Positions 1-37,084 of a DNA stretch of 37,084 nt are shown here, piece by piece. The stretch spans positions 1 to 37,084 of the forward strand of contig JARFRN010000031.1 in the NCBI GenBank assembly GCA_029287195.1, read 5' to 3'. Numbering within the stretch: the first letter of the stretch is position 1; the number at the start of each line of letters is the position of its first letter. Under the pieces are notes generated by a model, which saw nothing but the letters and a program-made list of their open reading frames with translations, ran no database searches and was not told the DNA's origin. The translations under genes and the position numbers were made by a program. The stretch comes from Acidimicrobiia bacterium. Its GTDB lineage: Bacteria > Actinomycetota > Acidimicrobiia > Spongiisociales > UBA5794.

Positions 1-466
1 CGACAACCCGGGCATCGACGTGTCCCTCCTCCCACACATCGGGAGTGAACCAGGGCTCAATGATCAGCACCCCACCCGAATTGAGATGCTGCGCCGAGCA
101 GCGAATCACGGCACCGAGGTCGGCGAGCGATGTGACGTAGGCAATCGATGAAAAGAGGCAAGCGATGGCGTCATAGGACCTCCCGAGGTCGAAATCGGTC
201 ATGTCGTCTAGGTGGAGGACGGCGTCGGGGAGCCTGCGGTGCGCCACCGTGAGCATCGACTCCGAGATGTCGAGCCCCTCGATTTCGTACCACTGCCCCA
301 GCTGCTCCATGTAGCGGCCGGTGCCACAGCCCAACTCCAGCAGCGAGGTCGCACCCGGCTTCCGTTCCTCGATCTGCTCGTGGATCGTGATCGCATGGGT
401 CTCGTAGTCGAGCCAGCTGTAGTAAAGGTCGTATACCTGCGCCGAGCGCTCGTACGGATTGAGCAT
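1..466 (-). CDS. Class I SAM-dependent methyltransferase (C-terminus runs off window start)
   Basis: Reading the minus strand from ATG at 466 gives MLNPYERSAQVYDLYYSWLDYETHAITIHEQIEERKPGATSLLELGCGTGRYMEQLGQWYEIEGLDISESML...; LLELGCGTG is a SAM-binding motif I. An SD-like GGGAGGGG lies upstream. Open to base 1. Confidence 0.82.
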   Translation of the reverse strand, partial: MLNPYERSAQVYDLYYSWLDYETHAITIHEQIEERKPGATSLLELGCGTGRYMEQLGQWYEIEGLDISESMLTVAHRRLPDAVLHLDDMTDFDLGRSYDAIACLFSSIAYVTSLADLGAVIRCSAQHLNSGGVLIIEPWFTPDVWEEGHVDARVV

Positions 467-486
467 GTTCCCCTCCCAATGCAGCG

Positions 487-510
487 AGCCCCCCGGTTAG
501 CCGAGGGGCT
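487..510 (-). terminator. Hairpin downstream of pspA, candidate terminator
   Basis: AGCCCCCCGG-TTAG-CCGAGGGGCT: 10-bp stem (one wobble/mismatch), 4-nt loop, just after the pspA stop. No clear U-tract on the minus strand. Confidence 0.45.
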
Positions 511-537
511 TGCCTAAAAATCGAGTCCGGCGCGGCC

Positions 538-1257
538 CTACGCCAGTCCGAGTTCCGTCTTGAGCTCTTCCAGCTTGGCGTCGGCCTGCGCCATGTTGAT
601 GGCTTCCTTGAGCTCCATCTCGGAGCCCTCGGGGGTCGCCTCACGCAGCTCCGCCTTGGCCATCGCCTCGGCCTTGCGCCTCTCGATCTTATCTTCGACC
701 CTATCGAGCGAGACCGCCTCGTAGTCCGACATATTGGACATCGCATCAACGGCCTCGTTCACCTGCTCCTGCATCTTGGCCGCCTCCAGCGAACCCAGCA
801 GCTCCATACGCTTGGCAGCGAGCTCGGAAACCCGCATGGCGTTCTGCTGCACCGCCTGCTTGGCCTTGTCCGCCTGCACCGAAGCGTTCTCATACTGGGT
901 CTTGAGCGTCGACAGGTTGTTTTCAGCAGCCTGCAGCTTCATCGCAATCGACTGCGCAGCCTTGGTCCACTTCTCCTGACCGGCCGCGTCGCCGGTAGCC
1001 TTGGCTTCCTCTGCTTTGAGTATCGCCTGCTTGGCCATCTCGCGAGCCTCACCGACATCGTCGGCTGCGTTCTCCATCTTCGACTCGAGCTGCGTGCGGT
1101 GAGCCACGACCTTTGCTGCTTGGTTACGCAGCTCCTGATCGCGCTTCCTGGCCTCGTTGATGGCCTGCTCGATCTCGACCTCGGGCTTCATCATCTTCTC
1201 GGCGCCGCCCTTGAAGAGCGTCGTGACATAACCCCAAAGGCGCTTCAGAAAGCTCAT
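538..1257 (-). CDS. pspA: PspA/IM30 family membrane-stress protein
   Basis: 239 aa coiled-coil starting MSFLKRLWGYVTTLFKGGAEKMMKPEVEIEQAINEARKRDQELRNQAAKVVAHR; SD-like AAGGAA upstream. Confidence 0.9.
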   Translation of the reverse strand: MSFLKRLWGYVTTLFKGGAEKMMKPEVEIEQAINEARKRDQELRNQAAKVVAHRTQLESKMENAADDVGEAREMAKQAILKAEEAKATGDAAGQEKWTKAAQSIAMKLQAAENNLSTLKTQYENASVQADKAKQAVQQNAMRVSELAAKRMELLGSLEAAKMQEQVNEAVDAMSNMSDYEAVSLDRVEDKIERRKAEAMAKAELREATPEGSEMELKEAINMAQADAKLEELKTELGLA

Positions 1258-1331
1258 TCGTTTCCTTCCCTAGTTTGCTCGGATTGTAGATGTCCGTCAG
1301 AACGTGGCGCTTCGCCGTGTCCGCTCAGTAT

Positions 1332-2636
1332 TCACCTGCGTCGCTTGCCACCGCCTCGAATCCGGCCACCGCCGCTGCGTCGTCGCGATGAGGATCGAGA
1401 GGATGACCGTCGCAAGCTGTTGCGACGTTGCACCGGAGCTCCTGGACCGGGGACGGCCGCACCTTCGCCGCGGGCTTGGGAGGTAGAGCTGTGTCGGCTG
1501 CCCATGGGGGGACGGCCAAATGTCGGCCAGAGGTCTCTGCCGCGACCCCTGCGTCCGCCGGCCAGCACCTGCCCGGCAACACCAACGAGAATCTCGAACA
1601 TACCCGGCTCCAGATAGGAACTGCGACGCGATGGCCGTCGCTGATAGTCGGGACGCGGTGCCGGGATGGCGACCCGATCGTCCGGGCGTCGTTCCGGGTC
1701 GAGCCGTTTGGCCTCGGGTCGGGGCGGCTTCGGTTTGTCATCGAGCACTGCCTCGGCACAGTCCAGCTGCCAAATGGCTTCGTCCAGATCGTTACTGATC
1801 TCGAGCAGCTCCTGTGGAGAGTCCGCCTGCCGGAGACGCTCCGTGATCGTGCGATAAGTCTCGCCGGCTTCGTTGTAGAAGCGATCTACCTCATCGTTGT
1901 CGGCAACCCGAACCTCGTCCTCCATGTCGAGGATGTCGTTGGCGACCGCGTCAACCTGCTTCTGGATCGCAGCCCGTGCCTTGGCCGTCTGCTCCGCAGC
2001 CGCATTGACCGTCTTCTTACCACTGCGTCGCACCATGAACAGGACCAGCAGGCCAATACCACCGACGATGACGATGAACCACAGGAACCCCGAACCACCC
2101 CCACCTTCCGAATCAGTCGCCGCCGTGGCCGACCCAGCTGTGGTTGCGGTCTGGGCAGGTAAGGGTATCGGCTCTGCCGACGCCGGTTCCCCCAGCAGCC
2201 CAACCACGAAATTCGCCGCGTACTGGGCATCAGTGCCGCCCGCGGCATTTGCGAAGTCGACGGCGTCCACCATGTCGGCGTCGCTGAGGCCCTCGTCTTC
2301 ACTGAGGTAGCCGACATCCTCGGGAGACAGCACCAGCACCGTGCCTGCCGTGATACCCAGTTCCTCGTATACCGCCTCGGCAAAGACGGTGTTGCCGCCC
2401 GGCGGGGTGTCGTCGAGAACTATCAGGTAGAAACGAGACCCATTGTTTCGTGCGGCCGAGACGATCTCGGTGGCATCGCTCTCGCTGATCGAGACACCAG
2501 GATCGAGGTAGAAGCCGGTATCGGACGCATCATCAACCACCGACCCGATGTCAGCCGCCAGCGCGCCCGTTGCACTCCCAACAAACAACACGAGCAGAAG
2601 CAACGTTGCTGAGCCGGTGCGGCATATCCAATCCAT
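1332..2636 (-). CDS. TPM/DUF6676-like secreted-domain membrane protein with coiled coil and Arg/Ser/Gly-rich tail
   Basis: 434 aa: signal peptide, ...FYLIVLDDTPPGG...GTVLVLSPEDVGYLS..., single TM (FLWFIVIVGGIGLLVLFMVRR), coiled coil, then SR/RGG-rich C-terminus. TACGAT box 6 nt upstream of ATG. Confidence 0.6.
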   Translation of the reverse strand: MDWICRTGSATLLLLVLFVGSATGALAADIGSVVDDASDTGFYLDPGVSISESDATEIVSAARNNGSRFYLIVLDDTPPGGNTVFAEAVYEELGITAGTVLVLSPEDVGYLSEDEGLSDADMVDAVDFANAAGGTDAQYAANFVVGLLGEPASAEPIPLPAQTATTAGSATAATDSEGGGGSGFLWFIVIVGGIGLLVLFMVRRSGKKTVNAAAEQTAKARAAIQKQVDAVANDILDMEDEVRVADNDEVDRFYNEAGETYRTITERLRQADSPQELLEISNDLDEAIWQLDCAEAVLDDKPKPPRPEAKRLDPERRPDDRVAIPAPRPDYQRRPSRRSSYLEPGMFEILVGVAGQVLAGGRRGRGRDLWPTFGRPPMGSRHSSTSQARGEGAAVPGPGAPVQRRNSLRRSSSRSSSRRRSGGGRIRGGGKRRR

Positions 2637-2681
2637 GGGGTCATCGTACAGTCGGCGCCGGCGCTCAGCCCAAGCCGTGGA

Positions 2682-3596
2682 TCAGCCGCGAGATAGGGCA
2701 GCTCGGAGGAAGAAGGCGATATTGGCGGGACGCTCCGCCATCCGCCTGGTCAGATATGGATACCACGCCACCCCGTACGGCACATAGATTCGGAGGGGCT
2801 CGCCGCGGCTCAGCATCTCGTCCTGGAGTGTGGTCCTAACCCCATACAGCATCTGGTACTCGAACGGGCCGGTGCGGGCTCCCGCCAATCCCCGAGCCAC
2901 TTCCAGCCGATCTGCGTCGTGTGACGCGATCGCAGGCTTGACGCGGTCGTCTCCCATCAGCAGATGGGTGAGCCGGTCGAAGGCCGCGTTGACCTCGCCC
3001 CGGGATTGAAAAGCGACGTCCTCCGGCTCCGCGTATGCACCCTTGCACAACCGCACATGCCCTCCCAGCGGCATAATCGTGTCCAGATCCTGGACGGTGC
3101 GATGCAGATAGGCCTGGACGGCCAACCCGAGAGTCCCGCGTTTGCGCTGGGCGGTGCCGTAGAGGTCGATGGTCACCGAGGTCACAGCGCTTTCCTCCAT
3201 GTCGACGGATACGGTGGTTCCGGCCGCGGCAGCTCGCTCCGCCAAAGCATCGAGCGATTCCCCGGCCAGCTCATCGTCAAAACCCATACCAAGTTGGGAC
3301 AGCTTGACCGAGATGTTGCCATCGATGCCGTGTTCGCCGATGGCATCGAGACAAGCGAGATAGTCGTCGCGTGCCGCCTCGGCCTGCGCTCGATCGGTGA
3401 CGTGTTCGCCCAGGTGATCGAGCGACACCATCGCTCCCTTCTCATTGAGTGCGTAAGCCGTGTGAATCGCCTGCTCGAGTGTCTCCCCGGCAACGAATCG
3501 TTGCGACAGCGCGCGGCCGGGAGCCGTTTCCGTGATCAACTTGCGAAAGAACTTCCTGTCGGTGACGCCGAGTAGGCCGCGCCCGATGATGTTCAC
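2682..3596 (-). CDS. Proline dehydrogenase
   Basis: 304 aa with ProDH-like blocks: NISVKLSQLGMGFDDEL, VSVDMEESAVTSVT, VRLCKGAYAEPEDVAFQ, FEYQMLYGVR, RIYVPYGVAWYPYLTRRMAERPAN. Confidence 0.93.
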   Translation of the reverse strand: MNIIGRGLLGVTDRKFFRKLITETAPGRALSQRFVAGETLEQAIHTAYALNEKGAMVSLDHLGEHVTDRAQAEAARDDYLACLDAIGEHGIDGNISVKLSQLGMGFDDELAGESLDALAERAAAAGTTVSVDMEESAVTSVTIDLYGTAQRKRGTLGLAVQAYLHRTVQDLDTIMPLGGHVRLCKGAYAEPEDVAFQSRGEVNAAFDRLTHLLMGDDRVKPAIASHDADRLEVARGLAGARTGPFEYQMLYGVRTTLQDEMLSRGEPLRIYVPYGVAWYPYLTRRMAERPANIAFFLRAALSRG

Positions 3597-4429
3597 GGCG
3601 CCGATTCCTCCGCCCGGGCCATGGCGGCCGCACCCAACTCCTCAGACCGCCGGGCTGCCGCTCGCACTGCGGTCTCGAGCAGAGCGCGGAAACCTCCCTC
3701 TTCGAGCATGTGCATGGCCGCTGCGGTCGTGCCGCCCGGAGACGTCACTTCGGCTCGAAGCCGGAAGGCACTCTTGTCAGAGACCGACAACAAGGCACCG
3801 GCGCCACGCAGCGTCTGTATCACCAGCTTCTCGGCGGCATGGTGCGGGAGACCTTCGCGAATGGCGGCCTCCGTCAATGCTTCGGCAAGCAGGAAAACGT
3901 AGGCGGGTCCGGTACCGGATACCGCGGTTACCGCATCCAGCAGATCCTCAGAGAGCCGAATCGTCTCGCCGACGGCGGCCAAGACCATGTCGGCGAGCGC
4001 CAGCGCATCATCATCCGCATATCGCCCACCACAGTATGCAGTCATCCCCTCATCGACTGCCGCCGGGGTGTTGGGCATCGCTCGCACCACTGCAACATCT
4101 GGCAGTGCTTGCTCGAACACGCCGATCGGGACGCCGGCCGCCAGGCTGACGACGACTTGGCCATTCTCTACCGAAGCTTGTATTTGGTGGAGCAGGAAGT
4201 CGACATCTTTTGGCTTGACCGCAATGACGATGACGTCTTTGCCGGCGACGGCTGCGGCCGGATCCAGGCTGGCTTCTATCGCTGTGTGGCGTTCCACCTC
4301 GCGGGCCCGTTCTTCACGCCGGGCCACTAGAACCAGGTTGCCGGTTTCCCAGCCGGCCCGCAATAAGCCCTCGGCGAGGATCTCTCCCATCGAGCCGGCG
4401 CCGAGTATCGCAACTGTGGGATGACTCAT
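3593..4429 (-). CDS. proC: Pyrroline-5-carboxylate reductase
   Basis: MSHPTVAILGAGSMGEILAEGLLRAGW...VISLAAGVPI-type block...VVRAMPNTPAAVDEGMTAYCGG...DAVTAVSGTGPAYVFLLAEALTEAAIREGLP...VTSPGGTTAAAMHMLEEGGFRALLETAV. Start placed at 4429 (TATCAT box 7 nt upstream). Confidence 0.95.
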   Translation of the reverse strand: MSHPTVAILGAGSMGEILAEGLLRAGWETGNLVLVARREERAREVERHTAIEASLDPAAAVAGKDVIVIAVKPKDVDFLLHQIQASVENGQVVVSLAAGVPIGVFEQALPDVAVVRAMPNTPAAVDEGMTAYCGGRYADDDALALADMVLAAVGETIRLSEDLLDAVTAVSGTGPAYVFLLAEALTEAAIREGLPHHAAEKLVIQTLRGAGALLSVSDKSAFRLRAEVTSPGGTTAAAMHMLEEGGFRALLETAVRAAARRSEELGAAAMARAEESAP

Positions 4430-4519
4430 AGCGGAGATGATACGAGGGTCGGCGGCGAGCATCGAGTCCGCGCCCCTCTGTGGGGTGGGGATCGTCGTGC
4501 GGGCGGTTACGCTCACGGT

Positions 4520-5656
4520 ATGGACTACCCACAACGGTCCGAAGATCTGGAATCGACTCTGCTGTGGATTACAACCGGCTATCGCCTCTTTTCGGCTGTT
4601 TGGCTCTCGATTCTCGGCGTGGTGGTGGTTGCCGGCGAGTCCACGGAAGTAGAGCGTCCGGCGATCGTAACTGTGACCGTCGTCGGCGTCGTAGGCTGGG
4701 CAGTTCTGGCCACCGGAGCACGCATCAGGACACCTTCACTGGCCCGATCGTGGGGTTTCGTCGCAGTCGACCTGGCAATCGGAGCATGGACAGTGGTGGC
4801 CGGAACGGTCGCCGGCACGATTCAATTTGCGGGTGGATATCCGCTGGCTGGGGCGTTCGCCGCCATCTATGCCTTCAGCACCACGGGCGGCATCATCGGC
4901 GCCGTCGTCCTGACAGCAGCCGGCCTGGTGCCGCTACTTGGACAGGGGCAGGGCCTGTCCCAGGAGGTTGCCAACGCTATCGCTTTCCTCTTCTCTGTGG
5001 GAGCTGCCACCGGTGTCGCTGCGACTTTGCGCACCTCGGATCGGCGCCGGGTCGAGGCTGAGGCGGCTCTGGCGACCGAGCGCGCAGAGCGAGCCCGTGC
5101 CGAGGAACACGCAGAGGTCGCTACCCACCTCCATGATTCGGTCCTGCAGACCCTGGCGCTGATCCAGCGCAATCCAGCCGCAACCTCCGATATCAAGGGA
5201 TTGGCGCGGCACCAGGAACGCGAGTTGCGCCGCTGGCTGTTTCCGGAGCAAGCGAGATCGACTAAGTCTGCCGGTGGTTTCCGGGAGGCATTGCTGGCCG
5301 CTTGCGCCGAGGCCGAGGATGTTGGCTCCACGAAGGTCGAGGCCGTGGTGGTAGGCGACACCGGAGCACCGACCGAGGCGATCGTCAACGCAGCAACCGA
5401 AGCCATTCGCAATGCCCTGGCCCATTCCGGAGCCGAATTGATCTCGGTCTATGGAGAAGCCGGGGAAGATGAGGTGCTCATCTTCGTCAAAGATCGCGGG
5501 TCGGGCTTTGATCCTGCGGCGGTCGATCCATCCCGGCACGGTGTCCGCGAATCTATCGTTGGACGTATGGATAGGAGCGGCGGCTCGGCCGAGATAATCT
5601 CATCTCCGGGAACCGGCACTGAGATCCGCCTCCGTCTCCCGATCGGGGAATCATGA
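4520..5656 (+). CDS. MacS-like membrane sensor histidine kinase
   Basis: N-terminal TM helices, HDSVLQTLALIQRNPAATSDIKGLARHQERELRRWLFPE dimerisation region and C-terminal HATPase (ATEAIRNALAHSGAELISVYGE...VKDRGSGFDP). Start at ATG 4520 (TACGCT box 6 nt upstream). Confidence 0.87.
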   Translation: MDYPQRSEDLESTLLWITTGYRLFSAVWLSILGVVVVAGESTEVERPAIVTVTVVGVVGWAVLATGARIRTPSLARSWGFVAVDLAIGAWTVVAGTVAGTIQFAGGYPLAGAFAAIYAFSTTGGIIGAVVLTAAGLVPLLGQGQGLSQEVANAIAFLFSVGAATGVAATLRTSDRRRVEAEAALATERAERARAEEHAEVATHLHDSVLQTLALIQRNPAATSDIKGLARHQERELRRWLFPEQARSTKSAGGFREALLAACAEAEDVGSTKVEAVVVGDTGAPTEAIVNAATEAIRNALAHSGAELISVYGEAGEDEVLIFVKDRGSGFDPAAVDPSRHGVRESIVGRMDRSGGSAEIISSPGTGTEIRLRLPIGES

Positions 5657-6285
5657 CCACCGTCTTCATCGTCGACGACCACGACCTATTTCGCGCAGGG
5701 GTTCGCGCTGAGCTACCTGCAGATCTAGAGGTGATCGGCGATGCCTCTCAAGTAGAAGCAGCAATCGAGTTGATTCGCGAACGCCGACCAGACTTGGTGC
5801 TGGTAGATGTCCACATGCCGGACGGTGGCGGCCGGGCCGTCATCGAGGGGGTACACGACACGCATCCCGACATCCGCTTCCTGGCAATCTCCGCCTCGGA
5901 TGCGCCCGAGGATGTCGTCGCTACGGTGCGGGCCGGGGCGCGGGGCTACGTGACAAAGACGGTGTCTCCCCCAGACCTGGCTGCCGCCATTCGGCGGGTG
6001 ATCGAAGGCGACGCAGTGTTCTCACCGAAGCTCGCCGGGTTTGTGCTCGATGCGTTTGCCTCGATGGAGGTGAGAGACCTCGACCCTGATCTCGACAAGC
6101 TGACGAAGCGAGAGCGCGAAGTGCTGCAGCACATTGCTCGGGGCTACACGTATCGGGAGGTCGGCGAGCAGCTGTTCATCTCCACGAAGACGGTCGAGAA
6201 CCACATGTCCGCCGTTTTACGCAAGTTGCAGCTATCCAACCGGCGCGAGCTGACCAAGTGGGCCCAGGATCGGGACCTGATCTGA
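5653..6285 (+). CDS. NarL/FixJ (LuxR-type) response regulator
   Basis: Receiver domain MTTVFIVDDHDLFRAGVRAEL...DLVLVDVHMPDGGG and HTH LTKREREVLQHIARGYTYREVGEQLFISTKTVENHMSAVLRKL; ATGA overlap with the kinase. Confidence 0.93.
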   Translation: MTTVFIVDDHDLFRAGVRAELPADLEVIGDASQVEAAIELIRERRPDLVLVDVHMPDGGGRAVIEGVHDTHPDIRFLAISASDAPEDVVATVRAGARGYVTKTVSPPDLAAAIRRVIEGDAVFSPKLAGFVLDAFASMEVRDLDPDLDKLTKREREVLQHIARGYTYREVGEQLFISTKTVENHMSAVLRKLQLSNRRELTKWAQDRDLI

Positions 6286-6291
6286 ATGCCG

Positions 6292-7773
6292 TTATCCGAC
6301 AAGGTCGACGTCGACGTAACGACCTTGCATGATCCTGACGAGGTTCTCCAGGGATCCGGCCTCGAAGTATCCGGAGTGGCCGGAAGTTCCTTCGGTGCTG
6401 AAACGAACGGCCCCAAAGTCGTCATCGGCGGGATTGGCGCCGTGCCACAACTCTTGGGGACCGTTGCACACGCCGACCGACGACCACGGCGGAATGCATG
6501 CCGCCGTCACCCACCAGGGCGGCGACTCGACTGACACCGAGGCTGCGACGATCGGATCACCCGCAGCTAGTCCCACCCAGACCCGGCCCCCCGGCCTCAA
6601 CCGGGCGTCGGTTGCACCGTCCAGACCCGTGCCGGGGCTACCGACAAAGACGAGATCATCGGCTGCGAGCCCCTCCGCAGCCGCGAGTCCTGCCACCAGC
6701 GACCCGTAGCTGTGGGCGACAACCGTCACTTGGGTTTGAGCTCGCGGGTCGATTCCTTCGACGAAACGCTGCAGCGCCGGAGCGCCCGACTCTGCTGCAC
6801 CACGCAGCCCGGCATCGATGCCGTCCGGTGTGTCGTAGCCCAACCAAGCGATGGTGGCGATGCCGGGGCCCATCGCTGCCGCGGCCTCGTAGAGGGCGGC
6901 CGCATTGGATCGGAATCCCCCGTCGGCTGCGGAGCTGAAGTTGGTCTTGTCGTTGCCGATCCCGGGCACGACGACGGCGATGCGATCGGCCCGGTCGAGG
7001 TCTCCGAAAACCTCGACCAGCCTTCCGTCCCCGCGGGGATCGAACAGAAGAATTTGGCGCCCTTCGTCGAGCCATCTCCGGTACTCGATCACCTGGCGCC
7101 GCAGTCGTTCAATTGCCGCATCCGCGTCGGCCCGGCGGCGCAACGCGGGAACGAGCCGGCCCGGATCGATCCAGTCCACCCAGCTCAGCGGCTTCACCTC
7201 GGGGAGCCGGCTCAACTCCGCCTCCAACTCGCAGAGGTGGCGATGAATGAGGACTCGGTTGGCTCGGTAGCGGAGCTGTGGCGGTATTCCGTCGAGACGC
7301 CCAACAATGCCGGGGTACCGGTCCGCCAGATCTGTGCCGACCGATGGCGCCAGCCGGGAGAATGCTGCCTCGACCTGACGTGGCGACATGCCCAGGAAGG
7401 CCACGATGTGCGGCGGCCCGTTCCACTCGCTAAAAGACTCGCTCCGGCTGGCCCGGTCGAACACGGCATATGTAGCGAAATGGGTCAGGCCGTACAGGTA
7501 GCGGTGTTGGCCCACATAGCCGTGGGTGGTCACTTCTTGAGCCGTCTGGATTGCCCCGGCCCTCCTCTCGAGGGATTCTGCTGCCTCCGCTACCGCTTCG
7601 GCCGCTAGGTGCAGATGACGGGCGATCTCTGCGGCGGAAGCTTCGCCGCACCGGGCGGCCAATCCGGTAACGACGACGGCGACGCGGCGTATGTGTCGTG
7701 AGCTCTCCCGAGAAAGGCGGGCCAGGTTCCCGAGACCTTCCGGGTACGCTCCGACAAATCCGGCAGCGGTCAC
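6292..7773 (-). CDS. Alpha/beta hydrolase, DUF1023-like, with N-terminal helical domain (T7SS-associated)
   Basis: 493 aa; IAVVVPGIGNDKTNFSSAADGG...IATIAWLGYDTPDGI...VTVVAHSYGSLVAGLAA...DDLVFVGSPGTG; ATGA overlap with the upstream ATPase gene. Confidence 0.8.
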   Translation of the reverse strand: MTAAGFVGAYPEGLGNLARLSRESSRHIRRVAVVVTGLAARCGEASAAEIARHLHLAAEAVAEAAESLERRAGAIQTAQEVTTHGYVGQHRYLYGLTHFATYAVFDRASRSESFSEWNGPPHIVAFLGMSPRQVEAAFSRLAPSVGTDLADRYPGIVGRLDGIPPQLRYRANRVLIHRHLCELEAELSRLPEVKPLSWVDWIDPGRLVPALRRRADADAAIERLRRQVIEYRRWLDEGRQILLFDPRGDGRLVEVFGDLDRADRIAVVVPGIGNDKTNFSSAADGGFRSNAAALYEAAAAMGPGIATIAWLGYDTPDGIDAGLRGAAESGAPALQRFVEGIDPRAQTQVTVVAHSYGSLVAGLAAAEGLAADDLVFVGSPGTGLDGATDARLRPGGRVWVGLAAGDPIVAASVSVESPPWWVTAACIPPWSSVGVCNGPQELWHGANPADDDFGAVRFSTEGTSGHSGYFEAGSLENLVRIMQGRYVDVDLVG

Positions 7774-10700
7774 GGTCTGCCCAGCTGAACCAGCTCCACC
7801 TGTCCGTCAGCGAGCAGGTAGCCCCGGCCCACAGGGAAGTGTTGCGGCCCGCGTCGGGGAAGCTCGGTATGCCAGAGATCGCCGTCGGTAGCGAGATTGG
7901 GTCGCAGAGCACAGCCTATGCGCGACCGGCGCAGGTCTTGGGTCCAGTGTCCGTACATACGGCGAATCGCGTCGGCAGACCCGGCCGCCACGATCCGGAG
8001 CGCCCGCTGCCGCCTATTCACCAGCTCGCTGAGCTGCGGGGAGGCTGCTACGAGCTCGGCATCATCGACGAGGATCAATTGCGCACCGGATTCATCTAAT
8101 TCTGCGAGCGACCCGAGCGTGATCGTGCGGTCGACGGCGGCAGCCCCGCCCAGCGGGGATCGACGCGGAGTCATCGCTGTGACGATCAGATCTGGTCGGG
8201 CAGCCTTGGCGACGGCAGCAATGGTGGCGAGGGCGCTGCTCTTGCCAGAACGCGCCGGCCCGGTGATCAAGGCGTGCTCGCCGTCCCGCAGGACCCAACC
8301 CGACGGCAGGAGCAACGTGTCCCCGATCCCAAGAGGTAGAAACCACTCGTCGTCGGTGATCCTGCCGACCCCCACGACCTCGGCCGCACACACCTCCTGA
8401 GGAAGGACATCGATTTGCCACGGGGCCAATTGCGGATCGCCCCATCGATTCGCCTCCACTGCTGCCTCGAGACCATCGCGGTGGGAAAGCATCACCTGGA
8501 TCTCCCGCCCACTCCCGGATTCAAAGGCCCTGCCCGGAAGAATCGGCGGGTCGACGGCAGGAATCCCCAGCTCGGTGTAGTCGTATCGGTCGGCGAGACG
8601 GAACCCGATCTTCGATCCGACCAGCGATCCGATTCGGATGGGAATGTCACCCGGACGTTTTGCGCTGATGATTGTGTAGATGCCGACCCCGGGACCATCG
8701 GCAACGATCCGGGCAATGAGGTTGCGTGCCGTCATGTCACCGGGTTCGTCGTAGGCGTCATTGAACCCACCGAAGTTGTCCAATACCACAACGACGGTGG
8801 GGACGGGCGAGCCGGGCTCGGGACCGTGGCCGACCGTATCGCGCCTTCGTTGCAACTCTTCGGAAAGCCGCCGCAGCAGGCGGAGCTGCCGTTCGCCCTC
8901 GTGTACCCCGACAACCGCACCAACATGAGGCAACCGGCTCAGCGGACCGAGCAACTGGTCGTCGAAATCGAGCACGTAGATGTGGAGCCGATTGGGGTCA
9001 TAGTCGTGCGCCAGCCCTGTGACCAAAGATGCAACAGCCGTGGTCGTCCCACTGCCTGGCAGACCGTAGAGCAGCAGGTTGCCGCAGGACGGCGACCACA
9101 CTGCACCTACTTGTCGCTGCCGATGGGGTTCATCACCGAGGGCAAACACCGTACCCTCTCCGTCGGGATGGGGAATCTCGGACGGAAACAACCGGAAGGG
9201 CAGTGGTTCCGGCCACGGTAGGCGCGGTGGCGGGAGCTGCATAGTATCTGCGACGCGCACCGCGGCGTCAACGATCCTCTCCAGATCGGTCGGCCCGTCG
9301 CCCGAACCGGCTGGAGCAACCGGCTGCGGTTGCTCGTATGCGAATACAAATGGTCCAATCAGCCAGCGAGTCGTGTCGGCGGCAAGCGAGCGGTCGGTAG
9401 CGATTGCTGCCTGAAATGCCACGACATCCTGCGGTCCCAGCCGGGCCATGCCCCGACCCGGCTGATTGCGACCAATCTCGGCCGCCGCCGCGGAGCCGAT
9501 CACATCGACAGAGTCGATGCCGTCTTGCATCCGCAGAGCAATACGTAAGTTGGTATTGGCCTTGATGCTCTCCGAGATGACACCGCTGGGTCGTTGGGTG
9601 GCCAGCACCAGGTGGACGCCCAAACTGCGTCCCCGCTGGGCGATGCCGACCAGCGCTTCGATGAAGTCGGGAATCTCTTTCGCCAGCGCGGCGAACTCGT
9701 CAATGACGACCAGCAAGCGCGGCAGGGGATCGTCGGTATCCCCAAACTCCGCGATGTCCGTCACGGAAGCCTCCCGCAGCCGCTTCTCCCGATAACGCAG
9801 CTCGGCGTCGAGACAGGACAGCGCTCTAATCGCGAGGTGGTCGTCTAGATCGGTAACGACCCCAACGGTGTGCGGAAGTGCTGCGCATGCATCGAAGGCG
9901 CTGCCTCCCTTGTAGTCGATCAGAACGAAGTTCAGCAACGTCGGGCTGCACTCCACCGCCAGGCCTGCGACCAGGGTTCGGAGGAGCTCGGACTTACCGG
10001 CTCCGGTGGTACCACCGAGCAGGGCGTGCGGACCATCGGCGATCAGATCGACAATCACTCGTCCCCTATCGGAATGCCCGATCGGTACGGCCGGACTAAC
10101 CGGGCGCCGTTCCCAACGTCTCTGGATCGACCTGTCGAGATCCCGCTCGAGTCCCAGCAGCGCCGGCAGGTAGGCAACGCTGGGCAAAGCTGCTCCAAGA
10201 GCTTGCGCCTCGGGATCTTTGAGCCGTGCCAGTGCCCGCGCTGCCGAGCGGGCCCGGGCGGCACTGAGTAGCCACGGGCTCACCCCGGACTCTCGACCGT
10301 CCGGAAACCGCACCCGGCACGCCCCTTTGTCGAATACCACAACCGTTGTCGACAACGACGGGAGATCAGCGGTCTGCGTCGCCAGAGCGAGACCGGCGAT
10401 CGAACGCTTCGCCCCGTTGCGGAGCGCCGTTCGGATTTCTGGTCGGGCCCCTGTCACGAGATTGGGCACGTCCACGACAATGAGATGATGCGGGGTGACC
10501 GGCTCGTTCCCATCGCCGCCGGGGAGATGGGTGGCTACGGAAGCAACCTCGTTGTCGGTTGCCGCCAACCGACGACGCGGCCCACCGTCGATCGTCACAT
10601 GCGGGAGCCATTTCGCCCAATCCCATTCGGCCGCGTTTTCCGTCACAATGGTGATCGCTAGATCGGCGGGCCCGTGATGCACCGCCGCCTGAAGCACCAC

Positions 10701-11564
10701 CTGACGAGCCAGCCCGAGGATTTGGCGACGTGCCCCGGCGACGCCCGTCGTGGCCCCTGCATCAAGCCGAATCTGCAACGGTACGCCATGCAGTTTGCCT
10801 AAGCGCTGCAGAATCGCACCCGACCCCACATCGAGCTGCCCCCGGAGATGCGGCTGCCATGGAATACACCCGGTACCGATCGGCAACTCCATGAAGTCGG
10901 CGTGGTCGGCTCGCCGCTCCCAAAGACGCGAATCCCTGTCGGCCACCCTTCGCAAGAGTTCTCGAGGAGGGGTCACTGCAGCGAGCGCTGCCTCGATGGC
11001 TCCACGATGGGCGGAAGCAACTTGCGCTCCAAACCGCTCGAGGGCAGCACCGTAGACCTGTCGTGTCTCTCGCCGCTCCCGCCCGGCGCGCCGCCGATCC
11101 TCGAACCTGTTTGCCAGCAGCATGACCGGCGAGAAGAGGGCAAACATCGCCATGCGCGGATGGATAAGCACGGCCATGGTAAGGCCGAGAAAGATCGGCA
11201 CTACGAGCGCGGCCCAGCCGAAGCGGGCGACCCTGGGAGGTTCTTGTGGGGCATGCGGAACGGTCAAGGGTTGTGCGGCAAGCCCGATCACCCGTCGCGG
11301 AGGACGGTTGAAGATTCCCTTCGAGACCTGCCCTGTGAAGCCTGCACCGACCACCGCTGGAGCATCGAACTCGATCACAGATCCGTCACCGAGACCCGAC
11401 TCCGCGAGCGGCATCGTGCGACCAACGGCGCAACCGTCGACTGCGATGCTCGCTGCGTCGCTGAGGTCCCACGAATCGGCGAGATCACCGAAGGTCTTGT
11501 CCCTTCCGGCGAGGTCGCAGTTGACCTCGTATTCGGTGTCGCCCAGGCGAACCACCAGCTGCAT
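7770..11564 (-). CDS. EccC/EssC-like FtsK/SpoIIIE multi-ATPase of a WXG100 (type VII-like) secretion system
   Basis: 1264 aa; N-terminal ubiquitin-like/FHA-like region, TM pair (FGWAALVVPIFLGLTMAVLIHPRMAMFALFSPVMLLANRFEDRR), three P-loop positions: GGTTGAGKSELL, GLPGSGTTTAV, GPARSGKSSAL; Walker B LLVVIDEFAAL. Confidence 0.88.
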   Translation of the reverse strand: MQLVVRLGDTEYEVNCDLAGRDKTFGDLADSWDLSDAASIAVDGCAVGRTMPLAESGLGDGSVIEFDAPAVVGAGFTGQVSKGIFNRPPRRVIGLAAQPLTVPHAPQEPPRVARFGWAALVVPIFLGLTMAVLIHPRMAMFALFSPVMLLANRFEDRRRAGRERRETRQVYGAALERFGAQVASAHRGAIEAALAAVTPPRELLRRVADRDSRLWERRADHADFMELPIGTGCIPWQPHLRGQLDVGSGAILQRLGKLHGVPLQIRLDAGATTGVAGARRQILGLARQVVLQAAVHHGPADLAITIVTENAAEWDWAKWLPHVTIDGGPRRRLAATDNEVASVATHLPGGDGNEPVTPHHLIVVDVPNLVTGARPEIRTALRNGAKRSIAGLALATQTADLPSLSTTVVVFDKGACRVRFPDGRESGVSPWLLSAARARSAARALARLKDPEAQALGAALPSVAYLPALLGLERDLDRSIQRRWERRPVSPAVPIGHSDRGRVIVDLIADGPHALLGGTTGAGKSELLRTLVAGLAVECSPTLLNFVLIDYKGGSAFDACAALPHTVGVVTDLDDHLAIRALSCLDAELRYREKRLREASVTDIAEFGDTDDPLPRLLVVIDEFAALAKEIPDFIEALVGIAQRGRSLGVHLVLATQRPSGVISESIKANTNLRIALRMQDGIDSVDVIGSAAAAEIGRNQPGRGMARLGPQDVVAFQAAIATDRSLAADTTRWLIGPFVFAYEQPQPVAPAGSGDGPTDLERIVDAAVRVADTMQLPPPRLPWPEPLPFRLFPSEIPHPDGEGTVFALGDEPHRQRQVGAVWSPSCGNLLLYGLPGSGTTTAVASLVTGLAHDYDPNRLHIYVLDFDDQLLGPLSRLPHVGAVVGVHEGERQLRLLRRLSEELQRRRDTVGHGPEPGSPVPTVVVVLDNFGGFNDAYDEPGDMTARNLIARIVADGPGVGIYTIISAKRPGDIPIRIGSLVGSKIGFRLADRYDYTELGIPAVDPPILPGRAFESGSGREIQVMLSHRDGLEAAVEANRWGDPQLAPWQIDVLPQEVCAAEVVGVGRITDDEWFLPLGIGDTLLLPSGWVLRDGEHALITGPARSGKSSALATIAAVAKAARPDLIVTAMTPRRSPLGGAAAVDRTITLGSLAELDESGAQLILVDDAELVAASPQLSELVNRRQRALRIVAAGSADAIRRMYGHWTQDLRRSRIGCALRPNLATDGDLWHTELPRRGPQHFPVGRGYLLADGQVELVQLGRP

Positions 11565-11935
11565 CAGATCACACCGCTCTGAGTTCCGATGGGAGATCCG
11601 CCGGAGAAGCCGGCCGCTGCTGCCTCAGCTGCGGAGGCTTGCGCCCGCAGGGCCGCGGCTTCACTCCGCAGCCGGCGGGCTCGTCCGACCAGCTCGTGTG
11701 CGATCCGATCGAGCCGATCTGCCTGCTGATCCAGCACCCTTCCCCGCCTCCGGGTGTTCTGTTCGAACTCGGTAGCCGCCGGCCCCATCCACACTTGCCT
11801 CGACAGGACAATGAGCGGTTCGAGCACACCGCGCAGCGCCGCCGCCTGGATACGGAGATGCTCCGCATCTGCACCAAGGGAGGCGGCGTCGGCGACATTG
11901 CGGTCGGCCAGCCCGCGGAGCTCTGCCGGCGTCAT
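11564..11935 (-). CDS. WXG100-like helical protein
   Basis: 123 aa, all-helical composition with central VWMGPAATEFEQN (WxG); TGATG coupling to the ATPase start. Confidence 0.7.
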   Translation of the reverse strand: MTPAELRGLADRNVADAASLGADAEHLRIQAAALRGVLEPLIVLSRQVWMGPAATEFEQNTRRRGRVLDQQADRLDRIAHELVGRARRLRSEAAALRAQASAAEAAAAGFSGGSPIGTQSGVI

Positions 11936-11955
11936 GTCACGATCAACCCACGGAG

Positions 11956-12228
11956 CTAGCGCGTTGCCATCTCGATGTTGTCGCGATACTTCGCCACTGC
12001 GATCCCTGCCTGCACCAAGGCCTCACGCAGGTTGCGCAGCGCCGGCGCAAACTCTTGCTCCCAAGCTGACCGGAACTTGTCGGCCCCCGGCCCTTCCCAG
12101 GCGGTTGCGCCGGGGGCCACCTTGTTCGTGAGCGTCGTCTCGAGGCCCTGTACCTCACCCGCCTTGCTATCGAACATCGACCGCAGCTGATCCAGATCCG
12201 CAAGATTCGCACCAAACATCCCTGCCAT
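11956..12228 (-). CDS. WXG100 family protein
   Basis: 90 aa MAGMFGANLADLDQLRSMFDSKAGEVQGLETTLTNKVAPGATAWEGPGADKFRSAWEQEFAPALRNLREALVQAGIAVAKYRDNIEMATR; central WEG; SD AAAGGA upstream. Confidence 0.87.
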   Translation of the reverse strand: MAGMFGANLADLDQLRSMFDSKAGEVQGLETTLTNKVAPGATAWEGPGADKFRSAWEQEFAPALRNLREALVQAGIAVAKYRDNIEMATR

Positions 12229-12299
12229 GTCGCTTCCTTTCGCTTCTCGATTTCGTGGTTTAGACTCGACCCTGCAGACCATATAACGATATTTAACAA

Positions 12300-12329
12300 T
12301 TGACAATAAGGTTTAAAAGCGTATAGAGT
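12300..12329 (+). promoter_or_regulatory. Candidate sigma70-type promoter for the LysM/TcpC-like/EspG-like operon
   Basis: Consensus TTGACA (12300-12305) followed by overlapping -10 candidates TATAGA (12322-12327) and TAGAGT (12324-12329), in an AT-rich divergent intergenic region. Confidence 0.65.
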
Positions 12330-12335
12330 CGCGAC

Positions 12336-13115
12336 ATGACGGAGAAGTCGGTCGGCAGGTTGATCACCCTTCTGGCGGCTAATGCGTCGCTCACGCTGGG
12401 ATTCCACCTACTCGGGTCGTATCCGGTATTCGCCGCCGAGTGGTCGCTGACCTGGCTCGACCAAGCGGACCCCGAAGTCGCCGTCGCTGCGTTGCTCCGG
12501 GTGATTGGTCTGATCCTCTGCTACTGGGTGTTGATTACAACTACGATCTATGCGCTGTCGAGAAGCCGCGGCCGGGTGCCGAGGACGATCCGATGGATGA
12601 CGATTCCCGCGATCCGCTACATCGTCGATCGCGCTCTTGCGACAACGCTGCTGATCTCAGCACTGGCCGTACCGTCCCATCCCTTGGCCGCAGCCGAGGA
12701 CCCCGAACCGGGGATCGTCCTCGAGATCCACGGGGACCGCATCCCCGTGCCGCACCTCCGGCCGGAACCGGTCGCCCCGGGCGCTACCCCAGCCGACCCG
12801 ACACCCGGCCCCCACGCGGCAGCAAGTCCGATACCACTGTTACTCGCACCCCCGGCAGCTGCGCCGGCTGCGGTCCTTCCCGTCGCTGCGCTACCAGGTG
12901 AAGAAAACTACACGGTCGCTCCCGGTGACAGCCTGTGGCTGATCGCCGAGACACAGGTCCAGGCTGCAACGGGAGACATACCGACCGAGCAAATGATTGC
13001 GACGTACTGGCGGGAGCTGATCGACATCAACATCGCCGGCCTGCGTTCACGTAACCCCAACCTGATCTACGCCGGCGAGCTCTTGACGTTGCCGAAACTC
13101 GAGGTGCAACCGTGA
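12336..13115 (+). CDS. Multi-TM protein with Pro/Ala-rich linker and C-terminal LysM domain
   Basis: 259 aa; three hydrophobic segments, Pro-rich stretch, then ENYTVAPGDSLWLIAETQVQ...YWRELIDINIAGLRSRNPNLIYAGELLTLP. Confidence 0.78.
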   Translation: MTEKSVGRLITLLAANASLTLGFHLLGSYPVFAAEWSLTWLDQADPEVAVAALLRVIGLILCYWVLITTTIYALSRSRGRVPRTIRWMTIPAIRYIVDRALATTLLISALAVPSHPLAAAEDPEPGIVLEIHGDRIPVPHLRPEPVAPGATPADPTPGPHAAASPIPLLLAPPAAAPAAVLPVAALPGEENYTVAPGDSLWLIAETQVQAATGDIPTEQMIATYWRELIDINIAGLRSRNPNLIYAGELLTLPKLEVQP

Positions 13116-14014
13116 CTATGGCGGACATGCTGGGAGCTCCGATCTGTGACCCACCGGACCCGATCGCGCCGACTTCCGATCCCTGCCCGCTACCGGCCCG
13201 GGACACTCGACCTGAGGTTGCAAACCCAACGAGGCGTCACCTCGTTCGGCTTTCCTTGGTCGTTGCGACCGCTCTCTGCGTCGGAGTAGCGGTCGGCACC
13301 TACGCGATCCCCCACAGGACGGAACTCGCCCCAAGGCCAACCGCCGCAGCGGCCAACGAGGTGCCGGCGGGGGTCGCCGGATTCGCCGAGCTATTCGTCG
13401 CCACCCACTTGTCCGCCATCGTCGCCGCGGAACACCGAGCTGCGCTCTACCCGAATGGTGGTGCGCCCCCAGATCCCAGCGGCCTGTGGGTCAACCGGGC
13501 GGCGACAACTGCGGCCGTAGCCGTCGATGAGAACGTTTGGCGGGTGACGGTGGCGGCGGAGGTCTTGGAGAAGGTCGACGACACGTATGAACCAGCCGGG
13601 ATCCAGTACTACACAGTCATCGTTGCCCAGACCGACGCACAGCCTATGGCCTTGTCCGCTCCCAGTCGTACCCCGATTCCCGAGGAACCGACGCGGACGA
13701 AGACTGCTCCGCGCTACACCGGAGCGGTGCCCCCAGATCAGGAAACAGCCGTTGTCGACTTCCTGACCGCATATCTCACCGGAAACGGCGAAGTCGCCAG
13801 GTATGTCGCCCCGACTGCCAGGATTGCCCTGTTCTCGGCTCCGCCTTACGTGTCCGCCGAGATCGTGAGCATTGGCGCCGACTCGCTGGGGCGGATTCGG
13901 GCACAGCTGACCGCAGTTTCTGCGAGCGGTGCAACTCCAAGACTCGAGTACACGCTCGAGATGACCTATGAGAGCGGCGTCTGGGAAGTCCTCGCAATGG
14001 CCCCGTCGACATGA
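13112..14014 (+). CDS. Membrane-anchored TcpC/VirB8-like (NTF2-fold) protein
   Basis: GTG start, GTGA overlap. One N-terminal TM (LVRLSLVVATALCVGVAVGTYAI), C-terminal DFLTAYLTGNGEVARYVAPTARIALFSAPPYVSAEIVSIG resembling conjugative TcpC domains. Confidence 0.5.
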   Translation: MTMADMLGAPICDPPDPIAPTSDPCPLPARDTRPEVANPTRRHLVRLSLVVATALCVGVAVGTYAIPHRTELAPRPTAAAANEVPAGVAGFAELFVATHLSAIVAAEHRAALYPNGGAPPDPSGLWVNRAATTAAVAVDENVWRVTVAAEVLEKVDDTYEPAGIQYYTVIVAQTDAQPMALSAPSRTPIPEEPTRTKTAPRYTGAVPPDQETAVVDFLTAYLTGNGEVARYVAPTARIALFSAPPYVSAEIVSIGADSLGRIRAQLTAVSASGATPRLEYTLEMTYESGVWEVLAMAPST

Positions 14015-14763
14015 ACGATCCCGGCCGACGCAGCGCGATCGACCATAGGCGGCGCTCGTTCTCCGTACCGAAGCGCCTGATGCCGGCCATACTGGCGCTT
14101 CACGCCGGCGAGCAGTCGCATTCTGCCGCAACGATCGCCGAACTGGAATCCGTTGACATCCTGGTCGACGGGGAACTCGACCCTTTGGTGGCGACCCTCA
14201 TGACGGTGATGACCGGCCCGAGGATGGTGGTGGCGGTCGAGGCGGCAGGAGTGAGAGCGCAGCGAATGGCAACTATTTGGGAGTCCGGGCGCCGCGCCGT
14301 GCTCGGTACTACCGCCGATCGGGATCAGTTCGACCTTCTCCAGATCGAACCAGAGCTGCTCCCCTTCCATCTCGCCCAGGTCACCGATTTGACTCCCCGA
14401 CCACAACCTCCTTTCAAGGGTGCGATTACGGTGCCGAAGGCGACGCTGCACCGTGTCGAAGACGTAATTGCTCGGGACCAAAGAGCTGCCGAGCGCGAGT
14501 TGCGAGCCGCAGGCCTCGTCTATCCGTGGTCCGATTGGCTGCTCATCGCCCTGGCGCATCGTCGGGCCCTGTGGACGATCGAAGCGATTTGGCTCGCCGG
14601 CCGTACCAAGCGAGCGGAGCAAATGACGGTGCTGGATGCCGGATCGGTCGGCTACTGGACCGTCAAAGAGAGTTCCTGCCGGGACACAGTCACGCTCCGT
14701 GTCAGCGACTTCGATCAAGTGCTACGCCGCTGCAGCGCGCTGCTTCCGGCTACGGCGCGGTAG
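14011..14763 (+). CDS. EspG-like (ESX secretion-associated) protein
   Basis: 250 aa; LDPLVATLMTVMTGPRMVVAVEAAGVRAQRMATIWESGRRAVLGTTADRDQFDLLQIEPELLPFHLAQVTDLTPRP has the layout of actinobacterial EspG-family proteins; ATGA overlap with preceding gene. Confidence 0.5.
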   Translation: MNDPGRRSAIDHRRRSFSVPKRLMPAILALHAGEQSHSAATIAELESVDILVDGELDPLVATLMTVMTGPRMVVAVEAAGVRAQRMATIWESGRRAVLGTTADRDQFDLLQIEPELLPFHLAQVTDLTPRPQPPFKGAITVPKATLHRVEDVIARDQRAAERELRAAGLVYPWSDWLLIALAHRRALWTIEAIWLAGRTKRAEQMTVLDAGSVGYWTVKESSCRDTVTLRVSDFDQVLRRCSALLPATAR

Positions 14764-14764
14764 A

Positions 14765-16492
14765 TCACACGTCCGCAGCTACCAGGGCATCCACGATCGT
14801 GGCGTACTGGACGTCTTCCTCGGGCCGGTAACCCGCCTCCACATGGAGGCCCAGGAGCAGTGCGGCAGCAGCAGCCAGCTCATCGGCGTGAACGTCCTCC
14901 CCATTCTCCTCCGCGGATTGCAGCAGAAGTGCAATCTGATGCAGACGGAGCAGTCGTTCGAGCTGGCCCCTGAAGTGCAGCGCACCAAAACCAGGATCCT
15001 CGATACAACGTGCTACAAGCCCGGCCAGCTCCTCGAGCTGCGATTGCGCCCGATCAGCCAACAGACCCAGGTCCTGTTCGGCGACGCCTTTGAGAATGGT
15101 GGCGGTGCGGTCGACGACCGTTCCCGCCAGGCCGAGCCGGCCCATGTCGCGCAACACTTGCGCCGTCAACACATTGTGGGTTCCTTCCCACTGCTCGTAT
15201 ACGACCGCGTCGCGCAGGAGACGGGGCAGCACGCTGAAGTCTTCGATCGCACCGTTGCCGCCCAGGATCTCAATAGCCTGACGAACGACTCCGGTGGCGG
15301 CCAGGGAGCAACCCAGCTTGTTGGCGTTCACGAGATACCGATGGAGACCGAAATCTGCGGACGAGACCTCGCCTGCACCCATCGCAGCCAGATCGACGGC
15401 TTCGTCCAACGCGGTCAGTTCCCAGGTGCTGTGGAGCGCCGCCAGCCATTCCGCCTTGATTTGCGCCAATTGCAGCCGCACGACCGGGAAGTCGGCGATT
15501 CGCTTTCCAAAGGCGTGACGCACGGCCGCGTAGTTGGCCGCTTCCAGGTATGCCCGGCGCATGATTCCGAGGTCCCCGATGGCGTTGAGCCAGCGGCTCG
15601 TGTTGAGCATCGCCGTGACCATGATCTTGAAGCCGGCCCCGAGATCACCAACCAGGTGGGCCTCGGCTGCTGTGAAGTCGATCTCGCCCGACGCCATCGA
15701 GGTGGTACCGAGTTTGTCCTTGAGGCGACGGACGGAGAAGCCGTTCGGTTCTCCCGCAACCATCCGCGGCACGAGAAAGCAAGCCAGCCCGGCGGTACCC
15801 CCAGCGGCGCCGGCCGGCCGAGCCAGCAGGAGGAATTGGTCGGCGTCGGCTACCGAGCAGAACCACTTCTCGCCGTCGATCTGGTAGGCAGCACCCCTCT
15901 CGGTGGCGGTGGCGGCAATGGCCCCGACATCACTGCCGCCCTGAACCTCGGTCAGGAACTGCGCACCTCGTATTGCGGTGTCGTAGTCGCTCGCCGTCAG
16001 GTGGGGAACGAACTGTGCCGCCAGATCGGGAGAGTGGCGGCGGAGAACTCGCACCATGCCGGTGGTACAAGTAGCGGCACACATGTGGCCCATTTCTCCC
16101 TCGAACGACGCCAGATAGAACAGATTGGCCTGCTCAAATGATGCGCCGGCAGCTGCCGCGTGCTGCAGCAGCCCGGAGGCCCAGACATAGCGGCCGGCTT
16201 CGTGGTACGCCTCATCGAAAACGATCCGCTCCTGTGGGTTGCCGGCACCGTCGTACTTGATCAACTCCGGGGGCCGAGACTGGTAGCCGGCTACGGCGGC
16301 ACCGAGGGGACCCGCCACCACCTTTCCAAAGTCGCCGGCACTGCGACGCACCTCTGCCAGCCGTCTTGGCTCTAGATAGCGCGCATTGACCAAGTCGAGG
16401 TGGCCCTCGGTGTCGTAGGGATTGCCGGGATAGCGGCTCCGCCACTCAGCGAGGGCACGACGGGCGTCGCCGTAAGCGGACGGCGTGCTCAT
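14765..16492 (-). CDS. Acyl-CoA dehydrogenase family protein
   Basis: MSTPSAYGDARRALAEWRSRYPGNPYDTEG...AIRGAQFLTEVQGGSDVGAIAATATERG...EKWFCSVADADQFLLLARP...GTTSMASGEIDFTAAEAHLVGD...ILGGNGAIEDFSVLPRLLRDAVVYEQWEGTHNVLTAQVLRDM. Confidence 0.93.
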   Translation of the reverse strand: MSTPSAYGDARRALAEWRSRYPGNPYDTEGHLDLVNARYLEPRRLAEVRRSAGDFGKVVAGPLGAAVAGYQSRPPELIKYDGAGNPQERIVFDEAYHEAGRYVWASGLLQHAAAAGASFEQANLFYLASFEGEMGHMCAATCTTGMVRVLRRHSPDLAAQFVPHLTASDYDTAIRGAQFLTEVQGGSDVGAIAATATERGAAYQIDGEKWFCSVADADQFLLLARPAGAAGGTAGLACFLVPRMVAGEPNGFSVRRLKDKLGTTSMASGEIDFTAAEAHLVGDLGAGFKIMVTAMLNTSRWLNAIGDLGIMRRAYLEAANYAAVRHAFGKRIADFPVVRLQLAQIKAEWLAALHSTWELTALDEAVDLAAMGAGEVSSADFGLHRYLVNANKLGCSLAATGVVRQAIEILGGNGAIEDFSVLPRLLRDAVVYEQWEGTHNVLTAQVLRDMGRLGLAGTVVDRTATILKGVAEQDLGLLADRAQSQLEELAGLVARCIEDPGFGALHFRGQLERLLRLHQIALLLQSAEENGEDVHADELAAAAALLLGLHVEAGYRPEEDVQYATIVDALVAADV

Positions 16493-16550
16493 AGCTCCAT
16501 TGTCGCATCCCGATGACGTGTCTGGGGGCACGAACCGTAAGATTGTCGGC

Positions 16551-16646
16551 ATGAAGAAACTCATTCTCGTTGCCATCGCAGCCATGGGCGGGGTCATGGT
16601 CTACAAGCTTCTCAATGAGGAGTATCAACCACCGCCGGTCAAGTGA
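16551..16646 (+). CDS. 31-aa single-TM small protein, DLW-39-like N-terminus
   Basis: MKKLILVAIAAMGGVMVYKLLNEEYQPPPVK; TAAGAT box 7 nt upstream of ATG; stop overlaps the GTG of the next gene (GTGA). Absent from the ORF track because of its length. Confidence 0.65.
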   Translation: MKKLILVAIAAMGGVMVYKLLNEEYQPPPVK

Positions 16647-17425
16647 CCGCAATCGCCACTCCCCACGGCGGGCTCTGGGTGCGCTCCTACGGCAACCCGC
16701 CTGCCGAGGTGGTCGGTTTGCACGGCTTCACGCTGCACGGTGGAATGTTCGCCGAGCTGGCCGAACTGACGAATGCAACATTCGCCGCACCCGATCTGCC
16801 GGGACACGGTCGCTCCACAATCGAGCCCATTACGATGTCGACCGCAGTCACAGCTGTAGCGAGCCTGTTGGCCGCATCGCCCGAGCCACCGATTCTGATG
16901 GGCTACTCGCAGGGCGGGCGAGTCGGGCTGCAGACCGCGCTGGCACATCCGACGCTGTTGAGAGCTCTGGTATTGGTTTCCGCATCGGCGGGTTTGCCGG
17001 AACCCGACCGCAGGGTGCGCCGCGTTGCCGACAACGCGCTCGCCGATCGAATCGAGAGTATCGGCATTGAACGATTCATCAACGAATGGCTGGCGAACCC
17101 GATGACGTCTACCCGGACCGTCGCAGCAGCAGACCGGGAGACGGACAGAGCACGGCGGTTGGAGAACAGTGCAGCCGGGTTGGCGGCGGCATTGCGCGGG
17201 ATAGGACAGGCCGCAGTTACGGATTCGTCTGCTGCGCTCGCATCGCTCCCGACGCCGGTGGTATGCGTGGCCGGAGGGCGGGACGAGATGTACACAGCAG
17301 CCGCATGGCGCATGGCGCGTGCGCGGAGTGAACGGCCCGTCATCGTTGCTCGTGCCGGCCACAACGTAATACTCGAGGCCCCAGAAGCGGTGGCGGACGT
17401 GATCAACGGATTGCTGAGTCTCTAG
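16643..17425 (+). CDS. Alpha/beta hydrolase, MenH-like
   Basis: VVGLHGFTLHGGMFAELAELTNATFAAPDLPGHGRS...PILMGYSQGGRVGLQTALAHPTLLRALVLVSASAGL...VAGGRDEMY...ARAGHNVILEAPEAV; GTG start. Confidence 0.8.
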   Translation: MTAIATPHGGLWVRSYGNPPAEVVGLHGFTLHGGMFAELAELTNATFAAPDLPGHGRSTIEPITMSTAVTAVASLLAASPEPPILMGYSQGGRVGLQTALAHPTLLRALVLVSASAGLPEPDRRVRRVADNALADRIESIGIERFINEWLANPMTSTRTVAAADRETDRARRLENSAAGLAAALRGIGQAAVTDSSAALASLPTPVVCVAGGRDEMYTAAAWRMARARSERPVIVARAGHNVILEAPEAVADVINGLLSL

Positions 17426-17455
17426 CAGTCGGGTTGTGCTTGGTTGGCGACCGAA

Positions 17456-18364
17456 TCAGTCGATGAAGCGCCTGATGGCGTCAACGTATTCACCGGCCCG
17501 GTTGAGGATCGACTCGTGATAGCCGCCGTTCACTTCCACCAATTCCGCTTCCGGCATCAGATCTGAGAGTTCATACTGGGCCTCGGGTGGCACCACTTGA
17601 TCCGCGGTGGGAATGAAGATCATCGTTCTCTGCGGAAGATGCCCTACCCAATTCCGGGAATCGAATCGCCACACTGCGGCCCCGACCTCGTAGTACAGAT
17701 CCGGGTCACGCTTCAGCAGCGCCTGATGCATCCACAGCCTGTGCTGCGGCCTGACGGCTCCGCTGCGATAGAGCAACTCGCCGGTGACCCTGGCCACTTC
17801 GTGGTTGCTCAAACGCAGCCCGCTGCGCCCGAGCCAAAAAGCCAATCGGGCGGCAGGCCGCAACCTTGGTATCGGCTGGGCAGCAGTGGCGGCAAGAACC
17901 ATCGCGCCGACATGGCGGGGATGACGGCGCGCCAGTTCCTGGACGACCATTCCACCCATCGAGTATCCGAGCACAGTAGCCCCAGAGACACCCATCGCAT
18001 CGAGCAAACCCGCAAGGTCGTCGGCGAGATCGGTGATCTCGACTGGGCCGCGCACCCAATCGCTCTTGCCGTGGTTGCGAAGGTCGGGGACTATCACCCG
18101 GTAGCCCTCTGCCAGCAACGGCACAATGCGGTGGAAAGTCATGGTGCCGTCGAGATTCCAGCCGTGGACCAGTACAAGCACCTGAGAGTCGGGATCACCC
18201 GCCTCCCGAACGAACATTTCGTGTTGACCAACGAAAAGAGTGCGGCCGGGTATCGGCAGCGGGTTGGCCTGCGGATGCGGAAAGCGTGGTGCCAGATCCG
18301 GACCGAACAGGCGCCAGGCCAGCCAGCCGGCAGCGGTGAAACCAGCGACTCTACGCAGCCGCAA
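17456..18364 (-). CDS. Alpha/beta hydrolase
   Basis: LVLVHGWNLDGTMTFHRIVPLLAEGYRVIVPDLRNHGKSD...ATVLGYSMGGMVVQELARRHPRHVGAMVLAATAAQ...FIPTADQVVPP...GGYHESILNRAGEY. Confidence 0.85.
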   Translation of the reverse strand: MRLRRVAGFTAAGWLAWRLFGPDLAPRFPHPQANPLPIPGRTLFVGQHEMFVREAGDPDSQVLVLVHGWNLDGTMTFHRIVPLLAEGYRVIVPDLRNHGKSDWVRGPVEITDLADDLAGLLDAMGVSGATVLGYSMGGMVVQELARRHPRHVGAMVLAATAAQPIPRLRPAARLAFWLGRSGLRLSNHEVARVTGELLYRSGAVRPQHRLWMHQALLKRDPDLYYEVGAAVWRFDSRNWVGHLPQRTMIFIPTADQVVPPEAQYELSDLMPEAELVEVNGGYHESILNRAGEYVDAIRRFID

Positions 18365-18367
18365 TTG

Positions 18368-18823
18368 CTAATCCCCGGCTGGAGAGCGATTGAGTCCCAG
18401 CGCGTCAACGGCAAGGACATGATCGGCAACCGGCACTCCCCCGATGAGATGTTCGACGATGATCCGTTCCATAACCGGTTCGTCGACCGAGTGGTACCAG
18501 ACGCCCTCCGGATAGACGACTGCGATAGGTCCCCTTTCGCAGATCCTGAGGCAATCGACTTTGGTGCGCAGGATCGCACCTCCGGCGGCAGTGACGGTGG
18601 GCGGAGGGACATCGAGGTCACGACCGCGCCATGGCGGCGGCGCGGACGAAACGCCGAGTGCCTTCAGGCGTCTCTTCAGATAGGTCCACACCACCGCGCT
18701 CTCCTCGTATGTGGAACAGCGCGGTGTCCCCTGTTGCGCGCAGAGGAAAATGTGACGATCAAGGCCTCCGATCCCGAGAGAGCGAGCAATCGCGTCAAGA
18801 CGCCGCTGTACGTTGTCATCCAT
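18368..18823 (-). CDS. (2Fe-2S) ferredoxin / thioredoxin-like ferredoxin domain protein
   Basis: [35 protein letters not shown]...[45 protein letters not shown]; Cx8C plus CxxxC pattern of thioredoxin-like [2Fe-2S] ferredoxins. Confidence 0.82.
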
Positions 18824-18889
18824 AGATCAACCAAGGTAGCCGCTCGGGCAAAACCCAAATCCGATTCCACGGCGCCTTATGATCGTTTC

Positions 18890-19603
18890 GTGGATTGGAA
18901 GCAGCATTTTGCCCGGATCTACCAAAACGAGCCGGAGAAGTATCAACGGCTGGTGGCGGCAGAAGACCGTACAGGTGAGCTGGCATCGCGCGTCGAGGAG
19001 CTCGCCACCGCCGGTAGCCGCATCGTCGACATCGGCGCCGGAACCGGCCGACTCACGCTCGGACTGTGCCGACCGGGCAATGAGATTCACGGAATCGACA
19101 AAGAGGCGGCGATGCTGGACATCGCCCGAGGCCGGCTCGAAGCTTGTGGCGGGCAGTGGCAGTTGAGCGTCGCCGACGCCCGCGAGCTACCGATTGCTAC
19201 CGGGTGGGCCGACGCCGCTATAGCGGGCTGGGTCTTTGGCCACTTCACCGAGTGGCACCCGGACGACTGGGAGCAAGAGCTGGACAAGGCAATCGCCGAG
19301 ATGGATCGTGTCGTCCGTCCGGAAGGCATCGAGGTCGTCATCGACACGCTGGGGACGGGCACCACTGAGCCGAAGGCACCCAACCAGGCGTTGGCTGAGT
19401 ACCACCTCCGACTGGAGGACCGTGGTTTCGAGCGAACGGTACTTCGCACCGACTACGAATTCGACTCTGTGGAGGAATCGATCGAGTTGCTGGATTGGTT
19501 CTTCGGACTCGGAGATTGGGCACGCCGGCACAACAACAAGCGGATACCCGAGTACACCGGCTGGTGGGAGCGAACGACATCCAATCAAGCACGCGGCGGG
19601 TAG
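18890..19603 (+). CDS. Class I SAM-dependent methyltransferase
   Basis: GTG start with TATGAT box exactly 6 nt upstream; VDWKQHFARIYQNEPEKYQRL...GSRIVDIGAGTGRLTLGLCRPGNEIHGIDKEAAMLDIARGRL. The ORF-track N-terminal extension to 17597 is antisense to other genes. Confidence 0.8.
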   Translation: MDWKQHFARIYQNEPEKYQRLVAAEDRTGELASRVEELATAGSRIVDIGAGTGRLTLGLCRPGNEIHGIDKEAAMLDIARGRLEACGGQWQLSVADARELPIATGWADAAIAGWVFGHFTEWHPDDWEQELDKAIAEMDRVVRPEGIEVVIDTLGTGTTEPKAPNQALAEYHLRLEDRGFERTVLRTDYEFDSVEESIELLDWFFGLGDWARRHNNKRIPEYTGWWERTTSNQARGG

Positions 19604-19626
19604 CGCACGCTCTACAGTGAAGCATT

Positions 19627-21522
19627 GTGAGCAAGCCCGTCAGCATCAGTGATCGACTAATCGCAACGGTCCGGAAGCGACTCGCCGCCAATCAGCCGGT
19701 GCGCCGCACACTGCCCGAGCGCGGACGGCTGCATATCGATCGCCAGTTGCCTTTTCTCGTTGTGTACCGACGGCGCCGTGCAGGAGCCGATGAGGGTACG
19801 GCCAGCCTGGTCCGCGGAGAGGCGTCGTACCTGATAGCGCCCTACGGGAGTAGGCACACCAGGAAGACGTCCGCTCTGCTCGAAGCTATCTCCGAGGAGA
19901 TGGTGGAGGTCTTCGGCGAATTTCTGGTCGTCGAAATCTGGAGCGCCCCGGCTCCGCCGTCGGTGCCGGACGAGCTAGGTGAACTTCCCAAACCGGCGTT
20001 TCGAGTTGTCGTCCCACGGCGCGACAGCGATTCAGCGAGCGTAGGCGCCCTGGTGGAGAGACTCGGCAAGATACGTATCCAAGGACGACGGGCTGAGGTG
20101 GAATTGGCTCCGGGAGGTCGCATGTCGCCGCCCGGGGAGCCTCGCCTCAACCGCAAGTTTGGATCAGCCAACTCCCCAATTCGTCTGATCGGTATCGAAG
20201 TCCGGCCCGTCTACCGCAACGATGAGACGGGAGAGATGTTCCCTGAAGTCCGCCGCTCTCTACACCGCCAGTTGTCCGTCGCCATCCAGCAAGCTGCATA
20301 TCACTTTGCGATTCATCAAACGACACACCGGCCACGTCACTATCAAGCGCTGGGGAGGAGGGCGATTGTCAAGGCAGTCACCGATGTTGATGCTCGACTT
20401 GCCGAGATAGCCGCGGCCTTTGATCTACTGCTTCTGGTCTCACCCGTCAACGCCGATCGGGAGTATCGATCGTTTCGGCGGAATGGGGAGCAACGACCAC
20501 CCCGGTTCAGGTACCGACCCATGGACATAGATCCGGACACGCTGAAACGCAAGCTCTACGCCATTCCAATCGAACGGGTCGAAGATCCGACGCTGGCGGC
20601 AATCTTCCGAGAGAAGCGGCGCGAGTTATCGCTACAACTCGATCTGTTGAGCGATCTCGGCACTCCCAGGTTCATACATACGGGCGTCGCGCTCTACGGG
20701 AGCGTCGACTCCGGCACCGTGAATGAGGCCGTGAGGGTTCTCGACCGCTGGCAAGCTGATGAGACACAGAGCTCCCGTACCGTCGGGGCGGACGCTTTTG
20801 CGGCGGCTGCACAACGGGAGATATCTCGCTATCAAGATATCTACCCGGCTCTTGGGGCCCGGGTTGAGATTCGGGACGACATCAACTCGTTGATGGTGTC
20901 ACAAGGCCACTTGCTGGTTGGGTCGGCGGTGAGGATTCCGGTGGGAAGAGTCGAAGCGCTGGTGCAACACGAAGTGGGTACCCACGTCGTCACCTATTGG
21001 AACGGGCGCGCCCAGCGGCTCCGCCTTCTGTCGAATGGGCTCGCCCGGCATGAGGAGCTCCAGGAAGGTCTCGCGGTTCTCGCCGAGTATCTCGTTGCGG
21101 GGCTGACCCCGGCCAGACTCCGCGCCGTCGCCGGAAGGGTCGTTGCCGCCCAATCTGTTGTCGATGGAGCCGGGTTCATCGATACCTATCGGCAGCTGCG
21201 CAACGAGCACGGCTTCGGCAGTCGCCTCGCATTCCAGACTGCCACCCGGCTGCACCGTGGCGGAGGCTTCGTAAAGGATGCGATCTACTTCCGTGGACTG
21301 CGCGCCGTTATCGGCTACCTTGCGGAAGGGGGCCGGCTCGACACGCTGCTCATCGGCAAAATCGCAGTCGAACAGGTTCCGGTAATCGAGGAGCTCCAGC
21401 GGCGGGGAGTCCTCGAGCCGCCGCCGCTGCGTCCCGCTTACCTGGACGAACCCGACACCCACTATCAGCTGGAGAAGCTGCGCAACGGCATAGATATCGC
21501 GTCGCTGGCCGGGGCGGGCTAG
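19627..21522 (+). CDS. DUF1704 / QEGLA-motif metallopeptidase-like protein (MATCAP-like)
   Basis: 631 aa; HEVGTHVVTYWNGRAQRLRLLSNGLARHEELQEGLAVLAEYLVAGLTPARLRAVAGRVVAAQSVVDGAGFIDTYRQLRNEHGFGSRLAFQTATRLHRGGGFVKDAIYFRGL: HExxxH plus QEGLA. Confidence 0.87.
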   Translation: MSKPVSISDRLIATVRKRLAANQPVRRTLPERGRLHIDRQLPFLVVYRRRRAGADEGTASLVRGEASYLIAPYGSRHTRKTSALLEAISEEMVEVFGEFLVVEIWSAPAPPSVPDELGELPKPAFRVVVPRRDSDSASVGALVERLGKIRIQGRRAEVELAPGGRMSPPGEPRLNRKFGSANSPIRLIGIEVRPVYRNDETGEMFPEVRRSLHRQLSVAIQQAAYHFAIHQTTHRPRHYQALGRRAIVKAVTDVDARLAEIAAAFDLLLLVSPVNADREYRSFRRNGEQRPPRFRYRPMDIDPDTLKRKLYAIPIERVEDPTLAAIFREKRRELSLQLDLLSDLGTPRFIHTGVALYGSVDSGTVNEAVRVLDRWQADETQSSRTVGADAFAAAAQREISRYQDIYPALGARVEIRDDINSLMVSQGHLLVGSAVRIPVGRVEALVQHEVGTHVVTYWNGRAQRLRLLSNGLARHEELQEGLAVLAEYLVAGLTPARLRAVAGRVVAAQSVVDGAGFIDTYRQLRNEHGFGSRLAFQTATRLHRGGGFVKDAIYFRGLRAVIGYLAEGGRLDTLLIGKIAVEQVPVIEELQRRGVLEPPPLRPAYLDEPDTHYQLEKLRNGIDIASLAGAG

Positions 21523-22298
21523 CGCCCCAGGTGCGATCGAACAGCCGCAGCAGCAACCGCCAGCGCTTCACCGACGGCGACGATTACAGCGTCGTCGGGC
21601 TGCCCGGTCCACTCGTCCATGTAGATCTTCTTGACCTCGATTGCGATCGTGCACCCCCGCCCGGCGTACTTGCTGTTGATCCAACGACTCATGTGCCCGC
21701 CCCTGAATCGAACGTTTTCGCGAACATCGAGATGGCCGCCATCGAAGGGATGGCGCGCCAGCGACTCGATGAAGGTCTCAACCACATCGCCCCACCTATC
21801 ACGATCCACCGATCCGGTACCGACGTTGACTTCGGGGTTTGCGGTGGGATCGTCCACGGGCGCATCGGGGCCCTGGCGGCGCTGGTTGTAGGAGTGGATG
21901 TCAAAGACTACGAAACCGGGGAACTCGGCAGCCATCTCGTCGCAGACGTCGGCGAGGTCTGCGTAGAAGCTGTCATAGATCTCTTGCGTCCTCTTCACGA
22001 GGTCATCTGGAAGGGGCCGATCCCACAACTCGAGTCCCCAGGCGTCTTGCGGGCTCGAGTAGATTGTGGCTTCGCGTGGTCTGTTGAGGTCGAGCTCGAA
22101 GCGTGATGCCGACACCGCAATCGAGTTGGCGGCATACCACAGCCATTGGTCGGTGAATGGGTCCTCCTCGCGGAGCCGAATCTCCTCTGGAATGACGCAA
22201 CGAGCCGCCACCTCTGGACGGAGCTCATGGCCGGCATGGATCGCAGTTGCCAGGATCGGGTCGTCACCCCTGGCGACCTCCCAACGTACGCCGCTCAT
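21519..22298 (-). CDS. N-formylglutamate amidohydrolase family protein
   Basis: ATAIHAGHELRPEVAARCVIPEEIRLREEDPFTDQWL...SRFELDLNRPREATIYSSPQDAWGLELW...FVVFDIHSYNQRR...HMSRWINSKYAGRGCTIAIEVKKIYMDEWTGQ. Confidence 0.85.
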   Translation of the reverse strand: MSGVRWEVARGDDPILATAIHAGHELRPEVAARCVIPEEIRLREEDPFTDQWLWYAANSIAVSASRFELDLNRPREATIYSSPQDAWGLELWDRPLPDDLVKRTQEIYDSFYADLADVCDEMAAEFPGFVVFDIHSYNQRRQGPDAPVDDPTANPEVNVGTGSVDRDRWGDVVETFIESLARHPFDGGHLDVRENVRFRGGHMSRWINSKYAGRGCTIAIEVKKIYMDEWTGQPDDAVIVAVGEALAVAAAAVRSHLGR

Positions 22299-23338
22299 AA
22301 GGTCGCCATCTCCCGGTTGTCGAATTTGCGCTGGTAGAACCGCATGTATTCGACCTTCCTGGCGAGCGCGTCAAGAACCGCCTCGGTGAAATTGACGCCC
22401 TCCAGCTTCTGGGCCGAACCAAGACCGCCGGGGGTGAAGACGTTGATCTCCATCAATTTGTCCCCCACGATGTCGAGCCCAACAAGGAACATCCCGTCCT
22501 GAACCAATTTCGGACGAACCATCTCGGAGAGACTGAAGGCGTCGTCATCGAGCACCGCCTTGGCAAGACTGCCCCCGGCGTGGATGTTCGAACGCATGTC
22601 TCCACCCTGTCGGACCCTGCGGAAAGCGGCATACCTACCGCGATGACGCAGCGGGCTTCCGTTCATCAGAAACAGCCGGGTATCGCCCTCCTCAGCGCGG
22701 GTCAAATACTCCTGGGCGATGACATAGCCATCACGGCTGACTGCATCGATGATCTGATTGAGATTCGCCGCATCGTCGTGCCGCACCAAAAAGACCCCTT
22801 CACCTCCCGATCCCTGGAGCGGCTTGAGCACAACCCGTCCTCGATCGGCCACGAAGGCTTTGATTTCGCTGCGGTTTCGTGTGATGAGCGTTTCCGGCCG
22901 CACCTCCTCAGGAAAGGTCTGGAAGTACATCTTGGTTTGCGCTTTCGCCAGACCGTTCGGATCGTTGAGGACGATAACCCCATGGCGCATGGCTATCCGC
23001 CCGAAGTCGATTGCGGCGGTTTTGGCCCAGTCCCTCCGCCCCTTCTCCGTTGACGGATCGTTGCGCAGCATCAGCACATCGAGATCATCCACCACCACCC
23101 GTTCCTGGACCGTATTGGGTCCCTGGAGATCCCGCAGATAGGCACTCCCGGTCTTGTAGCGCTGCCGGGGCACCCGGCGCGCTGTTGCCTTGACCTGCTC
23201 GTCGGAGTCATACGCAAGGTCGCCGACGCTGATCGTCCATGCCTCCCAGCCGCGGTTGGTTGCGGCCACCCCGAGTCGGGTGGTGGTGTAGACCGCCTGT
23301 TCGGTGGCGATGTCATTCACTACAAAGGCAAGCTTCAC
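22295..23338 (-). CDS. Glutathione synthetase/RimK-like ATP-grasp ligase
   Basis: VKLAFVVNDIATEQAVYTTTRLGVAATNRGWEAWTISVGDL...VLMLRNDPSTEKGRRDWAKTAAIDFGRIAMRHGVIVLNDPNGLAKAQTKMYFQTFPEEVRPETLITR...RVVLKPLQGSGGEGVFLV...DIVGDKLMEINVFTPGGLGSAQ. Start chosen at GTG 23338; ATGA overlap with the amidohydrolase. Confidence 0.85.
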   Translation of the reverse strand: MKLAFVVNDIATEQAVYTTTRLGVAATNRGWEAWTISVGDLAYDSDEQVKATARRVPRQRYKTGSAYLRDLQGPNTVQERVVVDDLDVLMLRNDPSTEKGRRDWAKTAAIDFGRIAMRHGVIVLNDPNGLAKAQTKMYFQTFPEEVRPETLITRNRSEIKAFVADRGRVVLKPLQGSGGEGVFLVRHDDAANLNQIIDAVSRDGYVIAQEYLTRAEEGDTRLFLMNGSPLRHRGRYAAFRRVRQGGDMRSNIHAGGSLAKAVLDDDAFSLSEMVRPKLVQDGMFLVGLDIVGDKLMEINVFTPGGLGSAQKLEGVNFTEAVLDALARKVEYMRFYQRKFDNREMATL

Positions 23339-23449
23339 GCGACTCCACTTCTCAGAAACAACGGTGGGTTCCACCGGCCATCCGGAATGTCACCCATGGC
23401 AGACCGACGATACACCGGCCGAGCCGCCAGCAACAGGCTCCATTCCCGA

Positions 23450-24277
23450 CTAAGGCTTCTCCAGCCTCCTGATCTCGAATGGCGTCCCCCCGTCGGGGAA
23501 ATCGAAGCGAACGGCCGCCGTCTTCTCCGACATGTGGTGAACCCTGAGAAACAACTCCACGAATGGGTCGTCGTAGCCCGACGAACCAATGCTCACAGCG
23601 AGCATCCCCCGTTCGACGGTGAAGCCCCCATCCGCAACAACGCCGGGCAGCGTCACCCCGTTGAGCGTTACCAGCACCCGATCCTCCGTCTCGTAACCGG
23701 CCGCGCGGAGATGGGACCTACGCATGCTCGTCTTGATGTTGCCGAAACCGTCGGTCCATGCGACCAAGTTGGGGGGCGCGGCCTCGATTGTGGCGGGGTC
23801 GAGTTCCGCTCCAAGAACCGACCGATCCCCGTCGACGATCGCAGCAACACGCCGCGGGAAGAAATCGCGGGATCGGAATTGCGACCCGGCGTCGGGGCTG
23901 ATGACCTCCCGGTACTCGGCCACTTCACCCTTCACGAAGCCGAAGGCGAACTCTGAGGAGACGCTGACTATCTCGACATCATTGCGCAGCCGCGCATACT
24001 GCAGCCTGCGCCCGCGGTTCTCGGTGGCCATCTCATGGCGGTCGCGGCGTGGTGCCGAATTCCCGAAGATCACAGTACGCGCCGCAACAGGAGCTAGGGC
24101 CAACTGTGCCGTGACAAAACCGACTGCGATGGTGTCGAGCGGCGGAGTCGCCGTTTGATGAATCAGGACGGCGCTCGGTTCGCCCAGGTGATGATGTAGC
24201 CGGGTCTTGATCTCGGCAAACTCGAGCCCGTCGGGGGCGTAATCGCAAACCAGATGAAGAAGTGCTTCTCGTACCAC
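23450..24277 (-). CDS. Divergent DUF62-like (SAM hydroxide adenosyltransferase / chlorinase-fluorinase fold) protein
   Basis: FRSRDFFPRRVAAIVDGDRSVLGAELD and LVAWTDGFGNIKTSM resemble DUF62 F-H-G-R-D-x-F-A-P and D-x-F-G-N-L-I-T-N blocks. GTG start with TACCAT box 7 nt upstream. Confidence 0.5.
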   Translation of the reverse strand: MVREALLHLVCDYAPDGLEFAEIKTRLHHHLGEPSAVLIHQTATPPLDTIAVGFVTAQLALAPVAARTVIFGNSAPRRDRHEMATENRGRRLQYARLRNDVEIVSVSSEFAFGFVKGEVAEYREVISPDAGSQFRSRDFFPRRVAAIVDGDRSVLGAELDPATIEAAPPNLVAWTDGFGNIKTSMRRSHLRAAGYETEDRVLVTLNGVTLPGVVADGGFTVERGMLAVSIGSSGYDDPFVELFLRVHHMSEKTAAVRFDFPDGGTPFEIRRLEKP

Positions 24278-24318
24278 CGGCGAGATGGTACCGCCACTCG
24301 CTCGGATCTCCGAGGCCC

Positions 24319-25371
24319 CTATGTGACGGTGATGCGCCCTGTCGGCCCATCGGCAAACTGGCGAGCCACCACCCGACCAATGATCTCACCCTTCTCGCCT
24401 TCGTCCTCTAGAGCCTGCAGCAAAGCACCGACAAGAGGACCATCGACGGCGATGAGCAGGCCCCCGCTGGTTTGGGCATCGGCCAACAACAGCCGATCGG
24501 GTTCGGCGGCGTCACCAAGCCGGGTGAATCGGGCGGCTGCGGCGAGATTACGGCGAGTGCCTCCCGGAACCACGCCATCGACGGCGAGCCGGCGTACTCC
24601 GGGCAGCAGCGGAATCGCTGCGAGTTCGATCTCGGCACTGACCCCGCTGGCCCGAATGATCTCGCCGAGATGACCCAGAAGCCCAAAGCCGGTTACATCC
24701 GTGGCTGCAGTGACCCCGACGCGCCGCATCGCGCGCGCCGCACCGGCGTTGAGCCGCGCCATGCTTTCCACTGCGGTGGCGCGCTGAAGCTCTGAGGCAA
24801 CGCCACGCTTGATGGCCGTAGCGATCAGGCCGGTGCCGATCGGCTTCGTCAACACCAGCGCATCGCCCGGCCGGGCACCGGCATTGGTAATCACCTCCTC
24901 CGGGTGGACGACACCGGTTACTGCCAGCCCGTACTTGGGCTCCGTGTCGTCGATGCTGTGCCCGCCGACCAGTGCACACTCGGCCTCGGCCAGTACCGCA
25001 GCACCGCCTTCGATTACCTCCCCGAGGAGATCGAACGGCAGCTTGTCCCGCGGCCATCCCACCAGCTGCAGAGCGGTGAGCGGGGAGCCGCCCATCGCAT
25101 AGACGTCTGACAAGGCGTTGGCCGCGGCAATCCTGCCCCAATCGAATGCCTCGTCGACGATGGGGGTGAAGAAGTCAACCGTCTGGACGAGCGCTACTTC
25201 ATCGCTGATGCGATATACGCCGGCATCATCGGATCCGGCGATGCCGACGAGCACATCCTCTCCGGCGACGATTGATAGGTTGTTCAGGGGGCGCAGGACC
25301 TGCGCCAGCTCGTCAGGGCCGAGTTTGCACGCTCAACCGGCACCGTGCGAGAACGACGTGAGTCGCGTCAC
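24319..25371 (-). CDS. selD: Selenide, water dikinase, selenocysteine-containing (TGA = Sec at codon 13)
   Basis: GTG start at 25371 with SD AAGGAG. MTRLTSFSHGAG(TGA)ACKLGPDELAQVLRPLNNLSIVAGEDVLVGIAGSDDAGVY..., then VQTVDFFTPIVDEAFDWGRIAAANALSDVYAMGG. TGA occupies 25335..25333 (minus); 351 codons in a single frame. Confidence 0.94.
25290..25306 (-). promoter_or_regulatory. Candidate bacterial SECIS element within selD
   Basis: GGCGCAG-GUC-CUGCGCC perfect 7-bp hairpin, GGUC at its apex, 32 nt after the UGA codon. Confidence 0.7.
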
Positions 25372-25537
25372 CGAATCTCCTTTGCGGGCAATTGAGTGCA
25401 GTCTACGTCCGGGCGGGGAACACTCGGCTGGCCTGCGGTGCGCATGCAATGGGTCAGAAGCGGAAAATCAGTGGCCGACGGCGGACTAAGACGTGTAGTC
25501 GACTGGCTGTCGAGTCCGCGAAAGGTATATTCCAGGT

Positions 25538-25609
25538 TGCCGGGTGATTCACCACCACCCGGGTTTCCAACAGGCCCCCTCGTCCCCCCTGGGGGGCCTG
25601 TTGTTATTT
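25538..25609 (+). ncRNA. Candidate ~70-nt sRNA: two stem-loops, second one terminator-like with a six-C loop
   Basis: TATATT (-10-like) at 25526-25531; SL1 CCGGGTG-ATTCACCAC-CACCCGG (25540-25562); SL2 AACAGGCCCCC-TCGTCCCCCCTG-GGGGGCCTGTT (25569-25602) then TGTTATTT-like tail. No coding gene ends here on the plus strand. Confidence 0.45.
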
Positions 25610-25802
25610 GGAGCACAAATGCCCGCTGCGCGGGCGTCCCCCAGATGCCTAGGGAATGTCGCCGACGAACTCAGCGCTACCGGTGCCGGATCCGCCCGGC
25701 CGAGCGCGGCCTCGCATTCTTCGAGGTGTCCTGCGGACGCCTTCGAGCCCGGCTCCGCATCTCAGCGGTCCCCCCTTCGGTAGTGCCTAGTCTGTCGACA
25801 CC

Positions 25803-27194
25803 ATGAGACTCCCCTTCCAAACCAGCCTGAGCCGCCTGAGTCACCGGCTGCGTGAGCTCGCCCGCAATCGTCCTGAGGAGGCCGAGGAGTTTCTCGACAC
25901 CCACCAGGATGAGTGGGAAGAGATCGCCGAAACCGACCCCGGCTCGGCTGCGGACATCCTCGAGGCTCTCGACGAGGAAGACGCCGCCGACCTGCTGCAG
26001 GATCTCGATGCCGACGATGCGGCCGACGTCCTCGATCAGATGCGGGCTCCGGCAGCCGCCGACGTCATCGAGGAAATGAGCACCGCGGCAGCCGCCGAAC
26101 TCATTGCAGAGATGGAACCCGACCAAGCTGTAGACCTGTTGGCGGCGCTCGAGGAAGACGAGCTGCGAGACGAAGTCATTGCGGCTCTCGACCCTGATAT
26201 TCGGCTCGCGATCAACCGCCTGATCGTTTATCCACCCGACAGCGCAGGTGGCCTCATGACCACCGACTATGCCTCCCTCCAGTTGGGCATCACCAGCGGT
26301 GAGGCCATTGAGGCGCTGCGTCGCCTCCATGATGAGATCGGGTCCAATCTCACATACGTCTACGTCGTCGATGTGCAAGGCAAACTCGCCGGCGTGGTGC
26401 CATTTCGCGAACTGGTTTTTTCCAGACCGCATACCGGTCTGGACGAGATCATGCTTGCCGACCCGGTAGCCGTTACGGTCGACACAGACCGCGAGATCGT
26501 GGCCGAGCTGATCCAGCGGTACCACCTGATATCGCTGCCGGTGACCGACGTACAGGAGCATCTCGTCGGCATCGTCAAGGTCGACGAGGCGATGGAGGCC
26601 GCCCAAGCCGAGGCAACGGAAGACATCGCTCAGATGGTCGGCGCCGGCGCCGAAGAGACCGTCTATACCGAAGTCTCCGTTTCGGTCCGCCGCCGTATCC
26701 CTTGGATAGCCCTGAACCTCGTAATCGGGCTGTTGATCGCTCAGGTGATCGGCGTGTTCGAGGATTTGATCGAAGAGAAGGCAGTACTCGCCTCGTTCAT
26801 GCCGATGATTGCGCTGCTCGGTGGCAACTCAGGGGCGCAAAGCCTGGCTGTCGTCATCCGGGCCATGGCGGTCGGGTCGCTGCCCCCGGGCCGGGCCACC
26901 CGCGCGGTGCGCCGTGAGGCGGCAATTGGGGTGATCAACGGTGTAGTGATTGCAACCCTCTCGGGACTGCTGGGTGGTTTCGTAGCCCAGGACGCCGTAA
27001 TCGGTTTGGTCATCGGGATTGCCGTGTTCGCCAATCTCGTCGCCGCCGGCATCGTCGGCGCCTCCATCCCCATCATCCTGCGTCGCCTCGGCCAGGATCC
27101 GGCGTTGGCCTCGAACATCTTCCTGACAACGGTCACCGACATCGTCGGTTTCGGAGGCTTCCTTCTGACGGCCAAGCTGCTGCTCGGCTTGTAG
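25803..27194 (+). CDS. mgtE: MgtE family magnesium transporter
   Basis: MgtE_N repeats (AADLLQDLDADDAADVLDQM...), CBS pair (PPDSAGGLMTTDYASL...VVDVQGKLAGVVPFREL...HLVGIVKVDEAMEAAQAEATEDIAQMVG), TM region with LLGGNSGAQSLAVVIRAMA and FLTTVTDIVGFGGFL. Confidence 0.96.
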   Translation: MRLPFQTSLSRLSHRLRELARNRPEEAEEFLDTHQDEWEEIAETDPGSAADILEALDEEDAADLLQDLDADDAADVLDQMRAPAAADVIEEMSTAAAAELIAEMEPDQAVDLLAALEEDELRDEVIAALDPDIRLAINRLIVYPPDSAGGLMTTDYASLQLGITSGEAIEALRRLHDEIGSNLTYVYVVDVQGKLAGVVPFRELVFSRPHTGLDEIMLADPVAVTVDTDREIVAELIQRYHLISLPVTDVQEHLVGIVKVDEAMEAAQAEATEDIAQMVGAGAEETVYTEVSVSVRRRIPWIALNLVIGLLIAQVIGVFEDLIEEKAVLASFMPMIALLGGNSGAQSLAVVIRAMAVGSLPPGRATRAVRREAAIGVINGVVIATLSGLLGGFVAQDAVIGLVIGIAVFANLVAAGIVGASIPIILRRLGQDPALASNIFLTTVTDIVGFGGFLLTAKLLLGL

Positions 27195-27211
27195 AAGAAC
27201 AAACCGGTCGG

Positions 27212-27748
27212 TCAAGACCCGAGTATCGCTACCCCGCTCTCCTCGAAGCGCCCCACGTAGACGATCCGGAAGCCTTCTTCGAGACGAGCAATGTAACTGT
27301 TGGCGAGTTCGGTGGCCTGCTCCTCGGTGGGCTCTTCGACAAAGAGAGCGTCGGCGGCAGCCTGCGTCTCAACAATGTGCGCCTCGAAGACGGGGGCGAA
27401 TTGTTCCACCAGATCGGACATCACGTTGTGGATGTCGATATCGGATAGCGACTCGTAAGTGTTGGGGTCGAGCAGCACTACAACCGTGTCGCCGTTCTCG
27501 CCTTCCTCTCGGCTGATGATCCGATACTCCGGGAATACCAGCTCGGGGGCCTCTGTGGTGGTTGTTGTCGTGGTGGTTGTTGTCGATGCAGCCGACGGGT
27601 CGGCATCGCCCCCGGCCGTGGCCAATGTGGTAATGGTGCCGGATTCGGCAGGTGTCGTGGTCGTGGTGTCGTCGGCTTCGTCGTCCCCGGAGCAGGACGC
27701 AGCCAGCAGGACGACCATTCCGAGAACCAGTATCTGCTTCAACCTCAC
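27212..27748 (-). CDS. Thr-rich lipoprotein of unknown function
   Basis: MRLKQILVLGMVVLLAASCSGDDEADDTTTTT...: lipobox LAASC; Thr-rich linker; GTG start with TAAAGT box 6 nt upstream. Confidence 0.72.
   Translation of the reverse strand: MRLKQILVLGMVVLLAASCSGDDEADDTTTTTPAESGTITTLATAGGDADPSAASTTTTTTTTTTEAPELVFPEYRIISREEGENGDTVVVLLDPNTYESLSDIDIHNVMSDLVEQFAPVFEAHIVETQAAADALFVEEPTEEQATELANSYIARLEEGFRIVYVGRFEESGVAILGS
27555..27584. repeat. Perfect 15-bp tandem duplication inside the poly-Thr linker
   Basis: GTGGTGGTTGTTGTC at 27555-27569 and again at 27570-27584; encodes consecutive Thr codons on the minus strand. Confidence 0.9.
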
Positions 27749-27783
27749 GCCGCTACTTTACCCCGACAACGGAAATGCGCGAT

Positions 27784-28215
27784 CTAGCTATCTGCTTGCC
27801 ATTCGTCGTAGCCGACACCATCCATCCACCGTTCCGAGTTGACCACTGCAAATCGGGCCTTCACTTCCATGAATAGCTCCTCGGATGGAGCCTCATTCAG
27901 GCCGATCCGGGCGAGTTCCAGCGTCGGCCTCCAGGCACGAGGACCAAGTCCGATGTCGATTTTGGAGCGCCAGTCGTCGTGGTCGGCAACCTCGCTGGAA
28001 CCCGTCGACCAAAACGCAGCGAGCTTCTGCGCCGCGGTGAGGCTGCGGCGTACTTGACGAACCGCTTCCTTGGGGAGATCGGATACGTCTACCAGGGTAT
28101 CGGAGGCCCAATCGGCAAACGCCTGATCTCCCCAGGCCCCGGGATTGGTAACGACCGATTCGTAGAGAGCCTCGATGGCACGGATGAGCGACAGGTAAGT
28201 GGAGGCCGAGCTCAA
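27784..28215 (-). CDS. Hypothetical protein (TTG start, overlapped with upstream aminotransferase)
   Basis: LSSASTYLSLIRAIEALYESVVTNPGAWGDQAFADWASDTLVDVSDLPKEAVRQVRRSLTAAQKLAAFW...; TTGA overlap at 28212-28215. Confidence 0.6.
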   Translation of the reverse strand: MSSASTYLSLIRAIEALYESVVTNPGAWGDQAFADWASDTLVDVSDLPKEAVRQVRRSLTAAQKLAAFWSTGSSEVADHDDWRSKIDIGLGPRAWRPTLELARIGLNEAPSEELFMEVKARFAVVNSERWMDGVGYDEWQADS

Positions 28216-29045
28216 TCTGCGGTCTCCGCGGCAATCAACTCCTGGAGGCCCCCCATCAGCTTCTTGGTAAGGGGCCCAACCTCCTTGTCCACCTCGCCGA
28301 TCTTGACCACCGGCTGAAGCTCGCGCAGCGTTGACAACGCCATGACCTCGTCCGCGGCCAGCATACGCTCGAGCCGAAAGCGACCCTCCTTGATCGGGAT
28401 GCCAAGCTCGCGGGCTACCTCGAGGACGGCCTTGCGGGTAACCGATGCCAGAATCCCCAAACCCAGTTCGGGAGTCTCCAGCACCCCGTGATAGATCCAA
28501 GCCACTGTGTTGGTGGGGCCCTCGAGAACGTTCCCGCTGCGTCCGACGAGGAGCGCATCACCGAACCCCTCCGCCTTGGCGTGAATCCTGGCGGCAACAT
28601 TGGGCCCGTAGGACAGGGTCTTGGCACCGGTCAACTCGGACACGGCCCCATCGGGGTGCCAGGGTGCCTCAACAGGCAACAGGGACACCGTGTCGTCTAT
28701 TCGGGAGAGCGGCTCGGCAAACACAATGAAGCGCGCCCCCTCGCCGGTAGCGCGCTCGTCGGTCCCTCCTGTGGCGACCACACGCACGGTGCAATCGCCT
28801 AAGGCAGCTCTGTCCGCGACCCAGCGCTCCATCTTCTCCCGCGGTGGCAACTCGAGCCCGAGCGAGGCGGCCGATCGTTCGAGCCGGTCGAGATGCTCCC
28901 CCTGCCGGAATGCGGTCCCGTTGTAGGAGCGCAGAGTCTCGAAGCAGCCAAAGCCCCGGAGCAAGGCGATGTCGAATACAGAGATAGTGGCTAGGTGGGG
29001 ATTCACCCGCTGCCCATCTATGAGGACGTGGCCGATGAAGTTCAT
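28212..29045 (-). CDS. Class IV PLP aminotransferase (aminodeoxychorismate lyase / BCAT-like)
   Basis: MNFIGHVLIDGQRVNPHLATISVFDIALLRGFGCFETLRSYNGTAFRQGEHLDRLERSAASLGL...KTLSYGPNVAARIHAKAEGFGDALLVGRSGNVLEGPTNTVAWI...; TAACCT box 7 nt upstream of ATG 29045. Confidence 0.9.
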   Translation of the reverse strand: MNFIGHVLIDGQRVNPHLATISVFDIALLRGFGCFETLRSYNGTAFRQGEHLDRLERSAASLGLELPPREKMERWVADRAALGDCTVRVVATGGTDERATGEGARFIVFAEPLSRIDDTVSLLPVEAPWHPDGAVSELTGAKTLSYGPNVAARIHAKAEGFGDALLVGRSGNVLEGPTNTVAWIYHGVLETPELGLGILASVTRKAVLEVARELGIPIKEGRFRLERMLAADEVMALSTLRELQPVVKIGEVDKEVGPLTKKLMGGLQELIAAETAD

Positions 29046-29108
29046 ACCATCGAGGTTACAGCGCCGGCCCTCCTGGTCTTGCGTATCTGAGGACCTCACG
29101 ACCACGAG

Positions 29109-29758
29109 TGTGCAAAAGGAGCGCGGTGGACTTCTCATTCAGTTCCTGGGCGGCTGGGACGGGATTCTGAACCGACTGCGGAAGGTTCGCCCGGTACATA
29201 GATACTCCGTGCTCCTGTTAGCCATCATGCTGGTCGCCGTCGCCGGTTGCTCCGGTGACTCTGCGATCGATGGTGTTGCCACCCTCGACGCCACCGTTCC
29301 CGCGATGAGGCGGCCGCTGCCACCGCCGATCCGGTGATAGATAGCGAACAGGGGGCCCTGGACCTTGCACAGTGCATGCGAGAGCACGGCGTCGCCATGA
29401 GTGATCCGACTGTTGATGCCGACGGCAACCTGCAACTCCTCCAATCGAGTTCGCGGGTTCACCGGACGTGGGCCTGGAAGCAGCGATAGCGGAGATGGAC
29501 GCGGGGTCCGCGGAATGCGACCACCACCTCCAGGGACTTGTGTTCGATGCAGCCAATCCCGGTTCGGACGTCGGATTGGAAGACGCAATGCTGGGGTACG
29601 CCGGCTGTATGCGGGAGCAGGGTATCGACATGCCCGACCCTGATTTGTCGAGCGGCATGATCCGGCTCGGCAAGGACGCGCCGGGCGAGATGGAAGAGTT
29701 CGAAGCCGCCCACGAGGAGTGCCGAGAGATTCTGGCCGGCGTCGAGATGGACTTCTAG
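29109..29758 (+). pseudogene. Lipoprotein gene with two apparent frameshifts (CMREHG/CMREQG family)
   Basis: Frame 1: ...RYSVLLLAIMLVAVAGCSGDSAIDGVATLDATVPA; frame 2: EAAAATADPVIDSEQGALDLAQCMREHGVAMSDPTVDADGNLQLLQSSS; frame 3: PDVGLEAAIAEMDAGSAECDHHLQGLVFDAANPGSDVGLEDAMLGYAGCMREQGIDMPDPDLSSG...VEMDF*. Start uncertain. Confidence 0.75.
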
Positions 29759-30141
29759 CTCTTCCGCTCCTCGACTGCCGCGGCGAGGCCATCCAGGTCG
29801 GCAACCGTCACCGTTAGTCCGGGATGGTGCTTCATGCCGGGGAGTTGTGCCGGCAACGGCTCATGAAACGTGACACACACGCCGCCCTTTCGCGACGAGC
29901 CATACGTGAGGCCCTGGTCGACTGCGGAGCCGCGAACACCGATCGCCTTGTAGCCACGATAGGGACCGGTGATCTGCACGCAATCGATGTTGCTGAGCCG
30001 TGTGTCGGCGCTCCAGCGCCCGAACTTGGCGACAAACCGATCGTCGTCGGTGAGAGTCACCGATGCGTTGCCGGGGTGCACCCCGAGCCCGAGCAGGACG
30101 GGGCGGTAGAGCGGATCGAAGCGGAACAGGAAGGTCTCCAT
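29755..30141 (-). CDS. Hypothetical protein
   Basis: METFLFRFDPLYRPVLLGLGVHPGNASVTLTDDDRFVAKFGRWSADTRLSNIDCVQITGPYRGYKAIGVRGSAVDQGLTYGSSRKGGVCVTFHEPLP...; TACATT box 6 nt upstream of ATG. Confidence 0.72.
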   Translation of the reverse strand: METFLFRFDPLYRPVLLGLGVHPGNASVTLTDDDRFVAKFGRWSADTRLSNIDCVQITGPYRGYKAIGVRGSAVDQGLTYGSSRKGGVCVTFHEPLPAQLPGMKHHPGLTVTVADLDGLAAAVEERKS

Positions 30142-30208
30142 CCCACCAATGTAGGCGTTTCCGGAAGGCCGCGAGTAGCAGTCGCCGCCTTTGGCATATG
30201 ATCGGGCA

Positions 30209-30715
30209 ATGGCCACGGTGCAGAAGCCGTACTTGCTGGTCGACGTTGACGGGGTTCTCTTGCCGTTCGTCTTCTGGTCGGCTCCACCGGGCTTCGTACT
30301 GCACACGGTGCGGGATTCCAACGGCCGGAATCAAGACGTTTGGTTGAACCCGGCACACGGCCTCTGGTTGCGCACACTGGGGAAACAGTTCGAGTTGGTG
30401 TGGGCGACAGGCTGGGAACACGCGGCGCCCCGACTGCTGGGTCCCCTGCTGGGTCTGCCGGCGATGCCGGTCATCGAGTTCACCCAGCCCCCGGTGCTCG
30501 GGGTCCCGCTGTGGAAGCTGCGGGACGTCGACGCCTACGTTGCCGACCAACCGGTGGCCTGGATCGACGACGACCTGGACATTGCAGTGGAGCGTTGGGC
30601 AAGCCGGCGAGCGCCTCCGACGCTGCTGATCAAGACGGAAAGCACACTGGGGCTCACCCGAGACCATGTCTCGGAGCTAATCGAGTTTGCCCAGCGGGTG
30701 GCCAACGCAGGCTGA
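30209..30715 (+). CDS. HAD-like protein (HAD_SAK_2-like)
   Basis: MATVQKPYLLVDVDGVLLPFVFW...WLRTLGKQFELVWATGWEHAAPRLLGPLLGLP...VAWIDDDLDIAVERWASRR...PTLLIKTESTLGLTRDHV; TATGAT box 6 nt upstream of ATG. Confidence 0.82.
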   Translation: MATVQKPYLLVDVDGVLLPFVFWSAPPGFVLHTVRDSNGRNQDVWLNPAHGLWLRTLGKQFELVWATGWEHAAPRLLGPLLGLPAMPVIEFTQPPVLGVPLWKLRDVDAYVADQPVAWIDDDLDIAVERWASRRAPPTLLIKTESTLGLTRDHVSELIEFAQRVANAG

Positions 30716-30717
30716 AC

Positions 30718-30741
30718 GCCTGGGGCGGGACCGCTCCAGGC
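30718..30741 (+). terminator. Hairpin after the HAD-like gene
   Basis: GCCTGG...CCAGGC arms with further GCG/CGC pairing immediately after the stop; no U-tract. Confidence 0.4.
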
Positions 30742-30953
30742 CCGGGGAAGCAAGTTGCCATGACGCTGGGGCGTTGCGGGAGGTATGTGGCCCACTGTGT
30801 GCGTGCTGCGGTGCGTTTGGCAATATGGGCGATAGCGCAGTTCCGAGCGCCGGCATCTGGTCATGGGTGCGCCCCCCGGTAGATCGCTAGATCGCACTCT
30901 TTGCGATGCAACTGGGGACGCACCCAACAGTTGGGATGGCTCCTGCTCTATGC

Positions 30954-31700
30954 TCAGATGACGTCGCGACGGGTGACGGCGACGAGGCCGACGGCGGCAG
31001 GAGCGAAGGCCCATATCGACATGGCCGCGATCGCTGCTCCGGTTCCCGTGGTGGTGTCGACTCCGGAGACCACGTTGGCGAGTGTGCCGGGCACCCAGGG
31101 AGCCATTCCGCTCACCATTTGCATGGCTAGCGGTGGCAGGATGATCAGCAGGACGATGGTGCCGGTGACCGCACCGCCCGTGTTGCGTATGAGGGCGCCA
31201 ATCCCTGCACCGAGCACTGCTCCGGCGCCTCCTGCAAGAGTCGATGCCAGGAGGACCTGCAACAAACCAGCGGCCGACACCATGAACCCATAGTCGGTCG
31301 TGGAGAGCCCGATTGCCACAGAGCCGGCGCTCACAACGGCACCGCTGAGCCCGAGCACGCCGCCGGCAACAAAGGCCGCCGTGAATTGCGCAAGGACGGC
31401 GTGGGTACGACGCGGAGTGGTCAGGAAGGTGAGAACGACCGTGCCGTGACCGTATTCGCGGGCGATGGCGATGGCGCCGAATAGCCCCGCAATCACAAGG
31501 GCGTTCCCGGCAAAGGCCATCAGTGACTGCTGGTCGGCCGCGGTGGAGATGAAGGTCTTGCTGCCGTCCATGTCCGCACCGAAAGCCACCGCGATGGCGG
31601 TCGCCGCACCGATCACCACGAGCACGGCGAGAAACGTCAAAGGCATTCTTGTGCTGGTCAGCTTGCGGATTTCGGCCCGCACGGTTCGGAGCCAGTTCAT
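30954..31700 (-). CDS. ABC-2 type transporter permease
   Basis: MNWLRTVRAEIRKLTSTRMPLTFLAVLVVIGAATAIAVAFG...AIAREYGHGTVVLTFLTTPRRTHAVLAQFTAAFVAGGVLG...; SD AAGGAGG; ATGA overlap. Confidence 0.88.
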   Translation of the reverse strand: MNWLRTVRAEIRKLTSTRMPLTFLAVLVVIGAATAIAVAFGADMDGSKTFISTAADQQSLMAFAGNALVIAGLFGAIAIAREYGHGTVVLTFLTTPRRTHAVLAQFTAAFVAGGVLGLSGAVVSAGSVAIGLSTTDYGFMVSAAGLLQVLLASTLAGGAGAVLGAGIGALIRNTGGAVTGTIVLLIILPPLAMQMVSGMAPWVPGTLANVVSGVDTTTGTGAAIAAMSIWAFAPAAVGLVAVTRRDVI

Positions 31701-32656
31701 AGTTCCTCCTTAGTGTTGGACTGGGTGCCGCCGTCAGCTGCTTCTCCGGTCCAGGCAAAGAATCGATCCTCCAGCGAGTCGGCGTACTGTGATAGTTCAT
31801 GCAAAGCTATGCCGGCGCGGAAGGCGTGCTCGCCGATCTCGTCGAGGGAGAGGCCACGAACCACGAGCGTATTGGGCCGGCCGTTTTCGACGATGCCACC
31901 TGCCCCTTCGAGAGCGACTTGCAGAGCCTTCGGCGAAGCGGCCCGGACGAGGGATGCGGATTGCCGCAATTCGGACAACGACCCTCGTGTGACCAATCGT
32001 CCCTGGTTGACAACGACGACATCGTCGGCGAGTTGCTCCACTTCACCGAGCAGATGGCTGGAGACGAACACCGTGTTGCCTTCCGCCGCGCGCGATCGCA
32101 GCAGATTCCGCAGAGTGCGGATTCCTTGCGGATCCAGGCCGTTGCCGGGCTCATCGAGAACCAGCACCGGCGGATCGCAGAGCAACGCGGCGGCAAGTCC
32201 CAGCCGCTGCTTCATACCGAGCGAGTAGGCACCAGCGTGCCGGTTGGCCGCGGCACTGAGATCGACGAGTTCGAGGACCTCATCGACTCGTTCCAGCGGT
32301 GTATCCGTGGCGTCCGCCAGAATCCGCAGATGGTTTCGTCCGCTGCGTCCGGGATGGAACGCGTCGGACTCGACGCTGGCCCCCACAGTTCCGGTGGGGT
32401 CGGGAAGCTCGCCATAGGCGACGCCGCCGATGGTGGCCCGACCGCTGGTTGGAGACGCCAGGCCAAGCAATATCTTCATCGTCGTGGACTTGCCGGCACC
32501 GTTGGGGCCGAGAAAGCCCGTCACGCGTCCGGGCGTGACCTCAAACGATAGGTCGTCGACGGCGGCCGCGGCGCCGTAGCTCTTGGTGACGTGTTCGATG
32601 GATATCGCGTACGACCGAGTTGTGGCCTCGATCTTCTGATCGAATAGCTGTTCCAT
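31697..32656 (-). CDS. ABC transporter ATP-binding protein (DrrA/CcmA-like)
   Basis: Walker A GPNGAGKSTTMKILLGL; signature YSLGMKQRLGLAAALL; Walker B PVLVLDEPGNGLDPQGIRTLRNLL; SD AAAGGAGG upstream of ATG 32656. Confidence 0.95.
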   Translation of the reverse strand: MEQLFDQKIEATTRSYAISIEHVTKSYGAAAAVDDLSFEVTPGRVTGFLGPNGAGKSTTMKILLGLASPTSGRATIGGVAYGELPDPTGTVGASVESDAFHPGRSGRNHLRILADATDTPLERVDEVLELVDLSAAANRHAGAYSLGMKQRLGLAAALLCDPPVLVLDEPGNGLDPQGIRTLRNLLRSRAAEGNTVFVSSHLLGEVEQLADDVVVVNQGRLVTRGSLSELRQSASLVRAASPKALQVALEGAGGIVENGRPNTLVVRGLSLDEIGEHAFRAGIALHELSQYADSLEDRFFAWTGEAADGGTQSNTKEEL

Positions 32657-32666
32657 TGCCCTCCTT

Positions 32667-32693
32667 TGGTACTTGTCTTCAACGTACGTACCA
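32667..32693. promoter_or_regulatory. Candidate operator in the ABC operon leader
   Basis: TGGTAC-N15-GTACCA perfect 6-bp inverted repeat, embedding ACGTACGT, just upstream of the ABC ATPase SD. Confidence 0.4.
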
Positions 32694-32925
32694 GAGGTGT
32701 GTCCGTCTTCGGGCAACGGAGTCATTCTCGGCTCCGCCTTTTGGGGGAAGTTTTTCGGTACCGGCGGAATTGATATCGGCCATTTGGGGGTCTGCGCAGC
32801 AGCTGGCCGAGACGCGTTGGCATCATCCGCTCGCATACTGCGCTGGGTGGCGGCCGGTCTTTCGTTGGACGTGGCGAATCTGGTTCCGGTCGCAGTCGGT
32901 GTCGGCGCTCATCGGGTGAACCGGA

Positions 32926-33603
32926 TCAGAACCCGATGTCGCTATCGCCGGGTTTGACCAGCCCGCTTTCATAGGCGAACGCCACCGCCTGAGCGCGGTT
33001 GTTGAGCCCGAGCTTGGTGAGGATGCTGGAGACGTGTGACTTGACGGTTGCGGTACCGACAAACAGGTCCGCTGCAATCTCGATGTTGCTCGATCCGGCG
33101 GCGACGGCGACTAGTACCTCCCGCTCCCGGCTGGTGAGGCGATCGAGACGAGCAACCACCGATGAGTCGAGGGACGGCGCTGCTGCAAATCGGCCTATCA
33201 GCCTTCGTGTCACCGACGGTGCTATCAGCGCTCCTCCATCGGCGACGATTCGAACGGCTGCCACCAGGTCCTCTGGTGAGATGTCCTTGAGCACAAATCC
33301 GCTGGCTCCTGCCCGAAGGGCCCGATACACGTACTCGTCCGGATCAAAGGTGGTGAGGATCAATACCTTCACGGGCCAGTCGGCGGATTCAACGATGGCT
33401 TTGGTAGCGGCGAGGCCGTCCATCCCCGGCATGCGGATATCCATCAGGATCACATCGGGACGATGGGTCCGGGCAATCTCGACTGCGGCCTCACCGTCTC
33501 CGGCCTCGGCGACGACTTCGATGTCGTCTTGAAGACTCAGCACCAAGGCGAATCCGCCCCGGACCAGGGCCTGGTCATCGATGACGGCGACTCGAATGCT
33601 CAC
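32926..33603 (-). CDS. NarL/FixJ (LuxR-type) response regulator
   Basis: MSIRVAVIDDQALVRGGFALVLSLQ...DVILMDIRMPGMDGLAATK...LTSREREVLVAVAAGSSNIEIAADLFVGTATVKSHVSSILTKLGLNNRAQAV. Confidence 0.95.
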   Translation of the reverse strand: MSIRVAVIDDQALVRGGFALVLSLQDDIEVVAEAGDGEAAVEIARTHRPDVILMDIRMPGMDGLAATKAIVESADWPVKVLILTTFDPDEYVYRALRAGASGFVLKDISPEDLVAAVRIVADGGALIAPSVTRRLIGRFAAAPSLDSSVVARLDRLTSREREVLVAVAAGSSNIEIAADLFVGTATVKSHVSSILTKLGLNNRAQAVAFAYESGLVKPGDSDIGF

Positions 33604-34793
33604 TTGTCTCCGATCGGCAATCTTGCGAATACTCGGAAACCGCCTTCGGGCTGCGGCCCGGCTTCGAAGGTACCGCCCAGCAGAATGGCGCGTTCTTGCA
33701 TTCCCACGATCCCATGGCCTGATCCCGGCAGCGTACTTGCCGCCGTCCCCGTGTTCGTCACCTCCACGTCGACGTGACCATCGACTTCCTCGAGACGCAC
33801 CCAGACGGCGGCGTCGACGCCGCCGTGCTTGAGGACATTGGTGAGTGCTTCCTGGACGATGCGAAAGGCAAACAGATCCACCCTGACGGGAAGCTCGGAC
33901 CTGACATCCATAGCCAGAGAGATGCTCATCCCGGTCTGTCTCATTTGATCCGCGAGTTCGTGAATCTGGTTCAGGGACGGCTGCGGACCGAGCCCGCCGG
34001 ATGCTGTCTCGGGACGGAGTACCCCGAGAAGATGGCGCAGTTCGTCGAGAGCCCTGCGCCCGGCCTGCTCCACCGCACCAATCGCCTCCCCCGCTCGTTC
34101 GGGATCATCCGCAACCACCAGTCGGGCAACACCCGCCTGCACAGTCATGACGCTCACATTGTGGGCGACAACATCGTGGAGCTCACGCGAAATCCCTGCG
34201 CGGGCGTGGGCAATGGCCCGCTCGGCCTCGGTGGCCCGCTTCCATTCCAGATACTCGGCACGCTCCCGAGCGGCAGCCGCCCGGATCCGGACCAGACGAC
34301 CTACGTACCACACAAGCATTGTCACAGCCAGTGCCGTGCCTACCTCAGATGCCGAGTCGCCATCGACCACCTGGCCAAGACCAACCACTGCAAGTGCGAC
34401 AGCCAACGCGGCAAGGCTTGTCCTCCCGTCCCGTTCGTACCGACCAACCGCATACAGCGATACCAAGATGTGGAACACCGGATTACCCGGATAACCAAGC
34501 GCCATCCAAGCAATCGTCATTGCCAGCACGAACCCCAACGCTCTCAGCGACCAGCGGCGCCTCCAGATCAGAGCGACGCTGCCGCCGGCCAACATCAGAA
34601 ACCCGGCAACGGGGATCTCGGAGACCCCCGCCGCATCCTGGGAAGCCACGTTGACGACGCTGACGCCAAAGACGACAACCGCTACTGCGACATCGAGTCC
34701 GAGCGGCGAAAGACGCCCGGGGCGAAAAACCGCCCGGCCGCCGACACCCATCGCTCTGGTGTCGAGTTCGCCGCCGGGCCGCGGGTCTGTCAT
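33600..34793 (-). CDS. NarL-type sensor histidine kinase (HisKA_3)
   Basis: Multi-TM N-terminus; AHARAGISRELHDVVAHNVSVMTVQAGVARLV; HATPase FRIVQEALTNVLKHGG...GSGHGIVGMQERAILLGG. Start placed at MTDPRPG; overlaps RR by ATGA. Confidence 0.92.
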   Translation of the reverse strand: MTDPRPGGELDTRAMGVGGRAVFRPGRLSPLGLDVAVAVVVFGVSVVNVASQDAAGVSEIPVAGFLMLAGGSVALIWRRRWSLRALGFVLAMTIAWMALGYPGNPVFHILVSLYAVGRYERDGRTSLAALAVALAVVGLGQVVDGDSASEVGTALAVTMLVWYVGRLVRIRAAAARERAEYLEWKRATEAERAIAHARAGISRELHDVVAHNVSVMTVQAGVARLVVADDPERAGEAIGAVEQAGRRALDELRHLLGVLRPETASGGLGPQPSLNQIHELADQMRQTGMSISLAMDVRSELPVRVDLFAFRIVQEALTNVLKHGGVDAAVWVRLEEVDGHVDVEVTNTGTAASTLPGSGHGIVGMQERAILLGGTFEAGPQPEGGFRVFARLPIGDK

Positions 34794-34942
34794 TGGGTGG
34801 GTTCTCCAGCAGCAAGACCGAAGAAGCCGGCGTAGTGCTGGATATGCCGGATCGACGTGCCCGTCTGCTCGTGGTAGCAAAGCGTGTCCGGCGACAGGTC
34901 CACGTGCGCTGCCGTCTGCGACATTGTGAGGTTTCTCGCCAT
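34790..34942 (-). CDS. 50-aa MerR-like remnant/mini-protein coupled to the histidine kinase
   Basis: MARNLTMSQTAAHVDLSPDTLCYHEQTGTSIRHIQHYAGFFGLAAGEPTQ; GAGGA SD overlapping the nadE stop; ATGA overlap with kinase start. Not in the ORF track (too short). Confidence 0.55.
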   Translation of the reverse strand: MARNLTMSQTAAHVDLSPDTLCYHEQTGTSIRHIQHYAGFFGLAAGEPTQ

Positions 34943-34951
34943 GACTGGTCC

Positions 34952-36652
34952 TCAGTCTTTGAAGCGATTCGTAATCGGAAGCCGGCGGTCCTTGCCGAAC
35001 GCCTTCTGAGTGATACGGACCCCCGGAGCGGCCTGGCGCCGCTTGTACTCGTTGCGGTCCACCATACGGGCCACGCGGAGTACGGTTTCCCGATCGAAGC
35101 CGTCGGCGACGATGGCAGCAGGGGCCTCATCGAGCTCTATGTAGCGGCGCAGGATCTGGTCCAGCAGGTCGTATTCTGGCAGCGAGTCCGTGTCCTTCTG
35201 ATCGGGCCGCAGTTCGGCCGATGGTGGCTTGTCGATGATCGCCTGCGGGATCACCTCACCGTCTCGGTTGCGCCACCGGGCCAACCGGTACACCACGGTC
35301 TTGAACACGTCCTTGAGCACCGCATATCCCCCGGCCATATCGCCATAGAGGGTGGCGTAGCCGACGGCCAACTCCGACTTGTTGCCGGTTGCGACGACCA
35401 TTCCGCCAAACTTGTTGGACACCGCCATCAGGATTGCCCCGCGAATACGTGCCTGGAGGTTCTCCTCGGCAACATCGAATTTGGTACCGACAAACACCGG
35501 CGTCAAAGCCTCGGAGAACTCCCGGAAGATGCTCTCGATCGGGATTTCGTCGATGCGGCACCCCAGATTCTTTGCCAGGTCGACCGAATGGTCTACTGAG
35601 CCCTCGGAGCTGAACCGAGTAGGCATGGTGATTCCGCGCACTGCATCCGGTCCAAGCGCATCAACTGCAATGGCTGCAGTCAGGGCAGAGTCGATACCGC
35701 CGGAGAGCCCGACAACAACGTCTCGGAAACCATTCTTGCGGACGTAGTCCCGGAGTCCGGCAACCAGCGCTGTGTAGATCTCGGCCTCTTCATCGAGCCG
35801 GGGCCGGATCTCGGGAACGAGTGGGGTCACCTCCCGAGGTCTCCCGGCAGATACCGTGACCAGCCCCCCGTCGTGCCACTCACCGCTCACCGGGACGTCG
35901 ACAACGAAGTGCTCCTCGTAGAACTGGGCTGCGCGATAGATGATCTCGCCCGCACCGTCGAAGATCATCGAGTCGCCGTCAAAGACCAACTCGTCCTGTC
36001 CTCCGACCATGTTGACGTAGACCACAGGGACCCCGGATCGCTGTGCCTCGGCGGCGAGCAGCGCCGCTCGCTCGACTCCCTTGCCGACGTGATACGGCGA
36101 CCCGTTGATGTTGAGCAGCACCCTGGCGCCGGCTTCCGCCTGTAACGCCGGTGGGCCTTCCGCCGACCAGATGTCTTCGCACACCGATACTCCGGCAACG
36201 AACCCGCCTATCCCCCACAGCTTCTCCGATATCCGCCCCGGAGCGAAGTAGCGGGCCTCGTCGAAGACGCCGTAGTTCGGCAGCAACACCTTGTGGTAAA
36301 TGCCGCGGATGGCACCGTCGGCGAGGACCGCGGCAGCGTTGGCAAGGCCCCGCTGCACCGAGTCGTCTTTGTGTCGGTCCCCGTCAACTCGATCAACGAA
36401 GCCGACTATGACGGCGGTCTTCTCCGCAGCGTGCGCTACTCGACGCAGCGCCTCTATGTTCTGGTCGATGAACGAACGACGCAGCAGCAAGTCTTCGGGT
36501 GGGTACCCGGTGACGGCCAGCTCCGGCAGCAGCAGGACGTCGGCATCCGCTTCCTCGGCACGCCCCATCGCTTCGAGGATCACCCGCACGTTGCCATCGA
36601 TGTCGCCGACGACGAGGTTGACCTGGGCTCCCGCTATCCGCATGAACGACAT
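34952..36652 (-). CDS. nadE: Glutamine-dependent NAD+ synthetase
   Basis: N-terminal nitrilase domain (MRIAGAQVNLVVGDIDGN...LLLPELAVTGYPPEDLLLR...GVSVCEDIW) and C-terminal synthetase (DVVVGLSGGIDSALTAAIAVDALG...ATGNKSELAVGYATLYGDMAGGYAVLKDVFKTVVYRLARWRN). TAACCT box 7 nt upstream of ATG. Confidence 0.96.
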   Translation of the reverse strand: MSFMRIAGAQVNLVVGDIDGNVRVILEAMGRAEEADADVLLLPELAVTGYPPEDLLLRRSFIDQNIEALRRVAHAAEKTAVIVGFVDRVDGDRHKDDSVQRGLANAAAVLADGAIRGIYHKVLLPNYGVFDEARYFAPGRISEKLWGIGGFVAGVSVCEDIWSAEGPPALQAEAGARVLLNINGSPYHVGKGVERAALLAAEAQRSGVPVVYVNMVGGQDELVFDGDSMIFDGAGEIIYRAAQFYEEHFVVDVPVSGEWHDGGLVTVSAGRPREVTPLVPEIRPRLDEEAEIYTALVAGLRDYVRKNGFRDVVVGLSGGIDSALTAAIAVDALGPDAVRGITMPTRFSSEGSVDHSVDLAKNLGCRIDEIPIESIFREFSEALTPVFVGTKFDVAEENLQARIRGAILMAVSNKFGGMVVATGNKSELAVGYATLYGDMAGGYAVLKDVFKTVVYRLARWRNRDGEVIPQAIIDKPPSAELRPDQKDTDSLPEYDLLDQILRRYIELDEAPAAIVADGFDRETVLRVARMVDRNEYKRRQAAPGVRITQKAFGKDRRLPITNRFKD

Positions 36653-36673
36653 GGCGGCAAGGTTACCCCGCAG

Positions 36674-37084
36674 CTAAACGCCCCTGACGGTCTCCTCGAC
36701 CAGCCAGTCGACGACCTGGACCAGGGCCTCGTCCTGGGTCGCCCCGGATTCGAGAGCCTCGTGGTAGATCGACAGTTGCGTATCGGCGCTCGTACCCCGC
36801 TCGAGAATCGTGCGGGCGTGGGTCAACTCTTCGACACAGTCGAGCAAAACCGCGTCTTCGCTCACGAGATCGATGATCTCCTCGACCAGTTGTGGGTAAG
36901 GCACCAACTGACCCTTGCCAAAGTCGATCAGTGAATCCGAGATCCCGTAGCGCTGTGCTCGCCACACGTTCTCCTCGATCAGCATTCGGCTGTAGATACG
37001 CCACCGTTGATTCTGGACGCGTCGCCTGTAGAGCATCGATAGCAGCGACATGTACATGGCAGCGATGGAGAGAGTGTCTTCGAC
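36674..37084 (-). CDS. Carboxylate-amine ligase / GCS2 (YbdK-like), C-terminal part, runs off window end
   Basis: ...RWRIYSRMLIEENVWRAQRYGISDSLIDFGKGQLVPYPQLVEEIIDLVSEDAVLLDCVEELTHARTILERGTSADTQLSIYHEALESGATQDEALVQVVDWLVEETVRGV; open toward 37084. Confidence 0.8.
   Translation of the reverse strand, partial: VEDTLSIAAMYMSLLSMLYRRRVQNQRWRIYSRMLIEENVWRAQRYGISDSLIDFGKGQLVPYPQLVEEIIDLVSEDAVLLDCVEELTHARTILERGTSADTQLSIYHEALESGATQDEALVQVVDWLVEETVRGV

What the first reader, a model, noticed from the sequence alone, without database searches (positions are those of the whole stretch)
6292..14763. Compact, divergently organised WXG100 secretion locus without recognisable EccB/EccD/EccE/MycP
Seen: minus-strand run WXG100 -> second WXG100-like -> three-P-loop FtsK ATPase -> DUF1023 hydrolase, and a plus-strand run LysM membrane protein -> TcpC/VirB8-like -> EspG-like, from one ~107-bp divergent intergenic region. 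The ATPase and DUF1023 genes, and the three plus-strand genes, overlap at start/stop codons. Established: mycobacterial ESX loci use EccB/C/D/E plus MycP, and T7SSb uses EsaA/EssA/EssB/EssC; none of those partner proteins is recognisable here apart from the EccC/EssC-type motor. Inference: a distinct T7SS-like architecture in which the LysM protein (cell-wall anchoring) and TcpC-like protein (periplasmic scaffold) may replace EccB/D/E. This is my best candidate for an undescribed system.
Basis: partly seen in the sequence, partly recalled or inferred. Interest (0 to 1): 0.78.

Follow-up and report, generated by a model that had tools for sequence, protein, structure and literature searches.

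The report
T7SS motor with T4SS envelope module
In a group of little-studied Acidimicrobiia bacteria, a type VII (ESX-like) protein-secretion motor and its small WXG100 proteins are encoded back to back with a wall-binding LysM protein, a VirB8/TcpC-type protein otherwise found in DNA-transfer machines, and an EspG-type chaperone, which suggests an undescribed protein exporter built from parts of two known secretion machines.

Summary
All seven genes are where stated. LysM lies divergent from the WXG100-WXG100-ATPase operon in 16 of 17 related loci, and TcpC-like in 15 of 17. EccB, EccD and YukD are absent above cut-off from 60 relatives including the home genome. MycP and EssB/YukC are absent above cut-off from 17 locus-bearing genomes, and VirB4 from 16 of those 17. 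Structure prediction plus Foldseek identifies the two orphan proteins as TcpC/VirB8 and EspG, and Pfam supports both through homologs. Outside this order, every sampled TcpC homolog sits in a Tcp-type type IV secretion operon (VirB4, mostly with TcpE and VirB6), often directly after the same LysM protein. So LysM+TcpC looks like a T4SS envelope pair working beside a T7SS motor. The motor falls in neither the mycobacterial EccC nor the Bacillota EssC clade, but in a third, actinobacterial clade. Garrett et al. 2024 (T7SSa to T7SSj) describe no system with LysM or VirB8. I call it a new T7SS subtype (new variant of a known kind). That LysM/TcpC physically replace EccB/D/E is inferred, not shown. 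No secretion assay exists.

The parts
6292..7773 (-). DUF1023 / Abhydrolase_8 alpha/beta hydrolase with an N-terminal helical region; candidate exported effector
   Evidence: PF06259 E 4.7e-39; HSYGS motif and a downstream His invariant in 9 homologs; overlaps the ATPase by 4 bp
7770..11564 (-). EccC/EssC-type motor: ubiquitin-like N-terminus (about 1-70), 2 TM helices, FtsK-type nucleotide-binding domains (P-loops near 518, 833, 1102)
   Evidence: third motor clade
11564..11935 (-). second WXG100-like protein (VWxGPAA hairpin)
   Evidence: PF06013 E 0.02, TIGR03930 E 9e-4; family alignment
11956..12228 (-). WXG100 protein; ATG start at 12228 (a longer TTG start at 12306 is not supported)
   Evidence: PF06013 E 4.4e-7 on the longer reading; start supported by homologs
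12229..12335 (.). divergent promoter region shared by both operons
   Evidence: two sigma70-like promoters, one each way (TTGACA-18-TAGAGT at 12300-12329 +; TTGTCA-17-TATGGT at 12306-12278 -); 2 found against 0.1 expected; conserved in the genus
12336..13115 (+). membrane protein with 2-3 hydrophobic segments and a C-terminal LysM domain
   Evidence: PF01476 E 2.1e-5; family alignment A3
13112..14014 (+). TcpC/VirB8-type protein: one TM helix and two NTF2-like domains
   Evidence: AlphaFold2 pLDDT 80; Foldseek top hits 3ub1 TcpC E 2e-9, then VirB8-like OrfG; PF12642 in 8 of 15 homologs
14011..14763 (+). EspG-fold chaperone
   Evidence: AlphaFold2 pLDDT 90, pTM 0.85; Foldseek top 18 hits are EspG5/EspG3/EspG1, E to 2e-12; PF14011 in 8 of 10 homologs, best E 9.9e-11

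Best explanation
This is a chromosomal type VII secretion system of an undescribed subtype in Acidimicrobiia. Shown by sequence: a membrane-anchored EccC/EssC-family motor of a third clade, two WXG100 proteins and, in the window's family, an EspG chaperone and a DUF1023 hydrolase. In place of EccB/D/E/MycP or EssA/EssB/EsaA the locus carries two envelope proteins whose relatives sit in Tcp-type T4SSs: a TcpC/VirB8 protein (one TM, two NTF2-like domains outside the membrane) and a LysM membrane protein that should bind peptidoglycan. Inferred mechanism: EspG shields the helical hairpin of a WXG-fold substrate (best candidates: the N-terminus of the DUF1023 hydrolase, or a WXG100 dimer) and brings it to the motor. 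The motor pushes the folded substrate through the membrane. TcpC, as a ring or trimer around the motor's exit, and the LysM protein, held to the wall, form the scaffold that carries it outward. Likely cargo: the WXG100 pair and the hydrolase, perhaps for competition between bacteria.
For: Motor and WXG100 proteins. Divergent linkage in the order: LysM in 16 and TcpC in 15 of 17 loci (window, L031-L044, L048, L049), kept from close to distant relatives in unrelated gene neighbourhoods. Folds: TcpC, EspG, both backed by Pfam through homologs. Classical partners absent: EccB/YukD/EccD, MycP, EssB/YukC, with working positive controls for EccB and for YukD and YukC (B. subtilis). No VirB4 in 16 of 17 locus-bearing genomes. 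Outside the order TcpC, with LysM beside it in five of ten, is in VirB4 operons in 10 of 10 sampled genomes, with PF12642, PF12648 and AAA_10 hits. Third motor clade, SH-aLRT 99. Ubiquitin-like N-terminus: ubiquitin-like ISG15 chains at E 7e-4. EspG and DUF1023 co-occur in 9 of 10 EspG-bearing loci and DUF1023 is not found in the EspG-less ones whose motor downstream side is held. Third-clade motors elsewhere neighbour RHS toxins, one with a T7SS signal domain (L144, L141).
Against: No secretion data, no complex structure, no proof that LysM/TcpC touch the motor. TcpC is missing in one family that keeps LysM and motor (L048, L049), and both are missing in another (L045-L047), so neither is universally required by this motor lineage. 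LysM is missing at L041. The EspG/DUF1023 link rests on essentially one clade. The TcpC and LysM trees do not resolve the direction of exchange. Profile comparison of the motor's N-terminus with EsaB/YukD was not convincing (probability 5%), and that of the EspG-like family with two EspG candidates from ESX loci likewise (3%). Absence by profile search cannot exclude very diverged EccB/D/E. EccE, EssA and EsaA were not searched genome-wide. The home genome is 83% complete.
Confidence: 0.6

Rival explanations
1. The T7-like motor works alone or with unknown partners. The LysM/TcpC/EspG operon is a separate envelope or conjugation-derived function that merely shares the divergent promoter region.
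For: Two opposite operons; motors without LysM/TcpC exist in the order (L045-L047) and in the wider clade; LysM-family proteins also sit in Tad-type pilus clusters.
Against: Adjacency is kept across several families with different outer neighbours. EspG, a T7SS-specific chaperone family, is in the same operon as LysM and TcpC. No VirB4 for TcpC to serve in 16 of 17 genomes.
Confidence: 0.2
2. A DNA-transfer (conjugation-like) machine in which a T7SS motor and a VirB8-type protein cooperate, as in mycobacterial conjugative plasmids that carry TcpC, VirB4, VirD4 and an ESX locus.
For: TcpC/VirB8 kinship; mycobacterial conjugative plasmids carry tcpC, virB4 and virD4-like genes close to T7SS loci (PMC8190616); TcpC and EccB lie on one contig in G225.
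Against: The loci lie in chromosomal housekeeping neighbourhoods (proC/proline dehydrogenase-like genes by my reading of the window, prs, lysA-hom-thrC). No VirB4. EspG and WXG100 proteins point to protein cargo. Relaxase and VirD4 were not searched genome-wide.
Confidence: 0.08
3. An ordinary ESX (T7SSa) system whose EccB/D/E/MycP genes lie elsewhere in the genome or were missed.
For: The home genome is a fragmented, 83% complete assembly; EspG is a T7SSa-type component; subtilases are plentiful in these genomes.
Against: EccB, EccD and YukD not found above cut-off in 60 relatives, 41 of them at least 90% complete. The motor lies outside the EccC clade with support 99-100. No mycosin above cut-off.
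Confidence: 0.04
4. A decayed remnant of a mobile T4SS/T7SS element.
For: Relatives of LysM and TcpC occur in T4SS operons.
Against: Frames are intact at 30-76% identity across many genera, motifs and gene overlaps are conserved, and flanking genes are shared within families.
Confidence: 0.03

Closest known systems
T7SSa (mycobacterial ESX; EccB/C/D/E, MycP, EspG)
   Same: EccC-family motor with 2 TM, WXG100 pair, EspG-fold chaperone
   Different: no EccB, EccD or MycP found; motor in a separate clade; ubiquitin-like domain on the motor instead of on EccD; LysM and TcpC present
T7SSb (Bacillota; EssA/EssB/EssC/EsaA/EsaB)
   Same: EssC-type motor (relatives also carry an FHA-like N-terminal domain), WXG100; a ubiquitin-like domain takes part
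   Different: no EssB/YukC or free YukD; motor outside the EssC clade
T7SSc to T7SSj (Garrett et al. 2024, PMC11217815), T7SSd being the one found in Actinomycetota
   Same: the principle: a TsxC motor and WXG100 with a different set of partners; EspG-like proteins in T7SSc, T7SSh and T7SSi; FHA on several motors
   Different: no kinase, PPM phosphatase, vWA protein or Ig-like TsdI found at this locus; LysM, TcpC and VirB8 are not mentioned in that paper
Tcp-type T4SS (TcpC, TcpE, VirB4, VirB6; L123, L138, L258)
   Same: adjacent LysM and TcpC/VirB8 genes, same order, recognised by the same profiles
   Different: VirB4 absent in 16 of 17 genomes; TcpE and VirB6 not seen at the locus; an EccC/EssC motor instead
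Mycobacterial conjugative plasmids with T4SS plus ESX loci (PMC8190616)
   Same: TcpC-like gene near a T7SS
   Different: those carry complete ESX cores plus VirB4, VirD4 and relaxase on plasmids; this is a compact chromosomal locus
TraF of pIP501, a T4SS homolog of EssB/YukC (PMC13037476)
   Same: independent example of shared parts between T4SS and T7SS
   Different: there a T7SS-type protein is in a T4SS; here T4SS-type proteins are beside a T7SS motor

Membership tests
Type VII secretion system (broad sense) | EccC/EssC-family membrane ATPase | tested here: met
   TIGR03928/03924/03925 at 453/366/265 bits, best PDB hits T. curvata EccC and YukB; below the equivalog cut-offs, consistent with a separate clade
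Type VII secretion system (broad sense) | WXG100 protein encoded with the motor | tested here: met
   PF06013 E 4e-7, above gathering score; conserved in relatives
Type VII secretion system (broad sense) | ubiquitin-like (EsaB/YukD) component or domain | tested here: inconclusive
   motor N-terminal profile finds ubiquitin-like ISG15 at E 7e-4; weak against EsaB/YukD
Type VII secretion system (broad sense) | motor-dependent export of WXG100 proteins | not testable with these tools
   needs a secretion assay
T7SSa (ESX) | EccB | tested here: not met
   0 of 60 relatives over cut-off; positive control 7 of 120 phylum genomes
T7SSa (ESX) | EccD | tested here: not met
   0 of 60 over cut-off for TIGR03920 and PF08817
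T7SSa (ESX) | MycP mycosin | tested here: not met
   only subtilases below cut-off
T7SSa (ESX) | EccE | not tested
   no EccE profile search was run genome-wide; tblastn with one EccE found none in the window-type loci
T7SSa (ESX) | EspG-family chaperone | tested here: met
   Foldseek E 2e-12; PF14011 in 8 of 10 homologs
T7SSb | EssB/YukC | tested here: not met
   0 of 17 genomes, B. subtilis control rings
T7SSb | EssA and EsaA | not tested
   no search was run for them
T7SSd (Actinomycetota) | kinase TsdD and large Ig-like TsdI at the locus | tested here: not met
   none among the window locus proteins; relatives' unassigned neighbours gave no kinase
Tcp-type T4SS | TcpC/VirB8 protein | tested here: met
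Tcp-type T4SS | VirB4-type ATPase | tested here: not met
   absent from 16 of 17 locus-bearing genomes
Tcp-type T4SS | relaxase and coupling protein | not tested
   no genome-wide search; none noticed in the fetched neighbourhoods

The most novel reading that the evidence does not exclude
A true T4SS/T7SS chimera: a third lineage of T7SS motor exports WXG-fold proteins through an envelope scaffold made of a VirB8/TcpC ring and a LysM wall anchor shared with conjugation machines, with EspG-guided hydrolase cargo.
Probability: 0.45. Interest if true: 0.85.

Novelty: new variant of a known kind. Interest (0 to 1): 0.68.

Why it matters
How T7SS substrates cross the cell wall is an open question, and T7SS subtypes share only motor, WXG100 and, mostly, a ubiquitin-like part. 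A subtype whose extra parts are a VirB8-type protein and a peptidoglycan binder gives a testable idea of what the variable parts do (scaffold and wall passage), adds a second line of evidence that T4SS and T7SS exchange components, and exposes a broad actinobacterial clade of T7SS motors separate from EccC and EssC.

Tried and rejected
EccB/EccD/MycP/EssB elsewhere in the genome: searched and not found above cut-off. A complete T4SS supplying TcpC: no VirB4 except in G038. Anti-phage defence: PADLOC gives only FtsK/HerA-type ATPase matches to the motor and nothing for the other proteins. Phylum-wide marker: LysM alone is a poor one, because the same family sits in Tad-type clusters. EspG profile against two EspG candidates from ESX loci: not significant, so the case rests on fold and PF14011. 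Ubiquitin-like domain against EsaB: weak. A single origin of LysM in all T7 loci is rejected (p-AU 0.0007); L086, which groups with the other/Tad LysM rows, probably causes this, so L086 may be a separate recruitment. Direction of LysM/TcpC transfer: unresolved. Clade tests on the motor tree did not finish. The home-made gene caller misreads some loci with deviant codon usage (for example L121, L129, L236), so neighbourhood statements rest on profile or tblastn hits.
Full report
Observation. The seven genes are present at the stated coordinates and overlaps. The minus-strand operon is WXG100 (ATG 12228), WXG100-like, ATPase and DUF1023 hydrolase; the plus-strand operon is LysM, TcpC-like and EspG-like. 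The 107-bp gap holds one sigma70-like promoter each way, 2 found against 0.1 expected, conserved in the genus. The ATPase matches the EssC and EccC models over nearly its whole length but below their equivalog cut-offs. Its first P-loop and Walker B are invariant in relatives; the second P-loop has Thr for Lys.

Conservation. The motor (E <= 1e-50) occurs in 37 of 149 sampled genomes of the class, which named records place in Acidimicrobiia (L140). I fetched neighbourhoods and annotated them with profiles built from the window families. Of 17 loci with the motor and its upstream side held (window, L031-L044, L048, L049), 16 have LysM and 15 have TcpC, divergent from WXG100-WXG100-motor; at L040 a 740-aa gene lies between TcpC and LysM. 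EspG occurs in ten (window, L031-L039), nine of which also have DUF1023; the loci without EspG lack DUF1023 too. In one family (L045-L047) motor and two WXG100-like proteins stand without LysM and TcpC. Outer neighbours differ between families (prs and DUF3107; lysA-hom-thrC), so the conserved core is not just conserved chromosome order.

Identity of the two orphan proteins. AlphaFold2 on the 15-row TcpC-like alignment gave pLDDT 80; Foldseek put TcpC (3ub1, 'Ntf2 like protein involved in plasmid conjugation') first at 2e-9, then VirB8-like OrfG. Eight of 15 homologs match Pfam TpcC, best 1.5e-8. The EspG-like model (pLDDT 90) has EspG5, EspG3 and EspG1 as its first 18 hits, and 8 of 10 homologs match Pfam EspG, best 9.9e-11. 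The window proteins themselves do not reach either Pfam model, so identity is by fold plus homologs.

What is missing. EccB, YukD and EccD: none above cut-off in 60 relatives including the home genome. Controls: YukD rings in B. subtilis, and EccB is found in 7 of 120 phylum genomes. MycP: only generic subtilases. EssB/YukC: 0 of 17. VirB4: 0 in 16 of 17 locus-bearing genomes, while the two T4SS-bearing controls hit at their TcpC operons.

T4SS kinship. Outside the order, TcpC homologs were found in 10 of 247 phylum genomes; all ten loci carry a VirB4 homolog next to TcpC, and most also TcpE, VirB6 and an M23 peptidase. In five of the ten, and in G393, the LysM family lies next to TcpC. Pfam confirms TcpC, TcpE and AAA_10 in L123. 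The LysM family is also found in clusters with T2SSE/T2SSF proteins, that is Tad-type pili. LysM+TcpC is therefore best read as a T4SS-type envelope pair that in this order stands with a T7SS motor. The TcpC tree does not reject one origin for the T7-linked rows (p-AU 0.36) but does not resolve direction.

Motor lineage. FastTree on 126 motors and IQ-TREE on 52 give three groups: Bacillota EssC (support 100), ESX EccC (100; its member L231 matches T. curvata EccC 4nh0 at 1160 bits) and a large actinobacterial group (99) that contains the window. Other members of this group neighbour kinase, PP2C and FHA genes (L169) or RHS toxins, one with a T7SS signal domain (L144), and also L141, among the closest relatives outside the class. 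The N-terminus of the window-type motors looks ubiquitin-like (E 7e-4 to ISG15); longer relatives add a region that in L040 matches an FHA-type model at E 0.002.

Literature. Garrett et al. 2024 define T7SSc to T7SSj; none has LysM, TcpC or VirB8. Mycobacterial plasmids carry TcpC, VirB4 and VirD4 near ESX loci (PMC8190616), and a T4SS protein, TraF, resembles EssB (PMC13037476). No paper in the library joins type VII secretion and Acidimicrobiia. Subscription papers and preprints were not searchable.

Judgement. That the locus encodes a T7SS-family system of an undescribed subtype is well supported. That LysM and TcpC form its envelope scaffold, and that EspG serves the DUF1023 protein, are inferences from linkage, fold and co-occurrence.

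Noticed in passing
4421-6285: Histidine kinase and LuxR-type response regulator directly beside the locus (regulator stop 6 bp from the DUF1023 stop), kept in all five same-genus loci; possible regulator.
   Followed up: partly
L140-L219: A large third clade of EccC/EssC-like motors across Actinomycetota (Streptomyces, Microbacterium, Nonomuraea and others), mostly without EccB, EccD or MycP within about 8 kb by tblastn.
   Followed up: partly
L144:13400-18337; L141:11966-16633: RHS-repeat proteins, one with WXG100 and T7SS_signal domains, next to third-clade motors.
   Followed up: partly
L131:8479-10310: LysM and TcpC side by side with neither T7 motor nor VirB4 within the fetched 17 kb.
   Followed up: no
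L046:10484-16954: 2156-aa surface-type protein (DUF11, SdrD_B, cadherin-like repeats) beside the motor of a locus that lacks LysM and TcpC.
   Followed up: no
L038:4872-5996; L039:3249-4517; L040:12377-14599: Extra single-TM proteins of unknown family inside the plus-strand operon of some relatives.
   Followed up: no
L086:5427-6988: LysM divergent from two WXG100 proteins and a motor in another family of the class, but its LysM groups with the other/Tad LysM rows: possible second recruitment.
   Followed up: partly
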